From assembly GCF_001741865.1 (NCBI RefSeq), contig NZ_CP017147.1:2781001-2845000 (forward strand): 64,000 nt of DNA, written 5' to 3'. The stretch is from Bosea vaviloviae. GTDB lineage: Bacteria; Pseudomonadota; Alphaproteobacteria; Rhizobiales; Beijerinckiaceae. Positions 1 through 64,000 of this stretch are shown here, piece after piece (position 1 is the stretch's first letter; each line of letters opens with the position of its first letter). The notes beneath the pieces were generated by a model that ran no database searches, was not told where the DNA came from, and worked only from the letters and a program-made list of their open reading frames with translations. Position numbers and translations under genes: made by a program.

Positions 1-516
1 CTGGCGCAGCGGGCTCAGGCTGCGATGACCCTGATCCTGCGGCGCGAGCGCAAGCCGGCGAAGGTTGCCGCCGCGGTGCTGGAGATGCGCGCCCTGATCG
101 CCAAGGAGAAGGGCGAGACCGATCCCTGGGATCTGAAGCTCGTGACGGGTGGCCTGACCGATCTGGATTTCCTGGCGCAGTTCCTGGTGCTGGCCCATGC
201 CGCGCGCCACCCTGGCCTGGTCGCGCCCGATACCGCCTCGGTTTTTGCCGCGGCGCGGGAGGTTGGATTGCTGTCGGCGGCCGATGCGGCGTTCCTCATC
301 GAAGCGCACAGGCTGATCGGCGATGTTCAGCTCTGGCAGCGTTTCACCGTCGACGAGACGTTCGATCCCGCCGCCGTGCCGCCGCGCGTGCTCAAGCGGA
401 TTGCGACGGCTGTGGGCCGGCCGGACGCCAAGGTGCTGCGGGCGGAGCTGGACGAGATGCGCGCCGGTGTCCGCGCCCTGTTCCAGAAGCTGCTCGGCGC
501 GGCCCGCGCCGGGTGA
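1..516 (+). CDS. glnE: Glutamine synthetase adenylyltransferase/deadenylase, C-terminal part
   Basis: This is the 3' end of glnE; the reading frame is open from base 1, so the start lies outside the window. GlnE adds and removes AMP on glutamine synthetase in response to nitrogen status. The visible part holds the segment WDLKLVTGGLTDLDFLAQFL, characteristic of the second nucleotidyltransferase half of GlnE, followed by the helical C-terminal domain (LIGDVQLWQRFTVDETFDP). A gene for tuning glutamine synthetase fits the nitrogen theme of the urease and nitrate loci further along. Recognition is by memory of the family; the missing N-terminal half cannot be checked. Confidence 0.9.
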   Translation: MAQRAQAAMTLILRRERKPAKVAAAVLEMRALIAKEKGETDPWDLKLVTGGLTDLDFLAQFLVLAHAARHPGLVAPDTASVFAAAREVGLLSAADAAFLIEAHRLIGDVQLWQRFTVDETFDPAAVPPRVLKRIATAVGRPDAKVLRAELDEMRAGVRALFQKLLGAARAG

Positions 517-544
517 AGGGCGCAATGACTTGTCACGGACGCAC

Positions 545-749
545 CGCCGTCATTCCGGGGCAGGCTGCAGGATCGAGATCGGGACCCCTTCGTCATGGTC
601 GGGCTTGCCCCGACCATCCACGTCTTCGTGCGTCGAGGCCTGTGTTCAAGACGTGGATGCTCGCCACAAGGGCGAGCATGACGAACCGGAGCAGCCTCGT
701 GATCATGGGTTCCGGGCTCGCCTCTGTGGGCTGCCCCGGAATGACGGCG
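545..749. repeat. Palindromic element with 19-bp inverted ends, enclosing a second repeat
   Basis: The gap between glnE and the histidine kinase is bounded by a perfect 19-bp inverted repeat: left arm 545-563, right arm 731-749 (core CATTCCGGGGCAG and its complement). A second, independent palindromic element sits inside it at 591-683. It lies just past the stop codons of two convergent genes, a common place for REP-like elements. No protein is predicted. Confidence 0.75.
591..683. repeat. Palindromic repeat family 2, copy 1
   Basis: A 93-bp element starting CGTCATGGTCGG and ending CGAGCATGACG, with internal inverted arms (ATCCACGTCTT and AAGACGTGGAT). A second, closely similar copy lies at 37314-37406 between nirA and the flavoprotein gene. 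It is noncoding and dispersed, with no transposase. Confidence 0.8.
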
Positions 750-756
750 TGGTTCC

Positions 757-3057
757 TTAGGCCGCCTGGGCGGTGATGCGCCCGGTGCCGCCATCCAGCG
801 GCAGATGCACCATCACGATGGTGCCGGCGCCGATCGATGAGCGCAGGCGCAGCGAGCCGCCATGCAGTTCTGCCAGCGAGCGGGCGATGGCGAGACCGAG
901 CCCTGAGCCCTGATAGCTGCGGGTGAGGTCGCCCTCGACCTGCTCGAAGGGGCGCCCGATACGGTCGATCTTCTCCTTGGGAATGCCGATGCCGGTGTCC
1001 TCGATATAGATGTTGAGCGCACCCGGTACCTGGCGCAGCCGCACCGCGACCTGCCCGCCTTCGGGCGTGAACTTGACCGCGTTGTCGATGAGATTGCCGA
1101 GGATCTGGTAGAGGGCGTGCGGATCGGCCTCCAGGCGCAGGTCGCGCGGCCCCTCGATGCGCAGCGCAAGGTGCTTGCGGTCGATTTCGCTGCGCGCCTT
1201 GAGGACGGCTTCGTCGATGACCAGGCCCACCGCGACGTCGGATTTCTCGAGCCGCATCCGGCCGGCCTCGATGCGGGCCATGTCGAGGACGTCGTTGATG
1301 ACGCCGAGCAGATAGCCGCCGCTGGAGCGGATATCGCGGACATAGTCGAGATAGCGGTCGCAGCCGAGGCTGCCGAACAGGCCGTTTTCCATGATCTCGG
1401 AGAAGCCGATGATGGCGTTGAGCGGCGTGCGCAGTTCATGGCTCATATTGGCCAGGAATTCCGACTTGGCCCGGTTGGCGCTCTCGGCCGCAGCCTTCTG
1501 CTCCAGATAGCGCTCGGCCATGTCGGCGAGCTGCTGCGCCTGCGCTTCCAGCTTCTGGCGCGAGGCCTTGAGGTCGGTGACATGCATCAGGAGCTGGTGC
1601 TCCGATTGGGTCAGGCGCTCCTCCTGCTGCTTCAGCTTGGTGATGTCGGTGCCGACCGAGACCGAGCCGCCATCCTTGGTGCGGCGGCCGTTGATCTGCA
1701 GCCAGCGGCCGTCAGACAGGCGCGCCTCATAGGACGAGGCGCCGACCGTGCCGCGCATGGTGCGCACCGGCTCGCGGTCGATATTGGGCTGGGCGCTCAG
1801 CGCCATCAATTGATCATGGCCGATGCCGACCTGGAGCAGTTCCGAGGGGAGCTGGTGGAGCTGCTGGTACTTCGCGTTGCACAGGACGAGGCGGTTATCG
1901 GCATCCCAGAGCACGAAGGCCTCGGAGATCGCCTCGACGGCGTCGCGCAGGCGGGCGTCGGCGGTCGCCGTGCGCTCGGCCATGTTGCGCTGCTCGGAGA
2001 TGTCGACGGCGATGCCGACGAGATGCTGCGAATGGGTCCGGCGGTCGATCACGAGTTCGGCCCGGGCCTTGAGCCAGACCCATTCGCCGGAGGCGCCGCG
2101 CACGCGGAACTCCTGGTCGAGATGCTCGGCTTCGCCGCGGCTGATCGCATCGGCGAGCGCGTAGAGATCGACATCGTCGGGATGGATGAAGGCGCTGACC
2201 TCGCCGAAGGACATGTAGTCGCCGGAGCGGTCATAGCCGAGCATGGCGTACATCGAATCCGACCAGTAGATCCGGCCACGCGCCAGATCCCAGTCCCACA
2301 GGCCGCAATGGCCGCGGTTCAGGGCGGAGTCGATGCGCTGGCGCACGCGGTCGCAATCCTCGTCGGCCGCCGAGGCTCGCCGCGATTGCAGGATGAAGGC
2401 GAGGGTGAGGGCGACGAGCACGAGCGCGGCTGAGCCGATCAGCGCCAGGAGCGCGCTGCGGCGCTGCTGCCAGGTCGCGAGCGCCCGGGACACGGGCTGC
2501 ATCACCGCGACCTGGCCGAGCGGGGCCGGAAGATTGCGGACGGTCGCGAACACCTCGGTCGCGCCCGGCAGGGTGATGCGCATCACGCCGGCGCGGTCGC
2601 CGAACACGGTCAGCGGCTGGGTCTGGCCGAGGAGGTCGACCAGCGTGCGCTGGGTCTGGCCGATGACGGGCTCGCTGGCGATGACCTGCCCGTCGGCTGC
2701 GCTGACATGGACGATGCGGCCATGGGGGGCGAGGTGCTTGGAGGCCAGCGTTGCAAGAAGAGACGCAGGCGAGGCGCCGGTCTGGACGGCGATCTCAAGT
2801 TCTCGCACGATCAGCGCCGAGACGAGGTCGATGTCGCCTGCAGCATCGACCAGGGCGTCATCTCGCATGGCCGAGGTTTGAACCAGGGCCCCGGCGCCCA
2901 GGATGAGCATGAACACGGCGACGAGCGCCGGCAAGACTTTGCGGAAGATCGGTTCGAGGCTCTCGAAACGCCGATAAAGCGGGTGCGTCAGCGATCTGGC
3001 GACCCCCAGAATCGTGTCTGCGCGCATAGATGCGCAGCTCGCGTTGGCACGCGTCAT
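757..3057 (-). CDS. Membrane-bound PAS sensor histidine kinase
   Basis: A 766-residue sensor kinase. Two membrane segments (about 40-57 and 199-222) enclose a periplasmic sensor region. They are followed by a PAS_3-type domain (about 255-345, IHPDDVDLY), a second PAS domain (about 365-470), a dimerisation/phosphoacceptor domain with SHELRTP (His near 541) and an HATPase domain with N-box LIDNAVKFTPEGG and G-boxes DTGIGIP and GSGLGLA. No receiver domain or response-regulator gene is adjacent, so it is an orphan kinase with unknown signal. The start at 3057 was chosen because GGGGGAC lies just upstream; an in-frame start at 3126 would add 23 residues. It converges on glnE. Confidence 0.9.
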   Translation of the reverse strand: MTRANASCASMRADTILGVARSLTHPLYRRFESLEPIFRKVLPALVAVFMLILGAGALVQTSAMRDDALVDAAGDIDLVSALIVRELEIAVQTGASPASLLATLASKHLAPHGRIVHVSAADGQVIASEPVIGQTQRTLVDLLGQTQPLTVFGDRAGVMRITLPGATEVFATVRNLPAPLGQVAVMQPVSRALATWQQRRSALLALIGSAALVLVALTLAFILQSRRASAADEDCDRVRQRIDSALNRGHCGLWDWDLARGRIYWSDSMYAMLGYDRSGDYMSFGEVSAFIHPDDVDLYALADAISRGEAEHLDQEFRVRGASGEWVWLKARAELVIDRRTHSQHLVGIAVDISEQRNMAERTATADARLRDAVEAISEAFVLWDADNRLVLCNAKYQQLHQLPSELLQVGIGHDQLMALSAQPNIDREPVRTMRGTVGASSYEARLSDGRWLQINGRRTKDGGSVSVGTDITKLKQQEERLTQSEHQLLMHVTDLKASRQKLEAQAQQLADMAERYLEQKAAAESANRAKSEFLANMSHELRTPLNAIIGFSEIMENGLFGSLGCDRYLDYVRDIRSSGGYLLGVINDVLDMARIEAGRMRLEKSDVAVGLVIDEAVLKARSEIDRKHLALRIEGPRDLRLEADPHALYQILGNLIDNAVKFTPEGGQVAVRLRQVPGALNIYIEDTGIGIPKEKIDRIGRPFEQVEGDLTRSYQGSGLGLAIARSLAELHGGSLRLRSSIGAGTIVMVHLPLDGGTGRITAQAA

Positions 3058-3127
3058 GCCCGTCCCCCTTCGGATATTCGGTACCGTCAGTAAGATCGGG
3101 AGACGTGCCGCATCCCCTCGAATCACT

Positions 3128-3174
3128 TTGAGTTGAATCCGCGCGGGCCGGTTTGTCTAGCCTTGAGTTGAATC
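3128..3174. promoter_or_regulatory. Two direct repeats upstream of the histidine kinase
   Basis: The 12-mer TTGAGTTGAATC occurs at 3128-3139 and 3163-3174, 35 bp apart, in the 240-bp gap between pepN and the kinase (both on the minus strand). Spaced identical 12-mers upstream of a gene suggest binding sites for a regulator. The regulator is unknown. Confidence 0.4.
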
Positions 3175-3298
3175 GGAGTGCAAGAATTCGCCTCCAGGTT
3201 GTAGCGATCGAATCAATGAATCCTGTACGGGTAATGAAACGTTAACGTTTCGGGCAAGCGGCCCCTCAGTGCCCGTCTGGGCCGCTCCTCGATGCCGT

Positions 3299-5944
3299 TC
3301 AGGCGAGCGCGCGCTCGGCGATATCGGCGACGTCCCGCGACAATCCAGGCGTCCGCGCGACCAGCGCCAGAGACGCCTGAGCGAGATCCTTGCGGACGGG
3401 TTCGAGCATCTTCCAGCTCTTGAACGAGCCGAGCAGGCGCGAGGCGACCTGGGGGTTGGTCCGGTCGAGCGCGATGACCATGTCGGCGACGAATTCGTAG
3501 CCTGCGCCGTCGGCCCGGTTGAACTGGGTCAGGTTCGCCGCGAAGCCGCCGATCAGGGCGCGCACGCGGTTGGGATTGCCGAGCGAGAAGGCCTTGTTCT
3601 GCATCAATCGCTTGACGCGGTCGAGCGTACCCGGTTCGGCGATCAGCGCCTGCGCCATCAGCCATTTGTCGAGCACCAGCGGTTCGCTGGCATAGATCTC
3701 GGCGAAGCGCCCGATCAAGTGCTCGCGCGCATCGCCGGGGATCAGCGTCATGGCCGCGAGCGCGGCCAGCCGGTCGGTCAGGTTGTCGGCGCTCGAAAAC
3801 TGCTGCTCAACCAGCCGGGCTCCCGCCTCGGGAGCGGCGATGGCGATCAGCCCGAGCGCCTCGTTGCGTAGGGCGCGGCGGCCGGCGGAGGCCGCATCGG
3901 GAGCGTAGGCGGCCTTCTTGGCGAGCGTGTCGCGCAGACCGACCAGCGTCGCTTCCAGCGCCTGTCCGATCGCACCCGACAGGCTGCGATGGGCGCCATA
4001 GATCGCATCGGGATCGACATCGCCGCCGATCTCGCGGGCGATGTCGGCCGGGGCCGGCAGGCGCAGCACCTGGGCGGCGAAGGCTGGGTCGGCAAGCCCC
4101 TGTTCGCGCAGGAAGCGGTCGAGCGCGCCGGCGATCTCGGCCGCCTTCGCCAAGAGGACGGCGCCGTCGGTGCCGGGGCGCCCGGCAGCGACCAGGGCCC
4201 GCGTCGCCACGCTCTGCAGCGCCTGCCAGCGGTTGAAGGAATCGCTGTCGGCCGAAAACAGGCGCAGCAAATCGGCGTCGGAGAGATCGAGCTCGAGCCG
4301 CACCGGCGCCGAGAAACCACGCAGCAGCGAGGGGATCGGCGCTTCCGCGACATCGCTGAAGACCACCGAAAGCGAGGGCCGGTCGAGCACGATCAAACCG
4401 TCGTCGGCATAGGCGCTCGATCCGGTCGTCAGGGGCAGGTCGCCATCCCGGCCGACGAGACCGAGCGCGACCGGCAGCACCACCGGCTGCTTCGTCGTCT
4501 GGCCCGGCGTCGGCGGGGTCGTCTGGGCGAGGTCGAGCGTGTAGCGCTTCGCCCGCGCGTCATAGCGGCCCGAGGCGACGATGGTGGGCGTGCCGGCCTG
4601 CTCGTACCAGCGGGCGAAATGGGAAAGGTCCTTGCCCGAGCTCTCGGCGAAGCAGGCGAGGAACTCCTCGATCGTCGCCGCCGTGCCGTCGCAGCGCTCA
4701 AAATAGAGGTCCATGCCGCGCTTGAAGGCGTCCGCGCCGATCAGGACCTTGAGCATGCGGATCACCTCCGCGCCCTTCTCATAGACCGTCGGCGTGTAGA
4801 AGTTGTTGATTTCCTTGTAGGCGCGCGGCCTGACCGGGTGGGCGAGGGGGCCTGCATCCTCGGAGAACTGCGTCGCGCGCAGCGTGCGCACATCAGCGAT
4901 GCGCTTCACCGGGCGCGAGCGCTCGTCGGCGGAGAACTCCTGGTCGCGGAAGACGGTGAGGCCCTCCTTCAGGCAGAGCTGGAACCAGTCGCGGCAGGTG
5001 ATGCGGTTGCCGGTCCAGTTGTGGAAATACTCATGCGCGATGATCGCCTCGATCGAGGCATAGTCGCCATCGGTGGCGGTCTGCGGGTCGGCCAGCACAT
5101 ATTTGTCGTTGAAGATGTTGAGGCCCTTGTTCTCCATCGCACCCATGTTGAAATCCGACACGGCGACGACGTTGAACACATCGAGATCGTAATTGCGGCC
5201 GAAGACACGCTCGTCCCAGCGCATGCAGCGCACCAGCGAATCCAGCGCCCAGCCGGCGCGCCCGGCCTTGCCGGGCTCGACATAGACCGCAAGCTCGACC
5301 TGCTGGCCGTCGGCGGTGACGTAGTCCTCGCGAACATGGTCGAGCGCACCGCCAACCAGCGCGAAGAGATAGGCGGGCTTGGGGTGGGGATCGTGCCAGA
5401 CGGCGAAATGCCGGTCACTGCCGGACACTTCGCCCGTCGCGACGCGGTTGCCGTTGGAGAGCAGCACCGGCGCTTCGGCCTTCGCCGCCTCCAGCCTGAC
5501 CGTATAGACCGACATCACATCGGGCCGGTCGAGGAAATAGGTGATGCGGCGGAAGCCGTCCGCCTCGCATTGCGTGCAATAGACCTTGGACGAGCGGTAG
5601 AGGCCCATCAGCTTGGTGTTGGCGGAGGGGTCGAGCACGGTCTCGATCGTCAGGGTGAAGCCGCGCCGGGGCGGCGCATGAACGGTCAGCGATTGCGGGC
5701 CCGCAGTGAAGGCGCTCGCATCGAGCGTGGCGCCGTCCAGCTTGATCTCGCTCAGCACCAGCTCGTCGCCGTCGAGGATCAAGGGGGCGCCCGGCTGGCC
5801 GGCCGGGTTGGGCCGCAGGCCGAGCAGGGCGCGCACGCGGGTCTGCTGCGGGGCGAGGCTGATGTCGAGATCGACCGTATCGATCAACCAGTCGGACGGG
5901 CGATAGTCCTCGAGGCGGATCAAGGGGGTGTCTTCGGCGCGCAT
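3299..5944 (-). CDS. pepN: Aminopeptidase N (M1 family)
   Basis: An 881-residue cytoplasmic zinc aminopeptidase that removes N-terminal residues from peptides. The M1 exopeptidase motif GAMENKGLN lies near residue 265 and the zinc-binding motif HEYFHNW near 303, with the second zinc ligand Glu in LKEGLTVFRDQEF downstream. The length and the opening RLEDYRPSDWLIDTVDL match the proteobacterial PepN subfamily, which supports the start at 5944. No strong ribosome-binding site is visible there. It appears monocistronic; the next gene upstream ends at 6092 on the same strand. Confidence 0.96.
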   Translation of the reverse strand: MRAEDTPLIRLEDYRPSDWLIDTVDLDISLAPQQTRVRALLGLRPNPAGQPGAPLILDGDELVLSEIKLDGATLDASAFTAGPQSLTVHAPPRRGFTLTIETVLDPSANTKLMGLYRSSKVYCTQCEADGFRRITYFLDRPDVMSVYTVRLEAAKAEAPVLLSNGNRVATGEVSGSDRHFAVWHDPHPKPAYLFALVGGALDHVREDYVTADGQQVELAVYVEPGKAGRAGWALDSLVRCMRWDERVFGRNYDLDVFNVVAVSDFNMGAMENKGLNIFNDKYVLADPQTATDGDYASIEAIIAHEYFHNWTGNRITCRDWFQLCLKEGLTVFRDQEFSADERSRPVKRIADVRTLRATQFSEDAGPLAHPVRPRAYKEINNFYTPTVYEKGAEVIRMLKVLIGADAFKRGMDLYFERCDGTAATIEEFLACFAESSGKDLSHFARWYEQAGTPTIVASGRYDARAKRYTLDLAQTTPPTPGQTTKQPVVLPVALGLVGRDGDLPLTTGSSAYADDGLIVLDRPSLSVVFSDVAEAPIPSLLRGFSAPVRLELDLSDADLLRLFSADSDSFNRWQALQSVATRALVAAGRPGTDGAVLLAKAAEIAGALDRFLREQGLADPAFAAQVLRLPAPADIAREIGGDVDPDAIYGAHRSLSGAIGQALEATLVGLRDTLAKKAAYAPDAASAGRRALRNEALGLIAIAAPEAGARLVEQQFSSADNLTDRLAALAAMTLIPGDAREHLIGRFAEIYASEPLVLDKWLMAQALIAEPGTLDRVKRLMQNKAFSLGNPNRVRALIGGFAANLTQFNRADGAGYEFVADMVIALDRTNPQVASRLLGSFKSWKMLEPVRKDLAQASLALVARTPGLSRDVADIAERALA

Positions 5945-6091
5945 GGACTGACCTGACAGAAGCGACTCTCAAGCCTTGTGTGTAGCCCGAGCCTCCTCCG
6001 CTCGAAAGTCCGCGCGCGCCGCAGGGCTGGAGCGTTCTCGGGGCCGGGCCCATGGTCTCTCCCATTGGCTTCGCCATGGCCCGGCTTCGGG

Positions 6092-8197
6092 TCAGAGGAG
6101 ATCGGCAAGCATCCGCGCCGCCCGTTGGGCGCCGTCTGCCTCGACCGGCCTGAATTGCGGCGGTGCGTGCAGCGCCGCGACCATGGCCTGCGCGATCATG
6201 TCCGGCGTCGCAGTGGCGTAGTCCATACGCTGCCCCGCACCATAACGGTCGAGGCGGTGGGCGACGTGGAAATTCTGCTCGAAATGATTGCGGAGCGGGA
6301 AATAGAGAAACGGCGTGCCCGCCGCCGTCAGCTCCATGCAGGTGGTCAGCCCGCCCTGCACCAGTGCGAGATCGCAGGCCGCAAGATGACGGTCGAGGTT
6401 CGGCACGAAGGCATGCACTTCGACGCCGGCTGGCGCCTTGAGCGAGGCAGGGTCGATGCGCGGACCGGCGACGACGATCATGCGCAGCCCCGGGAGCCGC
6501 GCGCTGGCCAGCGCATGGCTTTGCAGGATGCGCCTGATCAGATGCCCGCCGATCCCCGAGCCGCCGACCGTCACGATGCATACGCGCTCGCCGCGATTGT
6601 AGCCGAGCCTCTCGCGCAACTCGGCCCGTCCGCCAAAGCTCTCGGGGTGCGCGCCGATGACGTAGCCGGAGAAATCGAAGTGCTTGGGCACCCAATCGCG
6701 CATCGCCGGCAGGTCCCGGCCGAAGGACAACGGCGCAATATCCTCGGGATTGCCGACGAAGATGGCACGATCCCGAACACCCGGGTGGCGTCCAATGTGG
6801 CCGATCATCTCGGCATTGTAGTCGGCGGTCAGAAAGGCTTCGTGATCGCCTCCCGATGGCATGGGCACGTAGCCGACGAAATCGGTGAGCCAGGCGAGCT
6901 TGGCCCTCTTCAGCTCCGGATGCTCGTGCCAATAATGGTCGATGTCCCAGGCCTCATCGGCGATCACGAGATCGTAGCCGCCCCCATCGACGGCATCCTG
7001 GAAGATCATGAAATTGGCGATCAGCACCTCATCCATCCGGCGGATGGTCTGGAAGGCATTGAGCTCGTGCTCGCCCGACTCCAGTTCGATGTGCCGCGTC
7101 TCGCTGACGAGCCGAGGACTGAGCGGATGGATGAGCTCGCAATGCGCCTCCAGCAGCCGCGTCACCGGGTCCTGCGCCAGCCAGTCGACCCGCAGTTCCG
7201 GGTGCAGTTTGCGCAGCTCGCAGGCAATGGCGATGTCGCGGCGACCATGTCCAAGACCGATAGGCGAGGACAGATAGAGCGCCTTCTTTGTCTTCGCGCT
7301 CCGCCGGACAGCGCCTTCCCGGGCGGGAATGCCGAGCTTTCGGTCGAGAAAATCGGCGATCAATGTGTTGCACTTTGCCGGATAGCGCCCGAACGGATTA
7401 TGGCCGCCGCCTGGAATCGCGACGAGCTCGGCGCCGGTCGCCTCCGCCACCGCTTGCGCGCGCGCATAAGGCTGAATCAGATCGTCTTCGCCGTGGATCA
7501 TCAGCATCGGGCAGCGAATGCTGCGATACATCGCCTCGCTGACATCGAAGGCTGGCGGAAGTGAGCGCGCTTCCACGGTCTTGGCCAGAACGGAACCCGT
7601 GGTGCCGCTGGCCCAGCCGATTGCATCCTCGATCTGCTTGGTCGAGTGAGGATCCGAGAAGATGCTGCGGACGAAATAATCTGCGAAGTCGGGATAGTTT
7701 CTAAGCCAGTACGCGCGGTTGTACTTGTTCCATCCCTCGAACCGTTCATGCCGGGCGAGAAAATGCTGCGGTGTCGCGTAAGGATATCCGGGGCCTATGC
7801 TCGCCGATGTCCCGCCCAGAATCGCCGCTTTCACCCGTTCGGAGTGATGCGCGGCGAGCGCGCAGGCCAGCATGCCGCCAAAGGAAAGACCCACGAGGAT
7901 GGCCTCACCGGCTTCGGCCGCATCCATGACGGCAAGCGCGTCGGCGAGGTAATTGTCCAGCGCGTACGCAGCGACAGTGGCGGGCCGGTCGGATTTGCCG
8001 TTGCCTCGGCCGTCATAGGCTATGCAGCGGAAACGCTCGCTGAAATAGGGCAGCTGCGCCTTGTAGACGCGGGAGTGCACGATGCTCCAAGGCGGCAGGA
8101 AAACAATCGTCTCCGGGCCGTCGCCATAGATCTCGTAGTGCAGCTTCACGCCGTCGCGATCGACGAAGCCCTCCTCGCCGGGCAGCTTTGCGCGCAT
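6092..8197 (-). CDS. Alpha/beta-hydrolase fused to a glycosyltransferase
   Basis: A 701-residue two-domain protein. Residues about 10-295 form an alpha/beta hydrolase with nucleophile elbow GLSFGG (Ser near 104), an acid in HGEDD (near 235) and a His in GGGHNPF (near 265). From about 310 (SSPIGLGHGRRDIA) to the end is a GT-B type glycosyltransferase of the MurG/UDP-glycosyltransferase kind, with donor-site motif GGLTTCMELTAAGTPFLYFP near 615-635. I do not know the substrate. The start at 8197 follows GAGGTG and lies 4 nt after the TetR stop codon, so the two genes are probably coupled. Fusing an esterase or lipase fold to a glycosyltransferase suggests sequential work on one small molecule; that is inference. 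Confidence 0.85.
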   Translation of the reverse strand: MRAKLPGEEGFVDRDGVKLHYEIYGDGPETIVFLPPWSIVHSRVYKAQLPYFSERFRCIAYDGRGNGKSDRPATVAAYALDNYLADALAVMDAAEAGEAILVGLSFGGMLACALAAHHSERVKAAILGGTSASIGPGYPYATPQHFLARHERFEGWNKYNRAYWLRNYPDFADYFVRSIFSDPHSTKQIEDAIGWASGTTGSVLAKTVEARSLPPAFDVSEAMYRSIRCPMLMIHGEDDLIQPYARAQAVAEATGAELVAIPGGGHNPFGRYPAKCNTLIADFLDRKLGIPAREGAVRRSAKTKKALYLSSPIGLGHGRRDIAIACELRKLHPELRVDWLAQDPVTRLLEAHCELIHPLSPRLVSETRHIELESGEHELNAFQTIRRMDEVLIANFMIFQDAVDGGGYDLVIADEAWDIDHYWHEHPELKRAKLAWLTDFVGYVPMPSGGDHEAFLTADYNAEMIGHIGRHPGVRDRAIFVGNPEDIAPLSFGRDLPAMRDWVPKHFDFSGYVIGAHPESFGGRAELRERLGYNRGERVCIVTVGGSGIGGHLIRRILQSHALASARLPGLRMIVVAGPRIDPASLKAPAGVEVHAFVPNLDRHLAACDLALVQGGLTTCMELTAAGTPFLYFPLRNHFEQNFHVAHRLDRYGAGQRMDYATATPDMIAQAMVAALHAPPQFRPVEADGAQRAARMLADLL

Positions 8198-8201
8198 GAT
8201 G

Positions 8202-8816
8202 TCACCTCTTCGGCGAAGCTCCTTCCGCCATGCGAATGAGATCACCCACGCGCCGCAAGGATTGGCGCACGGGCGAACCCTGCTTTTCCAGGCCGAGGAG
8301 ATAAAGGCTCTCCGCCCCGATGAAAGCGTTGGCGACGAGGGCGCCGACCTCCTCGGGCGAGAACCGGCCCAGGCTGCCTATTTCAGGCTCGCTCCTGCGC
8401 ACGGCATCCACGATGAGATCCACCCAGCCCATGATCCCGGCGCGAATGACCTCGGCGACGGCTTGGTCATGCCAACTGGCGGCGATGAGCTCCTGCAGAA
8501 CGCGCACATAGCCCGAGCCGATATCGTCGTCGAGATATTGGCAGGCGCGGTCCCATCGCTCCGATAGCGTGAGCGTCGCGTCGCCGAACATGGCGTTCTG
8601 GCGACTGAGCAACTGTGCGTTCAGATATTCGAAGAGCGCGAGCACGAGACCCTGCTTGGAGCCGAAGTGATAGTGAATCTGGCTCAGCGGCACACCTGCG
8701 GCTGCGGCCACCTCGCGGGTCGACAATCCGGCATAGCCATTCTGGCGCAGCACCTGCTTGGCCGCCTCGAGCAGCGTGATGCTGGTCTCCGGTTTCTTCG
8801 ACAACGCGCCCGCCAT
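8202..8816 (-). CDS. TetR-family transcriptional regulator
   Basis: A 204-residue regulator. The N-terminal helix-turn-helix is clear (LLEAAKQVLRQNGYAGLSTR, then VPLSQIHYHFGSKQGL), followed by an all-helical ligand-binding domain. The start at 8816 was preferred over one at 8870 because GGAAGGA sits 6 nt upstream. It is the middle gene of a minus-strand unit: methyltransferase (ends 8880), TetR, hydrolase/glycosyltransferase (starts 8197). It may repress the unit through the inverted repeats at 9713-9760; this is inferred from position. Confidence 0.9.
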   Translation of the reverse strand: MAGALSKKPETSITLLEAAKQVLRQNGYAGLSTREVAAAAGVPLSQIHYHFGSKQGLVLALFEYLNAQLLSRQNAMFGDATLTLSERWDRACQYLDDDIGSGYVRVLQELIAASWHDQAVAEVIRAGIMGWVDLIVDAVRRSEPEIGSLGRFSPEEVGALVANAFIGAESLYLLGLEKQGSPVRQSLRRVGDLIRMAEGASPKR

Positions 8817-8879
8817 GCCAATCCTTCCAACTCCCGCCGGCACCTCATTCCGAGAAGCGCCAAGGAACATCCGCCGCCG

Positions 8880-9662
8880 CTATGGGCGCTTCAACCCTGC
8901 GGGCGGCGTTTCAGGGGAGCCATCTGCGGCGGCCTTACGCCTGGGAAGCGGAATGAGCATCCATACCTGCTCGCGATAGCGGCGATATTGATCGCCGAAC
9001 AACCCGATCAGATCGCGTTCCTCGAGATAGATCCCGATCAGGATGTAGCCGGTGGTCGCTACCGCAAACAGCAGATGCCCGGCCGTCATGGCGGGCGTTG
9101 CCCAGAAGGCCAGCAGGAAGCCGAGATAGATCGGATGCCGGACCTTCCTGTAGAAAAACGGCGTCTTGAACACCGGCTCAGGCAATGTTCGGCCGCGTAG
9201 TCGGGCATGGACCTGGCGCAGGCCGAATAGCTCGAAATGATTGATCAGGAAGGTGCTGATCAGCACGACGGCCCAGCCGACCCAGAAAATGGCCTGCAAG
9301 GCTCCGGCGCCGACAGGACCGGTCACCGACCAGACCAGTTCAGGCATCGGCCGCCACTGCCAATAGAGCAGCACCAGCGCCAGGCTCGCGAGCAGCACAT
9401 AGGTCGTCCGCTCCACCGACTGCGGCACGAAACGCGTCCACCAGCGCTTGAACCCGGGCCGAGCCATGACGCTGTGCTGAATGGCGAAGAGCCCCAGCAA
9501 GACCAAGTTGATCAGCAACGCCGGAGCGAGCGGCCCGGCTGCGCCGCTGTCGATCGTCTTGGGCACCGGCAGGTTGCCGACGAAGGCGATGGCGTAAAGG
9601 AACGTGCCCAGGAACAGCAGATAGGCCAGCACACCGTACAGAACTGAAGCGATGCCACCCAT
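8880..9662 (-). CDS. MddA-like membrane methyltransferase
   Basis: A 260-residue polytopic membrane protein of the NnrU/isoprenylcysteine methyltransferase superfamily. It starts with a hydrophobic segment ([20 protein letters not shown]) and has about five more. The C-terminal part [20 protein letters not shown] followed by [20 protein letters not shown] is the SAM-binding region of this superfamily. It resembles MddA, which methylates methanethiol to dimethyl sulfide, but substrate assignment from sequence alone is uncertain. The start at 9662 has AAGGAGG upstream. It is the first gene of the unit with the TetR gene and the hydrolase/glycosyltransferase fusion. Confidence 0.8.
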
Positions 9663-9712
9663 GGCGATGCCTCCTTGCTGTGGAGCTGCCGAAGACCGCG
9701 AGGTTGCGCCTT

Positions 9713-9760
9713 CGTTCGGTCGAACGACCGATATGGCTTGAACGTAATATCGGTCGACCG
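9713..9760. promoter_or_regulatory. Palindrome-rich operator upstream of the methyltransferase operon
   Basis: Three nested symmetric signals lie 51-98 bp upstream of the 9662 start. These are CGTTCG-GT-CGAACG at 9713-9726; a perfect 10-bp inverted repeat CGACCGATAT (9725-9734) with ATATCGGTCG (9747-9756), spacer 12; and the palindrome CGGTCGACCG at 9751-9760. The repeated CGGTCG half-site is typical of TetR operators and the operon encodes a TetR protein, so autoregulation is likely. Confidence 0.65.
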
Positions 9761-9818
9761 ACCGAGTCAACTGCCGGATCGATCCTATCCTTCCACGGAT
9801 CAATCCAAACGGCCCCTG

Positions 9819-9917
9819 GAGCATTGGCCCCGTGGGAACCGGTTTTCGGGCGAGCCGATGCAGGATCAAAACCCTACCGCATCAGACCGAATACGATGAT
9901 CGGTCTGATGCGGTAGG
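9819..9917. repeat. GAGC-type repeat remnant with an 18-bp-arm hairpin
   Basis: This starts with a partial copy of the dispersed GAGC repeat (GGGAACCGGTTTTCGG) and ends in a perfect hairpin with arms 9873-9890 and 9900-9917 and a 9-nt loop. It lies 35 bp past the stop of the small secreted-protein gene, so it could also end that transcript, though there is no T-run. Confidence 0.6.
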
Positions 9918-9951
9918 CGCGGGGTCAATGCCCCGTCAAAGCCTTAAAAGC

Positions 9952-10251
9952 TCAACGCCAGCCGGCTTCCTTGTCGCAGGCAGCGCGCGCCGCCGGGTTG
10001 CTCTTCTCCCATTGCGTGATCGAGCGGGTCTCGTTGTCGCTCATCTTGTTGTTCATGCAGACGCAGTATTTGCGCACGATCGGCTCGGCCGCGCCGCCGG
10101 CATTGTCGATCAGGCATTGCCCGACCCATTTGGCGTCATCGGCGCTCTGGGCCATGGCGGCTTGGCCGGTAAGCCAGGTCTGGCCGGTAAGCAGGGCCTG
10201 ACCGGCGAGCAGGGCGAATGCGACGGCGGTCGCGAGAATGGCTGGCTTCAT
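9952..10251 (-). CDS. Small secreted cysteine-containing protein, unknown function
   Basis: A 99-residue protein with an N-terminal signal peptide (ATAVAFALLAGQALLTGQ, likely cleaved after AMA). The mature part has four cysteines (GQCLID, KYCVCMNN, ACDKE), suggesting disulfides in the periplasm. The signal peptide contains a short repeat (AGQALL/TGQTWL/TGQ) from a tandem DNA duplication. I do not recognise a family. It is probably monocistronic; the CDF gene upstream on the same strand ends 105 bp before its start. Confidence 0.65.
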   Translation of the reverse strand: MKPAILATAVAFALLAGQALLTGQTWLTGQAAMAQSADDAKWVGQCLIDNAGGAAEPIVRKYCVCMNNKMSDNETRSITQWEKSNPAARAACDKEAGWR

Positions 10252-10356
10252 CAGTGATGTCCCTCGTCATGCCTCGCTGTTCGGAAGCGACAGCGTTTGG
10301 CGGCCGCAACCTCTCACCGGGACGTGGACCAGGAATGCATCAGCTGTGAACGGCGG

Positions 10357-11814
10357 TCACAATCCGGGCAGCGGATCGGGCGTCGTCGCCATGCGCGCCG
10401 GTTCCGCATGGCTGACGAGCCGGCAGACCTGCGGGCGGGCGATCCGAACCGCGCGCTCGATCGCATCGACGGCGGCATGGACGGCCGCGACATTGAGCGC
10501 GGGGTCGACGCGGCAGTGGTAGTTCACCACCAGCCCGTTCTTGGTCTGGCGCACGCGGACGCTGTGAATGTCGTGGATCGGCCCGCCGAGCTTCGAGGCT
10601 TCGCCCGCCAGGGCCTTGCCGATGTCCTCGACCGTCTCCCAGGCGGCGTTGTGACCGGCCGGCGCGCCGGTCTCCATCGGTTCGATATGGGTCTCGACCT
10701 CTGTCTCGCCGCCGAATTCCTCCCGGATCGCCGCTTCCAGCCGGGTCGCGATGTCATGCGCTTCGCCCAGCGGCAATTTGGCGTCGACCTCCATGTCGAG
10801 GCTCACCGAGAGCCGCCCGCCAATGGTGTGGACGGTGACGTGATGCACCGGGATCTTGAGCTTGAGCGCGATCAACAGCACCTTCTCCAGCGCGGTCTCG
10901 TCATCGACCTGGATCGGGTTGGCGGCGATGGTGATCTCGGCGCCGGGCTCTTCCTTCTCGACGGCGTCGAGCAGCGCCTGCTTGATCGCCACGACCCGGT
11001 CGAGCGGCAAGGTGCGCGAGACGCGGATGCCGATCTCGCCATAGGTTCGCCCGCCGGCCGGGCGGACCCTGATCCAGTCGATCGCCACGATGCCCGGCAC
11101 GGCGGCCGCGATCTTGTTCAAGCGCTCGCTGACGCCTTCCGGCGCGGCATCCATCAAGGTGTTGATGGTTCGCCGGGCGAGCCTGAAGGCGGAAAAGGCG
11201 GTGAAGGCGGCGATCGCGAAGGTGGCGATCGTGTCGGCGCGCGGCGCGCCGGCCCAGACGCCGATCAGGCCGGCGAGCACCAGCGCGGAGCCAACGAAAT
11301 CCGTCGAGAAATGCGTCGCCTCGCCGGCCAGCGCCTCGCTGCCGGTCTCCTTGGCGACGCGGCTGAGCGAGCGCCAGCGCAAAGCATCGACCGTCATCGA
11401 GAGCAGCATCACGCCGATGACCACGGGCGTGACGGCGACATATTCGGCGATGCCGAGCCACAGCCGCGAACCCGCCTCCCAGAGGATCGCGCCGGCGAGC
11501 GTGAACAGGATCGCGGTCTCGACCAGGGCGGCCAGCGCCTCGAGCTTGCCATGGCCGTAATGGTGCTCCTCATCCGCCGGCTTGTCGGCGGCATGGACGG
11601 CAAACCAGGTGAACAGGGTCGAGCCGATATCGACCAGGCCCTGGAGGGCGTCGGTCAGCAGGGCCAGCGAGCCCGAGATCATCGCCGCCACGACCTTCGC
11701 GGCTGTGAGCAGGATGGTGGCCATCACGGACAGCATCGCCGCGCGGCGCTTGATCGCGCTGATCTGCAGCGCGGTCGGCGCCGGCCGCACCTCTGCGTCG
11801 TCCGTTCTCGTCAT
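10357..11814 (-). CDS. Cation diffusion facilitator exporter with enlarged C-terminal domain
   Basis: A 485-residue CDF-family transporter. About six membrane helices fill residues 25-215. The metal-site residues are visible in helix 2 (LTDALQGLVDIGS) and helix 5 (HFSTDFVGS), and a His-rich loop EEHHYGHGKLEA follows helix 2. CDF proteins are usually about 300 residues; here the cytoplasmic part is nearly 270 residues and appears to hold two or three ferredoxin-like units in succession (IDWIRVRPAGGRTYGEIGI, VHHVTVHTIGGRLSVSLDME, IHDIHSVRVRQTKNGLVVNY). It probably exports Zn, Fe, Mn, Co or Ni; the sequence does not decide which. Nickel is a point of interest with a urease locus nearby. Confidence 0.88.
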   Translation of the reverse strand: MTRTDDAEVRPAPTALQISAIKRRAAMLSVMATILLTAAKVVAAMISGSLALLTDALQGLVDIGSTLFTWFAVHAADKPADEEHHYGHGKLEALAALVETAILFTLAGAILWEAGSRLWLGIAEYVAVTPVVIGVMLLSMTVDALRWRSLSRVAKETGSEALAGEATHFSTDFVGSALVLAGLIGVWAGAPRADTIATFAIAAFTAFSAFRLARRTINTLMDAAPEGVSERLNKIAAAVPGIVAIDWIRVRPAGGRTYGEIGIRVSRTLPLDRVVAIKQALLDAVEKEEPGAEITIAANPIQVDDETALEKVLLIALKLKIPVHHVTVHTIGGRLSVSLDMEVDAKLPLGEAHDIATRLEAAIREEFGGETEVETHIEPMETGAPAGHNAAWETVEDIGKALAGEASKLGGPIHDIHSVRVRQTKNGLVVNYHCRVDPALNVAAVHAAVDAIERAVRIARPQVCRLVSHAEPARMATTPDPLPGL

Positions 11815-11848
11815 GGCAAATCCCGTATCGGGCTGTCATCAATGGTCA

Positions 11849-11918
11849 GAGCAGGATTTGGGGCCAAAACAGGGCTTGGTCCGAAAACCGGTTCCCACTC
11901 TTTGGTGTCATGCTCTAG
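11849..11918. repeat. GAGC-type dispersed repeat
   Basis: This element begins AGAGCAGGATTTGG, contains GAAAACCGGTTCCCACT and ends ATGCTCTAG. It shares the CCGGTTCCCAC core and the CTCTAG terminus with the copies at 9819, 18707, 22986 and 54758. It fills the gap between the divergent CDF and glyoxalase genes. Confidence 0.6.
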
Positions 11919-12007
11919 GAATGCGCAGGGTTTGGCCCGATCCGGGATCGAGATCAACCCGCCCATAATTGAAAACCCGCCATGATCGAAACAAGAGGCA
12001 GTCCACG

Positions 12008-12457
12008 ATGCGCTTTCTCCACACCATGGTCCGCGTCACCGATCTCGACGCAGCGCTCGATTTCTACGTGACCAAATTCGGGCTGGTCGAGACCCGCCGC
12101 ATCGAGAACGAAAAAGGTCGCTTCACGCTGGTCTTCCTGGCCGCGCCCGACGAGGTCGAGACCGTCAGGGAGCAGGGCAGCCGCGGCCGCCCGACGCTGG
12201 AACTCACTTATAACTGGGATCCGGAGGTCTATACCGGCGGCCGCAATTTCGGTCACCTCGCTTATGAGGTCGACGATATCTACGCCACCTGCGACAAGCT
12301 CATGAAGGCCGGCGTCACCATCAACCGGCCGCCGCGCGACGGCAACATGGCCTTCATCCGCTCGCCCGACAACATCTCGATCGAGATCCTGCAGAAGGGC
12401 GATCCCAAGCCGCCGGCCGAGCCCTGGACGAGCATGCCGAACACCGGGGCTTGGTGA
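12008..12457 (+). CDS. gloA: Lactoylglutathione lyase (glyoxalase I)
   Basis: A 149-residue VOC-fold metalloenzyme that converts the methylglyoxal-glutathione hemithioacetal to lactoylglutathione. The four expected metal ligands are visible: His5 (RFLHTMVRV), Glu in [12 protein letters not shown], His in [10 protein letters not shown] and Glu in SIEILQKG. The start at 12008 gives the canonical MRFLHTM opening; an in-frame start at 11969 would add 13 unusual residues. It is alone on its strand, followed by the VapBC operator. Confidence 0.93.
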
Positions 12458-12483
12458 GGGCGGTCCGGCATTTGGGTTGCGAT

Positions 12484-12520
12484 AGCCTCCATGATATCAT
12501 CCGGTGATATCATGGAGGCT
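12484..12520. promoter_or_regulatory. Perfect palindromic operator of the VapBC pair
   Basis: Arms 12484-12499 (AGCCTCCATGATATCA) and 12505-12520 are perfect 16-bp inverted repeats with a 5-bp spacer, ending 3 bp before the antitoxin start codon. VapBC complexes repress their own promoters by binding such palindromes. The centre includes GATATC twice. Confidence 0.8.
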
Positions 12521-12523
12521 GGC

Positions 12524-12769
12524 ATGGGTATTCTCGTCCGGGATCCGAAGATCGACCGCATGGTCCGCGAGCTCGCGGAGCGTGACGGGATCAGCTTGCA
12601 GGCCGCGATCGGCATGGCCGTGGAGCGCGAGCTGAAGCGCCGCGAGGAGCGGCGCCGGCAAATCGAGGAGGCGACTCGCAAGGCGCAGGAGATGCTGGCG
12701 GCCTATCCGACGGTCGATGACGGCCTGACGCACAAGGAATTCTTCGACCGCGAATACGGCGACGCCTGA
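12524..12769 (+). CDS. vapB: VapB-type antitoxin
   Basis: An 81-residue antitoxin. It opens MGILVRDPKIDRMVRELAER, the pattern of the Rv0623-like VapB antitoxins with an N-terminal DNA-binding part. A charged helix (KRREERRRQIEEATRK) and a C-terminal acidic tail (DREYGDA) follow and would wrap the toxin. The start at 12524 sits immediately after the palindrome; an in-frame ATG at 12491 lies inside the palindrome and is unlikely. Its stop overlaps the start of the PIN toxin (TGATG), so the two are translationally coupled. Confidence 0.85.
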   Translation: MGILVRDPKIDRMVRELAERDGISLQAAIGMAVERELKRREERRRQIEEATRKAQEMLAAYPTVDDGLTHKEFFDREYGDA

Positions 12770-13179
12770 TGTTCCTGGATGCGTCGGTCATCGTAGCCAA
12801 TCTGCTCGAAGAGGCGGAGGCCGTCGCGATCAGAGAGGCCCTATTGAATGAGAACGAGTTGGTGACGTCGCCGCTTGCAATGTTCGAGGCGTCGACACGC
12901 CTCGCCGCAGTGAAGCGCCTCAGCATCGACGATGGGTATCGCGTGGTTCAGGCCTTCTTGGAGGACGCGAATATCCGCGTTGCCGCGATCGACGCGGAGG
13001 TTGGTCGGATCGCGCATCGTTGTGCCGCCCTCTATCATCATTCCACCGGCCATCGCGCGCGCCTCAACATGGGCGATTGCTTCGCCTATGCTTCCGCCCG
13101 CGCCGCTGGCGCGCGGCTCGCCTATAAGGGCGACGACTTCGTCCACACCGATATCGAAGGTCAGCGCTTTGGCTCCTGA
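12769..13179 (+). CDS. vapC: VapC-type PIN-domain ribonuclease toxin
   Basis: A 136-residue PIN-domain protein. Acidic active-site residues are seen in MFLDASVIVANLLEE (first Asp), PLAMFEASTRL (Glu), NMGDCFAYASA (Asp) and YKGDDFVHTDIE (Asp). VapC toxins cleave RNA when not bound by VapB. The gene overlaps the antitoxin by one base and is itself overlapped by the TTG start of the sugar kinase, an unusual three-gene chain. Confidence 0.9.
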   Translation: MFLDASVIVANLLEEAEAVAIREALLNENELVTSPLAMFEASTRLAAVKRLSIDDGYRVVQAFLEDANIRVAAIDAEVGRIAHRCAALYHHSTGHRARLNMGDCFAYASARAAGARLAYKGDDFVHTDIEGQRFGS

Positions 13180-14080
13180 ACCTGCTCGCCCCGGCGTCTT
13201 CTCCCTCGGCATCGCCACGCTCGATTATGTCTACAGCGTCGAGACCATGCCGACGCGCGGCGAAAAATATCGCTCGCGCGACCTCGCCGTGGTCGGCGGC
13301 GGCTGCGCCGGCAACGCCTCGGTCGCGATCGCGCGGCTCGGCGGCCGTTCTTGGCTGGCGACGCGGCTCGCCGACGACCTGACCGGGGACCAGATCGTCG
13401 CTGAACTCAGAGGCGAGGGCGTCGACACCGGCTTCTCCCTCCGCGCGCCCGGCCTGCGCTCGCCGGTCTCCGCCATCCTGGTCGATGCCGAAGGCGAGCG
13501 CATGGTGATCTCCTATTCCGATCCCGCCATGCCGATGACGACGGATTGGCTGCCCGGGAGCCTGCCCGAGGGGGCGGGCGCGGTGCTGGCCGATACGCGC
13601 TGGGGCGAGGGCGCGCTCGCCGTCCTGACCCTGGCACGCAAGGCCGGCCTCCCCGGTGTGCTCGACGCCGACCGCAAGCCGCCCCATCCCGATCTCGTCG
13701 CGACCGCGAGCCACGTCGCCTTCAGCGCGCAGGCGCTGCAGGAGTTGTCGGAGGAGGACGACCCGCGCCTCGGCCTCGCAAAGATCGCCCGCGACGCTAC
13801 CACCTGGCTTGCGGTGACGCTCGGCAAGGACGGCGTGCTCTTCGTCGAGAATGGCGAGACCGCGCATATCCCCGCCTTTGCCGTCGCGGCGGTCGATACG
13901 CTGGGCGCAGGCGATGTCTGGCACGGCGCCTTCGCGCTGGCGCTGGCGGAGGGGCAAGGCGAGCGCGCGGCGATCCGTTTCGCCTCAGCGACCGCCGCGA
14001 TCAAATGCACGCGCTTCGGCGGCCGCGCCGGCGCACCCCGGCGCGAGGAGGTCGAGCGCTTTCTGGCGCAGGCCGGCTGA
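13169..14080 (+). CDS. PfkB-family carbohydrate kinase
   Basis: A 303-residue ribokinase-fold kinase. The N-terminal signature region is VVGGGCAGNASVAIARLGG. The C-terminal PfkB signature with anion hole and catalytic Asp is DTLGAGDVWHGAFALALAEG. The sugar substrate is not clear; sulfofructose- and fructosamine-type kinases are close alternatives by motif. No ATG precedes the conserved FSLGIATLDYV, so I chose TTG at 13169, with GAAGG 8 nt upstream. This start lies inside the last codons of vapC. The gene is followed by two repeat elements. Confidence 0.85.
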   Translation: MAPEPARPGVFSLGIATLDYVYSVETMPTRGEKYRSRDLAVVGGGCAGNASVAIARLGGRSWLATRLADDLTGDQIVAELRGEGVDTGFSLRAPGLRSPVSAILVDAEGERMVISYSDPAMPMTTDWLPGSLPEGAGAVLADTRWGEGALAVLTLARKAGLPGVLDADRKPPHPDLVATASHVAFSAQALQELSEEDDPRLGLAKIARDATTWLAVTLGKDGVLFVENGETAHIPAFAVAAVDTLGAGDVWHGAFALALAEGQGERAAIRFASATAAIKCTRFGGRAGAPRREEVERFLAQAG

Positions 14081-14132
14081 GAAAGCGACCGGGTCAGTTC
14101 GCGTTCAAGAGTCTTTTCCATCCAGCCAGAGC

Positions 14133-14217
14133 CGTCATTGCGAGGAGCGTGAGCGACGAAGCAATCCAGGAGGGCTCACGCAAACCTCTGGATTGCTTCG
14201 CTTCGCTCGCAATGACG
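14133..14217. repeat. Palindromic repeat family 1 (CGTCATTGCGAGG), copy 1
   Basis: An 85-bp inverted element: CGTCATTGCGAGGAGCG at one end, GAAGCAATCCAG and CTGGATTGCTTC inside, GCTCGCAATGACG at the other. Related copies are at 20572 (half), 21765, 29458, 41494 and 46996, all between genes. Confidence 0.85.
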
Positions 14218-14270
14218 GAGTGGGGCCGGCCAAAATCATCAGGCTCGGAGAGATCGTTTGTCCCCATCGT

Positions 14271-14390
14271 CCCACATCCTGACGAACGCTCTGCAAGAGT
14301 GCGTCTCGAAGGATATTCCAGCTTGCACGGGAGTCTCCTGGAGCGTCCTTCGAGACGCCGCTTCGCGGCTCCTCAGGATGAGAGCTGGAG
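14271..14390. repeat. Palindromic repeat family 3
   Basis: An inverted element with GCGTCTCGAAGGA and TCCTTCGAGACGC arms, ending CTCCTCAGGATGAGAGC. This type (CATCCTGAGGAG) is widely dispersed in Hyphomicrobiales genomes. Its right end contains the likely ATG of the downstream hydrolase. Confidence 0.65.
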
Positions 14391-15160
14391 TTTCCAGACA
14401 GTTTTTGAAAGCGCTGGCTGCCTTCGCGTGGTTCTGGCTCGTAATGGCCACGGCCTCGGCGACGGAGGTCTCCCGCCGAGAGATCGACGTGCCCACCCCG
14501 ACCGGGTCCGTGGCGATGGAAGCCTATGAACGCCAAGGGCCGGAGCCGCGCCCCGCTATCGTCATCCTGAGCGGCAGCAAGGGCTTCGGCTCGCCCGCCT
14601 ATGGCGAGATGGCGCAGGCGTTCAATGCGGCCGGGCTCGACGTTTTCCTTCTGCATGTCCTGTCGCGGGAGGATGTGCGGGCAATCGCCGGAGCTGATGG
14701 CGCTGCGGCGCGGAAGCGATACTACGCGCAGCGTCTTCCGGATTGGATCGGCTCCGCGCGCGCCGCTGCCGCCTTCCTGAAAGCCCGGCCTCGCCATGCC
14801 GGGGCAATCGGCCTGCTCGGCATATCGCTGGGCGCGAATGTGGCGGCCGCAAGCGCCGTCGGCAATGCCGACATCGCGGCCCTGGTCCTGGTCGATGGTG
14901 GATTTCCCGAGGGCTACTCCCGGCAGGTTCGCGCGCTTCCGCCCTTGCGCCTGATCTGGGGCGCCGCCGATCGGGTTTTCCCGCTGTCCCTGGGGCGAGA
15001 TCTGGAGCGGATGGCGCGGGGGCTGGGCGGAACGGCAAGCCTCGACGTCTATGACGGCGCCGGGCATGATTTCTTTCTCCGCCCGGGAACCAGCCAGGCC
15101 AGGGCCGCACATCAGAGCGCGGCGGATTTCCTGCAGCGACGGCTGGCGCAACGACCCTGA
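14378..15160 (+). CDS. Exported dienelactone-hydrolase-like alpha/beta hydrolase
   Basis: A 260-residue protein with a signal peptide (FLKALAAFAWFWLVMATASA) and an alpha/beta hydrolase fold. The nucleophile motif is GISLGAN, the acid lies in WGAADRVFP and the His in DGAGHDFF, the dienelactone hydrolase pattern. Substrate is unknown. An in-frame start at 14258 exists, but the 40 extra residues are translated repeat sequence and would bury the signal peptide, so 14378 is preferred. That ATG lies in the repeat itself, with a weak upstream CTCAGG. It precedes ureD by 119 bp and is probably not part of the urease unit. Confidence 0.75.
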   Translation: MRAGVSRQFLKALAAFAWFWLVMATASATEVSRREIDVPTPTGSVAMEAYERQGPEPRPAIVILSGSKGFGSPAYGEMAQAFNAAGLDVFLLHVLSREDVRAIAGADGAAARKRYYAQRLPDWIGSARAAAAFLKARPRHAGAIGLLGISLGANVAAASAVGNADIAALVLVDGGFPEGYSRQVRALPPLRLIWGAADRVFPLSLGRDLERMARGLGGTASLDVYDGAGHDFFLRPGTSQARAAHQSAADFLQRRLAQRP

Positions 15161-15279
15161 CTGGCGGCGGTTCGCGGTGAAGTTCTGCCTGAAATTTAGG
15201 CAGGCGAGATCGCGCAAGCCCTTGCCCGGACAAGAGCCGCGCGGAAGATTGGCGGCGTTCGCTCGTTTCAAGGTTTGCC

Positions 15280-16131
15280 ATGTTCGCGCCGCCCGTGCCG
15301 GCAGCCAGTGACCCGCTCCTGCCGGCCTATGTGCGGGCAGACGGAGGCGTGCGATTGCGCTTCGGCCGGGTCGGAGCGCGGACGCATCGTCTCGAGCTGG
15401 CGGAATCGGGCGGCTACCGCGCCCGCTTTCCCACGACCTTCGACGCGAGCTGCGAGGCCGTGCTGATCAACACCGGCGGCGGCATGGCCGGCGGCGATGC
15501 GATGCGGATCGCAGCAGTGCTGGAGGCCGGCAGCGACGCGGTCATCACCAGCCAGGCCGCCGAGAAGATCTATCGCAGCCAGGGCACTGAGACCCGCATC
15601 GAGACGGCGCTCACGCTCAAGGCGGGCGCGAGCCTGGCCTGGCTGCCGCAGGAAAGCATCCTGTTCTCGGGCGCGCGGCTCGCACGCAAGCTGACGATCG
15701 ATCTCGCGGCGGATGCAAGGCTGGTCGCCTGTGAATCGGTCTTCTTCGGCCGCAGCGCCATGGGCGAGGCGATGCTGAGCGGTTCGTTGCGTGATCGCTG
15801 GCGCATCCGGCGTGAGGGCAAGCTGATCTTCGCCGATGATCTGCGGCTCGAAGGGGCTGTGGCGGCGAGCCTTGCGCGCCCTGCGATCGCGGCTGGCGCG
15901 CGCGCCTCCGCCACGCTGGTCGCAGTGGGGCCTGAGCATCTCGCAGGGCTCGACGATGTGCGTGGGCTGCTCGCGGATGCCCTTCCCGATGTCGAAGCGG
16001 GCGCCGGCATTGTCTCCGATCTGCTGGTGATCCGTCTGCTCTCTCCGGATGCACAGGCGCTCCGTCGCGTCCTCGTCACGCTGCTCGGGCATTTGACCGG
16101 TCGTGCGCTGCCGCGCACCTGGTCAATTTGA
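15280..16131 (+). CDS. ureD: Urease accessory protein UreD
   Basis: A 283-residue UreD (UreH) protein, the scaffold that binds apo-urease and recruits UreF and UreG for nickel insertion. Diagnostic segments are LINTGGGMAGGD, ITSQAAEKIYRS and AWLPQESILFSGAR. It is the first gene of the urease unit, followed 10 bp later by an acidic protein gene and then ureAB. Confidence 0.95.
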   Translation: MFAPPVPAASDPLLPAYVRADGGVRLRFGRVGARTHRLELAESGGYRARFPTTFDASCEAVLINTGGGMAGGDAMRIAAVLEAGSDAVITSQAAEKIYRSQGTETRIETALTLKAGASLAWLPQESILFSGARLARKLTIDLAADARLVACESVFFGRSAMGEAMLSGSLRDRWRIRREGKLIFADDLRLEGAVAASLARPAIAAGARASATLVAVGPEHLAGLDDVRGLLADALPDVEAGAGIVSDLLVIRLLSPDAQALRRVLVTLLGHLTGRALPRTWSI

Positions 16132-16141
16132 GGAGAGCATC

Positions 16142-16474
16142 ATGCTGGCGATCCATGGTCTGAAATGCATCTATGACACCGGCGCGCGCGGGTGGGCGGT
16201 CGAGCTTGCCTTGAGCGGCGAGGGCGAGGAGGCGGTGCGCCGCTTCGATGTCGATGGCCCCGATGATGCGGAGATGCTGATCGAAGCCTTCGACGAATCG
16301 ACTTCCAGCAGCTTCGACCCCGCCACCGGCGAGATCGTCTTCGCCTATGAATATGCCGAGCTTGACGGCGATGAGGACGAGGACGACGAGTCCGAGGAAG
16401 ACGGCGACGAAGACGAGGAGGAGGTCGCCGAAGACGAAACCTCCGAGGATGAAGACAAAAAGGTGAAGGCATGA
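16142..16474 (+). CDS. Acidic protein in the urease operon, unknown function
   Basis: A 110-residue protein. The first 75 residues look folded ([25 protein letters not shown]...[17 protein letters not shown]). The last 35 are almost all Asp and Glu with a short basic end (KKVKA). It starts after AGGAGAG and overlaps ureAB by 4 nt (ATGA), so it is co-translated with urease structural subunits. No known urease accessory family comes to mind. A charged tail next to a nickel enzyme could bind metal or act as a chaperone; that is speculation. Confidence 0.75.
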
Positions 16475-17091
16475 ATCTGACGCCGCGCGAAAAGGACAAG
16501 CTGCTCGTCGCCATGGCTGCCATGGTGGCGCGGCGAAGGCTCGAGCGCGGCGTCAAGCTGAACTATCCCGAAGCCGTCGCGCTCATCACCGACTACGTCG
16601 TCGAAGGTGCGCGCGACGGCAGATCGGTCGCCGATCTGATGGAGGCCGGCGCCCATGTCATCACGGCCGACCAGGTCATGGACGGCATCGCTGAATTGAT
16701 CCACGACGTCCAGGTCGAGGCGACCTTTCCCGACGGCACCAAGCTCGTCACCGTGCATGAGCCGATCCGCGGCTCGGCCGGCAGGCTCAAGCCCGGCGAG
16801 GTCACGACGCTGCCGGGCGATCTGATCATGAATGAGGGCCGCGAGAGCCTGACGCTGACCGTCGCCAATAGCGGCGACAGGCCGATCCAGATCGGCTCGC
16901 ATTATCATTTCTACGAGGCCAACCCGGCGCTGCGCTTCGAGCGCGACAAGGCGCGCGGTTTCCGGCTCGACATCCCGGCCGGCACGGCGGTGCGCTTCGA
17001 GCCCGGCCAGACCCGCGAGGTGAGATTGGTGGCGCTCGCCGGCAAGCGCGAGGTCTATGGCTTCCGCCAGGATGTGATGGGCAAGCTTTGA
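16471..17091 (+). CDS. ureAB: Fused urease gamma/beta subunit
   Basis: A 206-residue fusion. Residues 1-100 are UreA (gamma: [41 protein letters not shown]). From about 108 to the end is UreB (beta: [49 protein letters not shown]). Separate ureA and ureB genes are the more common arrangement; fusions are known in Helicobacter and some alphaproteobacteria. The gene overlaps the acidic-protein gene. ureC does not follow directly: three unrelated genes intervene. Confidence 0.95.
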
Positions 17092-17106
17092 ACGGGCCGG
17101 TTGGTA

Positions 17107-17961
17107 ATGAGTGATATCCTGAACGAGGCCGAGCTGCCGCCTGCCGAGGCGGTGGCGCAGCTCAGCAAGAAAAAGGGCGTCTGCGCGCTCACCGGCGTCG
17201 AGATGGCGCGCAAGAACCTCGTCGTCCTCGACAGCCTGCGGCCGACGCTGGCCGAGCATATCAGGCGCGATTTTCCCGAGCTCGAAGACCACAGCCTGAT
17301 CAGCGTCAAGGAGCTGGCGCGCTATCGCACGCGCTATGTCGAGGAGATCCTGCGCGAGGAGCACGGCGAATATTCCGATCTCGACCGCGAGGTCGCCGAG
17401 AGCATCGCGCGGCAGGAGACCATCGCCGAGAACATCGAGGATGATTTCGAAGAGCATCGCACGCTGGGCGAGCGCCTCTCCGACGGTCTCGCCAAGTTCG
17501 GTGGCTCCTGGTCCTTCCTGATCAGCTTCGGCATGGTCCTGGTCGTCTGGATGGCGATCAATGCGATCATCGGCGAGGGCAAGGCCTTCGATCCCTATCC
17601 CTTCATCCTGCTCAATCTCCTGCTGTCCTGCATTGCCGCGATCCAGGCGCCGATCATCATGATGAGCCAGAAGCGGCAGGAGGAGAAAGATCGCCTGCGC
17701 TCATCGAACGACTATCAGGTCAACCTCAAGGCCGAGCTCGAAATCCGCCATCTCCACGAGAAGATGGACCACCTGATCACGCGGCAATGGCAGCGCCTGG
17801 CCGAGATCCAGCAGGTCCAGCTCGAATTGCTGCAGGACCAGCAGGCGATCAAGCCGAAACGGCCGAAGGTGGTGGTCAGGAAGGCGAAGAAGAGACCGAA
17901 GCCGAAGCCGGCTCTTGTCGACGCGCCGGACGCTGGGGCGACCAGGACGGAGAATACCTGA
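17107..17961 (+). CDS. DUF1003 membrane protein
   Basis: A 284-residue protein with an N-terminal soluble part (KKGVCALTGVEMARKNLVVLDSL). The DUF1003 core has two close membrane helices (SWSFLISFGMVLVVWMAINA and PYPFILLNLLLSCIAAIQAP) followed by IIMMSQKRQEEKDRLRSSND. A coiled-coil and a basic Lys/Pro-rich tail end the protein. The function of DUF1003 is unknown to me. It lies 15 bp after ureAB and could share its transcript, but it has no known role in urease assembly. Confidence 0.88.
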   Translation: MSDILNEAELPPAEAVAQLSKKKGVCALTGVEMARKNLVVLDSLRPTLAEHIRRDFPELEDHSLISVKELARYRTRYVEEILREEHGEYSDLDREVAESIARQETIAENIEDDFEEHRTLGERLSDGLAKFGGSWSFLISFGMVLVVWMAINAIIGEGKAFDPYPFILLNLLLSCIAAIQAPIIMMSQKRQEEKDRLRSSNDYQVNLKAELEIRHLHEKMDHLITRQWQRLAEIQQVQLELLQDQQAIKPKRPKVVVRKAKKRPKPKPALVDAPDAGATRTENT

Positions 17962-17971
17962 AACACTGGTT

Positions 17972-18001
17972 ATTCCTTACTTTTCATGATAAGTAAGGAA
18001 T
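17972..18001. promoter_or_regulatory. Inverted-repeat operator upstream of the second toxin-antitoxin pair
   Basis: Perfect 11-bp arms ATTCCTTACTT (17972-17982) and AAGTAAGGAAT (17991-18001) with an 8-bp spacer lie 27 bp before the antitoxin start. There is no T-run after it, so an operator fits better than a terminator of the DUF1003 gene. Confidence 0.65.
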
Positions 18002-18027
18002 TTGGGGGGGGGTGTGGGAGACAAGAT

Positions 18028-18315
18028 ATGCCTGTGCTCGCATCGACAATCACCGCCAAGGGGCAGATGACGGTTCCGGTCGAGATCCGCCGGGCCTTGA
18101 ATTTGAAGCCGGGAGATCGCGTCGAGTTCGCGCTGTCGCCTGATGGGCGCGTTTTCCTGAGGGCGCTTAACCTTCCCATCGAAGCGCTTTTCGGGATGTT
18201 GTCGCATCTCACGGCCGATCCGGCCTATGCGGACGACGATGATGCGATCGCAGACCAGGTCGTAGCCGAAGATGAAGCGACCCTGCCTCCCAAGAAGCGC
18301 GGACGGGCTGCATGA
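18028..18315 (+). CDS. AbrB/MazE-type antitoxin
   Basis: A 95-residue protein whose first 50 residues are a swapped-hairpin AbrB DNA-binding domain (STITAKGQMTVPVEIRRALN, LKPGDRVEFAL). An acidic C-terminal arm and a basic end (PKKRGRAA) follow. The start at 18028 gives this domain directly; an in-frame start at 17986 would fall in the operator. It overlaps the PIN toxin gene by 4 nt. It probably represses its own promoter through the inverted repeat at 17972-18001. Confidence 0.87.
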   Translation: MPVLASTITAKGQMTVPVEIRRALNLKPGDRVEFALSPDGRVFLRALNLPIEALFGMLSHLTADPAYADDDDAIADQVVAEDEATLPPKKRGRAA

Positions 18316-18707
18316 TCGGATTGGATTCCAACGTTCTCCTGCGCGCCTTGATGAACGATGATCCGATCCACTCTCCCCTTGCACGCAACGTCTTGTCCCG
18401 GCTGTCGCCGCAGAAACGCGGCTACATCAATCTGGTCGTTCTGGCCGAGGTGACCTGGACCTTGGCGCGCAAATTCAAGGCGCCTCGCGACGAGATCCAC
18501 GAGATTGTGCGGTCGCTCCTGGGCGGCGAAAATCTGACGCTCGAAGCCCATGAGCGAGTCGGGCTCGCGCTCGATGTCGCGAAAGCGAATGGGAGTGGCT
18601 TCAATGACGCGCTGATCGGCGTGCTGAACCGGCACGCCGGATGCATGGAGACGATGACATTCGATCGCGGCGCTCCGTCGGAGGCCGGTTTTACGATTTT
18701 GACCTAG
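18312..18707 (+). CDS. PIN-domain toxin (VapC-like)
   Basis: A 131-residue PIN-domain protein. Active-site acids are visible in MIGLDSNVLLRALM, VVLAEVTWTLARKF, GSGFNDALIGVLN and TMTFDRGAP. The pair with an AbrB-type antitoxin resembles FitAB/VapBC systems. The stop codon TAG overlaps the first base of the dispersed repeat at 18707-18809, so the end of the gene may have been set by that repeat. The whole module lies between ureAB and ureC. Confidence 0.88.
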   Translation: MIGLDSNVLLRALMNDDPIHSPLARNVLSRLSPQKRGYINLVVLAEVTWTLARKFKAPRDEIHEIVRSLLGGENLTLEAHERVGLALDVAKANGSGFNDALIGVLNRHAGCMETMTFDRGAPSEAGFTILT

Positions 18708-18809
18708 AGCGATTTTCGATCCGATTGGATCGTTCAATTGCTCTAGGCCTTTGTTTTAACGCATTTTCTTCACGCGAACCGGTATCCACTTCGCTCGAAA
18801 ATGCTCTAG
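18707..18809. repeat. GAGC-type dispersed repeat, copy A
   Basis: A 103-bp element from GAGCGATTTTCGATCC to GAAAATGCTCTAG, containing TTCTTCACGCGAACCGG and TATCCACTTCGCTCG. It fills the whole gap between the PIN toxin and ureC. A homologous copy lies inside a coding sequence at 21351-21452, and a truncated inverted copy at 54758. Confidence 0.85.
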
Positions 18810-18822
18810 CCGGAGCCCAGCC

Positions 18823-20559
18823 ATGCCCTTTCCCTTCCCGCGCAACGCCTATGCCGCGATGTTCGGCCCCACCACCGGCGATACGGTGCGCCTCGGCGAT
18901 ACCGAGCTCGTCATCAAGGTCGAGAGCGATTTCACCACCTATGGCGAGGAGGTGAAGTTCGGCGGCGGCAAGGTCATCCGCGACGGCATGGGCCAGAGCC
19001 AGGTCCGCAATGCCGACGGTGCGGTCGATACCGTCATCACCAACGCGCTGATCCTCGACCACTGGGGCATCGTCAAGGCCGATATCGGCATCAAAGCGGG
19101 CCGCATCTGCGCCATCGGCAAGGCCGGCAATCCCGACATCCAGAGCGGCTTCGGCAATTTCGCTCCCGACGAGACCATCATCGTCGGCCCCGGCACCGAG
19201 GTGATTGCGGGCGAAGGCAAGATCATCACGGCCGGCGGCTTCGACAGCCATATCCATTACATCTGCCCGCAGCAGATCGAGGACGCGTTGATGAGCGGGC
19301 TGACCACCATGCTCGGCGGCGGCACCGGCCCGGCGCATGGCACGCTGGCGACGACCTGCACGCCCGGCCCCTGGCATCTCGGCCAGATGATCAAGGCGGC
19401 GGACGCCTTCCCGATGAACCTCGCCTTCGCCGGCAAGGGCAATGCGGCGCTGCCCGGCGCGCTGATCGAGATGGTCGAGGCCGGCGCCTGCGCTCTCAAG
19501 CTCCATGAGGATTGGGGTACGACGCCGGCCGCGATCGACAACTGCCTCTCGGTCGCTGACGATTACGACGTCCAGGTGATGATCCACACCGACACGTTGA
19601 ACGAGTCGGGCTTCGTCGAGGACACGATCAAGGCCTTCAAAGGCCGCACCATCCACGCCTTCCATACGGAAGGGGCGGGCGGCGGCCATGCGCCCGACAT
19701 CATGAAGGTGGCGGGGCTGCCCAATGTGCTGCCCTCCTCGACCAACCCGACGCGGCCCTTCACGGTCAATACGCTGGACGAGCATCTCGACATGCTCATG
19801 GTCTGCCACCACCTCTCGCCCTCGATCCCGGAGGATCTCGCCTTCGCCGAGAGCCGCATCCGCAAGGAGACGATCGCCGCCGAGGACATCCTGCACGATC
19901 TCGGTGCGCTATCGATGATGTCGTCTGACAGCCAGGCCATGGGCCGCGTCGGCGAGGTCATCACCCGGACCTGGCAGACCGCCCATAAGATGAAGGTGCA
20001 GCGCGGCCCGCTGCCGGAGGATGCCGGTACGGGGGCGGATAATTTCCGCGCCAAGCGCTATGTCGCGAAATACACCATCAACCCGGCGATCTCGCATGGC
20101 ATCTCGCGCCATGTCGGCTCCATCGCCGTGGGCAAGCTCGCCGATCTCGTGATCTGGTCGCCGGCCTTCTTCGGGGCCAAGCCGGACCTGATCATCAAGG
20201 GCGGCATGATCGCGGCAGCCCCGATGGGCGACCCCAACGCCTCGATCCCGACGCCGCAGCCGGTGCATTACCGCCCGATGTTCGGCGCCTTCGGCAAGGC
20301 CGTGACCTCGACCTCGCTGGTCTTCGTCTCGCAGGCTGCGATCGCCAACGGCCTGAAGCAGCGATTGGGCACCGACAAGGAGATGGTCGCGGTCGAGAAC
20401 ACGCGCGGCGGCATCTCGAAGAAGAGCATGATCCACAACGACGCCACGCCCGACATCCAGATCGATCCGGAGACCTATGCCGTGGTGGCCAATGGCGAAT
20501 TGCTGGTCTGCGAACCCGCCAAGGAACTGCCGCTGGCGCAGCGCTATTTCCTGTTCTGA
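18823..20559 (+). CDS. ureC: Urease alpha subunit
   Basis: A 578-residue catalytic subunit. The nickel centre is complete: [10 protein letters not shown], the carbamylated lysine in ALKLHEDWG (near 226), [13 protein letters not shown], and the active-site loop MVCHHLSP with the mobile His (near 328). It hydrolyses urea to ammonia and carbamate in complex with UreAB. The ATG at 18823 follows GGAG in the 13 bp left between the repeat and the gene. Being cut off from ureAB by about 1.7 kb, it may need its own promoter, or the operon is transcribed through the insertion. Confidence 0.97.
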
Positions 20560-20571
20560 GAGCTGCTGCGC

Positions 20572-20600
20572 CGTCATTGCGAGGAGCGAAGCGAAGCAGT
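20572..20600. repeat. Palindromic repeat family 1, half copy
   Basis: CGTCATTGCGAGGAGCGAAG matches the left end of the family 1 repeat; the inverted right half is absent. It lies just after the ureC stop. Confidence 0.6.
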
Positions 20601-20632
20601 CGGGACGGGATGGGCTTCTCGGTAATAGGCCA

Positions 20633-20668
20633 ACTTAGTAGCACAAACGGTAATCTATGCTACTAAGT
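20633..20668. promoter_or_regulatory. Inverted repeat upstream of the nucleotidyltransferase-fold gene
   Basis: Perfect 11-bp arms ACTTAGTAGCA (20633-20643) and TGCTACTAAGT (20658-20668) with a 14-bp spacer end 4 bp before the start codon. The position suggests autoregulation or repression by an unknown protein. A hairpin covering the ribosome-binding region is an alternative. Confidence 0.55.
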
Positions 20669-20672
20669 CTCC

Positions 20673-21752
20673 ATGCAGCGCATCCCGCTCAACATCCAGA
20701 CGCTCTATGCCGATCTGCAGCAGCAGGTCGGGATGGCCTCGTCCGACGAGGCGACGGTCGTCGCCACGACGGTCGGCGGGATCAGCTATCTGCGCCTCCA
20801 GCGCTGGGTCGGCGCGAGCCGTACGATCGAGCATCTTGGCCGCGCCGACGATCCCGCGGTCATCGCCCGCGCCGAGGCGGCGAAAGCCGAGATGGCGCGC
20901 CGGCAGGAGCGACGCCGGCTCGTCTCGACCTTGCGGCGGCTCATCCCAGGTCCCACTGCGACGCTCGGCAAGGTGCTCGATGCTGTCGCCCATGCCGGCT
21001 TGTTCCGGCGCGGCGCGGTGCTGGTCGGAACGGCGGCCTATCAATGCTATCCGCCGCTTCTGGGCGCGATCCTGCCCTCCGCCACGGTGATGACGCAGGA
21101 TGCCGATCTTGCCACCGCCGACCTCGCGCTCGATGGCGAGGTCGCGGGAGACAGCATGATCGCGATTCTGCAAAGGGCCGATGCTAGCTTCACCGGCTTG
21201 CCTGGGCTCGATCCGAGGGCTCCGCCGGCGCGCTTCCGCAATGCCGAGAGCTTCGTCGTCGATCTCCTGACGCCGCAGCGGCGACGTTCGGATCGCAATC
21301 CGATGCCGCTCAAGGCGCTCGCTGCGGGAGCCGTTCCATTACAACATCTCGAGCAATTTCCGATCCAGTTGGAGCGCTCAATTGCTCTAGATCCTTGTTT
21401 TGACGCGTTTTCTTCACGCGAACCGGTATCCACTTCGCTCGAAAACGCTCTCGACTGGCTGATCGAGGAGCCCGTTCCGGCTGTCGCGCTGCATGGCGCG
21501 GGCGTGGCGGTCTCGCTCCCCCGCCCCGCACGTTTCGCGGTGCACAAGCTCATCCTGGCGCAGAAGCGCGGGGCGCATGAGGCCGCCAAGAGCCGCAAGG
21601 ACCTCGCTCAGGCAGCGGCGCTGGTCACGGCATTGCGGGAGGCCGCGCCATTCGAGTTGCAGGACGCGCTGGATGAAGCGCGCGCGATCGGCCGCGACGG
21701 TTGGGCGCGACCGATCGACCGATCCCTCTCTCAGATCGCCGCTCTAGCCTGA
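20673..21752 (+). CDS. GSU2403-family nucleotidyltransferase-fold protein with in-frame repeat insertion
   Basis: A 359-residue protein resembling the GSU2403 family (NTP_transf_8). Family-like parts are YLRLQRWVGASRTIEHLG, LVGTAAYQCYPPLLGA, the acidic MTQDADLATADL and the C-terminal ALHGAGVAVSLPRPARFAVHKLI. Between PMPLKALAAGAVPLQHL and LIEEPVPAVALHGAG, which I expect to be nearly contiguous in relatives, lie about 34 residues encoded exactly by a dispersed repeat (21351-21452), including [16 protein letters not shown]. The reading frame stays open. The role of the family is unclear to me; nucleotidyltransferases of this shape occur in toxin-antitoxin systems. Whether the protein still folds is unknown. 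Confidence 0.8.
   Translation: MQRIPLNIQTLYADLQQQVGMASSDEATVVATTVGGISYLRLQRWVGASRTIEHLGRADDPAVIARAEAAKAEMARRQERRRLVSTLRRLIPGPTATLGKVLDAVAHAGLFRRGAVLVGTAAYQCYPPLLGAILPSATVMTQDADLATADLALDGEVAGDSMIAILQRADASFTGLPGLDPRAPPARFRNAESFVVDLLTPQRRRSDRNPMPLKALAAGAVPLQHLEQFPIQLERSIALDPCFDAFSSREPVSTSLENALDWLIEEPVPAVALHGAGVAVSLPRPARFAVHKLILAQKRGAHEAAKSRKDLAQAAALVTALREAAPFELQDALDEARAIGRDGWARPIDRSLSQIAALA
21351..21452. repeat. GAGC-type dispersed repeat, copy B, in frame inside a gene
   Basis: Closely similar to copy A along its whole length (GAGCAATTTCCGATCC... TTCTTCACGCGAACCGG, TATCCACTTCGCTCG, GAAAACGCTCTCG). It is about 102 bp, 34 codons, without stop codons in the host frame. The terminal TAG seen in other copies reads TCG here. 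Confidence 0.85.
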
Positions 21753-21764
21753 GAACCGCTGCTC

Positions 21765-21851
21765 CGTCATTGCGAGCGAAGCGAAGCAATCCAGGAGGTC
21801 TAGCCCGACGCGCCCCTGGATTGCTTCGTCGCTTCGCTCCTCGCAATGACG
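21765..21851. repeat. Palindromic repeat family 1, copy 3
   Basis: A full inverted copy (CGTCATTGCGAGCGAAGCG to CTCGCAATGACG) between the convergent nucleotidyltransferase-fold gene and azoR. It may act as a bidirectional transcript end. Confidence 0.85.
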
Positions 21852-21868
21852 GGATGGGCTTCCCGTGG

Positions 21869-22492
21869 TCACGCCGCCTTCGGCAGGGTCGGCTTGAGCG
21901 CGGCGGCGGTCTCCTGCGCGCTCGCCAGCGCGGCCTTGCGGTGCTCGGGGCTGAAGCCGATGCCCTCGGCGCGGATGAACTCGACATCGCTGATGCCGAT
22001 GAAGCCGAACAGGGCGCGCAGATAGGGCTCCTGGAAATCAAGCGGTGCAGCCGGCGCGCCGGGCCCGTAAAGATTGCCGCGTGCGACGGCGATGATGACG
22101 CGCTTGCCGCCGGCCAGTCCCTGGGGGCCGTTCTCCGAATAGCTGAAGGTCTTGCCGCGGACGGCGATACGATCGATCCAGGCCTTGAGCTGGGTCGAGA
22201 TGGTGAAATTGTACATCGGCGCGCCGATCACGACGGTATCGGCCGCGAGGAACTCGTCCATGATCGCCGTGCTGGTGGCGACCTCCTGCTGGAGCGCCTC
22301 GCTGCCCGGCGCGCCGGCGGCGGCGGCGAGATAGGCGCCGGACAGATGCGGGACGGGATCGGCGGCAAGGTCGCGATAGGTCACGTCGAGGCTCGGATCG
22401 GCCTGGCGCAGGCGGGTGACGATGGCTGCCGAAACCTCGCGGCTGGCCGAGTTGTCGCCGAGGATGCTGGAGTCGAGATGAAGCAGTTTCAT
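21869..22492 (-). CDS. azoR: FMN-dependent NADH-azoreductase
   Basis: A 207-residue flavodoxin-fold quinone/azo reductase. It opens [20 protein letters not shown] (phosphate-binding loop for FMN). It contains [19 protein letters not shown], the flavin-binding segment of AzoR, and AVARGNLYG. The start at 22492 has AGAGAGG upstream. It is divergent from an HxlR regulator across 76 bp, a frequent pairing in which the regulator responds to reactive electrophiles or quinones. Confidence 0.94.
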
Positions 22493-22568
22493 GGGAAGCC
22501 TCTCTGGTATATGTTTGATACTGAGGCTATGTACGAGCCTGCTTAAATCACGACAAGGAGGCACATTT

Positions 22569-22988
22569 TTGGAACAGGGGCACACGCATGTGACCGAGAA
22601 TTGCCGCACGGTCGCGCCGGTTCTCGCCCGTATCGGCGACAAATGGAGCGTCCAGATCGTCCGTCTGCTCGGCGACGGGCCGCGGCGTTTCAACGAGATC
22701 AAGCGCATGGTCGACGGCATTTCGCAGCGCATGCTGACCCTGACCCTGCGCGGGCTCGAGCGCGACGGGCTGGTCAACCGCACCGTCTTCCCGACGATCC
22801 CGCCGCGCGTCGATTATGAACTGACCGGTCTCGGCCGCTCGCTCTGGCTGCCGGTCCAGGCGCTCGGCCTGTGGGCCTATGAGCACCATGGCGAGATCAG
22901 CCGGGCGCAGAAGGCTTTCGACAAGCGCGCCGGCATAGGCGAGGAGCAGCCGCGCAAGATCGCAGCAGTGGGCATGGCCGGGCGCTAG
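22569..22988 (+). CDS. HxlR-family transcriptional regulator
   Basis: A 139-residue winged-helix regulator with the HxlR core [39 protein letters not shown] and [20 protein letters not shown]. The conserved early Cys is present (TENCRTV). A TTG start at 22569 was chosen because AAGGAGG lies 7 nt upstream; upstream in-frame starts would overlap azoR's promoter. It probably controls divergent azoR. Its stop codon TAG is the first part of the repeat at 22986. Confidence 0.9.
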
Positions 22989-23074
22989 ATCACGTCGCAT
23001 TCGGACGGAAACGTCCGAATGCGAGCATTGCTCATGCGAAAAACCGGTAGCCACTTTTTTGCGCAGCGCTCTGG
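22986..23074. repeat. GAGC-type repeat variant with a GAAA-tetraloop hairpin
   Basis: It begins TAGATCACG, contains a perfect 12-bp hairpin (22996-23007 and 23012-23023) with loop GAAA, then GAAAAACCGGTAGCCACTT and GCGCTCTGG. It overlaps the HxlR stop codon and could end that transcript. Confidence 0.65.
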
Positions 23075-23193
23075 CGCGTCTTTTTTGTTAATCTTCGGTC
23101 AACCATGCAGCTTACGCTGTTGCGCCCGGATACAACGTCGAGATGTAATCGGGGAATCAGGCAACCCTCGATCGTTCCGGAGCTTCAGGCCGC

Positions 23194-23502
23194 ATGTCCG
23201 ATCCGATCATCGTCATCGCCCGGGCGCAGGTGCTGGCCGAGGCGCGCGCCACATTCACCGCCGCTGCGCATGATTGCATCATCGCCACCCGCCGCGAACA
23301 GGGCTGCCTTGCCTATGACATGCATGAGAGCCTCACCGAGCCCGGCCGTTTCCTGACCATCGAGCATTGGGAGACGCGCGCCGACATCGATCGGCACATG
23401 GCCGCGCCGCATCTCATCGCCTTCCTCAATGTCGCAGGGGCTTGCGTCAGCGCCCCTCCGGTGATCGAAGTGGTCGAACCGCGATCCATTGATCGCCTCT
23501 GA
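23194..23502 (+). CDS. Putative quinol monooxygenase (ABM domain)
   Basis: A 102-residue protein of the antibiotic-biosynthesis monooxygenase fold (YgiN-like). It has IIVIARAQVLAEARATF at the start, then REQGCLAYDMHESL and FLTIEHWETRADIDRHMAAPHL, the usual conserved core. Such proteins oxidise quinols or are cofactor-free oxygenases; the substrate is unknown. It lies 27 bp upstream of ureE and may be co-transcribed with it, but a functional link to urease is not evident. Confidence 0.82.
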   Translation: MSDPIIVIARAQVLAEARATFTAAAHDCIIATRREQGCLAYDMHESLTEPGRFLTIEHWETRADIDRHMAAPHLIAFLNVAGACVSAPPVIEVVEPRSIDRL

Positions 23503-23528
23503 TCCACCATCGTCACGGGTTTAACATC

Positions 23529-24287
23529 ATGCTGCGTGCCACCTCCGTCGTTCGCAAGGCTGCAGTCAAAGCGGACAAGATCGTCGAGACGCTGACGCTC
23601 GACCATGAGGATCGCAACCGCCGCCGTCTCGCGCTCAAGGGCGATGGCGGGCTCGACATCCTGCTCGACCTGGACAAGCCGACCGCGCTTGGAGACGGTG
23701 ACGCGGTCAGGCTCGAGGACGGCCGATTGGTCGTGATCAAGGCGGCGGCGCAAAGCCTGCTCGAGATCCGTGCCGAGAACCCGCTGCGCCTGATGCGGCT
23801 GGCCTGGCATATCGGCAACCGCCACACCCCGGCCGAGATCAGCGGCGACGCGATCTATATCGAGAACGACCATGTCCTGGCGGAGATGATCCGCGGCCAG
23901 GGCTGCGCCATGAACGCGGTGACGCGCCCCTTCCAGCCCGAACGCGGCGCCTATGACCACGGCCACGACCATCACGATCATGGGGACGATCACGGGCACG
24001 CCCATGCGGCGGATGCTTGCGGCTGCGGGCACGACCATCATGCCGGCCATGATCATGCCCATCACGACCATGAGCATCATGATCACGCCCACCATGATCA
24101 CGGGCACGACCATGCGGGCCATGATCACAAGGCGCATGATCACAAGGCCCACGACCACAAGGCTCACGACAACAAGGCGCATGACCACGCCGCGCATGCT
24201 CACGGTGATGATTGCGGCTGCGGGCATGACCACGGCCACAAGCATGGCGCCGAACATGGTCACAAGGGCCACAGCCACGACCATTGA
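23529..24287 (+). CDS. ureE: Urease nickel metallochaperone UreE with very long His-rich tail
   Basis: A 252-residue UreE. The peptide-binding domain (LTLDHEDRNRRRLALKGDGG) and the metal-binding domain (LRLMRLAWHIGNRHTPAEI, the GNRH motif, then IYIENDHVLAEMIRGQG) fill residues 1-140. The remaining 110 residues are a tail with more than 40 His, many Asp, and two CGCGHDH motifs. UreE proteins often end in a His stretch, but this one is unusually long, contains Cys and has a repeated HDHKA unit. It should bind many nickel ions and may store the metal. It is followed 9 bp later by ureF. Confidence 0.95.
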   Translation: MLRATSVVRKAAVKADKIVETLTLDHEDRNRRRLALKGDGGLDILLDLDKPTALGDGDAVRLEDGRLVVIKAAAQSLLEIRAENPLRLMRLAWHIGNRHTPAEISGDAIYIENDHVLAEMIRGQGCAMNAVTRPFQPERGAYDHGHDHHDHGDDHGHAHAADACGCGHDHHAGHDHAHHDHEHHDHAHHDHGHDHAGHDHKAHDHKAHDHKAHDNKAHDHAAHAHGDDCGCGHDHGHKHGAEHGHKGHSHDH

Positions 24288-24296
24288 GCGCCGCTC

Positions 24297-24974
24297 ATGT
24301 CGTCGGCCCATCTCCCGCTCATGGTCTGGCTGTCGCCGTCCTTCCCGGTCGGCGCCTTCGCCTATTCGCACGGGCTGGAATGGGCTTTCGAGGCGGGCGA
24401 TCTTCATGACGCCGCGACGCTGCGGGACTGGCTCGAGGCCCTCGTCGTCCATGGCTCGCTGCGCAACGACCTGATCCTGTTCGCCAATACCTGCCGCATG
24501 GTGGAAACTGGCGACGATGCCGGCCTCATCGAGACCGCGGAGCTGGCCCTGGCGCTGGCCAATTCGGCCGAACGTCGGTTGGAAACGGTGACGCAGGGCA
24601 ACGCCTTTATCGCAGCGGTGCGCGCCGCCTGGCCCTGCGAGGCGATCGAGCAGCTGCGCAGCATCTGGCAGGGCGATATCGCCTATCCCATCGCTGTCGG
24701 CGTGGCGGCCGCCGGCCATGACCTGCCGCTGCGGCCCTCGCTGGAGGCCTATGGGCTCGGCTTCGTCGCCAATCTCGTCTCGGCCTCGGTGCGCCTGAAC
24801 ATCGTCGGCCAGACCGATGGGCAGCGCATCACGGCCGGGTTGGTGCCGGCCTTGCATGAGGCGGCGGCGGAGGCAGAAGCCGCGACCCTCGACGATATCG
24901 GCGGCTGCGCCCTGCGCTCCGATCTCGCATCGCTGCGACATGAAACCCAGTATTCGCGGCTGTTCCGCTCGTGA
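24297..24974 (+). CDS. ureF: Urease accessory protein UreF
   Basis: A 225-residue helical protein acting with UreD and UreG in nickel delivery. Diagnostic segments are WLSPSFPVGAFAYSHGLEWA near the N-terminus, GDIAYPIAVGVAAAGHDLPL and NLVSASVRLNIVGQTDGQRI. It overlaps the DUF3995 gene by 4 nt (GTGA). Confidence 0.95.
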   Translation: MSSAHLPLMVWLSPSFPVGAFAYSHGLEWAFEAGDLHDAATLRDWLEALVVHGSLRNDLILFANTCRMVETGDDAGLIETAELALALANSAERRLETVTQGNAFIAAVRAAWPCEAIEQLRSIWQGDIAYPIAVGVAAAGHDLPLRPSLEAYGLGFVANLVSASVRLNIVGQTDGQRITAGLVPALHEAAAEAEAATLDDIGGCALRSDLASLRHETQYSRLFRS

Positions 24975-25408
24975 TCATGGCGGTCGCGACGGCTTTGGCG
25001 CTCGTTCTGGCCGTGATCGCAGGCTTGCATGTCTATTGGGGGCTGGGCGGCCTCTGGCCGGCCTCGACCGAGCAGGGCCTCGTCAGCACTGTCGTCGGCC
25101 ATGCCAGGCTGAAGCGCATGCCGTCGCCGCTCCTGTCCATCGTTGTCGCTGCTGCGATTGCGGGCACGGCGCTCTGGCCCTTGCTGCTCGCCGGGGCTTT
25201 CGCAGGTGCGGCGCCCCGCCTGCTGATCATGGGCGCGGGCGTCGCGATCATGGCTGTGTTCTTGCTACGAGGGGTCGCAGGCTATGTGCCGGCCTGGCGG
25301 CGAAAGCATGCGCTCGAACCTTTCGCGACGCTCGACAGACGTTGCTATGCGCCTCTATGCCTCGTGATCGCCGCGGGCTACGCGGCTCTGCTCTTCGAAG
25401 GATTATGA
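24971..25408 (+). CDS. DUF3995 four-helix membrane protein between ureF and ureG
   Basis: A 145-residue integral membrane protein with four helices (LALVLAVIAGLHVYWGLGG, LLSIVVAAAIAGTALWPLLL, LLIMGAGVAIMAVFLLRGVA, YAPLCLVIAAGYAALLF). The features GLHVYWGLGG and FATLDRRCYAPLCL suggest DUF3995. The function is unknown. It starts with GTG at 24971 (or ATG at 24977), overlapping ureF by 4 nt, and ends 3 nt before ureG, so it is translated as part of the urease accessory series. It may relate to urea or metal handling; that is inference from position only. Confidence 0.82.
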   Translation: MIMAVATALALVLAVIAGLHVYWGLGGLWPASTEQGLVSTVVGHARLKRMPSPLLSIVVAAAIAGTALWPLLLAGAFAGAAPRLLIMGAGVAIMAVFLLRGVAGYVPAWRRKHALEPFATLDRRCYAPLCLVIAAGYAALLFEGL

Positions 25409-25411
25409 TCG

Positions 25412-26044
<633 letters not shown>

Positions 26045-26141
26045 GGCATCGCGGGCTGCTGGCCTGACTCTTGCTGGCTTTCCAGTCTGTCGACACCGGC
26101 GTAACACCTGTGGGTGGAATGCCGGCGCCTCCTTGCGGACC

Positions 26142-26726
26142 ATGAGACCAGATCTGAAAATCCTGATCGTCGATGCCAATCCGGTGCGCGCAGCCATCAT
26201 CGATGAGGGCCTGCGCGAGGCTGGCTTCACCGATCTCGTCCGCATCGGCGCGACCAACGGGCTCGTCGCGGCCATCGAATTGCATGACCCCGACGTAGTC
26301 GTCATCGACCTTGAGGATCCCAGCCGCGACGCGCTCGCCGACATGTTCCTGGTCAGCCGCCATGTCCGGCGGCCGATCACCATGTTCGTCGATCAGTCGG
26401 ATTCGGCCTCGATCGAGGCTGCGGTCGAGGCCGGCGTCTCTGCCTATATCGTCGACGGGCTGAAGAAGGAGCGCATGCAGCCGATCCTGCAGACCTGCAT
26501 CAGCCGCTTCAACGCCTTCCGCAAATTGCGCGAGGAGCTCGACGAGGCCCGCTCGCAGCTCGAGGACCGCAAGACGATCGACCGCGCCAAGGCCATCGTC
26601 ATGCGCATGAAGGGCCTGCCCGAGGAAGAGGCCTATGCGCTCCTGCGGCGCACGGCGATGAACGAAAAGCGCAAGCTCGTCGACATTGCGCGCTCCATCA
26701 TCACAGCCGCCGAGGTGCTGAAATGA
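26142..26726 (+). CDS. nasT: ANTAR-domain nitrate antiterminator NasT
   Basis: A 194-residue response-regulator-like protein: receiver-fold domain (LKILIVDANPVRAAIIDEGL, VVVIDLEDPSRD), short coiled-coil linker, then a C-terminal ANTAR RNA-binding domain (EDRKTIDRAKAIVMRMKGLP, EEEAYALLRRTAMNEKRK). NasT binds hexaloop hairpins in leader RNA and prevents termination when freed from NasS. It overlaps nasS by 4 nt (ATGA). Its likely target is the leader at 27936-28037. Confidence 0.93.
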   Translation: MRPDLKILIVDANPVRAAIIDEGLREAGFTDLVRIGATNGLVAAIELHDPDVVVIDLEDPSRDALADMFLVSRHVRRPITMFVDQSDSASIEAAVEAGVSAYIVDGLKKERMQPILQTCISRFNAFRKLREELDEARSQLEDRKTIDRAKAIVMRMKGLPEEEAYALLRRTAMNEKRKLVDIARSIITAAEVLK

Positions 26727-27775
26727 CCCTGCACTTACGCGTCGGCTTCATGCCGCTGGTCGATTGCGCTCTCGTCATCCTGGCGAAGGACGAGGGTTTT
26801 GCCGAGGCCGAGGGCCTCAATCTCGAGCTCGTGCGCGAGGTCTCCTGGTCGAACCTGCGCGACAAGCTCAATGTCAGGCTGTTCGACGCCGCCCATATGC
26901 TGGGGCCTGCCGCCATTGCCGCGACATTGGGCGTCGGCGGCGTCAAGGCGCCGATGGCGGCGCCGCTGGCGCTCAACCTCGATGGCGCGGCGATCACCTT
27001 CTCGGTGCGCCGCTATGAGGAGCTGGCGCGGCTCGCCGAGGGCGACATGGCCGACACCGCCATCTCCGCCCAGGCGCTTGCCGCCATGGTGGAGCGCCGC
27101 AAGGCCTCGGGCCTGCCGCCATTGACGCTTGCTGCAGTCTTCGGCTTCTCCAGCCATACCTATCTGCTCTGCGAATGGCTGGCCAAGGCCGGGCTCGTCC
27201 TCGGCCGGGATATTCGCTTCGAGGTCGTGCCGCCGCCGCAGACGGTGGAGGCGCTGACCAGCGGGAGGATCGACGGTTTCTGTGCGGGTGCGCCCTGGAA
27301 CACGGCCGCCGTCGCCGCAGGCATCGGCGCCATGGTCCATTGCGGTGTCGATCTGCGCCGCAACTGCCCCGACAAGGTGCTGGCCTGGCGCGCCGACGAT
27401 GCGGAACGGCGCGCGGCTGCGGTCTCGAAGCTCAATGCCGCGATCCTGCGGGCGAGCGACTGGGCCTGCCAGCCCGCTAATCTTGGCCGCCTCGCCATGC
27501 ATCTGTCGAAGCCCGATCGGCTCGCGCTGCCCGCCGATATCCTGGAGCCGGTGCTGCATGGGGAGTTGCTGCAGGGAGCGGGGCGGCCGCCCCGCAAAGT
27601 CGAGCGCTTCATCCGCTTCGACCGCGAGGCGCTGCGCCCCGATCCCGAGCATGCCGACTGGATTCTCGCAGGCATGGGACAGGCCGGCCAGATCATCCGC
27701 AGCCCGGAGATGACCGAGCAGGCCAGGGCCGTCTTCCGGCCTGCTCTCTTTGCAGGCAGCGCCAGCCCTCCTTGA
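26723..27775 (+). CDS. nasS: Nitrate sensor NasS (NrtA-like, cytoplasmic)
   Basis: A 350-residue protein of the NrtA/CmpA substrate-binding family without a signal peptide. It opens MTLHLRVGFMPLVDCALVIL. Shared features with the downstream NrtA are the AAHMLGPAAIAATLG region, EVVPPPQTVEAL and FCAGAPWNTAAVA. A cytoplasmic NrtA paralogue directly after nasT is the NasS arrangement: NasS holds NasT until nitrate or nitrite binds. A cytosolic transport component is the alternative, but the partner gene makes that unlikely. Confidence 0.92.
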   Translation: MTLHLRVGFMPLVDCALVILAKDEGFAEAEGLNLELVREVSWSNLRDKLNVRLFDAAHMLGPAAIAATLGVGGVKAPMAAPLALNLDGAAITFSVRRYEELARLAEGDMADTAISAQALAAMVERRKASGLPPLTLAAVFGFSSHTYLLCEWLAKAGLVLGRDIRFEVVPPPQTVEALTSGRIDGFCAGAPWNTAAVAAGIGAMVHCGVDLRRNCPDKVLAWRADDAERRAAAVSKLNAAILRASDWACQPANLGRLAMHLSKPDRLALPADILEPVLHGELLQGAGRPPRKVERFIRFDREALRPDPEHADWILAGMGQAGQIIRSPEMTEQARAVFRPALFAGSASPP

Positions 27776-27906
27776 AGGTTTGCGCATTTTTTGTGCGACT
27801 GCGGTTGAATTGTGCGGCGCAATATAGGGCGCCGCAGCTGCGGCCGGCAGAGGGCCGTTACCTCTAAGCTATTGAAATTCTAAGAATTGCCCCGGTTTGA
27901 GCCGGT

Positions 27907-27922
27907 TGGCACGATCCTTGTT
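27907..27922 (+). promoter_or_regulatory. Sigma-54-type promoter of the nitrate cluster
   Basis: TGGCACGATCCTTGTT matches the -24/-12 consensus TGGCACG-N4-TTGCA with one change at the -12 C (T here). It would start transcription near 27933, just before the first leader hairpin, and place the nitrate genes under nitrogen (RpoN/NtrC) control. Confidence 0.75.
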
Positions 27923-27935
27923 TGTGTTGATGTAA

Positions 27936-27992
27936 CGCGGCCAAGGCTGCCCGCGCCCTATTTCAGATCGAAACGCACAGCAACGCCGCTGT
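27936..27992 (+). ncRNA. ANTAR-target antiterminator leader (two hexaloop hairpins)
   Basis: Hairpin 1 pairs 27936-27942 with 27949-27955 (one mismatch) around loop AAGGCT. Hairpin 2 pairs 27977-27981 (ACAGC) with 27988-27992 around loop AACGCC. Both loops have A at position 1 and G at position 4, the rule for ANTAR binding. Hairpin 2 shares bases with the left arm of the terminator at 27982, so the two cannot form together. Confidence 0.78.
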
Positions 27993-28037
27993 CGAACGTG
28001 CCTCACCCGGGTGCTTTCGCGCGGCGTTTTTCGTTTT
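27982..28037 (+). terminator. Leader terminator regulated by NasT
   Basis: Arms AACGCCGC (27982-27989) and GCGGCGTT (28021-28028) are perfectly complementary and run into TTTTTCGTTTT. The loop holds a CACCCGGGTG palindrome. It lies 59 bp before nrtA and overlaps antiterminator hairpin 2, as expected for transcription attenuation. Confidence 0.8.
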
Positions 28038-28095
28038 GGCGGCGCAGACGAGTTCGACCCAGACCCAAGCTTTCAGTTCAGCAGAGAGGCGATCG

Positions 28096-29415
28096 ATGAC
28101 CGAGACAGTCGAGACCAGGGTGAAGCCGGTAAAGGCCGGCGCCAGCCGCCGCCAGCTCCTTCAACTCTCCGGCGCGGCCGCCTTGCTCGCCGCTGCCAGA
28201 ACCGCGCTGCCGTCGGGCGCCTTCGCCCAGACTGCGGGGCCGGAGCTCAAGGGCACGCGCCTCGGCTACATCGCCTTGACGGATGCAGCCCCCCTCGTTC
28301 TCGCCAAGGAGAAGGGCCTCTTCGCCAAATACGGCCTGCCCGACATGGACATCGCCAAGCAGGCCTCCTGGGGCGCGACGCGCGACAACATGGCGCTCGG
28401 CTTCAAGAACAACGGCATCGATGGCGGCCATATCCTGCGTCCGAAGACGCATCTCTACAGCACCGGCAAGGTGATGCAGAACGGCCAGCCTCTGCCGATG
28501 TACACGCTGCTGAACCTCAACGAGGACGGCCAGGCGATCTCGGTCTCGAACGAATACAAGGACCTCAACGTCCAGAAGGATGCCTCGCCGCTGAAGCTGG
28601 CCTTCGAGCGCAAGCGGGCGGCCGGCAAGGAACTCACCGCCGCGATGACCTTCCCGGGCGGCACCCATGATCTCTGGATCCGCTACTGGCTCGCCGCCGG
28701 CGGCATCGACCCCGACACCGACATCAAGGTCATCACCGTGCCGCCGCCGCAGATGGTGGCGAATATGAAGGTCGGCACGATGGACTGCTTCTGCGTCGGC
28801 GAGCCCTGGAACGAGCAGCTGGTCAACCAGAACATCGGCTACACCGCGCTGACCACCGGCGAACTCTGGTTCAAGCATCCCGAGAAGATCCTGGGCATGC
28901 GCGCCGATTTCGTCGACGCCAATCCCAAGGCGACGCAGGCCATCCTGATGGCGGTGATGGAAGCCCAGATCTGGGCCGACAAGATGGAGAACCGCCAGGA
29001 ACTCGCCGAGATCGTCGGGCGCCGGCAATGGTTCAACGTCCCCGTCACCGACATCAACAAGCGCCTGCAGGGTGACATCAACTACGGCAATGGCCGCGAG
29101 GTGAAGGGCACCAACCTCTACATGAAGTTCTGGGGCCAGGGCGGCGAGGTCTCCCATCCCTTCAAGAGCCATGACAGCTGGTTCGTCACCGAGAACATCC
29201 GCTGGGGCAAGTTCGAGCCGACGATCGACATCAAGGCCCTGGTCGACAAGACCAACAGGGCCGATCTCTGGCGCGAGGCCGCCAAGACGCTCGGCGTCGC
29301 CGGGGCCCCGACCGCGGATTCGCGCGGCGTCGAGACCTTCTTCGACGGCGTGAAGTTCGATCCCGCCGCGCCGCTGGACTATCTCAAGGCGCTCAAGATC
29401 AAGCGGGTCGCCTGA
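28096..29415 (+). CDS. nrtA: Nitrate ABC transporter substrate-binding protein
   Basis: A 439-residue NrtA. It has a Tat-type signal (SRRQLLQLSGAAALLAAAR, cut near GAFA) and a CmpA/NrtA-type binding domain (LGYIALTDAAPLVLAKEKGL, AKQASWGATRDNMALG, TVPPPQMVANMKVGTMDCFC, GEPWNEQLVNQNIG). It works in the periplasm with NrtB and NrtD. The start at 28096 has the correct signal peptide; an in-frame start at 28036 lies in the terminator. It is the first gene after the regulated leader. Confidence 0.94.
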   Translation: MTETVETRVKPVKAGASRRQLLQLSGAAALLAAARTALPSGAFAQTAGPELKGTRLGYIALTDAAPLVLAKEKGLFAKYGLPDMDIAKQASWGATRDNMALGFKNNGIDGGHILRPKTHLYSTGKVMQNGQPLPMYTLLNLNEDGQAISVSNEYKDLNVQKDASPLKLAFERKRAAGKELTAAMTFPGGTHDLWIRYWLAAGGIDPDTDIKVITVPPPQMVANMKVGTMDCFCVGEPWNEQLVNQNIGYTALTTGELWFKHPEKILGMRADFVDANPKATQAILMAVMEAQIWADKMENRQELAEIVGRRQWFNVPVTDINKRLQGDINYGNGREVKGTNLYMKFWGQGGEVSHPFKSHDSWFVTENIRWGKFEPTIDIKALVDKTNRADLWREAAKTLGVAGAPTADSRGVETFFDGVKFDPAAPLDYLKALKIKRVA

Positions 29416-29457
29416 ACGATGCCCGCGATCCGCAGCATGATCAGCACGAGCGCTTCC

Positions 29458-29544
29458 CGTCATTGCGAGGAGCGTAGCAACGAAGCAATCCAGAGGACTG
29501 GGCCCTACGCCCCCCTGGATTGCTTCGCTGCGCTCGCAATGACG
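29458..29544. repeat. Palindromic repeat family 1, copy 4
   Basis: A full copy (CGTCATTGCGAGGAGCGTAG to GCTCGCAATGACG) between nrtA and the FAD reductase gene. Such hairpins within operons often change mRNA stability so that the binding protein is made in excess. Confidence 0.85.
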
Positions 29545-29560
29545 GCGGGGGCCTGATCGC

Positions 29561-30802
29561 ATGGCCCAGCCGCTGGTCATCGTGGGGAAGGGCATGGCCG
29601 CGACGCGGCTGGTTGACGAGCTCAGCCAGCGCGCGCTCGGTCGCTATTCCATCGCGGTGATCGGCGCGGAAGGCCGGCTTGCCTATAACCGGGTGCTGCT
29701 CTCGCCATTGCTGGCGGGCGAGATCGCCGAGCCCGATATCGAGTTGAAGCCTGCCGCCTGGTGGCGCGCGCGCGGCGTCTCGATGATCTATGGCCGCAGC
29801 GTTGCCGGCATCGACCGTGCGGCCAGGACGGTCACGCTGGAGGACGGGCTGGCCCTGCCTTACGGCAAGCTCGTCCTCGCCACCGGCTCCAAGCCCCTGA
29901 AGCCGCCTTTCCCGGGCGGCGATCTGGCAGGCGTTGCGACCTTCCGCGACACCGCCGATGTCGGAATGATGCGGGCCTATGCTCAGCGCGGCGCGCGCAT
30001 CGTCGTCATCGGCGGCGGCCTGCTCGGGCTCGAGGCCGCCTATGGTCTCTCAAAAGCCGGCGGTCAGAGGGCCGGCCAAGTCACGCTGCTGCATCTGGTC
30101 GACCGGTTGATGGAGCGCCAGCTCGATGCCGAGGGCGCCGGCCTGCTCGCGGCCGCGATCACGGCGCGCGGCATCGATGTCCGGTTGAGCAGCGCGACCA
30201 AGGGTTTTGTCGGCACGGACAAGGTCGAGGGCGTCGAGCTTCAGGACGGCACGATCATCCCGGCCGATCTCGTCGTCATCGCCATCGGCGTGCGCCCCAA
30301 CATCGATCTCGCCAGGGCGGCGGGGCTCGCCGTCAATCGCGGCATCGTCGTCGACGATGCGATGGCGAGCGAGGACGCCAGTATCTTCGCGATCGGCGAA
30401 TGCGCCGAGCATCGCGGCCAGGTCTATGGCCTCGTCGAGCCGGCCTATGAACAGGCGCGCGTGCTGGCGATGCGGCTCGCGGGCCAAAAATCCGCAGGGG
30501 TGGAGGCGGCTTACGCCGGCTCGCTGCTTGCGACCAATCTCAAGGTCAGCGGCGTCGGCGTCTTCTCCGCCGGCGAATTCGAGGCGGGCGAGGGCGCCGA
30601 GATCCTCGTGCTGCGCGATCCCAAGGCCGGCATCTACCGCAAATTCGTGCTGCGTGAGGGCAGGCTCGCGGGCTGCGTCCTCGTCGGCGATACGCAAGGC
30701 GCCCTGTTCTATCTCGGCCTGATCCGCTCGGGGCAGGAGATCTCGGCGATCCGTGCCGATCTGCCCTTCGGCGAGCCTTACTGCATCAGGGAGGCCGCCT
30801 GA
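29561..30802 (+). CDS. FAD/NAD(P)H-dependent nitrate/nitrite reductase electron-transfer subunit
   Basis: A 413-residue pyridine nucleotide-disulfide-type oxidoreductase like the N-terminal part of NirB and the NasB/NasC reductases. It has an FAD-binding site VIVGKGMAATRLVDEL, the motif LAYNRVLLSPLLAGE typical of NirB, LATGSKPLKPPFPG, an NAD site VVIGGGLLGLEAAYGL and FAIGECAEHRGQVYGLVEPA. It has no siroheme domain. It lies directly before nasA and probably passes electrons from NADH to it. The nasB/nasC naming is inconsistent between species, so no symbol is given. Confidence 0.9.
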   Translation: MAQPLVIVGKGMAATRLVDELSQRALGRYSIAVIGAEGRLAYNRVLLSPLLAGEIAEPDIELKPAAWWRARGVSMIYGRSVAGIDRAARTVTLEDGLALPYGKLVLATGSKPLKPPFPGGDLAGVATFRDTADVGMMRAYAQRGARIVVIGGGLLGLEAAYGLSKAGGQRAGQVTLLHLVDRLMERQLDAEGAGLLAAAITARGIDVRLSSATKGFVGTDKVEGVELQDGTIIPADLVVIAIGVRPNIDLARAAGLAVNRGIVVDDAMASEDASIFAIGECAEHRGQVYGLVEPAYEQARVLAMRLAGQKSAGVEAAYAGSLLATNLKVSGVGVFSAGEFEAGEGAEILVLRDPKAGIYRKFVLREGRLAGCVLVGDTQGALFYLGLIRSGQEISAIRADLPFGEPYCIREAA

Positions 30803-30803
30803 C

Positions 30804-33512
30804 ATGCGCATCGACGACGCCGCGCTCGGCCCCGGCATTCCTGATCCCGCCATCCGCACCACCTGCCCTTATTGCGGGGTCGGCTGCGGCGTTCTGGCGA
30901 CGCCGGATGGCAAGGGCGGAGCAGCGATTGCGGGCGATCCCGCCCACCCCGCCAATCTCGGCCGGCTCTGCTCGAAGGGCTCGGCGCTCGGTGAGACGCT
31001 CGGCCTGGGCAGCCGCGTGCTGCACCCGCTGAAGCGCAATGCGGCGGGCGGCTATGACCGCGTCACCTGGGAGCTCGCGCTCGATGCGGTTGCCGAGGGC
31101 TTCCGCTCGCTCATCAGGCGCGAGGGCCCCGAGGCTGTCGCCTTCTATCTCTCCGGCCAGCTCCTCACCGAGGATTATTACGTCGCCAACAAGCTGATGA
31201 AGGGCTTCATCGGCTCGCCCCACGTCGACACCAATTCGCGGCTGTGCATGTCCTCCACGGTCGCCGGCCACAAGCGCGTCTTCGGCTCCGACACGGTGCC
31301 GGGCAATTACGAAGACCTCGACAGTGCCGATCTGATCGTGCTGGTCGGCTCGAACACCGCCTGGTGCCACCCGGTGCTGTTCCGTCGCATCCAGCAGAAC
31401 CGCAGCGAGCGCGGCGCCAAGGTCGTCGTCATCGACCCGCGCGTGACGGCCACCGCCGAGGATTGCGACCTCGTCCTGCAGCTCAAGCCGGGTTCCGACA
31501 GCGTCCTGTTCGCAGGGCTGCTCGTTCATCTCGCCGAACACAGCCTGACCGACGCGACCTATCTCGCGCGCCATGCCAGCGGTTTCGAGGCCGTGCTGGA
31601 GAATGCGCGCGGCATCGCGCCCGACATCGCCGCCGTCTCCGCGCGCACCGGCTTGAGCACGGCCGAGATCGCCGCCTTCTACGCGCTCTGGGCCGGCACG
31701 CCGGCCGTGGTCACGGCCTGGAGCCAGGGCGTCAACCAGTCGGCGCAGGGCACCGATAAGGTCGCCTCCATCCTGCATTGCCACCTCGCCACCGGCCGCA
31801 TCGGCCGTCCCGGTGGCGGGCCGCTTTCGCTGACCGGCCAGCCAAACGCCATGGGCGGGCGCGAGGTCGGCGGGCTCGCCAATATGCTGGCTGCCCATAT
31901 GGGCTACTCGGCCGTCGAGATCGACCGCGTCCGCCGCTTCTGGAACGCGCCCAGCATGGCGCAGCATGAGGGCTTGAAGGCCGTCGCCATGCTCGATGCG
32001 GTGGCAGACAAGCGCATCAAGGCGCTCTGGGTCATGGCGACCAACCCGGCCGTCTCCCTGCCGCGCGCCGACCATGTCATGGCGGCGCTGCGGGGGCTCG
32101 ACCTCTTCGTCGTCTCCGAGAATGTGCTCTCCAACGACACGCTCGCCGCCAAGCCGCATGTCATCCTGCCGGCTGCAGCCTGGGGCGAAAAGGACGGCAC
32201 GGTCACCAATTCCGAGCGCCGCATCTCGCGCCAGCGCGCCTTCCTGCCCCTGCCGGGCGAGGTCAGGCCGGATTGGTGGATCATCTGCGAGATCGCCAGG
32301 CGGCTGGGCTTCGCGGCCGGCTTCGGTTTCGCCGATGCCTCCGAAATCTATGCCGAGCATGCCGCGCTTTCCGCCTTCGAGAATGACGGCACCCGCGATT
32401 TCGACATCGGCGCCCATGCCGGTTTGACGAAGCGCGGCTATGACGCGCTCAGGCCGGTGCAATGGCCCGTGCCCGCCGGGCAATCGCAGGGCACGGCGCG
32501 CCTCTTCGCCAATGGTGGCTTCTTCACGCCCGACGGCCGCGCCCAGATGAAGCCGCTCGCCATGCCGGCGCTGGCGGCTGAGCCGAGCGAGGCTTTTCCG
32601 CTGCTGCTCAACACCGGCCGCGTCCGCGATCACTGGCATACCATGACGCGCACCGGCCTGAGCCCGCGCCTCTCGGCCCATGTCAGCGAGCCCAGTGTCC
32701 ATGTGAATCCGGCGGATGCCGTCCGTTTCGGCCTGGAGGAGGGCGGTTTCGCCCGCATCGCGAACGCCCATGGCGCGGTCGTGCTCAAGGTCCTGCGCGA
32801 CGAGGGCGTGCCGGCCGGCTCGCTCTTCGCGCCGATCCACTGGTCGGCCGAGACGGCGTCCGATGCGCGTATCGGCGCGGCCGTGCAGCCCTTCTGCGAT
32901 CCCTATTCTGGCCAGCCCGAGATGAAGGCGACGCCCTCATCCGTTGCGCCGGTGAGCTATGCTTCGCAAGGCTTCGTGCTGTCGCGCGAGGCCTTCGCCC
33001 TGCCGGCAGGAAGCTGGTGGGCGAGTGTCGCGGTCGAAGGCGGGCAGGGCCGTCTGTTCGCGACCGACGCCTCGGTCGATGACCTGATGGCGGCCGTGCG
33101 CTCAGCCTTCGGTGAGGATGGCCTCACCGAGATGATCGACCGCCAGGGCGGGGCCTATCGTTGCGCCGTGACGCGTGACGGCAGGCTGATCGCTGCCCTC
33201 TTCGTCGGCCCCTCCGGGCGCGCGCCGCTCTGGGACACGGTCAAGCTCGCCTTCGCCGATGCCGGCCTCGCGCCGGAAAACCGGCTCGCACTGCTCGCCG
33301 GCCGCCGGCTCGATGGCGCGGCCGATCCCGGCCCCACGGTCTGCGCCTGTTTCGGCGTCGGCCTCAATGCGATCCGCGCGGCTTTCGCCAGCGGTGGTGC
33401 GATGACGCCCGAGGATATCGGCCGGCAGCTCAAGGCCGGCACGAATTGCGGCTCCTGCCTGCCGGAAATCCGGCGCATCGGCGCGCAGTCGCGCGAGACG
33501 GTGGCGGCATGA
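30804..33512 (+). CDS. nasA: Assimilatory nitrate reductase catalytic subunit
   Basis: A 902-residue molybdopterin oxidoreductase that reduces nitrate to nitrite in the cytoplasm. The N-terminal [4Fe-4S] ligands are in TTCPYCGVGCGV with the fourth in GRLCSKGSALG. The catalytic region includes NSRLCMSSTVAGHKRVFGSD and TGQPNAMGGREVGG, and the C-terminal molybdopterin-binding part has TGRVRDHWHTMTRTG. The last 60 residues are a Bfd-like [2Fe-2S] domain (VCACFGVGLN and CGSCLPEIRRI), probably the docking site for the FAD reductase. The start at 30804 is 2 nt after the previous stop. There is no signal peptide. Confidence 0.95.
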   Translation: MRIDDAALGPGIPDPAIRTTCPYCGVGCGVLATPDGKGGAAIAGDPAHPANLGRLCSKGSALGETLGLGSRVLHPLKRNAAGGYDRVTWELALDAVAEGFRSLIRREGPEAVAFYLSGQLLTEDYYVANKLMKGFIGSPHVDTNSRLCMSSTVAGHKRVFGSDTVPGNYEDLDSADLIVLVGSNTAWCHPVLFRRIQQNRSERGAKVVVIDPRVTATAEDCDLVLQLKPGSDSVLFAGLLVHLAEHSLTDATYLARHASGFEAVLENARGIAPDIAAVSARTGLSTAEIAAFYALWAGTPAVVTAWSQGVNQSAQGTDKVASILHCHLATGRIGRPGGGPLSLTGQPNAMGGREVGGLANMLAAHMGYSAVEIDRVRRFWNAPSMAQHEGLKAVAMLDAVADKRIKALWVMATNPAVSLPRADHVMAALRGLDLFVVSENVLSNDTLAAKPHVILPAAAWGEKDGTVTNSERRISRQRAFLPLPGEVRPDWWIICEIARRLGFAAGFGFADASEIYAEHAALSAFENDGTRDFDIGAHAGLTKRGYDALRPVQWPVPAGQSQGTARLFANGGFFTPDGRAQMKPLAMPALAAEPSEAFPLLLNTGRVRDHWHTMTRTGLSPRLSAHVSEPSVHVNPADAVRFGLEEGGFARIANAHGAVVLKVLRDEGVPAGSLFAPIHWSAETASDARIGAAVQPFCDPYSGQPEMKATPSSVAPVSYASQGFVLSREAFALPAGSWWASVAVEGGQGRLFATDASVDDLMAAVRSAFGEDGLTEMIDRQGGAYRCAVTRDGRLIAALFVGPSGRAPLWDTVKLAFADAGLAPENRLALLAGRRLDGAADPGPTVCACFGVGLNAIRAAFASGGAMTPEDIGRQLKAGTNCGSCLPEIRRIGAQSRETVAA

Positions 33513-33550
33513 CGGATGCGACGGACCAATTCAATCAGAGGAGTATCGGG

Positions 33551-34459
33551 ATGGGTCAGACTGTCTTGAAGAATGCGACTGCGGGCGCGAAGGTCGTCGC
33601 GCTGGCGGCCGTGCAGGCCGAGGTGGTGACCCTGCCGGCGGTTGCGGGCAAGCCGCTGCGCGAGCGGCTCGGCGCCTGGCTCAAGGCGGTTCTCGTCAAC
33701 ATCCTGCCGCCGCTGATCACGGTCACGCTGATCCTGCTGGTCTGGCAGCTCACCGCGCATGGCCCGCAATCCTCGCTGCCGCCGCCGACCAAGATCTGGG
33801 CGGAAGCCAAGGACCTGATCACGGAACCGTTCTTCTGGAACGGCTCGCAGGATATCGGTCTCGGCTGGCGCATCCTGGTCTCGCTCCAGCGCGTCGCCAT
33901 CGGCTTCAGCCTCGCGGCGGTCGTCGGCGTGCTGCTGGGGGCGCTCGTCGGCCAGTCGGTCTGGGCGATGCGGGGGCTCGATCCGGTCTTCCAGGTGCTG
34001 CGCACCGTGCCGCCGCTCGCCTGGCTGCCGCTCTCGCTGGCGGCGTTCCGTGACAGCCAGCCCTCGGCGATCTTCGTGATCTTCATCACCGCGATCTGGC
34101 CGGTGATCATCAACACGGCGGTCGGCATCCGCAACATCCCGCAGGATTACCGCAATGTCGCGCAGGTGCTGCGGCTGAACCAGATCGAGTTCTTCTTCAA
34201 GATCATGGTGCCCTCCGCCGCGCCCTACATCTTCACCGGGCTTCGCATCGGCGTCGGCCTGTCCTGGCTCGCCATCGTCGCGGCCGAGATGCTGACCGGC
34301 GGCGTCGGCATCGGCTTCTTCATCTGGGATGCGTGGAACTCCTCGCGTCTGTCCGACATCATCGTGGCGCTCATCTACATCGGCGTCGTCGGCTTCGTGC
34401 TCGATCGCTTCGTCGCCTTCGTCGGCACCATCGTCACCCGTGGCACCCTGACCAACTGA
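33551..34459 (+). CDS. nrtB: Nitrate ABC transporter permease
   Basis: A 302-residue membrane permease of the NrtB/SsuC/TauC type. Helices include ILPPLITVTLILLVWQL and VAIGFSLAAVVGVLLGALVG. The cytoplasmic EAA-type loop is IRNIPQDYRNVAQVLRLNQIE. The start at 33551 was chosen because AGAGGAG lies 7 nt upstream; an in-frame ATG at 33509 overlapping the nasA stop would add 14 residues and cannot be excluded. NrtD follows after 10 bp. Confidence 0.93.
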   Translation: MGQTVLKNATAGAKVVALAAVQAEVVTLPAVAGKPLRERLGAWLKAVLVNILPPLITVTLILLVWQLTAHGPQSSLPPPTKIWAEAKDLITEPFFWNGSQDIGLGWRILVSLQRVAIGFSLAAVVGVLLGALVGQSVWAMRGLDPVFQVLRTVPPLAWLPLSLAAFRDSQPSAIFVIFITAIWPVIINTAVGIRNIPQDYRNVAQVLRLNQIEFFFKIMVPSAAPYIFTGLRIGVGLSWLAIVAAEMLTGGVGIGFFIWDAWNSSRLSDIIVALIYIGVVGFVLDRFVAFVGTIVTRGTLTN

Positions 34460-34469
34460 GGAGGATGCG

Positions 34470-35261
34470 ATGAGCTATCTCAAGATCGACCATGTCGACA
34501 AACGCTTCCAGCGCGGCACCGCCACGACGGAGGTGCTCAAGGACATCAACCTCGTCATCGGGAAGGGCGAATATGTCTCGGTGATCGGCCATTCCGGCTG
34601 CGGCAAGTCGACCCTGCTCAACATCATCGCGGGTTTGACCCCGGTCAGCGCCGGCGCGGTGCTGCTGGAGGGCAAGGAGGTCAATTCGCCGGGGCCCGAG
34701 CGCGCCGTCGTCTTCCAGAACCATTCGCTGCTGCCCTGGCTCACCGTCTACGACAATGTCGCGCTCGCCGTGAACAAGGTCTTCGGCCGCCAGAAGAGCA
34801 AGGCCGAGCGGCATGACTGGATCATGCACAATCTCGACCTCGTCCAGATGGGCCACGCCAAGGACAAGCGCCCGGCCGAAATCTCGGGCGGCATGAAGCA
34901 GCGCGTCGGCATCGCCCGCGGGCTGGCGATGGAACCCAAGATCCTGCTGCTCGACGAACCCTTCGGCGCGCTCGACGCGCTGACCCGCGCCCATCTGCAG
35001 GATTCGATCATGCAGATCCATGCGGCGCTCGGAAACACCATGATCATGATCACCCATGACGTCGACGAAGCCGTGCTGCTCTCGGACCGGATCGTGATGA
35101 TGACCAACGGCCCCTCGGCTCGCATCGGCGAGGTGCTCGACGTTCGGCTCGAGCGTCCGCGCAAGCGGCTCGATCTGGTCGCAGACCGCACCTACATCGC
35201 CGCCCGCGAGGCAGTCCTGAAATTCCTCTACGAGCGCCACCGCTTCGTCGAGGCGGCGTGA
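34470..35261 (+). CDS. nrtD: Nitrate ABC transporter ATP-binding protein
   Basis: A 263-residue ABC ATPase. Walker A is GHSGCGKSTLLN, Q-loop VVFQNHSLLPWL, signature EISGGMKQRVGIARGLA, Walker B ILLLDEPFGALDA and H-loop MIMITHDVDEAVLLSDRI. The C-terminal VRLERPRKRLDLV is typical of nitrate/sulfonate/taurine importers. With NrtA and NrtB it completes the nitrate importer; there is no NrtC fusion. Confidence 0.95.
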   Translation: MSYLKIDHVDKRFQRGTATTEVLKDINLVIGKGEYVSVIGHSGCGKSTLLNIIAGLTPVSAGAVLLEGKEVNSPGPERAVVFQNHSLLPWLTVYDNVALAVNKVFGRQKSKAERHDWIMHNLDLVQMGHAKDKRPAEISGGMKQRVGIARGLAMEPKILLLDEPFGALDALTRAHLQDSIMQIHAALGNTMIMITHDVDEAVLLSDRIVMMTNGPSARIGEVLDVRLERPRKRLDLVADRTYIAAREAVLKFLYERHRFVEAA

Positions 35262-35274
35262 TGATTGGTTTGAT

Positions 35275-35495
35275 AAAAAGCGCAGCGCAGGCCGCTTCCT
35301 TCTCCCCTCGGGGGAGAAGGTGGCCCGGCGAAGCCGGGTCGGATGAGGGAAGGAACCGCGACGCGGCAAGACTTCCCTCATCCGTCAGCGCTTCGCGCTG
35401 CCACCTTCTCCCCACGCATGTCGGATGTTTCCGACATGCGCACTTGGGTGCCCATCTCGGGCAAGCCCGAGATGGGTGGGAGAAGGGAGGGAGCA
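35275..35495. repeat. Composite palindromic repeats between nrtD and nirA
   Basis: Inverted CCTTCTCCC/GGGAGAAGG elements enclose GGTGGCCCGGCGAAGCCGGG, CGTCAGCGCTTCGCGCTGCC, the palindrome CGCATGTCGGATGTTTCCGACATGCG and CCCATCTCGGGCAAGCCCGAGATGGG. The terminal AGAAGGGAGGG serves as the likely ribosome-binding site of nirA. The whole 238-bp gap is repeat sequence. Confidence 0.75.
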
Positions 35496-35499
35496 CGCC

Positions 35500-37296
35500 A
35501 TGAGCGACGATTTCAGCCCGGACCAGAAGCGCTATCTCGAAGGCTTCATGAGCGGCATGCAGTCCGCGCGCGCGGCGCGTGGGCTTGGCCCGCTCGGCGG
35601 GGCTGCAGGTGCTGGCGCCGCAGCGCCGGCCGGCCCCGACAAGGAGCATCAGGAGGCGCAGGCGCGCATCGTCTCCGGCGGCGGCAAACTCGTTGATCAG
35701 GAGAAGTGGAAGGCGGCCGAGCACCCCTTCGACGCCTATGCCCGCTTCAAGGCGCAGGCCGAGGCCGGCACCTATCCCAAGCCTGAGGACAATTTCCGCT
35801 GGCGCTATCACGGCCTGTTCTACGTGGCTCCGGCGCAGAACAGCTATATGTGCCGCCTGCGCATTCCCAACGGCATCCTGAAGGCCTGGCAGTTCGAAGG
35901 CGTCGCCGATCTCGCGGAAAAGCTCTGCGGCCCCTATGCCCATGTCACCACCCGCGCCAATCTGCAGGTCCGCGAGATCAGCGCCGAGAATGCGCCGCTG
36001 CTGCTCGAAGGGCTCGCCGATCTCGGCCTCACCGCCAAGGGCTCCGGCGCCGACAACATCCGCAACGTCACCGGCTCGGCTACGGCCGGCATCGACCCGC
36101 TCGAACTGCTCGATACGCGTCCCCATGCCCGCGCCTGGCACCACCACATCCTGAACGACCGCTCGCTCTATGGCCTGCCGCGCAAGTTCAACGTCGCCTT
36201 TGACGGCGCGGGGTCGATCGCGACGCTGGAGGACACCAACGATATCGGCTTCCAGGCGATAGAACTGGGCGAAGGCGCCAGTTTCGAAGGCCAGCCCATC
36301 GAGCCCGGCATCTGGTATCGCCTGGCGCTGGGCGGCATCACCGGCCATCACGACCTCGCCCGCGACACCGGCGTCATCGTCGCGCCATCTGACGCCGTCG
36401 CTGTCGCCGACGCGATCGTGCGCGTCTTCATCGCCAATGGAAACCGCACCGACCGCAACAAGTCGCGCTTGAAATATGTGCTCGATGCCTGGGGCTTCGA
36501 GAAATTCCTCGCCGCGGTCGAGGACAAGCTCGGGCGCAAGCTGGTCCGGGTCGATGCGAGCCTGGTGAAGCCGCGCCCGGTCTATGACCGCCTCGCCCAT
36601 ATCGGCGTGCACAAGCAGGTCCAGGCCGGCTTGAACTGGGTCGGCGTGGCGCTGCCGGTCGGCAAGCTCACCGTGGCGCAGATGCGCGTCATCGCTTCGA
36701 TCGCCAAGAGTTGCGGCGATGGCGATATCCGCCTGACCGTCTGGCAGAACCTGCTGATCTCGGGCGTGCCGGACGCGAAGGTCGAGGATGTCGTCGCCAA
36801 TCTCCAGGCGATCGGCCTCTCCGCCGAAACCTCGATCCTGCGCGCGGGGCTGATCGCCTGCACGGGCGCGACGGGCTGCAAATTCGCCGCCGCCCACACC
36901 AAGGAGGATGCGCTCGCCATTGCCGCCCATTGCGAGCCGCGCATCACGCTGGAGACGCCGGTCAACATCCACCTGACCGGCTGCCACCACTCCTGCGCCC
37001 AGCATTATATCGGCGATATCGGCCTGATCGGCGCCAAGGTTCCGGTCAATGAAGAGGGCGACACCGTGCCCGGCTACGATCTGCTCGTGGGCGGCGGCTA
37101 TGGCGTCGATGGCGGCATGGCGCGGCCCTTCCGCGAGAAGGTCAAGGCGGAGGATGCTCCGGCGCTGGTCGAGGCGGTCCTACGCACCTGGCAGGTTCAT
37201 CGCGCCGCGCCCGACGAAAGCTTCGTCGCCTTCGCCCGCCGCCACGAGATCGAGGCGTTGCAGGCACTGGTCGCGCAAACCGGAGACGCGGCATGA
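35500..37296 (+). CDS. nirA: Ferredoxin-type assimilatory nitrite reductase
   Basis: A 598-residue siroheme/[4Fe-4S] reductase that converts nitrite to ammonium with six electrons. It has the two-fold nitrite/sulfite reductase repeat. Cluster and siroheme ligands appear in ACTGATGCKFAAAHT (Cys near 453 and 459) and TGCHHSCAQHYIGDIG (Cys near 493 and 497). HVTTRANLQVREI and GVGCAN-like segments around NVTGSATAGIDPLE fit NirA. It replaces NirBD, which is absent here. A sulfite reductase role is the alternative, but the cluster context favours nitrite. The start at 35500 follows GGGAGGG from the repeat. Confidence 0.92.
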   Translation: MSDDFSPDQKRYLEGFMSGMQSARAARGLGPLGGAAGAGAAAPAGPDKEHQEAQARIVSGGGKLVDQEKWKAAEHPFDAYARFKAQAEAGTYPKPEDNFRWRYHGLFYVAPAQNSYMCRLRIPNGILKAWQFEGVADLAEKLCGPYAHVTTRANLQVREISAENAPLLLEGLADLGLTAKGSGADNIRNVTGSATAGIDPLELLDTRPHARAWHHHILNDRSLYGLPRKFNVAFDGAGSIATLEDTNDIGFQAIELGEGASFEGQPIEPGIWYRLALGGITGHHDLARDTGVIVAPSDAVAVADAIVRVFIANGNRTDRNKSRLKYVLDAWGFEKFLAAVEDKLGRKLVRVDASLVKPRPVYDRLAHIGVHKQVQAGLNWVGVALPVGKLTVAQMRVIASIAKSCGDGDIRLTVWQNLLISGVPDAKVEDVVANLQAIGLSAETSILRAGLIACTGATGCKFAAAHTKEDALAIAAHCEPRITLETPVNIHLTGCHHSCAQHYIGDIGLIGAKVPVNEEGDTVPGYDLLVGGGYGVDGGMARPFREKVKAEDAPALVEAVLRTWQVHRAAPDESFVAFARRHEIEALQALVAQTGDAA

Positions 37297-37313
37297 GCCC
37301 GATTCTGCATAAC

Positions 37314-37406
37314 CGTCATGGTCGGCCCTGTGCCGACCATCCACGTCTTCCGCCGTCGAACTCTATGATCAAGACGTGGATGCTCGCCACAAGGGCGAGC
37401 ATGACG
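37314..37406. repeat. Palindromic repeat family 2, copy 2
   Basis: The second copy of the element at 591-683 (CGTCATGGTCGG, ACCATCCACGTCTT, AAGACGTGGATGCTCGCC, GGGCGAGCATGACG). It lies between nirA and the reductase gene and its edge adjoins the GGGGAGGGG used as ribosome-binding site. Confidence 0.8.
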
Positions 37407-37420
37407 GGGAGGGGCACCTT

Positions 37421-39004
37421 ATGACGCTCCAGTCCCCATCCCCCATCGTCCAGGTCCTGCCCGAGACCGCGCCGTTCTCCGAGGAGCAGCGCTCCTGGTT
37501 GAACGGCTTTTTCGCCGGCCTGCTTTCGCTCGACAATGCCGGCGTCACCGCGCTCTCGCCCGCCGAGAATGCCGCCGTGATGGGCGATGCCGATGACGGG
37601 GCGCCCTGGCACGACCCGGCAATGGAGATAGCGGAGCGCATGACGCTTGCCGAGGGCAAGCCTTTTCCGCGCAAGCTTTTTGCTGCCATGGCGCAGCAGG
37701 ATTGCGGCCAGTGCGGCTATGTCTGCGAGACTTACTCCGCAGCGATCGCCTCCGGGCAGGAGCCGCGCCTGAACCTCTGCGCGCCCGGCGGCAAGGATAC
37801 GCTGCGCATGCTGAAGACGCTGGTGGAGGAGGGCGGCGCGGTTCCCGCTGCATCAGCAGCCGAGGCGGCCCCGGTCGCGCCCGCCGGCCCGATCGGCCGT
37901 TCGCGCGAAAACCCGGCCATGGCGACCTTCCTCTCGCGCCGGAAACTCAATGGCGAGGGCTCGGAGAAGGAGACCTGGCATGTCGAGTTCGATCTCTCGG
38001 AATGCGGGCTCGACTACATCGTCGGCGACGCCTTCGGCATCGTCGCCCAGAACGATCCACGCTTGGCGGACGCGGTCATCGCGCTGCTCGGCGCGCGGCC
38101 GGATGCACCCGTCAACGGCAAGACGCTGCGTGAGGCGCTTGTCAGCGATTGCGCGCTCGGACCGGCGCCCGATGCGCTGTTCCAATTGATCTCCTATGTC
38201 ACGGGTGGCGAAACCCGCGCCAAGGCCAAGCGCCTGGCGGCGGGCGAGGATCCCGATGGCGATCTCGACCGGCTCGACGTGCTCGGCACCTTGCACAAAT
38301 TCGGCCAGGCGAAGCTCTCGGCCGAGGCCTTCTTCGAGGCGCTCGACCCGTTGCAGCCGCGGCTCTATTCGATCTCATCCTCGCATGTCGCCACGCCCGG
38401 CCGCATCACGCTGACGGTCGACACGGTGCGCTACAAGATCGGCACGCGCCCGCGCTGGGGCGTGGCCTCGACCTATCTCGCCGAGCGCGTCCAGCCCGGC
38501 GACAAGGTGCCGGTCTATGTCCAGCGGGCGCATGGCTTCGGCCTGCCGGAGAACCCGGCGACGCCTGTCATCATGTGCGGGCCCGGCACCGGCATCGCCC
38601 CGTTCCGCGCCTTCCTGCACGACCGCAGGGCGACGAAGGCGCCGGGCAAGAATTGGCTCTTCTTCGGCCATCAGCGCCGGGCCTCGGATTTCTTCTACGA
38701 GGACGAATTGAACGCGATGAAGCAGGAGGGCGTCCTCACCGGCCTGACCTTGGCCTGGTCGCGCGACGGCAAGGAGAAGATCTACGTTCAGGACCGCATG
38801 CGCGAGCGCGGCGCCGAGCTCTTCGCCTGGCTGGAGCAGGGCGCGCATTTCTATGTCTGCGGCGACGCCAAGCGCATGGCCAAGGATGTCGAGCGCGCGA
38901 TGGTCGATGTCGTCGCCGAGCATGGCGGGCGCTCTGCCGACGAGGCCGTGGCCTATGTCGCCGCGCTGAAGAAGGCCGGGCGCTATCAGGCCGATGTTTA
39001 TTGA
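37421..39004 (+). CDS. CysJ-like FAD reductase with an N-terminal [4Fe-4S] domain in place of flavodoxin
   Basis: A 527-residue reductase. The C-terminal 350 residues are a CysJ/ferredoxin-NADP reductase module: FAD motif RLYSISSSH, GVASTYLAERVQPGD, nucleotide site MCGPGTGIAPFRAFLHDRR, YVCGDAKRMAKDVERAM, and the terminal aromatic in RYQADVY. The FMN-binding flavodoxin domain of CysJ is missing. Instead residues about 85-130 hold a four-Cys motif (CGQCGYVCETY ... LCAPGG) of the RnfB/CODH-type FeS domain. It probably carries electrons from NADPH through FAD and the cluster to NirA, making a ferredoxin unnecessary. The first 80 residues are of unknown role. Confidence 0.87.
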   Translation: MTLQSPSPIVQVLPETAPFSEEQRSWLNGFFAGLLSLDNAGVTALSPAENAAVMGDADDGAPWHDPAMEIAERMTLAEGKPFPRKLFAAMAQQDCGQCGYVCETYSAAIASGQEPRLNLCAPGGKDTLRMLKTLVEEGGAVPAASAAEAAPVAPAGPIGRSRENPAMATFLSRRKLNGEGSEKETWHVEFDLSECGLDYIVGDAFGIVAQNDPRLADAVIALLGARPDAPVNGKTLREALVSDCALGPAPDALFQLISYVTGGETRAKAKRLAAGEDPDGDLDRLDVLGTLHKFGQAKLSAEAFFEALDPLQPRLYSISSSHVATPGRITLTVDTVRYKIGTRPRWGVASTYLAERVQPGDKVPVYVQRAHGFGLPENPATPVIMCGPGTGIAPFRAFLHDRRATKAPGKNWLFFGHQRRASDFFYEDELNAMKQEGVLTGLTLAWSRDGKEKIYVQDRMRERGAELFAWLEQGAHFYVCGDAKRMAKDVERAMVDVVAEHGGRSADEAVAYVAALKKAGRYQADVY

Positions 39005-39638
39005 AGCCAGGCGGACGCATCTTCGTCCCCCGATCCGCGCGCATCTGTGAACGGCCGTCTATGTGACGGCCGTTCACAGATGCGTGCAGCCCTGATTCCG
39101 GACAGGCGTGGTCGTCCTGGACAGGCGGCGGCGTGCAGTCGCGCGCCCTCCGATGGCCCCGGCGCTTCATCTTGCTCAACCCAAGATGGCGGCTCGTTTC
39201 CCTGCGCAAACAGCACGTTCCAGCATCCTGCTCTAACTCTTCGATGAGAGGCGGATTCAGATTTCAGCTGGGAACACAACGTGATCCCAGCTGAAATCAT
39301 CCGGTTTTAAGCGCGGTGAATAAGCAGGCCGCGAGCATAATTGTAACAATGTAACGATTTGAATATCGTTCGAACTCGGCTCGCGAGTAATCGCCCTGGC
39401 AAAGCCCGTGTGGAAATCTCCGATTCGTTACGGAAACCGGGACATGCTCCTGACGATCCAAAATGGAACAGACAGGCTCTGCTTATGTTACGATAGCTAA
39501 CGACCGTTCAATCAGGGGTCTATCTATCTTTGACCACCGATTTTAGCATTGTTCTAAAGTGGTGTTGTCGTGATTGATTCGAGACAGGGTAGCGGCGCAG
39601 ATGCCGCGAAGCGCGTCGACACTGGATCGGGGGGTCCA
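39005..39638. other. 634-bp intergenic region
   Basis: It contains the hairpin at 39040-39084 and a second one with 14-bp arms 39260-39273 and 39285-39298 (TTTCAGCTGGGA/TCCCAGCTGAAA, loop 11). From about 39310 it becomes AT-richer and presumably holds the promoter of the PAS-HTH gene. I see no convincing coding sequence. Confidence 0.6.
39040..39084. terminator. Long perfect hairpin after the nitrate cluster
   Basis: Arms 39040-39059 and 39065-39084 are perfectly complementary over 20 bp with a 5-nt loop, 36 bp past the reductase stop. No T-run follows, so it may be a 3'-end stabiliser or part of a repeat instead of an intrinsic terminator. Confidence 0.5.
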
Positions 39639-40661
39639 ATGCTGGCATTCTTCAACGAAGACGAGAGTTTCGGTGAAACCCTGCGTTTCATCGAGGAGCG
39701 GATTCCGCTTGGCATTTTCTCGATGGCGCTGCCGTCGCGCAAGGTGCGCTGGTCGGCCGGCATGTTCCGGTTGCTGGGCCTCGACCCGGCAACGCATCAG
39801 CCCTCCGAAGAGATGTTCCATGCGCTGATTCACCCGGCGGATTTCGGTCCGCGGGCCGAGATCGAACTGATCTTGCGCAACGCCATGCCGCTCCACCGCG
39901 ATATTCGGATCCTCAACCCGAAAGGGCAGCTGCGCTGGGTGAGGGTCAATGCCGAGTTCCTGCTGGACGATCGCGGCAGGCCGCATCGCTTGATCGGCTC
40001 CTTCCTCGACATATCGGCCGAATACGAGGCGCGGCAGTTGATCAAGGCGAGCCAGCGGCGCTTCGATGCGATGGCGGCCGCCTGCACCCCAGTCTGGTGG
40101 AGCGCCGGGCCGGATGGGCGCATCGAATGGCTCGAGGGCTGGGAGGAGCTGACGGGGCAGGGTCTCGAACAGAGCCGTGATTGGGGCTGGGTCGAGATGC
40201 TCCACCCCGACGATGCGGAACGCGTCGTCGCCGAGCGCAAGAAGGCGCTCGCGGCCGGCGGAGTATGCGAGATCGATATGCGCGTTCGCTTGCTCAGCGG
40301 GAGCTATCGCTGGGTGCGCGCGCGCAGCATTCCTGTCCGTGACGAGGCCGGCGAGATCACCGAATGGGTCGGCGGCTGCATCGACATCCACGCCAGCAAG
40401 GAGGGGCCCGCGCCAGGCCGCGCGACAGGGGGGCTCAGCGGCGCCCAGATCCGCGGCGGGCGCGGTATTGTCAATTGGTCGGTCAAGCAGCTCTCGGAAG
40501 CGGCGGGCGTACCCGTCTCGACCATCCGAAGGATCGAGGAGTTCGACGGTTTTGTTGGCGCGCATGCGTGCGCGGTCGAAAAAATCCATCAAGCGCTCGT
40601 GCGTGCGGGGGCAAATTTTGTCACTCCGCCGGACGGCAAGCCGGCTGTGCGCCCGGCCTGA
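39639..40661 (+). CDS. PAS-PAS-HTH one-component regulator
   Basis: A 340-residue soluble protein. Two PAS_3-type domains follow each other (about residues 20-125 with LIHPADFGPRAEIELIL and LRWVRVNAEFLLDDRGRP; about 140-255 with MLHPDDAERVV and YRWVRARSIPVRDEAGEI). The C-terminal 75 residues form an XRE-like helix-turn-helix (LSGAQIRGGRGIVNWSVKQL, SEAAGVPVSTIRRIEEFDG). No kinase or receiver domain is present, so sensing and DNA binding appear joined in one chain. The ATG at 39639 follows GGGGGG; a GTG at 39570 would add 23 residues. The ligand and targets are unknown. Confidence 0.82.
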   Translation: MLAFFNEDESFGETLRFIEERIPLGIFSMALPSRKVRWSAGMFRLLGLDPATHQPSEEMFHALIHPADFGPRAEIELILRNAMPLHRDIRILNPKGQLRWVRVNAEFLLDDRGRPHRLIGSFLDISAEYEARQLIKASQRRFDAMAAACTPVWWSAGPDGRIEWLEGWEELTGQGLEQSRDWGWVEMLHPDDAERVVAERKKALAAGGVCEIDMRVRLLSGSYRWVRARSIPVRDEAGEITEWVGGCIDIHASKEGPAPGRATGGLSGAQIRGGRGIVNWSVKQLSEAAGVPVSTIRRIEEFDGFVGAHACAVEKIHQALVRAGANFVTPPDGKPAVRPA

Positions 40662-40871
40662 GGCCTGCGCGGTCCTGCTCGACCGTATTCCGAGCAAATT
40701 TCGCGCATTACGTGTATTTTCGACCAGACATTTAGCGCAAAAATTGCTCGAACCAGCCCCAAATGGACGGAGCGGGCTGCAAAGATGGTAAATAGCTCGT
40801 CAACGTCCTGAGCCTAGCCTGTTCTCGTAGGCTGCTGTCGTCTCAACAAAGCAGCCATTCGGGGGACTGAC

Positions 40872-41204
40872 ATGGCGACAAAATCCTTGGTGAAGCACCC
40901 TGGTGCTACGGAGGCGCGGTCGCATGGTGGCGAGGCCGGCGTTGCTGCCTGGCTGTCGGCGAATGCGACTATGGCGCATAACGAGCTGCACGGGCTGGCG
41001 ATGCTGTCGCAGGCGCAATGCGAAACGGCGGACTATGTCGCCGAACTGGCGCAGTCTCTGGCGATCCTGACCGGCAAGAGCGGCCTGCGCTCCCTGGCGG
41101 ATGTCCTGAACATCGTCGCTCGTGAGGCCGACGTGATGGCCAAGACGGGCTTTGCGATCCTTGACGAAGCGCGCGAGGAGCGGCAGCGCTCGGAGGCGGT
41201 TTAG
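40872..41204 (+). CDS. Small helical protein, unknown function
   Basis: A 110-residue soluble, mostly helical protein (MLSQAQCETADYVAELAQSL, AILTGKSGLRSLADVLNIVA). GGGGGAC precedes the ATG. The helical pattern with polar and Ala-rich faces recalls phasin-like proteins, but I would not assign that. It stands alone between the PAS-HTH gene and a repeat-bearing gap. Confidence 0.6.
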   Translation: MATKSLVKHPGATEARSHGGEAGVAAWLSANATMAHNELHGLAMLSQAQCETADYVAELAQSLAILTGKSGLRSLADVLNIVAREADVMAKTGFAILDEAREERQRSEAV

Positions 41205-41601
41205 CATAGCTTCGCGGGTCGGGGCGGGCTTTGCGCGCGATGGGCATAGCAGGGCTCAAACCCGGTAAAGCAGCCTCGGTGTCCGGTGGACTCCCCTGGC
41301 TTCGGCCCCGCCATCGGCTCGGCTCTATCGACGACAGCAACCGCCAGCCACAGGCTGGAGCGCGGCCGTTCAAATCCCTGCTGGTCCTGCGGGCGGATCT
41401 GCGCCCGCTCGGCCGCTCCCGGCACTGGCGCGGCCACCGCAGGCTGATCCGCCAGCGGGAACGCCGTTAGTGCATTTTCTGTTCAGCTTGCCCCTCATTG
41501 CGAGGAGCGTTAGCGACGAAGCAATCCAGGAGGGCTCGCTCTACGCCTCCTGGATTGCTTCGCTGCGCTCGCAATGACGGTGTAGCCCACTCCCGGAAGC
41601 C
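41205..41601. other. 397-bp intergenic region
   Basis: It holds a family 1 repeat at 41494-41579. An open frame of 79 codons at 41231-41470 is Arg-rich and has no ribosome-binding site, so I do not call it. Nothing else is recognised. Confidence 0.5.
41494..41579. repeat. Palindromic repeat family 1, copy 5
   Basis: A full copy (CTCATTGCGAGGAGCG to GCTCGCAATGACG) just beyond the stop codon of the minus-strand RpiR gene. Confidence 0.85.
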
Positions 41602-42510
41602 TCAATACCGCTTGGTCGAGAGCACGTCGAAGGTCTTGCCGATCGTCGCCAGGGCCTTGTCGTAATCGGCCAGCGACAGGCAGGCGATCAGCGCGTCGAT
41701 GATGGCGAGCTGGGCGATGCGGCTGGTCATCGCCTCCGTGCGGAACTGGGTTTCGCGCGCCATGGTGTGCAGCACGATATCGGCATGGGCGAGCAGCGGC
41801 GACTTGCCGAAATTGGTGATGCAGATCGTCGTCGCGCCGGCCTCCTTGGCGAGCTTGGTCGCCGTCACGGTCTCATGCGTGCTGCCGGAATGGGAGATGG
41901 TGATGACAGCCACATCCGGCCCGGTCAGCGAGGCGCTGATCGCCTGGACATGGGAATCGACCACCACCTTGGCCTCGACGCCGATGCGCAGCAGGCGGTA
42001 ATTCGCGTCCTCCGCGATCGGGGCGGCGCTGCCGATGCCGTAGAGCTCGACGCGTCGCGCTTTCAGGATCGCGGCGACGGCCCGCTCCATCGCGCCGGTG
42101 TCGAGCGCCTTCATGGTGTCGTGCAGCGCCTGGAGATCGCTGCGGAAGATCTTTTCGATCACCGTGCCGGTGTCGTCGCTGCGGGCAAGATCCTCATGGA
42201 TGAACTGGACCGGCTGCACCAAATCGCGCGCCAGCGCGATCTTGACCTGCTGGAAGCCGCGCGCGCCGAGCTGCTGGCACAGCGAGATGACGCTGCCTTC
42301 GCTGGCGCCGGTGCGCTCGGCGACTTCCGTGACCGACATGTGCACCACCTCGCCGGCATGGGCGACGAAGAAATCGGCGATGCGGGCGGCGGTCGGCGGC
42401 AGGTTGGCGCGCAGCGCCTGCAGACGATCGAGCGCACCCTCCAACCCTTGGGATGATGGGCTCTTGCGGATCTCTGCAGATTTGGAGGCGGGCTGCTTTG
42501 CGGTGGTCAT
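41602..42510 (-). CDS. MurR/RpiR-family regulator
   Basis: A 302-residue regulator with an N-terminal helix-turn-helix (MSVTEVAERTGASEGSVISL, CQQLGARGFQQVKIALARDL). A C-terminal SIS sugar-phosphate-binding domain follows (RRVELYGIGSAAPIAEDANY, VAVITISHSGSTHETV). It overlaps the HAD hydrolase gene by 4 nt and is the second gene of a minus-strand pair divergent from a peptide-type ABC importer. RpiR proteins usually sense phosphorylated sugars or amino sugars, so the imported compound may be a glycoside or glycopeptide; that is inference. Candidate operators lie at 43306-43357. Confidence 0.92.
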   Translation of the reverse strand: MTTAKQPASKSAEIRKSPSSQGLEGALDRLQALRANLPPTAARIADFFVAHAGEVVHMSVTEVAERTGASEGSVISLCQQLGARGFQQVKIALARDLVQPVQFIHEDLARSDDTGTVIEKIFRSDLQALHDTMKALDTGAMERAVAAILKARRVELYGIGSAAPIAEDANYRLLRIGVEAKVVVDSHVQAISASLTGPDVAVITISHSGSTHETVTATKLAKEAGATTICITNFGKSPLLAHADIVLHTMARETQFRTEAMTSRIAQLAIIDALIACLSLADYDKALATIGKTFDVLSTKRY

Positions 42511-43307
42511 GCGCTCAAGGCCAATAGGCTGGCGCTCTCATGCTGGGGCGGGGCGCTTCCCAGAAGCGGGAACACCCCGTCGCGGATCTCGAAATAGCGC
42601 AGGCCGAAGCGCCGCGCACCCTCGCCGTCGGTCGCCGGATTGTCGCCGACCATCACGACGGCGCGCTTGGGCAATTTGAGCAGGGCAAGCCCGGCCTCGA
42701 ACAAGGCGGGCTCGGGCTTGCCGATGACGCGGTGTGGCACCGGGCCGGTGCAGGCAAGCAGAGCCGCCAGCAGCGCGCCGGTCTCCGGCACGATCGCACC
42801 ATCGGGGCCGGGATGGACGAGGTCGGGATTGGCGGCGACGAGCTCGGCGCCGTCGCGCACCGCATTGGCCGCGATCGTCAGGCGCTCATAGGAGAACTGC
42901 CGGTCGCGGCCGAGGAAGACGATGTCGGGTCGTGTCTGCACCGGCACGAGCCCCTGGTCGCGCGCATGGGCCATCAGGCTCTTGCTCGCCATCATATAGA
43001 TGCGGGCGCGCGGCAGGCGCAGCGCGATCTCGTCGAGCGCTGTCGTTCCCGCAAGCACGATGCGGCGCTGAGCGACCGCCAGGCCAAGCCGCTTCAGGCC
43101 GCGCGACAGCTCCAGCGGCGTATGCTCGGCGTCGTTGGAGACGATGACGAAACGCCCCTCCAGCGCCTCGAGGAAGGCGCTCGCGCCCGGCAGCGCCTGC
43201 TGGCCGCGCACCAGGGTTCCGTCGAGATCGACGAGACAACCGTGAACATCCCGAAGCGAGCCCATCGCGCGAATCTCAAAATCTGCCAGCCGGATGTTTG
43301 AATCCAT
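42507..43307 (-). CDS. HAD-IIA (NagD-like) phosphatase
   Basis: A 266-residue HAD hydrolase. Motif I is CLVDLDGTLVRGQ (nucleophile DxD), motif II lies in FVIVSNDAEHTP, the Lys motif is VIGKPEPALFEAG and motif III VVMVGDNPATDGEGARRFG. The cap is of the C2 (NagD/4-nitrophenylphosphatase) type. The substrate is a phospho-sugar or nucleotide by analogy. ATG at 43307 is used; no clear ribosome-binding site is visible and 43265 is an alternative. It is the first gene of the pair with the RpiR regulator. Confidence 0.88.
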   Translation of the reverse strand: MDSNIRLADFEIRAMGSLRDVHGCLVDLDGTLVRGQQALPGASAFLEALEGRFVIVSNDAEHTPLELSRGLKRLGLAVAQRRIVLAGTTALDEIALRLPRARIYMMASKSLMAHARDQGLVPVQTRPDIVFLGRDRQFSYERLTIAANAVRDGAELVAANPDLVHPGPDGAIVPETGALLAALLACTGPVPHRVIGKPEPALFEAGLALLKLPKRAVVMVGDNPATDGEGARRFGLRYFEIRDGVFPLLGSAPPQHESASLLALSA

Positions 43308-43357
43308 GAACTGAGATAAGCTCAGTGTCAAACTGGATACTTACTGAGCTAAGTTCA
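43306..43357. promoter_or_regulatory. Repeated TGAACT..CTCAGT operators in the divergent promoter
   Basis: TGAACTGAGATAAGCTCAGT (43307-43326; internal inverted ACTGAG/CTCAGT) and, on the opposite strand, TGAACTTAGCTCAGT (43343-43357) are two related sites facing each other. They lie between the HAD/RpiR pair and the ABC transporter genes and are good candidates for RpiR binding. The first overlaps the proposed HAD start codon. Confidence 0.55.
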
Positions 43358-43480
43358 TCGTCCTGTCATGAAGCGCTGCCACCACATTGCCATCGCATCA
43401 AGGGCCCAGGGCAGCAAAGCCTAGAGCGGAAGCCTGGCAATGAGCGCGATGTCCCGTGGCGACCCAGGCAGGGGGAAGAC

Positions 43481-44404
43481 ATGCTCGAATTCCTCACCGG
43501 CCGCGTGCTGCGGATGGCGATCACGCTCTGGGCGATCGTCTCGGTCGTCTTCCTCGCCACCCGCCTGACCGGCAATCCGATCGATTTCCTGATGCCGGAA
43601 GGGCTCGACGCCGCCTCGCGGCGCGAGATGATCGCCTATTGGGGGCTCGATCGCACGGTCGTCGAGCAATACTGGCTGTTCTGGCGCTCGCTGCTTTCGG
43701 GCGATTTCGGCCTCGGCCTGATGGAGCGGCGGCCCGTCGCGACGATCTTCACCGAGCGGCTCTGGCAGAGCGCCTCGCTCCTGGTCGCGACGCTGGCGCT
43801 GACCATCGGCGTCGGCGTGCCCGCCGGCATCCTGGCGGCGATCTGGCGCGGCCGGCCAGGCGGAAGCGGCGTGCTCTTCGCGGCTTTCCTGGGTTACGCC
43901 ATCCCGAATTTCGTCCTCGCCATCCTGTTGCTGCTGATCTTCTCCTACACCCTGCACTGGCTGCCCAGCGCCGGCTCCGGCACGCTGCTGCATTACATCA
44001 TGCCGACGGTCGCGCTTTCGGCCTATTTCGTCGCGGCGCTGGTGCGCTACACCCGCAACGCCATGCTCGATGTCCTCTCCGAGGACTATATGCGCACCGC
44101 CCGCGCCAAGGGCTTGTCCGAGCGCGCGATCATTCTTCAGCACGGCCTGCGCAATGCGCTGATCCCGGTCATCACCGTGCTCGGCCTGCAGATCACCACG
44201 CTGGTCTCGGGCGCGGTGGTGGTCGAGACCGTCTTCGCCTGGAACGGGGTCGGCGATCTCCTGGTCGGTGCGACGATCAAGCGCGACTACCCGGTGCTGC
44301 AATTCGGCGTCCTCGTCGTCGCGAGCGCGGTGATCCTCGTCAATCTCCTGGTCGATCTCACCTATGCGCTGGTCGATCCGCGCGTGCGCCTGGCTGGAGC
44401 CTGA
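43481..44404 (+). CDS. Peptide-type ABC transporter permease (DppB-like)
   Basis: A 307-residue inner-membrane permease. Its N-terminal helix is RMAITLWAIVSVVFLATRL, the DppB start pattern, followed by GDFGLGLMERRPV. The EAA loop is EDYMRTARAKGLSERAIILQ, then HGLRNALIPVITVLGLQ. The start at 43481 follows AGGGGGAAG. It is the first gene of a three-gene importer (permease, permease, binding protein) with no ATPase gene in the window. Confidence 0.93.
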   Translation: MLEFLTGRVLRMAITLWAIVSVVFLATRLTGNPIDFLMPEGLDAASRREMIAYWGLDRTVVEQYWLFWRSLLSGDFGLGLMERRPVATIFTERLWQSASLLVATLALTIGVGVPAGILAAIWRGRPGGSGVLFAAFLGYAIPNFVLAILLLLIFSYTLHWLPSAGSGTLLHYIMPTVALSAYFVAALVRYTRNAMLDVLSEDYMRTARAKGLSERAIILQHGLRNALIPVITVLGLQITTLVSGAVVVETVFAWNGVGDLLVGATIKRDYPVLQFGVLVVASAVILVNLLVDLTYALVDPRVRLAGA

Positions 44405-44410
44405 GCGGTC

Positions 44411-45346
44411 ATGACCGATATCCTCGATGCCAAGATCCTGGACGCCAATATCGCTTTTCCGCCGCAGCCCAAGCCGCGCGCGGAGCCCAAGCAGCGCGGG
44501 CGCTTCGCCCGGCCGGCGGGCGTGAGCGTTCTCGTTGTCGGCGCGGCGCTGCTGGCGCTCATCCTCGTCCTGCTCGCGCTGTTTGCGCCGGCGCTCGCGC
44601 CCTTCGAGCCCGACCAGCAGAAGCTGCTCGCCCGCTTACGCCCGCCGATCGGCTTCGAGCGCGCGAATCCGGCGCATTGGTTCGGCACCGACCAGCTCGG
44701 CCGCGACCTGCTCTCGCGCTGCCTCCATGGTCTCAGGCTGACACTGGCGCTGGCCCTGTTCGGCACGCTGATCGGGCTTTCGCTCGGGGTTTCGCTCGGG
44801 CTCGTCGCCGGCCTGTTCGGTGGCTGGGCCGATGCGCTGATCATGGGCTTCGTCGACATCATGCTGTCGCTGCCCTTCACGCTCGTCGCGCTCCTCGTCA
44901 TCGCGCTGGCCGGGACCGATGTCGCGGTGCTGATCTGCGTGCTCGGCATCGCCTATTGGGCGCATTTCGCCCGGCTGGTGCGCGCCCAGGTGCTCGGCCT
45001 CAGGGAATTGCCTTTCGTCGAGGCGGCACGGGCGGCGGGCGCGACGCGCTGGCATATCGCCACCGTGCACATGATCCCCAACATCGTCTCGCCCATCGTG
45101 GTGATGGCGAGCCTGAACTTCTCCAACCTGATCCTGCTCGAATCCGCGCTCTCCTTCCTGGGCCTGGGCGTGCAGCCGCCGACCGCGACGCTCGGCTCCA
45201 TGGTCGGGCAGGGGCGCGACTACATGGCCTCCGCATCCTGGATCGTGGCGGTGCCGGCGCTGCTGATCGTGTTCGTCAGCCTGGCCGCCATGCTGCTCGG
45301 CGACTTCCTGCGCGACCATCTCGACGTGCGCCTGCGTGAACGCTGA
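44411..45346 (+). CDS. Peptide-type ABC transporter permease (DppC-like)
   Basis: A 311-residue permease with the DppC features: N-terminal cytoplasmic tail then a helix (VSVLVVGAALLALILVLLAL), APFEPDQQK, HWFGTDQLGRDLLSRCLHGL, and EAA loop PFVEAARAAGATRWHIATVH. It pairs with the DppB-like protein 6 bp upstream. The N-terminal tail contains a short internal repeat (ILDAKILDANIAF). Confidence 0.93.
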   Translation: MTDILDAKILDANIAFPPQPKPRAEPKQRGRFARPAGVSVLVVGAALLALILVLLALFAPALAPFEPDQQKLLARLRPPIGFERANPAHWFGTDQLGRDLLSRCLHGLRLTLALALFGTLIGLSLGVSLGLVAGLFGGWADALIMGFVDIMLSLPFTLVALLVIALAGTDVAVLICVLGIAYWAHFARLVRAQVLGLRELPFVEAARAAGATRWHIATVHMIPNIVSPIVVMASLNFSNLILLESALSFLGLGVQPPTATLGSMVGQGRDYMASASWIVAVPALLIVFVSLAAMLLGDFLRDHLDVRLRER

Positions 45347-45412
45347 TGGCCGTCTTCCACGCCTGCCTGCCACGCCTCTTCCTCTCTCGCTCGTCTCGAA
45401 AGGGCTGAAACC

Positions 45413-46981
45413 ATGCTCAAGACCTTGCTGAAGACCGCGCTCGCTGCAGCGCTCGCCACCACTGCGCTCACCGGGCTTGCCGCCGCGCAGGAGCTCAAGG
45501 TCGGCGTGCAGAACATGGCGCCCTGGCTCGATCCCGGCCGCGATTTCTCCAATGTAGGCTCGCAATTCTACTTCAACGCCTTCGATCCGCTGATCGGCAA
45601 GGACGCCGCCCGCGCCGAGAGCGTCTGGCAGCCCGGCATCGCCACGAGCTGGAAGCAGGTTTCGCCGACGCAGATCGAATTGAAGATCCGCCAGGGCGTG
45701 ACCTTCCACAATGGCGCCCCGATGACGGTGGAGGACGTGGTCTTCTCCTTCGACCGCATCATCAACTCGACCTTCCCGCCCTATACCGTGCGCAAGCGCG
45801 ACACGCTGCCCAACATGGCCAAGGTCGAGGCAGTCGACGCCGAGACGGTGCGGATCACCGCCACCAAACCCGAACCGCTGTTCGAGACCCTGCTCAATGT
45901 GCAGCAGGGCATGATCGTGCCGAAGACATACGTCATGGCACTGACGGGCGATCCCAATGTCGCCGAGCCCAGTGATTTCGAGGCCTTTGCGCTCAAGCCC
46001 GTCGGCACCGGCCCCTACAAGATCACCGAATTCGTCCCCAATCAGAAGCTGGTCTATGAGCGCTATGACGGCTTCTGGGGCGAGAAGGCGCCGTTCCAGA
46101 AGGTCACGGTCCAGCGCATTCCGGAGCTCTCGGGCCGCCTGACCGCGCTGAAGAACGCCGAGGTCGACCTCATCACCAATATCCCGCCCGACCAGCTCGA
46201 TCCGATCGCCTCTGATGCCAAGCTCAAGGTCGAGGGCATGCAGACGCCGCTCTTCCACGTCGTCATCTTCAACACCCAGAACCCGAAGATGGCCAATCCG
46301 AAGCTGCGCCAGGCGCTGTCCTACGCCATCGACCGCAAGACGCTGAACGAGGCGCTCTGGTTCGGCAAGGCGAAGGTGCCGAGCTCGCATACATTCGCGC
46401 AGTTCGGCCCGCTCTACATGCCCGAGCTCGACACCTTCGAATACGATCCCGCCAAGGCCAAGGCCCTGCTGAAGGAGGCGGGCTATGACGGTTTCCCGAT
46501 CCGCTTCGACACCCAGGCCGCCTACTACACCAACGGTCTGCTCGCCGCGCAGGCGATCCAGGAGATGTGGGGCACTGTGGGCGTCAAGACCCAGCTCAAC
46601 GTCACCGAGCAATGGACCGGCTCCGAGCCCGCGATGATGGCGCGCAACTGGTCGAACCCGATGTATTTCCCCGATCCCGCCGGCTCCTTCGGCATCATGT
46701 GGGCGCCGACCGGCAACTCCGCCTCGGAAGGCCGCTTCAAGGCCGACGAGGCCTATATCGCGCTGTGGGAGAAGTTCCGCTACTCGACCGATCTCGCAGA
46801 GCGCAAGCAGGCCTATGCCGGGCTGATGCAGATGATCAAGAACGACCCGCCGGTGCTGCCGCTCTACCAGCCCTACGAGTCCTACGGCATGAAGCGCTCG
46901 CTCGCCTGGCGGCCGCTGCCCGGGCACATCCCCTATGTGCTCGATTTCCGCGCCGGCCGCGTGACGCTGGCTGCCCGCTGA
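45413..46981 (+). CDS. Periplasmic binding protein of a peptide-type ABC importer
   Basis: A 522-residue SBP_bac_5 protein with a Sec signal (LKTALAAALATTALTGLAAA, cleavage near AAAQ). Family features are WQPGIATSWKQVSPTQIELK, IRQGVTFHNGAPMTVEDVVF, FALKPVGTGPYKITEFVPNQ, QALSYAIDRKTLNEAL and YDPAKAKALLKEAGYDGFPI. Ligand may be a peptide, glycoside or opine; not decidable here. It completes the importer except for the ATPases. Confidence 0.93.
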   Translation: MLKTLLKTALAAALATTALTGLAAAQELKVGVQNMAPWLDPGRDFSNVGSQFYFNAFDPLIGKDAARAESVWQPGIATSWKQVSPTQIELKIRQGVTFHNGAPMTVEDVVFSFDRIINSTFPPYTVRKRDTLPNMAKVEAVDAETVRITATKPEPLFETLLNVQQGMIVPKTYVMALTGDPNVAEPSDFEAFALKPVGTGPYKITEFVPNQKLVYERYDGFWGEKAPFQKVTVQRIPELSGRLTALKNAEVDLITNIPPDQLDPIASDAKLKVEGMQTPLFHVVIFNTQNPKMANPKLRQALSYAIDRKTLNEALWFGKAKVPSSHTFAQFGPLYMPELDTFEYDPAKAKALLKEAGYDGFPIRFDTQAAYYTNGLLAAQAIQEMWGTVGVKTQLNVTEQWTGSEPAMMARNWSNPMYFPDPAGSFGIMWAPTGNSASEGRFKADEAYIALWEKFRYSTDLAERKQAYAGLMQMIKNDPPVLPLYQPYESYGMKRSLAWRPLPGHIPYVLDFRAGRVTLAAR

Positions 46982-46995
46982 TCACCGCCTGATAC

Positions 46996-47119
46996 CGTCA
47001 TTGCGAGGAGGCAAAGCCGACGAAGCAATCCAGGGACCGCCGAGCGAGCCCTCCTGGATTGCTTCGCGGAGCCTGTACTCGGGCTTGCCGAAGGCAAGAC
47101 CCGGGTGCTCGCAATGACG
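46996..47119. repeat. Palindromic repeat family 1, copy 6, expanded
   Basis: Outer ends CGTCATTGCGAGG and CTCGCAATGACG match family 1, but the right half carries about 35 extra bases (GGAGCCTGTACTCGGGCTTG... region), themselves with inverted CGGGCTTGCC/GGCAAGACCCG parts. It lies between the binding protein and phosphoesterase genes. Confidence 0.75.
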
Positions 47120-47163
47120 GCTGCACCTTTCTCCCAGCCATCTCCAACCTTCCGAGCCCCGCC

Positions 47164-48042
47164 ATGGCCAAAGCCCTTCGCCTCGCCTTCGTCGCCGATA
47201 TCCACCACGGCGAGAACAGCTTCACCAAGATGGGCGCTCACGCCCTGCCGCTGATGGCCGAGTTCCGCCGCTTCGTCGCGCAGGCCAGGCCCGACGCCGT
47301 GATCGATCTCGGCGACCGCATCTCCGATTGCGACCATGCGACCGATCTGCGGCTGGAGCAGGAGGTCGCCGAGGCGTTCTCGGCCATCGCCGCGCCGCGC
47401 TTCCATCTCTGCGGCAACCATGACCGCGACCATCTCAGCGTCGCCGAGAACGAGGCGATCCTGGGCCAGAAGCTCGGACATCGCATCATCGATCTCGGCG
47501 ATTGGCGGCTCGTGCTCTGGGCCGCGGATTCGAAGATCCACCGCCCCGGCGGCTTCGTGCTGCAGGAGGCCGATCTGCTCTGGCTCGCCGCGACCGTGAA
47601 CGCCGCCGACCGCCCGCTCGCGATCATGAGCCATGTCCCGATCTCGGGTCATGGCCAGACGGGAAACTATTATTTCGAGCGCAATCCGGAATTCTCGACC
47701 TATCCCGGCGCGGAGCGGGCGCGCGCCGTGCTGCGGCAGGCGAAGGTCCCGGTCGTCTGCCTCTCCGGCCATGTCCATTGGAACACGCTGACGACAGTCG
47801 ACGGCATTCCGCATCTGACGCTGCAATCGCTGACCGAGAGCTTCACCACCTTGCCGGAGCCGGCCGGCTCCTGGGGGCTGCTCGAACTGGACGAGACGAT
47901 CACCTGGACCGTCCATGGCAAGGACCCGTTCTCGGCGCGGATCGAGGCGGCGGAAACCCTGCGGCGTTGGATGACACCGCTGCAGCCCTTCCACGAGCAT
48001 CCCGAACTGCGCCTGCGCCATCTGGCGCTCGCGGCGGAATAG
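47164..48042 (+). CDS. Calcineurin-like metallophosphoesterase
   Basis: A 292-residue cytoplasmic phosphoesterase. The metal-binding motifs are complete: FVADIHHGEN (D-x-H), IDLGDRISDCDH (GD), LCGNHDRDHLS (GNHD), MSHVPISGHG and LSGHVHWNTL (GHxH). It resembles the Icc/GpdQ group that cleaves cyclic nucleotides or phosphodiesters. It is the last gene of the transporter unit and could process the imported compound. The start at 47164 gives MAKALRLAFVADIHHG; longer frames read through the repeat. Confidence 0.88.
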   Translation: MAKALRLAFVADIHHGENSFTKMGAHALPLMAEFRRFVAQARPDAVIDLGDRISDCDHATDLRLEQEVAEAFSAIAAPRFHLCGNHDRDHLSVAENEAILGQKLGHRIIDLGDWRLVLWAADSKIHRPGGFVLQEADLLWLAATVNAADRPLAIMSHVPISGHGQTGNYYFERNPEFSTYPGAERARAVLRQAKVPVVCLSGHVHWNTLTTVDGIPHLTLQSLTESFTTLPEPAGSWGLLELDETITWTVHGKDPFSARIEAAETLRRWMTPLQPFHEHPELRLRHLALAAE

Positions 48043-48260
48043 CCGGGTTACGGGCGAGGGGGCGCCTCGATCATCCCGCTGGGTTGGGTAGCTGCCTGGT
48101 TGCCTCTTGACGCGCGCGTTGAGCGAGGGCGCGCTGCACCCGATCCGCCCTGGGGCAGCGAGCAAGCCGGACCCCAAGGTCCCGCTCGCTCGCTGCCGGC
48201 GTCTTGGCTATTCGGCGCCGCCGGAGCGACCACATGCCCCTGGCCGCAGACGACCCCGGT

Positions 48261-49442
48261 TTACGAGAGCGGCATAGAGGCGGCCGCGGCGATGCTCCGG
48301 GCGAACCTGCCCGACATTCCCTCATAGGCGGTGTTCGTCATCGAGATGACGCTTCGCTTCCTGGCGAAGTCGATACCCCACCAATTGCCATAGGTTCCGC
48401 CCCAGGAAACCGACGCGTTGCTCCATTGGCTGCCGGTCGATGCGGGGTCGATCAGGACGGCGCCCAGCCAGGAAAACCCCCATCCCGGCCCCATCGCCTG
48501 AGCCTCCGCGCCAACTCTGGGCATCCTCGCCGCCTCACGCAGATCGTCGCCCAGGAAAGCGCCCGTGCGATAGGCCTCAAGTAGCGTCAGCACGTCGCGG
48601 GCGCGTCCGGCCATTCCGGCGCCGCCCGAGGCCCAGGCGGTCGCGTCTCGAATGCGCTCCGGATCGAAGCGAACGCCCGGCCCCTCAATGTAAGGCTGCG
48701 GCACCTCCACGCCGACGGTCATCCGCACCGGCGCCGGTTTGCCATCGTGATAGGGGACGGCAAGATCCTCTTCCGGCCAATGAAACGCCGCACTCAGTTG
48801 CAGCGGCTTGGAGACAAGCGTGCGGATGGCTTCGTCAACGCCGATGCCGGTGACAGCCTCGATCACGCCGCCCAGAACGTCGGTCGCAACGGAATAGCGC
48901 CAGCCTTCGCCGGGAATGCGATCCAGCGGCACGCTCGCGATGCGGGCGAGATTGGCTTCGAGCGAGCCCCGGCTCTCATCAAGGCCATCCGAAACCCCGG
49001 CGCGGGCATAGGGTCCATCCGCGGGTTGCTGGGAGCGGTAGTCCAGGCCGGCCGTATGCGCCATCAGATGACCGATCCTGATGTCGGCGATCGAGCCATC
49101 GGCGAGACGAGGCGCAAACCCCGGAAGATAGGTCGCCACCCTGTCTTCGGGCGACAAGCGGCCGGCTTCCATCAACTTCAGGATGGCCATCGTCGTGAAG
49201 GCCTTCGTCACAGAAGCGAAACGGAAGGGCGTCTCGAGCTGCATCTGCCGGCCCGTCTCGCGGTCGGCGTGGCCCGCTGCCCGCTCGTAGACGATCTTGC
49301 CATTCTCGGCGACGAGCACAACGCTTCCAGCGATGCGGCCCTCGGCAACTGCGTCCTCGATTGCAGCATCAAGCGCGTTCGCCAGGCTCAAGGTCTTTGA
49401 ATCTTGCGTCTTTGAATCTTGCGTCTTTGAATTTTGGGTCAT
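48261..49442 (-). CDS. Beta-lactamase-fold serine hydrolase
   Basis: A 393-residue class C beta-lactamase/esterase-type protein. The SxxK nucleophile motif is FRFASVTKAFTTMA, the Tyr motif lies in EGWRYSVATDVLGGVIE (Y-S-V), and a later WGGTYGNWWGIDF segment fits the third motif region. No signal peptide is seen, so it is probably a cytoplasmic esterase or peptidase, not an antibiotic resistance enzyme. The start at 49442 has AGGAG upstream. The N-terminus carries a tandem repeat (SKTQDSKTQDSKT). It is divergent from a LysR gene. Confidence 0.87.
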   Translation of the reverse strand: MTQNSKTQDSKTQDSKTLSLANALDAAIEDAVAEGRIAGSVVLVAENGKIVYERAAGHADRETGRQMQLETPFRFASVTKAFTTMAILKLMEAGRLSPEDRVATYLPGFAPRLADGSIADIRIGHLMAHTAGLDYRSQQPADGPYARAGVSDGLDESRGSLEANLARIASVPLDRIPGEGWRYSVATDVLGGVIEAVTGIGVDEAIRTLVSKPLQLSAAFHWPEEDLAVPYHDGKPAPVRMTVGVEVPQPYIEGPGVRFDPERIRDATAWASGGAGMAGRARDVLTLLEAYRTGAFLGDDLREAARMPRVGAEAQAMGPGWGFSWLGAVLIDPASTGSQWSNASVSWGGTYGNWWGIDFARKRSVISMTNTAYEGMSGRFARSIAAAASMPLS

Positions 49443-49541
49443 TGGGAACTCCTGTTCGGAAGGATGCTTTCCCAGATGCGCCATCTTGATCATGAAGTTG
49501 AGTTAGGCCATGCTTCATGGGTCTTGAAGCCAGGTTTAACG

Positions 49542-50426
49542 ATGGGTCCCGACCTCTTCTCGCTGCTGCCTGCCTTTCGACTGGTCGCAACGACCGGTGG
49601 CTTCACCGCTGCCTCTGGTCGGTTGGGAATGACCCCGTCCGCGGTATCGCAGAAGATCCGGCAGATCGAAGCGCTTGTCGGAGCCCGGCTTTTCGAGCGC
49701 ACCAGCCGCAGCGTCCGGCTGACTGAGGCGGGCCGCCTCCTCCTCCAAGATACGGACCGGGCTTTTGGCGACATCGCCGACGCGCTCGACCGGGTTCGAA
49801 CCGTTGGGAAACGGCCGGCCGGCACCTTGCGGATCAATCTGTCGCGGCTGGCGGCCCAGCTCTGCATCTTGCCGCGGCTGGCTGCCTTCATACGGCACTA
49901 CCCCGACATCGCGGTTGAGCTGGCAACGGACGATCGATTGACCGATATTGTTGCTGGCGGTTTCGACGCGGGCATCCGTTTCGCAGATACTCTGGAGATG
50001 GACATGATCGCTCGCGCCATCGGTCCACCTCTGCGCCGCCCGGTGCTGGCCTCGCGCTCCTACCTGGAAGCTGCGGGCATCCCCCAGCATCCCAACGACC
50101 TCGGACGTCACCAGCTCATCCGCTACAGGTTCCCGGGGAGCCAGCGATTGGAGCCGTTGACCTTCAATGTCGACGGTCAGGTATTTCGCCTCGATCCGCC
50201 AGCGCGGCTGGTGTTAGACGACAATCAGCATTTCGACTTTGCCGTTCGCGCGGGCCTGGGTATCGCTCAGCTCTTCAGAGCGGCGGAAAGCCCTGCCACC
50301 GAGACACCCGAACTGGTCGAGATTCTGACGCAGTTCGAGCCGCATCCCCTCCAGTTCCGGCTTTATTATCCCACGCGGAATCAGCCCCCGAAACTGCGGG
50401 CGTTTATCGAGTGGTTTTGCGGCTAG
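49542..50426 (+). CDS. LysR-family transcriptional regulator
   Basis: A 294-residue LysR protein. The N-terminal HTH (AFRLVATTGGFTAASGRLGM, TPSAVSQKIRQIEALVGARL) is followed by the substrate-binding domain (GTLRINLSRLAAQL, DAGIRFADTLEMDMIARAIG). It is closest to the group that regulates divergent dehydrogenase or hydrolase genes, so the beta-lactamase-fold gene across the 99-bp gap is the probable target. The start at 49542 gives MGPDLFSLLPAFRLV; longer frames are less likely. Confidence 0.92.
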   Translation: MGPDLFSLLPAFRLVATTGGFTAASGRLGMTPSAVSQKIRQIEALVGARLFERTSRSVRLTEAGRLLLQDTDRAFGDIADALDRVRTVGKRPAGTLRINLSRLAAQLCILPRLAAFIRHYPDIAVELATDDRLTDIVAGGFDAGIRFADTLEMDMIARAIGPPLRRPVLASRSYLEAAGIPQHPNDLGRHQLIRYRFPGSQRLEPLTFNVDGQVFRLDPPARLVLDDNQHFDFAVRAGLGIAQLFRAAESPATETPELVEILTQFEPHPLQFRLYYPTRNQPPKLRAFIEWFCG

Positions 50427-50508
50427 TTCGGGTACCCATGGGCAGTCGGGGACGTACGGCGCCGTCGAAAACCCTCTCGCCGACCACCCCTGAACCGAGA
50501 GACCTCCG

Positions 50509-50574
50509 ATGACCGAGGCGATGATGAGCCTGCGCGAGAGCGCCGCCTCTAGGGCGGTTCTACGACTGGTATAA
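50509..50574 (+). pseudogene. Possible remnant of a transposase N-terminus
   Basis: A 21-codon frame MTEAMMSLRE then unrelated residues and a stop. The first ten residues resemble the start of IS256-family transposases, and the sequence is followed directly by an AT-rich, compositionally different region. The match is short and from memory, so this is a weak call. Confidence 0.25.
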
Positions 50575-50628
50575 TAAGTACAAATGCGTTACAGTTTGTA
50601 AGATAACGACGTTTTGGATCAATCGACA

Positions 50629-51528
50629 ATGTTACGCATGTCGGAAACCAAAGCCGCTTTCCAGAGAGCCAATTTTGCAGGCGTGCGTAAACTCGCTGCT
50701 ATCTTCATCTTGGCGCAGGCCTCGCTTGGTCTTGAGGCCAGAAGCGAGGCTCTGGCAGAAGTAAAGCAGCCTCCAAGCCTTACCATGCAATGCTGTGCTT
50801 TTGCCGACCTCTTATTCTGCAAAAGCTTTCTCGCTTGCAATCCACTGTCCCAACTCATTGAGAGTCGAAAGAAACTCGCCCATAGGTTTTCTGAGCGGGC
50901 GGTTTTGATCTACGATCAATCCTTCCTGCTCAACCGGGACAATCTGCATTCCAATTGGATGCCGGCTACGTCCATGCCGGCAGCAACCGTTCGTAGCGCT
51001 GGGCTGACAAAGCCATCGACAACCCGCGCCGGACTGATCATCGACAATGAGGCGGAACCGGAGTTCCCGATCATTCGTCAAGGCCAGGCAGTCTGGAGTG
51101 CTGATCTCGGCGGCGAAACTCAATTGGTGCGGGTCAGTATCCAGATCGATACGGCTGACCTGCGTGTCGACCTGGCATTCAAAGTCGATTCAAGTTCGAA
51201 AATTCTGGCGATCGAATTGGTTGCCTCGGCCCCCAAGATGGAGGGGCGCCTGGCGCTGACCGAGATGCCGCGCGCTCGGCGCTCGGGCGCCACGGAAGGC
51301 GAGCCGCTGCTAGGCCGCATAGCCCTGACATCCGCCGGGGCAGACAGGGTGGAGCTGTCCCCTGACCCTATCGATTTGGCCAATAATCAGCGCCGCATCG
51401 TGTCCGCGCCTTGGCTTGATTTTCGGCTGGTTGATCGGAACAACAAGGCTGTTGTTCTAACCGTCGAAAAGGGGAAGGCGTCTACAGAAATGCTGGCGGC
51501 GCTGCTAAAGAATTTTATAGGTAAATAG
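50629..51528 (+). CDS. Hypothetical protein at the edge of the secretion locus
   Basis: A 299-residue protein I do not recognise. A hydrophobic stretch near the N-terminus (VRKLAAIFILAQASLGLEA) suggests a signal or anchor. A Cys-rich part follows (TMQCCAFADLLFCKSFLACN), then a beta-rich C-terminal half (QLVRVSIQIDTADLRVDLAF, APWLDFRLVDRNNKAVVLTV). Base composition is lower in GC than most of the window and the upstream 60 bp are AT-rich, which may mean recent acquisition. The start is uncertain: TTG 50614, ATG 50629 or ATG 50638. It converges on the LapG-like gene. Confidence 0.6.
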   Translation: MLRMSETKAAFQRANFAGVRKLAAIFILAQASLGLEARSEALAEVKQPPSLTMQCCAFADLLFCKSFLACNPLSQLIESRKKLAHRFSERAVLIYDQSFLLNRDNLHSNWMPATSMPAATVRSAGLTKPSTTRAGLIIDNEAEPEFPIIRQGQAVWSADLGGETQLVRVSIQIDTADLRVDLAFKVDSSSKILAIELVASAPKMEGRLALTEMPRARRSGATEGEPLLGRIALTSAGADRVELSPDPIDLANNQRRIVSAPWLDFRLVDRNNKAVVLTVEKGKASTEMLAALLKNFIGK

Positions 51529-51629
51529 TATTTTATTTATCTGCAGAGCAAAATCTGTAGTTATAATTCACGTTACGAGATCAAAATTCTCGTCTGCTTC
51601 CAGATTAATGTAGCATCGATTCGTGAGGC

Positions 51630-52622
51630 TCATTTGGCCTCAAGGCGTGCTTTCTGGTAGCCATGCAGCCATGTGCCGCGAATTCCATAGGAAAGCAGCG
51701 GTTGCATGGATGCTTCCACGCTGGAATAAATGATCTTATTGTTGAGATTGTCGAGGTAATAATTCTGGTCCGTATCGGCCCTCATGACCAGGATCGCGTG
51801 ATCCTGATGCAGCTTGATATGCTTGCCGATCAAAAGATGGAGGTCTGAACTGTCAACGCCAGAGGCTTTCAGCATCCACATTTTGACAATGGCGATATCC
51901 TCGCAGTCGCCGCGGCCTTTGTTCAGGGTCTCTGCCAATGTGGCCCAGTGGTCGAGCTCGCCGTAGTTTTCAATATCCGTCATATATTGGATCGTTTCGT
52001 TGACGAAACGATTGATGAGGCGAGCTTTGGCATTGCGATCCAGCCCGCGTGCTTCGCGGACAACCTCCCGAGCCCGCTGCAGGCGCGGATTGGGGCAGCC
52101 CTGGCGCAGCGTTTCACAGGGAGCCTTCAGGAGGTTGTCTCCCTGCTCCGCCAGGATTTGCTTCCATTTCCCGGCGTTGATCGAGTTCGAGACCGAGATC
52201 GCCACCGAGCCGAATACCTGCTTGGGAATGCCGTCCGAACTAACCGGAGGCTGCTGCTGAAGCATTCCTGGCAGATTTTGAAGGAAGGGCAGAAAGGGCT
52301 GGTACAAGACGCTGGCGAACTGAATGCCGGTGCTCTTCTGCCACTTGGGAGCCAGAAGCGGCGCATCGACAAGGTTGTCACTGGAGCCTGTTGTTTCAGG
52401 ATCGCTCCAGGGTGTGGACAATGGCTGCATGGCATTGGCCTGCAACATGAAGCGCGTCAGGACTTTACCTGCTTCGGCTGTTCCATTTTCAGCGAGCAAG
52501 GCAGGCTTTTCGGAAAGATCAGCCGCGTCGATGCTGGCGCGCGTCGGCTGGCTTTGCATCGCAAGGGCGACGCCGACCAGTGTCAACGCTGCCCGGATAC
52601 CTTGTCGCCAGTTCGACTGCAT
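51630..52622 (-). CDS. LapG-like transglutaminase-fold cysteine protease
   Basis: A 330-residue exported protein of the bacterial transglutaminase-like cysteine peptidase family (BTLCP, PF06035). The catalytic Cys is in NKGRGDCEDIAIVKMWML (near 239), the His in KLHQDHAILVMRAD (near 272) and the Asp in YYLDNLNNKI (near 288). An N-terminal signal (AALTLVGVALAMQSQPTRAS) sends it to the periplasm. LapG is about 200-250 residues; this one has about 90 extra residues before the catalytic domain. LapG cuts the N-terminus of RTX adhesins to release cells from surfaces. The start at 52622 follows GGGGAGG. It is divergent from the HlyD gene. Confidence 0.88.
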   Translation of the reverse strand: MQSNWRQGIRAALTLVGVALAMQSQPTRASIDAADLSEKPALLAENGTAEAGKVLTRFMLQANAMQPLSTPWSDPETTGSSDNLVDAPLLAPKWQKSTGIQFASVLYQPFLPFLQNLPGMLQQQPPVSSDGIPKQVFGSVAISVSNSINAGKWKQILAEQGDNLLKAPCETLRQGCPNPRLQRAREVVREARGLDRNAKARLINRFVNETIQYMTDIENYGELDHWATLAETLNKGRGDCEDIAIVKMWMLKASGVDSSDLHLLIGKHIKLHQDHAILVMRADTDQNYYLDNLNNKIIYSSVEASMQPLLSYGIRGTWLHGYQKARLEAK

Positions 52623-52742
52623 GATTGCCTCCCCTTGCAGACGCATTGGGAGGCCGCTCTCGTCGCTAGCGGGCTGCGGAAATACCTAAAATTTGAGAGA
52701 TCGGGCTGCTGAAGTTCACCAAGGCAAACGGAATCTATTTGA

Positions 52743-52769
52743 ATCGATCCAATTTGAGATAGGATCGAT
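52743..52769. promoter_or_regulatory. Inverted repeat between the LapG-like and HlyD genes
   Basis: ATCGATCC (52743-52750) and GGATCGAT (52762-52769) are perfect 8-bp arms with an 11-bp spacer, in the divergent promoter region 25 bp before the HlyD start. A shared operator for both genes is plausible. Confidence 0.45.
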
Positions 52770-52793
52770 CACGTAGCGGAAACCATATCGGCC

Positions 52794-54143
52794 ATGAGAC
52801 TTCTCTCGCATCTCAACAGCTGGCTTACGGAGCCGACCACAGGCACCGGGCTTGGCGAAATCCAGCGTGGCGAGGCCGTGCCGCGACTGGCGAAGTTGGT
52901 AGTCCTTTTCGTTGGCTTGCTTATGCTGTTGCTGGGGCTCTGGGCCGGGCTGACCCAGCTCGAAGAGGTCACGCGCGGCTCCGGCCGAGTCATTCCGTCT
53001 AGCCGCGTACAAGTGATTCAGACGCCCGAGGCCGGCGTCGTCCGCGAAATCCCTGTCAGGCTTGGCCAGCGCATCCACCGTGGTGATCTGCTGATGCGCC
53101 TCGAGGATACGCCGAATGCCACGCGCGCCAACGAAGTCGAGGCACAGGCGCGCGCTCTCAGCGCCCAGATTGCGCGTCTGGAGATCGAGGCGTCAGGTCA
53201 GGATACACCTTATCAATGCCCGCCTCGCGTAGCAGAGACCGCGATCGCGGTCTGTGAGAACGAGGAGCGCCTGTTGGCGCTGCGCAAGGAAAACTTGAAT
53301 ACGCGGCTTGAAGTCTTTCGCCAGCGCGTCCAGCAGCGCCGCCAGGAGGTCGCCGAAACCGTCGCCAACATGAACCGCTTTGCCGAGGGCTTGAAGCTGT
53401 CCGAGCGCGAGATGCGGCTTGTCGGTCCGTTGGTGAGCCGCAATCTGGTTTCACAAATGGAATCGCTGCGCGTGGAGCGGCAGCTTGTCGAGTTCCGCGG
53501 CCAGGTTGCCACAGGAACCGAAACGCTCGTCAGGCTCAAATCGAACTTGTTGGAGGCAGAGCTGCAAGTTGATGAACAAGTCATCCAGTCCCGGCGCGAA
53601 GCGGCCGGTGAACTGACAACCCGCAAATCCGAATTCTCCGTGATCGATCAGACCTTGCGCGGTGCAGAGCAGCGTGTCGCGCGAACCGATATCAGGGCGC
53701 CGGTCGAGGGCATCATCAACGCCCTGCCGATCACGACGGTGGGGGCGTTCCTGAATGCCGGCGAGAAGGTGGTTGAAATCGTTCCGCTGGAGGACAAGCT
53801 GCTGGTCGAAGCGCGCATTCGCCCGTCCGATATCGCCTTCATCACGCTCAACCAGCGCGCCATAGTCAAGGTGACGGCGTACGACTTCTTTCAGTATGGC
53901 GGGCTGTCGGGCACAGTCGAACACGTTTCGGCGGACAGCCTCTATGACAGCAATGCCAAAGAGAATTTCTACGCCGTCATCGTCAGGACTGATGAAGCCG
54001 CGCTGAAGCGGGGCGGAGTCGAGTTTCCCATCATTCCGGGCATGATCACCGATGTCGACATCATCACCGGGCACAAGTCGATTCTGACCTATCTTCTGAA
54101 GCCGATCAACCGCGCCTGGCGCGAGGCTTTGCGTGAGCGCTGA
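52794..54143 (+). CDS. HlyD-family type I secretion adaptor
   Basis: A 449-residue membrane-fusion protein linking the ABC exporter to the outer-membrane channel. It has a short cytoplasmic N-terminus, one membrane helix (LVVLFVGLLMLLLGLWAGL), a lipoyl/barrel half (SSRVQVIQTPEAGVVREIPV), a long periplasmic coiled-coil (about 110-290) and the closing half with TDIRAPVEGIINALPITTVG and the C-terminal SILTYLLKPINRAWREALRE. This resembles LapC. The RHH protein gene overlaps its end. Confidence 0.94.
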   Translation: MRLLSHLNSWLTEPTTGTGLGEIQRGEAVPRLAKLVVLFVGLLMLLLGLWAGLTQLEEVTRGSGRVIPSSRVQVIQTPEAGVVREIPVRLGQRIHRGDLLMRLEDTPNATRANEVEAQARALSAQIARLEIEASGQDTPYQCPPRVAETAIAVCENEERLLALRKENLNTRLEVFRQRVQQRRQEVAETVANMNRFAEGLKLSEREMRLVGPLVSRNLVSQMESLRVERQLVEFRGQVATGTETLVRLKSNLLEAELQVDEQVIQSRREAAGELTTRKSEFSVIDQTLRGAEQRVARTDIRAPVEGIINALPITTVGAFLNAGEKVVEIVPLEDKLLVEARIRPSDIAFITLNQRAIVKVTAYDFFQYGGLSGTVEHVSADSLYDSNAKENFYAVIVRTDEAALKRGGVEFPIIPGMITDVDIITGHKSILTYLLKPINRAWREALRER

Positions 54144-54759
54144 GGCATTGCCGAGCGAAACCGGACTGACGACCGGCAGAGCGCTTGCCCGCCGAACGCG
54201 CATCCTGTCATTCGGGGGCAGGCGACACATCTTTGCCCTTGAGGAGCCGTTCTGGACCAGCCTTGAACAGATGGCCGCCCGGCAGTCGGTCAAGCTCAGT
54301 CAGCTGATCAGCATGGTGCTCGCCGAACATGCCGGAGAGAACCAGACCTCTCTCCTTCGCGCCGCCGTCGTCAGATGGCTCCTTGATGAATGCGACCGAC
54401 ACTATGCCATTCTGTTGTCGTCGATCCGCGGGATCCTGTCCGCCATTCCAGCACCAGCCGTCGCGATGACGGACAAGCAGCAGGTTATCGCGCAAAACCT
54501 GCCTTTCGCCCGTCTTCTCGATGAGCGCCTGCAAAGTGAAGGCGATACGAACCCGGAGCTGACGCTCAGGCTGAATGTGCCCCCGGCTCGGCTGATCGCA
54601 CTGCTGACGGTCGACCCGCATCGCGCGATTGGCGTTCCCTTCACGCTTCGCTCCTCAATTCGGAAGATCAGCGGCATCATGAACACGTCCGTCATCGACC
54701 CCACGGGAGAAAAACCGGTATTCATGTGCGTTGTGCGCAGCGTCGAGGGCGTAAACTAG
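54133..54759 (+). CDS. Ribbon-helix-helix domain protein coupled to the adaptor gene
   Basis: A 208-residue protein. Residues about 30-85 match the RHH_4-type ribbon-helix-helix domain (RRHIFALEEPFWTSLEQMAA, LSQLISMVLAE, SLLRAAVVRWLLDE). The C-terminal half resembles a PAS-like fold (AIPAPAVAMTDKQQVIAQNL, then TLRSSIRKISGIMNTSVI). A GTG start overlaps the HlyD stop by 11 nt, so it is translationally coupled. It is probably a dedicated regulator of the secretion locus. The stop TAG overlaps the dispersed repeat at 54758. Confidence 0.75.
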   Translation: MSAEALPSETGLTTGRALARRTRILSFGGRRHIFALEEPFWTSLEQMAARQSVKLSQLISMVLAEHAGENQTSLLRAAVVRWLLDECDRHYAILLSSIRGILSAIPAPAVAMTDKQQVIAQNLPFARLLDERLQSEGDTNPELTLRLNVPPARLIALLTVDPHRAIGVPFTLRSSIRKISGIMNTSVIDPTGEKPVFMCVVRSVEGVN

Positions 54760-54816
54760 AGCGTTTTCGAGCGAAGTGGGCACCGGTTCGCGTGAAGTAA
54801 ACGCGTCAAAACGACA
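54758..54816. repeat. GAGC-type dispersed repeat, truncated, inverted
   Basis: AGAGCGTTTTCGAGCGAAG, GGCACCGGTTCGCGTGAAG and AACGCGTCAAAACGA correspond to the right half of copies A and B on the opposite strand. It starts on the stop codon of the RHH gene. Confidence 0.75.
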
Positions 54817-54922
54817 GCCTCGAGGCTGCAAGGAACCATAGGGTCGATTGAGATAGGGTTGCGCGTCAATGGGGCCGCGCCCAAAAGCTTGGCTTTTGCG
54901 CAAGAGCGTCCTGCGATGCCGA

Positions 54923-57097
54923 TCAGCCCGCCGCCGCGGCCGTCGTACTGGCAAGTCGCTGCAGCACAGCGTCCCGCGGGCCATCTGCGACCACCTGGCC
55001 GCCTTCAATAACCACGATCCTGTCGACCAGCGACAGGACGGCGTTGCGATGCGTGGTTACCACGAGCGTTGTTTCAGGGGTCAGCGACGTGCGCAGCCTT
55101 GCCACAAAGAGCCGCTCGGTCGCCATGTCCATCGAGCTGGTGGGATCGTCGAGGAACAGAACCTTGCCGCGGCGCAAGAAAGCCCGCGCCAGCGCCACCA
55201 TATGACGTTGACCGCTTGAGAGGAGCCCGCCGCGTTCACCCACCGGCAGTGCGTAGCCTTGGGGATGGCGCGCCGCGAACTCGTCGACTCCAGCAAGTTT
55301 AGCAGCCGCTACCAGCTCCGCATCGGAGCTCTCAGGGCTGGCAAGCAATAGGTTTTCTCGCAGGGAGCCATGAAACAGATCGGCCTCCTGGCCGATGAAG
55401 TTGATCCGACGACGAATGACGTGCGGGTGATATTGCCGGATATCCACGCCATCGATGAGGATATCGCCGGCGGCGACGTCATAGAGGCGGATCAGCAAAC
55501 GCCCCAGAGTCGTCTTGCCCACACCGACCCGACCCAGGATGGCGACCCGCTCGCCGGGCTTGATCGTCAGGTTGAAGCCTTCGAGAATGGCCTGTCCAGT
55601 CGGCTCGTAGCGGAAACCGACACGTCGGAATTCGATATGACCCATCTCGATATCGCGGGCGACAAGAAGCCGCTCGTCGACCCGTTCGTCGGGCAGGTTC
55701 ATGACGTCGTCGAGCGAATCCAGCGCGGAGAAGGCCTGGCGCACGCGGGTGAGGCTGATGGCGAGCTGGCCGGCGGGGCCAACGGCACGCCCTGCCAGCA
55801 TGGAACAGGCAATGATACCACCGACGGTAATCATGGACAGGTCGAAGAGATAGGCTCCGATCACGATGATGCTGACGGTCGTCAGGAACTGCATCGCATA
55901 GGCAATGGTCGCGGCGTAGGCCGATAGCCCCTTGATGCGCTCGGATGAGAACGAGGCCTCACGCGAGATCATGTCCCATTTTCGCAGCAGGACGCCCTCG
56001 GCGCCCAGGCTCTTGATGGTCTCGAGCCCCGAAAGCATCTCCACCATGAGAGAATGCCGTTGCGCTTGGGTATAGCGCGCGCGCGCCAGCTCATTGCCCA
56101 TCAACTTCTGGATCACAAGACCGACGACGATCATGATCGCAAGAACCGCCACTGGTACAAAGGCCAGAGGCCAGGCTATCCAGGCAATGACGGCAACGAA
56201 TATGATCGCAAAAAAGATGTCGATCAGGAAGACAATGGTGTTGGACGCAAAGAAATCCCGGATGAATTCATACTCATTCAACCGTTGCGTCATGGCGCCG
56301 GTCGTCGCCGCGCGCGATGCGAAGCGTGTATTGAGTACGCGCTCCATCATGCTGCTTGAGATGCTTAAATCGATACGGCGTGTGACGTAGTCGATCAGGT
56401 TTGTTCGGACGACCCGCAACACAAAATCGAACAGAAGCCCGATCATCACGCCGGCCGACAGCACCCATAATGTTGTGAAGGCCTTGTTGGGCAGGACCCG
56501 ATCATAGACATTCATCGTAAAAAGCGGCGTGCTCAGTGCGAGCAGGTTCACGATGACCGTCGCTAAGAAGATGTAGCCATGCGTTCGCCAAAAGCGGGCA
56601 AGGTTGCCCCAAAACCAGTGCGGAGGCTGGTTTTCCGTGCCTTTCAGCCCAAGCCTTTGACCGCTCGGTCTCAGGGAGGCCAAGGTTTCCTGAAGCGACA
56701 GATCGACCAGGGTTTTGACGACGCAAGAGTTTTTGCGCTCCGGCAGATAGAGGTCGATCTCTCCGCCATCACGCATCTGCTCTATCAGGAGCGGGCGGCC
56801 ATCCGGTCGCCATGCGATTGCTGGTGCATCTGCTGCGATGAGTTCGTTGATCGGCTGCTTGATCCAGGTCACGCCGATCTCGATCTTCGCGGCGGCGCGC
56901 ACCATCAGGTCCTGCGTGAACCCTTCCGGATCGAGAGGGAGGCCTGCCATGAGAATGGCGTGCGAGTTCGGTCGCTCGAATAAAACGGCAGCCCTCTGCA
57001 GGCATAGGAATAGAAGGTCGTCAGATAACGGCGAAACCCCAGCAGGCTTAAGAGCGTCCTCTACAGCCGCTTCAAGAGATGACAAGGTCGCTTTCAA
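54923..57097 (-). CDS. Type I secretion ABC exporter (LapB-like)
   Basis: A 724-residue permease/ATPase. The N-terminal 140 residues are a degenerate C39-like domain without a catalytic Cys-His pair, as in LapB/HlyB-type exporters. A six-helix membrane domain follows (YIFLATVIVNLLALSTPLFT onward), then the ATPase: Walker A ILGRVGVGKTTLGRL (near 522), signature GLLSSGQRHMVALARA (near 624), Walker B VLFLDDPTSSMD and H-loop VVTTHR. Walker B has Asp in place of the usual catalytic Glu (LDDP), as is common in LapB-type proteins. TTG at 57097, 18 bp after the TolC-like stop, is the only good start. Confidence 0.93.
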   Translation of the reverse strand: MKATLSSLEAAVEDALKPAGVSPLSDDLLFLCLQRAAVLFERPNSHAILMAGLPLDPEGFTQDLMVRAAAKIEIGVTWIKQPINELIAADAPAIAWRPDGRPLLIEQMRDGGEIDLYLPERKNSCVVKTLVDLSLQETLASLRPSGQRLGLKGTENQPPHWFWGNLARFWRTHGYIFLATVIVNLLALSTPLFTMNVYDRVLPNKAFTTLWVLSAGVMIGLLFDFVLRVVRTNLIDYVTRRIDLSISSSMMERVLNTRFASRAATTGAMTQRLNEYEFIRDFFASNTIVFLIDIFFAIIFVAVIAWIAWPLAFVPVAVLAIMIVVGLVIQKLMGNELARARYTQAQRHSLMVEMLSGLETIKSLGAEGVLLRKWDMISREASFSSERIKGLSAYAATIAYAMQFLTTVSIIVIGAYLFDLSMITVGGIIACSMLAGRAVGPAGQLAISLTRVRQAFSALDSLDDVMNLPDERVDERLLVARDIEMGHIEFRRVGFRYEPTGQAILEGFNLTIKPGERVAILGRVGVGKTTLGRLLIRLYDVAAGDILIDGVDIRQYHPHVIRRRINFIGQEADLFHGSLRENLLLASPESSDAELVAAAKLAGVDEFAARHPQGYALPVGERGGLLSSGQRHMVALARAFLRRGKVLFLDDPTSSMDMATERLFVARLRTSLTPETTLVVTTHRNAVLSLVDRIVVIEGGQVVADGPRDAVLQRLASTTAAAAG

Positions 57098-57115
57098 TCA
57101 GATCTCGCTGCAAGC

Positions 57116-58561
57116 TCACTGGAGAGCCCCCTGGGGCAGCCAGGGCCGAGCACCGGGGGGAGGGGGAGAACGCTGCGGAAGCCGGGACGCGGACTCGGTT
57201 GGAGGCACGCCTGAGTCATCGCGCGCATAGGTCGTCGCATGCGCTGAGGGAGCGAGCCCCAGAGATTTAACCAGTTGTCCCGTTGACGCCAGGATCCGAT
57301 ACTCGGCGAATAGCGCCGATGTCCTTGCCGTCTCCAGCAGAACCTCAGCATTGTACCGAGTGTTCTGCGCATCGAGAAGGTCCAGAAGCGAGCGGCGGCC
57401 AACCGCGAATTGCTCATTGTAACCGGATACCACGCGATTGCCGGCGGAAAGCTGACGGTCCAAAGCCGACGAAAGTTCCAGCTGGCGCGACCTGCGATCG
57501 AAGGAGAGTTTGACCGCTTCACGAACTTCGCGAAGAACCTGGTCGCGGGCGAACTGGGCTTCGGAGACGCGTTTGGTCTGCTCCTGGATATTGGCCTCGT
57601 CGATCCCGCCATTATAGAGGTTCCAACGCATCACGGCGCGGCCCTGTGCGTCGTTGGTGCGCCCGGCGACGCCATCGACGTCCCGCCCGACGCGACCGCG
57701 GGCTTCGAGGAAGACCTCAGGCGCCAATTTTGCGCGAGCGGCGCGGACGAGGGCGTTGGCGGCATCGATCTCGGCATTCGAGATGCTCAAGCGCGGATTA
57801 TTTCGGACCGCGAGGCCAAGTGCCACGTCAATCGATTTCGGCAACTTGGACGCAAGCGAGCCGGGCGTGGAGGGGCGCGACAGGTTTATCCCCACCAGGC
57901 GAGTAAACCTGATCTGAGCCGCGCTGAGCTCTTGCTTGGCTTCGATCAGTCGTGCCCGCGCTCCCAGGACGCGTTCTTCGCCTTGCCGCAGGTCAGCATC
58001 GGTCAATGATCCGCTCGATACGTTCGTGCGGATGCGTGAGAGCGTATCGCCCAAGAACGAGACGTTCTTCTCTGCGATGCCGACTAGGCGACGTTGCAGG
58101 ATGCCTTCCATGTATTCACGGGTTACCTCGAGCGCGAGGAATTCGGAGCGCTCCCAAACCCGCGTAGCTGCGCCATCGACGCGCGAGGCCTGCCGCTCGA
58201 CTTCGGCCGCCCGGCCACCGCCGTCAAAGATTTTCCAGGTTGCCGTAACTCCGGCTTCGACTGGCGAATAATTGGTCTGAGATGATACCCCTGACGTGAC
58301 GGGCCGTTCCAGATCTCGCCGCCCGGCTGAAGTTTCGAGGTCGACCCGCGGCATGTATAAGCCGCGCGCCTGACGCAGCTCGAAGGAGATCGCCTCCTTG
58401 TTCTCGATGGCCTGGCTGATCTGCGGGTTCGTCTTGATCGTCAATGAAACGGCTTCGCGCAGAGACTGCGCCGGCGCTTCAAACGAGAAAGCCACGAGCG
58501 CCGAACATGCCAGGAATAGCTTGCGTCTCGCTTGTCCAGGCTTACGAACTGAATTCAACAT
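57116..58561 (-). CDS. TolC-family outer-membrane channel (LapE-like)
   Basis: A 481-residue outer-membrane efflux protein. It has a signal peptide (KLFLACSALVAFSFEAPAQS) and two TolC repeats, each with a long helical hairpin and beta strands (GLYMPRVDLETSAGRRDLER, VEAGVTATWKIFDGGGRAAE; later KLAPEVFLEARGRVGRDVDG, GRAVMRWNLYNGGIDEANIQ). The C-terminus (FAVGRRSLLDLLDAQNTRYN, then EYRILASTGQLVKSLG) is typical of AggA/LapE-type channels. A Pro/Arg-rich tail ends it. It is the first gene of a two-gene unit with the ABC exporter. The start at 58561 has GGGGGAT upstream. Confidence 0.93.
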   Translation of the reverse strand: MLNSVRKPGQARRKLFLACSALVAFSFEAPAQSLREAVSLTIKTNPQISQAIENKEAISFELRQARGLYMPRVDLETSAGRRDLERPVTSGVSSQTNYSPVEAGVTATWKIFDGGGRAAEVERQASRVDGAATRVWERSEFLALEVTREYMEGILQRRLVGIAEKNVSFLGDTLSRIRTNVSSGSLTDADLRQGEERVLGARARLIEAKQELSAAQIRFTRLVGINLSRPSTPGSLASKLPKSIDVALGLAVRNNPRLSISNAEIDAANALVRAARAKLAPEVFLEARGRVGRDVDGVAGRTNDAQGRAVMRWNLYNGGIDEANIQEQTKRVSEAQFARDQVLREVREAVKLSFDRRSRQLELSSALDRQLSAGNRVVSGYNEQFAVGRRSLLDLLDAQNTRYNAEVLLETARTSALFAEYRILASTGQLVKSLGLAPSAHATTYARDDSGVPPTESASRLPQRSPPPPGARPWLPQGALQ

Positions 58562-58617
58562 ATCCCCCGACCTATTTTTGCGCCGCACAAAGTTGCCCTT
58601 GGCTTATCTGGCGATAG

Positions 58618-58686
58618 TCACACGAGAATTGGTCTGAAATTTATAATTTTTCTAATTAAAATAAAATTACAGGCAAAATTTTTCAC
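58618..58686. promoter_or_regulatory. AT-rich segment upstream of the TolC-like gene
   Basis: A 69-bp stretch rich in A and T (AAATTTATAATTTTTCTAATT, shortened here to its core TTTATAATTTTTC, and AAAATAAAATTACAGG) stands out in this GC-rich DNA. It probably contains the promoter of the tolC-like/ABC unit and may attract silencers such as MucR. Confidence 0.4.
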
Positions 58687-59076
58687 TCAGAATCTATTCA
58701 TTCTGGCGTAATTGCATTCGCAATCACTGAGCCTTTCCACATTGACCTCCCCTCCAGAGAGATATCCGGACGCGATTCCGCATGTGATTCGGGCGAGGTC
58801 GGCCCATTTGATTTTTACGGATCGGCTATATTGAGTGCTGTCGCTTTCGTATACGGCGAGCGACGTCTCATAAAGCTCGTTAGTTTGAATACTCATCGCT
58901 TCCAGCGTCGGCAATGTAGCGATCGCCGACTGGCGACCTGCCGGACAAAATCGTAATACGCTGCGCATGGCTGGAGCATCTTTGGCAGGCCGATGAGAAG
59001 CGATATCCGCGGCCGTTGCTGCTCCTGACGCAAGAAGCGCCGAGAGAATTACGACTAAACCCCCGAATCTTACCAT
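58687..59076 (-). CDS. Small secreted protein, unknown function
   Basis: A 129-residue protein with a signal peptide (GLVVILSALLASGAATAADI, cleavage near ATA). The mature part has a Cys in LRFCPAGRQSA and Cys residues near the end (ARITCGIASGY, LSDCECNYARM). No family is recognised. It lies between the adhesin and secretion genes on the same strand, so a periplasmic or surface role in adhesin handling is possible. The start at 59076 puts the signal peptide at the N-terminus. Confidence 0.6.
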   Translation of the reverse strand: MVRFGGLVVILSALLASGAATAADIASHRPAKDAPAMRSVLRFCPAGRQSAIATLPTLEAMSIQTNELYETSLAVYESDSTQYSRSVKIKWADLARITCGIASGYLSGGEVNVERLSDCECNYARMNRF

Positions 59077-59130
59077 AAGAAACCTGCCTATCGGCCATGC
59101 AAAACGGTCATAAAAGTCGCACGAAGCCTG

Positions 59131-59580
59131 TCACAATTCAAGAGAGTGCCCCAGCGGTAACCACATCCAATCTCCATCCAGCGGAGAATTGACGCAGACC
59201 GTGACCGAATTGTCGCTATCGAAAGCGCGGTTCAACGCAACCGACAGCAACGGCTCTGGCGAGATCCCATCTTCGGGCGGCATCAGCCGCAGGGCAGCCA
59301 ATGCGACGTCACCGGCTGGATCGACAAGCAGTTCGGCCAAGGCTGGGGCAGGCATATCCAAGCCTTGCACAGCCAAGCCTTGCACATCCAGGCCTTGCAC
59401 ATCCAGGCCTTGCACATCCAGGCCTTGCACATCCAGGCCTTGTATATCCAAGCCTTGCATGTCCAAGCCTTGGCTTCGCGCGGCTTCCATCACGACCGCA
59501 AGCGGCAACGGGTCCTCGACAATGTCGGCGAGGGAGAAGACTGCCGAAATGACCTCCGGCGTTGTGTCGTCAGCCGACAT
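59131..59580 (-). CDS. Unknown protein with eight tandem QGLDV repeats
   Basis: A 149-residue protein without signal peptide or membrane segment. Residues about 37-76 are eight consecutive five-residue repeats of the type QGLDV (QGLDM, QGLDI, four QGLDV, QGLAV, QGLDM). The flanks are folded-looking: FSLADIVEDPLPLAVVMEAA before, LAELLVDPAGDVALAALRLM and WMWLPLGHSLEL after. The repeat does not follow the A(D/N)Lxx pattern of pentapeptide-repeat proteins, although the period is the same. It lies 50 bp downstream of the adhesin gene on the same strand and may be co-transcribed with it. Confidence 0.6.
   Translation of the reverse strand: MSADDTTPEVISAVFSLADIVEDPLPLAVVMEAARSQGLDMQGLDIQGLDVQGLDVQGLDVQGLDVQGLAVQGLDMPAPALAELLVDPAGDVALAALRLMPPEDGISPEPLLSVALNRAFDSDNSVTVCVNSPLDGDWMWLPLGHSLEL
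59352..59471. repeat. Eight 15-bp tandem repeats in coding DNA
   Basis: The unit CCTTGCACATCCAGG repeats eight times with few changes and encodes the QGLDV repeats on the minus strand. A period of 15 keeps the frame, so copy number can change without a frameshift. Confidence 0.9.
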
Positions 59581-59636
59581 GCGCGTGCATCCTGACTGTT
59601 TTCACCGTGCTTGAGAGCACGATACCCACCTGATCG

Positions 59637-62600
59637 TTAGGTCACCGTAACATGAGGCTGGTTTTCGTCGAAGATGATTGCGACCTGACCCGCGCCGGGT
59701 GCCGCGGAAAACGTTGCGACTGTGACGAAGGCATTGCCCGCGCCAATGCCGTCAGCGTCGACCTGAAGCTGCGTACCGACAATGTTGGTCGCGGCGTCGG
59801 CCTGCGCTGCGTCCGTCGGCTTGTTGGCGCCAAGCGAGTTAAAGAGGCTCGAGAGATCGACCTTGTCGCCTTCGGCCAGATTATAGTCGGTTATCAGATC
59901 CGGCAGCGCTGCAGACAGTTTCGTTGGGTCGATGATGAAGATATCGGCGGCTGCGCCACCGGTGAGGGTGTTGAAGCCGGTTCCTCCCGAAAGCGTGTCG
60001 GTTCCGCCGCCACTCGACAGGATGTCATTCCCAGCCCCGCCTATGATGACGTCAGCGCCGGACGAGCCCGTCAGCAGATCATCAAAAGCAGATCCGATGA
60101 CACCTTCTATGTTGCGATAGCTATCGGTTCCAAGCCCGGGAGCCGACGCGGCGGTCGCGCTGGAGCTCTGGACGATCGTGAAATTGACGGCCGAACTGGC
60201 ATCGCTGAAGTCGATCAGGTCGATCCCGTTGCCGCCATCGATGATATCGTTGCCGGCTCCGCCGCGAAGCGTGTCGTTGCCATCGCCGCCGTTGAGAACG
60301 TCATTGCCGGCGCGGCCGATGATGATGTCATGACCTCCGCCACCTGACAGATTGTCATTCCCGGACGTGCCATAGATCTGGTCGGCGAGCGTGGCGTCGC
60401 CGCTGACCAGAATGCCGGCATCGCCAGGGTCGTTGTAGAAGAACTCGAACCTGGCGAGGCGTGCCTGGAAATTCCCGCCATTATTGTCAAAGTAATTCAG
60501 CGTCCAGCTATCGCCGGCGGCTGGAGGGTTCGCCGTAAGGAAAGCAGCGAGGGTCACCCCCGTGGCCACGCCCACTCCATTCAGCAGGAAGATATTGGAG
60601 TAGCTGACGGTGGCTTCCATCAGGCCGCTGGTTGCGTTGTAGAACCAGCTTTGCTCGAACGTTCCGGCGGTCGTATCGTCCTCGACGATGACAAATTTGT
60701 TCCCGCCGATCCAGAGCTCGACCTGAACCTCTCTCTCGCGCGCGCTGCCGGCGCTCCCGCCATCGGCAAAGGTGGTCGGGTTCTGTTCGTCTCCAGGGCC
60801 AGGGCCTCCAGGGACCGGCGTCACAATGGGGTTCTGCTGGAAATCGGTTGCGACCCTGATCGTCGCCCCCGAAAGGTTGGCCGTGATGCCATCCACGAAA
60901 GCCTGTGTCAGGGCGAGCGCGGATTGCTGGTTGTTGCCGGATGTCAGGGGCGAGTTCCCGTCTCCGACCTCGCTTGATGTCGCGGGCAGCCGGTTCGGCG
61001 CGACTTCGTGAACGGTGACGGAGTAGTTGACCGGCGTGGTTCCGTCCGTTGCCGAGAGCTGCAACACGGTCGTGGGCGTGTCGATCAGGCCCGCGGTCGG
61101 GCGATAGACGAGATCGTCGAGCAGGTTGATGCCGGCGCTGGGGTTGTAGAGCACCGTATTGGCCGCCAAGGCGACATAGCTGACGCCGTTGAAGTAAAAT
61201 ACGCCGGTCGGTGCGTTCGTCGCGGTGACGATGACATTCTCGACATCGACATCTGTCGGGATGCTCGCCAGCAGGGGATATCCGTTTGTGTAACCGGGCG
61301 TCTGCTGGGACGGGTCGCTCGACAGCCAAACCTGGGTGTTCGCGGCGACCGGCGCGTCGTTCTTTCCGTTGATCGTAATCGTCAACGTCGATGGCGATGG
61401 GTCGCCATCGCCATCCGCCATCACATAGGAGAACACCTCGGTTCGGGTCTCCCCGTCATCGAGCGTTTGAACGGCGTAGCTCGCATTGTTGAGGGTATAG
61501 CTGTAGGAGCCGTCGGCATTCAAGGTCAGCGAGCCATAAGTGCCGACCAGCGCAGTCCCCACCGTGCCCGCGGTTGCGCCGAATGAGACCGCGACCACCG
61601 ACGCTCCATCAGCGCCTTTGGTGTCCGCAACGCCATCCGTTGCGTTGACGTCAGCTCCTCCCAGACCCGTCAGCACATTGCCGTCGGCGACAAGCGGCCC
61701 GTCCTCGGTGACGCTGTCGGTATCGGGACGGGCGGTTGGCCCGTCGTCGAGGAACTGCAGGGCAGCGCCGATCTGGGCTGTGGCCGTGGTGCTGTCATTG
61801 TCGCGATCGGTGATGGTCGCGGTCAGGGTGACCAGGCCCGCCGCCAGGCTGACGGGATCGTTGGGATTGGTCGCGTCGGGATGGCTCAGCGCGCGGATCT
61901 GGTCGAGCGTGACCTGGCCGGCTGCGTCGACCGTGACGGTGAAGACGAGCAGGTTGGAACCCGCGGTGCGGCCCTCGACCACGGTGCCGTTCAGCGAGAG
62001 CACGACGTTCTGGCCCGACGCGACGTCGATCAGGCCCGAGGCCGCCGCGGTGACGGCGAGCGCATAGGTGGTGGTGCCGGCGCCGTCGGCGCCATAGGCC
62101 GGGGTGAACAGCCCCGAGAACGAGGCCTGGGCGTCCGCCGCCAGATTGGTCTCGTCGACGACGAGGCTGGGCGCGACGACGGCGTTGCGCACGATCGAGG
62201 GCCCGTCGTCGAGGAACTGCAGGGCAGCGCCGATCTGGGCTGTGGCCGTGGTGCTGTCATTGTCGCGATCGGTGATGGTCGCGGTCAGGGTGACGAGGCC
62301 CGCCGCCAGGCTGACCGGGTCGTTGGGATTGGTCGCGTCGGGATGGCTCAGCGCGCGGATCTGGTCGAGCGTGACCTGGCCTGCGGCGTCGACCGTGACG
62401 GTGAAGACGAGCAGGTTGGAGCCGGCGGTGCGGCCCTCGACCACGGTGCCGTTCAGCGAGAGCACGACGTTCTGGCCCGACGCGACGTCGATCAGGCCCG
62501 AGGCCGCCGCGGTGACGGCGAGCGCATAGGTGGTGGTGCCGGCGCCGTCGGCGCCATAGGCCGGGGTGAACAGCCCCGAGAACGAGGCCTGGGCGTCCGC

Positions 62601-64000
62601 CGCCAGATTGGTCTCGTCGACGACGAGGCTGGGCGCGACGACGGCGTTGCGCACGATCGCGGGCCCGTCGTCGAGGAACTGCAGGGCAGCGCCGATCTGG
62701 GCTGTGGCCGTGGTGCTGTCATTGTCGCGATCGGTGATGGTCGCGGTCAGGGTGACGAGGCCCGCCGCCAGGCTGACCGGGTCGTTGGGATTGGTCGCGT
62801 CGGGATGGCTCAGCGCCCGGATCTGGTCGAGCGTGACCTGGCCGGCTGCGTCGACCGTGACGGTGAAGACGAGCAGGTTGGAGCCCGCGGTGCGGCCCTC
62901 GACCACGGTGCCGTTCAGCGAGAGCACGACGTTCTGGCCCGACGCGACGTCGATCAGGCCCGAGGCCGCCGCGGTGACGGCGAGCGCATAGGTGGTGGTG
63001 CCGGCGCCGTCGGCGCCATAGGCCGGGGTGAACAGCCCCGAGAACGAGGCCTGGGCGTCCGCCGCCAGATTGGTCTCGTCGACGACGAGGCTGGGCGCGA
63101 CGACGGCGTTGCGCACGATCGCGGGACCGTCGTCGAGGAACTGCAGGGCAGCGCCGATCTGGGCTGTGGCCGTGGTGCTGTCATTGTCGCGATCGGTGAT
63201 GGTCGCGGTCAGGGTGACCAGGCCCGCCGCCAGGCTGACGGGATCGTTGGGATTGGTCGCGTCGGGATGGCTCAGCGCGCGGATCTGGTCGAGCGTGACC
63301 TGGCCGGCTGCGTCGACCGTGACGGTGAAGACGAGCAGGTTGGAACCCGCGGTGCGGCCCTCGACCACGGTGCCGTTCAGCGAGAGCACGACGTTCTGGC
63401 CCGACGCGACGTCGATCAGGCCCGAGGCCGCCGCGGTGACGGCGAGCGCATAGGTGGTGGTGCCGGCGCCGTCGGCGCCATAGGCCGGGGTGAACAGCCC
63501 CGAGAACGAGGCCTGGGCGTCCGCCGCCAGATTGGTCTCGTCGACGACGAGGCTGGGCGCGACGACGGCGTTGCGCACGATCGCGGGACCGTCGTCGAGG
63601 AACTGCAGGGCAGCGCCGATCTGGGCTGTGGCCGTGGTGCTGTCATTGTCGCGATCGGTGATGGTCGCGGTCAGGGTGACCAGGCCCGCCGCCAGGCTGA
63701 CGGGATCGTTGGGATTGGTCGCGTCGGGATGGCTGAGCGCCCGGATCTGGTCGAGCGTGACCTGGCCGGCTGCGTCGACCGTGACGGTGAAGACGAGCAG
63801 GTTGGAGCCCGCGGTGCGGCCCTCGACCACGGTGCCGTTCAGCGAGAGCACGACGTTCTGGCCCGACGCGACGTCGATCAGGCCCGAGGCCGCCGCGGTG
63901 ACGGCGAGCGCATAGGTGGTGGTGCCGGCGCCGTCGGCGCCATAGGCCGGGGTGAACAGCCCCGAGAACGAGGCCTGGGCGTCCGCCGCCAGATTGGTCT
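59637..64000 (-). CDS. Giant RTX adhesin exported by type I secretion, C-terminal part
   Basis: The last 1454 codons of a very large protein; the frame is open to base 64000. From the window edge inward come 154-residue repeats of the T1SS-143 type (VVDETNLAADAQASFSGLFT, ITDRDNDSTTATAQIGAALQ), about 4.9 copies. A VCBS-like domain follows (SYSYTLNNASYAVQTLDDGE, then ITINGKNDAPVA), a 300-residue region of unknown fold, and RTX calcium-binding nonapeptides (GGDGNDTLRGGAGNDIIDGG, and later GGAGNDILSSGGGTDTLSGG). It ends with a type I secretion signal region (LITDYNLAEGDKVDLSSLF). It should be the substrate of the ABC/HlyD/TolC genes nearby and perhaps of the LapG-like protease. Confidence 0.93.
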   Translation of the reverse strand, partial: TNLAADAQASFSGLFTPAYGADGAGTTTYALAVTAAASGLIDVASGQNVVLSLNGTVVEGRTAGSNLLVFTVTVDAAGQVTLDQIRALSHPDATNPNDPVSLAAGLVTLTATITDRDNDSTTATAQIGAALQFLDDGPAIVRNAVVAPSLVVDETNLAADAQASFSGLFTPAYGADGAGTTTYALAVTAAASGLIDVASGQNVVLSLNGTVVEGRTAGSNLLVFTVTVDAAGQVTLDQIRALSHPDATNPNDPVSLAAGLVTLTATITDRDNDSTTATAQIGAALQFLDDGPAIVRNAVVAPSLVVDETNLAADAQASFSGLFTPAYGADGAGTTTYALAVTAAASGLIDVASGQNVVLSLNGTVVEGRTAGSNLLVFTVTVDAAGQVTLDQIRALSHPDATNPNDPVSLAAGLVTLTATITDRDNDSTTATAQIGAALQFLDDGPAIVRNAVVAPSLVVDETNLAADAQASFSGLFTPAYGADGAGTTTYALAVTAAASGLIDVASGQNVVLSLNGTVVEGRTAGSNLLVFTVTVDAAGQVTLDQIRALSHPDATNPNDPVSLAAGLVTLTATITDRDNDSTTATAQIGAALQFLDDGPSIVRNAVVAPSLVVDETNLAADAQASFSGLFTPAYGADGAGTTTYALAVTAAASGLIDVASGQNVVLSLNGTVVEGRTAGSNLLVFTVTVDAAGQVTLDQIRALSHPDATNPNDPVSLAAGLVTLTATITDRDNDSTTATAQIGAALQFLDDGPTARPDTDSVTEDGPLVADGNVLTGLGGADVNATDGVADTKGADGASVVAVSFGATAGTVGTALVGTYGSLTLNADGSYSYTLNNASYAVQTLDDGETRTEVFSYVMADGDGDPSPSTLTITINGKNDAPVAANTQVWLSSDPSQQTPGYTNGYPLLASIPTDVDVENVIVTATNAPTGVFYFNGVSYVALAANTVLYNPSAGINLLDDLVYRPTAGLIDTPTTVLQLSATDGTTPVNYSVTVHEVAPNRLPATSSEVGDGNSPLTSGNNQQSALALTQAFVDGITANLSGATIRVATDFQQNPIVTPVPGGPGPGDEQNPTTFADGGSAGSAREREVQVELWIGGNKFVIVEDDTTAGTFEQSWFYNATSGLMEATVSYSNIFLLNGVGVATGVTLAAFLTANPPAAGDSWTLNYFDNNGGNFQARLARFEFFYNDPGDAGILVSGDATLADQIYGTSGNDNLSGGGGHDIIIGRAGNDVLNGGDGNDTLRGGAGNDIIDGGNGIDLIDFSDASSAVNFTIVQSSSATAASAPGLGTDSYRNIEGVIGSAFDDLLTGSSGADVIIGGAGNDILSSGGGTDTLSGGTGFNTLTGGAAADIFIIDPTKLSAALPDLITDYNLAEGDKVDLSSLFNSLGANKPTDAAQADAATNIVGTQLQVDADGIGAGNAFVTVATFSAAPGAGQVAIIFDENQPHVTVT
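61741..64000 (-). repeat. Tandem 462-bp repeats in the adhesin gene
   Basis: Unit boundaries fall at about 61741, 62203, 62665, 63127 and 63589; the last unit runs off the window. The units differ at only scattered bases (for example GATCGAGGG or GATCGCGGG before the CCCGTCGTCGAGG boundary). Identity at silent positions points to recent duplication or gene conversion. Confidence 0.95.

Follow-up and report, generated by a model that had tools for sequence, protein, structure and literature searches.

The Rickettsia palindromic elements (RPE) and the comparable elements of Wolbachia are dispersed repeats of ~100–150 bp that occupy intergenic DNA and also conserved genes unrelated to one another, where they are read in frame, and the passages on them in PMC2229807 and PMC10969869 present the inserts as apparently tolerated by the host proteins. 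Frames fused to host genes are also ascribed, in the relevant part of PMC2229807, to ERIC/RU-1 and to the 107-bp Correia element, which are small MITEs with TA termini; the same part describes RUP of Streptococcus pneumoniae as a 107-bp MITE with IS630-Spn1-like terminal inverted repeats and TA targets. As far as these passages go (PMC2229807, PMC10969869), in-frame MITE insertion is already known from RPE, the Wolbachia elements, ERIC, and Correia, and its hosts include Rickettsia, Wolbachia, some enterobacteria, and Neisseria, Rickettsia being the best-known case. The element described here, from Bosea vaviloviae, is like RPE a palindromic repeat found in frame in unrelated proteins, four in our case; it differs from RPE in its hosts (Bosea and relatives), in the number of copies in genes (3 of 134, as against the 19 Rickettsia reading frames given in that part of PMC2229807), and in that most ends of its copies carry TA and that an IS630 element is possibly its partner. 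The likeness to RPE, to which the first-pass annotation of this DNA had pointed, holds as an analogy, which three further in-frame insertions strengthen.

RUP is the nearest mechanistic parallel, but it is entered without an open reading frame in the table of PMC2229807, and, unlike the case of RUP and IS630-Spn1, no intact partner insertion sequence was found in the Bosea genome. ERIC/RU-1 and Correia differ from the Bosea element in length and belong to other bacteria. The RIME elements (Rhizobium-specific intergenic mosaic elements) are, like the Bosea element, intergenic repeats, found in rhizobia according to the part of PMC2573895 that deals with them, and the two may be identical. Br-REP1 and Br-REP2 of Bradyrhizobium are likewise palindromic intergenic repeats, from a related family; their consensus, as displayed in the section of PMC5082802 concerned, differs by eye from that of the Bosea element. 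We found no description of the Bosea element in the titles and abstracts of the literature searched, nor its strings or peptide in full texts. The Bosea genome shows in-frame insertion with lineage-specific events, with empty sites at the DNA level, and with an explicit arithmetic by which 100 + 2 bp make 34 codons.

The window analyzed is a stretch of 64,000 nucleotides of the B. vaviloviae genome (NZ_CP017147.1, positions 2,781,001 to 2,845,000), and positions below are counted within it unless a contig is named. The host gene (20673–21752, + strand), recognized from the ORF list, Pfam, and an alignment with 21 relatives, encodes a protein of 359 aa, insert included. It matches PF12281 (NTP_transf_8) with E = 3.2e-60 and 204.2 bits against a cut-off of 26.3, and some of its relatives in databases are annotated as "GSU2403 family nucleotidyltransferase fold protein." NCBIfam and PADLOC gave no match for the protein, and a PDB search with a model of its inserted form gave none at E ≤ 0.001. 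The insertion occupies 21351–21452, i.e., 102 bp or 34 codons, and the frame stays open through it. It consists of a 100-bp core, GAGC...GCTC (21351–21450, + strand, delimited by alignment of element copies), which translates in frame to 33 residues, with one base left over that opens a further codon, and a right-hand TC (21451–21452). This TC equals the TC at the left end (21349–21350), i.e., the target site, and comparison with the empty sites marks the two as a putative target-site duplication. The core differs from the element consensus at seven positions and from its nearest neighbor among 49 copies with a 100-bp core at four. That a repeat lying between genes elsewhere recurs inside this gene had been claimed from inspection, and the alignment of 18704–18807 with 21348–21451 bears it out, at 88% identity over 104 bp; the positions then given for the two copies (the intergenic core being 18707–18806) were also right. 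A further remark, that the terminal TAG of intergenic copies reads TCG here, has no reading-frame meaning, since the bases are read as CTC GAC here and would be read as CTA G.. in the other copies, which leaves that TAG out of frame.

To establish the state of the locus in relatives, we aligned 21 proteins out of 120 taken from 570 found. All 34 insert columns are missing in 21/21, the gap falling between QH and LDWLIEEP, and each of the 120 is at most 344 aa long. Outside the insert, the nearest, P0001 of Bosea sp. LjRoot9 (325 aa), is set apart by three residues, counted by eye in this alignment. The expected gain of about 34 residues without a break in the frame was thus confirmed: no relative in the alignment has the insert residues, and the host ORF has no frameshift or stop that would mark a pseudogene. 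The segments AVPLQHL and LIEEPVPAVAL, which had been expected to be adjacent once the insert is removed, are indeed close together in the empty protein but not directly joined, as DW stands between them (AVPLQHL-DW-LIEEPVPAVAL). At the DNA level, empty sites are present in four genomes (L061, L062, L063, and L068; L066 and L282 duplicate L061, and L067 duplicates L063), which include Bosea psychrotolerans and B. lathyri. There the sequence is CATCTCGACTGG or a close variant, while the filled site reads CATCTC-GAGC...GCTC-TCGACTGG, a net gain of 102 bp.

A 33-base core pattern, searched with up to three mismatches, occurs at three places in the window (0.00 expected) and at 125 places in the genome (0 for a reversed-pattern control). 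A census of the DNA around the first 100 of these places and some others, 2.06 Mb including the window, yielded at least 134 distinct copies, whole or partial, at ≥40 bits; 84 of the 134 are near full length, and many of the remainder are without the left part. These are MITE features: the element is short, with a 100-bp core, has no transposase, and exists in many dispersed copies. The intergenic copy (18707–18806, + strand, defined by copy alignment and a fold z of −4.77) lies between a PIN-domain ORF and ureC and is flanked by TA at 18705–18706 and 18807–18808. A partial copy in the window (54756–54824, − strand; nhmmer model positions 38–106, 60.1 bits) comprises the right ~70 bp alone. 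Folded as single-stranded DNA, the in-gene element forms a left hairpin (21351–21387) and a right hairpin (21405–21448), with z = −2.76 for the whole element on the + strand and −3.14 on the − strand; both full window copies fold as two hairpins with a linker (z from −2.76 to −4.77). The element is modular, the right ~70 bp being found also alone and across the order. A GANTC site in a hairpin loop, a feature of the Caulobacter/Brucella intergenic repeat (CIR), does not characterize the element: only 10 of the 49 cores have GANTC at the place where it is most frequent. Two side observations concern the intergenic copy. The TAG stop of the PIN-domain ORF (18312–18707) comes from the element, at 18705–18707, so that this insertion determines where the protein ends. 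An Rfam search of 18657–18814 (− strand) gave sub-threshold matches to the Brucella sRNAs CI27 (E 0.11) and CI153 (E 0.06) over this copy, which we did not count as hits; transcripts of related elements may in some cases have been annotated as sRNAs.

The same element was found in frame in three further unrelated proteins, adding 34 residues to each, with relatives empty. One is an FAD/NAD(P) oxidoreductase of the same genome (C1:5069897–5071660). Homologues in G049 and G006, 90–91% identical, are uninterrupted and without the insert, while that in G052 has it; the G052 match contains one TGA over residues 1–588, and its open ORF of 529 aa begins after the TGA. The insertion is shared with Bosea sp. 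OK403, whose oxidoreductase P0130 is 503 aa as annotated, insert included. The second, a cyclopropane fatty acid synthase (C1:479881–481590), carries the element antisense; in G049, G052, and G006 the site is empty, with exactly 34 residues fewer, and NCBIfam NF053839 matches it in two stretches with 593.3 bits, just under the cut-off of 600. The third is the metagenomic protein P0131, in which the element comes between blocks that adjoin each other in G178, G101, and G209, genomes from another family of the order; direct alignment shows the 34 residues missing in 3/3.

To separate copies in genes from copies between them, we scored codon usage in both flanks of ORFs that span a copy. Ranked by the poorer flank, the four ORFs on top are those of the synthase, the oxidoreductase, the G052 orthologue of the latter, and the window gene, and the fifth is already negative. 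The score of the window gene (0.12) is weak and also circular, because the 1,486 training codons of the model include its own upstream part. Among the 134 copies of the genome, nine lie between two flanks that both look coding on the same strand, and just three of these keep one frame across; a copy in a gene whose codon usage is unusual would escape these counts. One of the other six (18704–18809) sits between two genes.

Long ORFs across copies (≥150 aa) number 37 in one list and 28 in another, of which 20 and 11, respectively, were scanned with Pfam; 22 of these 31 are without a match and nine have one. In six, the element stands upstream of the domain, and we provisionally read these as upstream ORF extensions: GntR/FCD (L135), SBP_bac_3 (L096), shikimate dehydrogenase (L117), inositol phosphatase (L130), DapB (L271), and AstE_AspA (L272). 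L255 (804 aa) and L261 were considered as in-gene cases, which the codon score did not uphold. Protein searches with the insert region returned nine and four hits, with P0130 and P0131 as the clear internal cases; since the searches reach proteins of 0.55–1.75 times the query length, these counts give no measure of how rare inserted proteins are. By eye, the insert peptide is at or near an end in P0127, P0128, P0129, P0122, and P0132, and P0133 looks frameshifted. P0121 and P0123–P0126 have no Pfam entry. The annotated N-terminus of P0132 opens with the element peptide, ahead of an EipB-like domain (five member sequences), and its start site is perhaps wrongly annotated. The peptide at the ends of P0127, P0128, and P0132 looks like a misread extension, and more generally the 16-letter peptide of the element can serve annotators as a mark of transposon-derived segments.

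The ends of the 84 full copies were then examined for the mode of insertion. The core from GAGC to GCTC is 100 bp long in 49 of them, 99 in 13, 101 in 7, and of other length in 15, so that 3n+1 holds in 56/84. TA flanks the core on the left in 49/84, on the right in 40/84, and on both sides in 29/84. Left and right dinucleotides are equal in 38 copies, against 26.3 expected by permutation (p = 0.00015), and unequal in 46, while exact 3-bp flanking repeats occur in 2. Empty sites at other loci fit a 2-bp duplication, with substitutions at some copies; at the synthase insertion the sides are TG and TC and hence not identical. These data favor entry of the element at a TA-like dinucleotide, which would thereby be duplicated. 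Because the commonest element, of 100 bp, plus a 2-bp duplication gives 102 bp, any reading frame would be preserved. Whether the translation is free of stops depends on which of the six frames is used, as the 49 cores of 100 bp support: sense frame 0 is open in 47 and antisense frame 2 in 43, nearly always therefore, and the remaining four frames in 22, 16, 13, and 0. The four in-gene copies use sense frame 0 and antisense frame 2 only. We regard it as improbable that the element is shaped for coding sequence, with its length held at 3n+1, which together with a 2-bp target duplication avoids a frameshift, and one stop-free frame per strand, and seeds 34-residue segments; were it so, it would be a reading-frame-compatible transposon making new protein variants across Hyphomicrobiales.

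We consider it very probable that the gene received its insert by the transposition of a non-autonomous, palindromic element (MITE). In the mechanism we propose, a two-hairpin element of ~100 bp with GAGC...GCTC ends would insert at a TA-like dinucleotide of a conserved gene; duplication of the dinucleotide would bring the gain to 102 bp, or 34 codons, with the frame open; an IS630-family transposase would be the mobilizing enzyme; and the 34 residues would be carried in the protein as an unselected linker. The last two steps are inferred, and we take them in reverse order.

The oxidoreductase, which has the insert in two species, allows selection on insert and flanks to be compared. Between the own genome and G052, the upstream flank shows 43 synonymous and 41 non-synonymous changes (dN/dS 0.33; this part may include ~26 codons before the annotated P0130 start), and the downstream flank 24 and 14 (dN/dS 0.20). 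The insert has 6 non-synonymous changes and 1 synonymous, against 55 to 67 in the flanks (Fisher p = 0.052, from a small count). The inserted gene is constrained, and the insert is not visibly so. The two inserts differ at 7/102 sites, close to the 8.0% of the flanks, whereas pairs of 100-bp copies within the own genome have a median of 18 differences per 100, with 5% of pairs at ≤8; a single shared insertion is therefore likely. The gene tree (G000, G052, G049, and G006) has support of only 63–64, too poor for loss, lineage sorting, and transfer to be told apart as histories of that insertion. From the mostly non-synonymous change in this insert between constrained flanks, we infer that the 34 residues act in the protein as an unselected, tolerated linker.

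For the window protein itself, a less favorable outcome is a serious possibility, if not the one we would bet on: the protein may be damaged or inactivated, its frame remaining open just because the event is recent and 102 bp cannot shift the frame. In the AlphaFold model of the uninterrupted P0001 (47 alignment rows), which is confident throughout (mean 93.1), the site is predicted to fall between a strand (218–223) and a short helix (226–229), in the folded core and beside the conserved P222, Q224, and W228. The model of the inserted protein (22 rows) has a mean of 77.7, with residues 201–254, including ~25 before the insert, below 50; with 22 rows against 47, part of this loss of confidence may be due to the thinner alignment. 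The three differences from P0001 outside the insert would have left little time for decay, and a match to P0001 in 26 of 67 genus genomes suggests a family member that the genus can dispense with. Against damage, the protein is outside those three substitutions identical to P0001, with Q142, D143, and D145 among the columns invariant in 22 rows, and in two species the gene of the oxidoreductase, an analogous case, has stayed under purifying selection with its insert in place. That same persistence, at a divergence like that of the flanks (7/102 vs. 8.0%), could be taken to mean that the peptide has gained a function by exaptation, as a linker or as a segment for interactions; we think this very unlikely, as the ratio of 6 to 1 in the insert against 55 to 67 is what lack of constraint would give, small though the count is. 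Good conservation of the peptide across element copies could likewise be read as the trace of an ancestral, functional protein segment to which the dispersed repeats are unrelated or from which they derive. This has next to nothing left in its favor: the segment is present in 0/21 aligned relatives, the empty sites in DNA refute it, three other unrelated proteins contain the same stretch, and only 3 of the 134 copies have flanks that look coding in a single frame to either side. Insertion of a MITE, with the added residues tolerated as a linker, thus remains our reading, and the natural pairs of inserted and empty genes make the effect of such an insertion on a protein testable.

As to the mobilizing enzyme, an IS630-family transposase is suggested by other Bosea genomes, where several IS630-like elements measure ~1,045 bp and have inverted ends that begin TA-GAGC, as both ends of the present element do; together with the TA-like 2-bp flanks of the copies, these ends in sister genomes lead to the reading as an IS630-type MITE. 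DDE_3, the IS630 domain, is matched in 38/67 genus genomes, with no match in G006 and G052, and its counts per genome do not track element copy number; the own genome yielded one DDE_3 fragment (E = 9e-8) and no intact IS630 gene. Inverted ends were sought without a motif at the 22 DDE_3 loci for which both flanks are complete, and the best pair starts TAGAGC, or AGAGC right after its T, at L326 (21/24, 1,050 bp), L331, L338, and L339, contains the TAGAGC motif at L335, and is without it at 17/22; a motif-guided search added L333, L336, L341, and L345. Beyond TA-GAGC, nine pairs of 1,041–1,050 bp resemble the element weakly, in 10–20 of 28 letters, six of which the motif-guided search had itself sought, and L346 agrees in 22/28 at one end, its other end not being found. 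With no more than a DDE_3 fragment in the own genome and a weak likeness beyond TA-GAGC, an IS630-family transposase is a candidate mobilizer. In G025, an IS630-like element (L361) abuts a copy of the element, with one TA in common. L361 (G025:C1:971500–976000) is 1,050 bp long and has its transposase in two overlapping frames. Movement of the element as a REP/REPIN-type repeat by a RAYT (Y1 tyrosine transposase) is improbable. Y1_Tnp is found in 6/67 genus genomes, among them four of the five with the highest copy numbers (Fisher p = 1e-4), but the four are close relatives by host-gene identity, so that the association is not independent. None of eight Y1_Tnp loci (some overlapping, ~1.5-kb flanks) holds a copy even at E ≤ 10, on which account we reject RAYT mobilization for now, and G025 has at least 117 element matches with no Y1_Tnp. 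The own genome contains three tandem RAYT-like Y1_Tnp matches (L287 and L293, C1:3105870–3106888), which seem to be accompanied by a different, separate family of repeats.

The 34-residue translation of the element is matched in 45/67 genus genomes, five of which have at least 116 matches among the about 117 candidates scored per genome at most, and its DNA in 40 of 199 sampled genomes of the order, judged from the best four candidates per genome, mostly by the right part. Fifteen plasmid records match, four of them, from Bradyrhizobium, at 83% over the whole length. To all appearance the element belongs to an old Hyphomicrobiales family of modular build, which has gone through bursts in some Bosea.

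The window contains several other repeats and features. A second dispersed palindromic family, CGTCATTGCGAG...CAATCCAGG, occurs at 14132–14224, 21758–21877, 29432–29551, 41492–41586, and 47021–47066 and resembles the CGTC-tagged REPs of alphaproteobacteria as outlined in part of PMC3733652. Rfam RF02514 (5′ ureB sRNA) matches above cut-off at 18975–19285 (− strand), on the strand opposite ureC, and may simply reflect the conserved urease coding sequence. A 15-bp tandem repeat array lies at 59337–59486, and near the window end, at 61738–63885, is a large tandem array of five 300-nt units spaced 462 bp apart and 98–100% identical.
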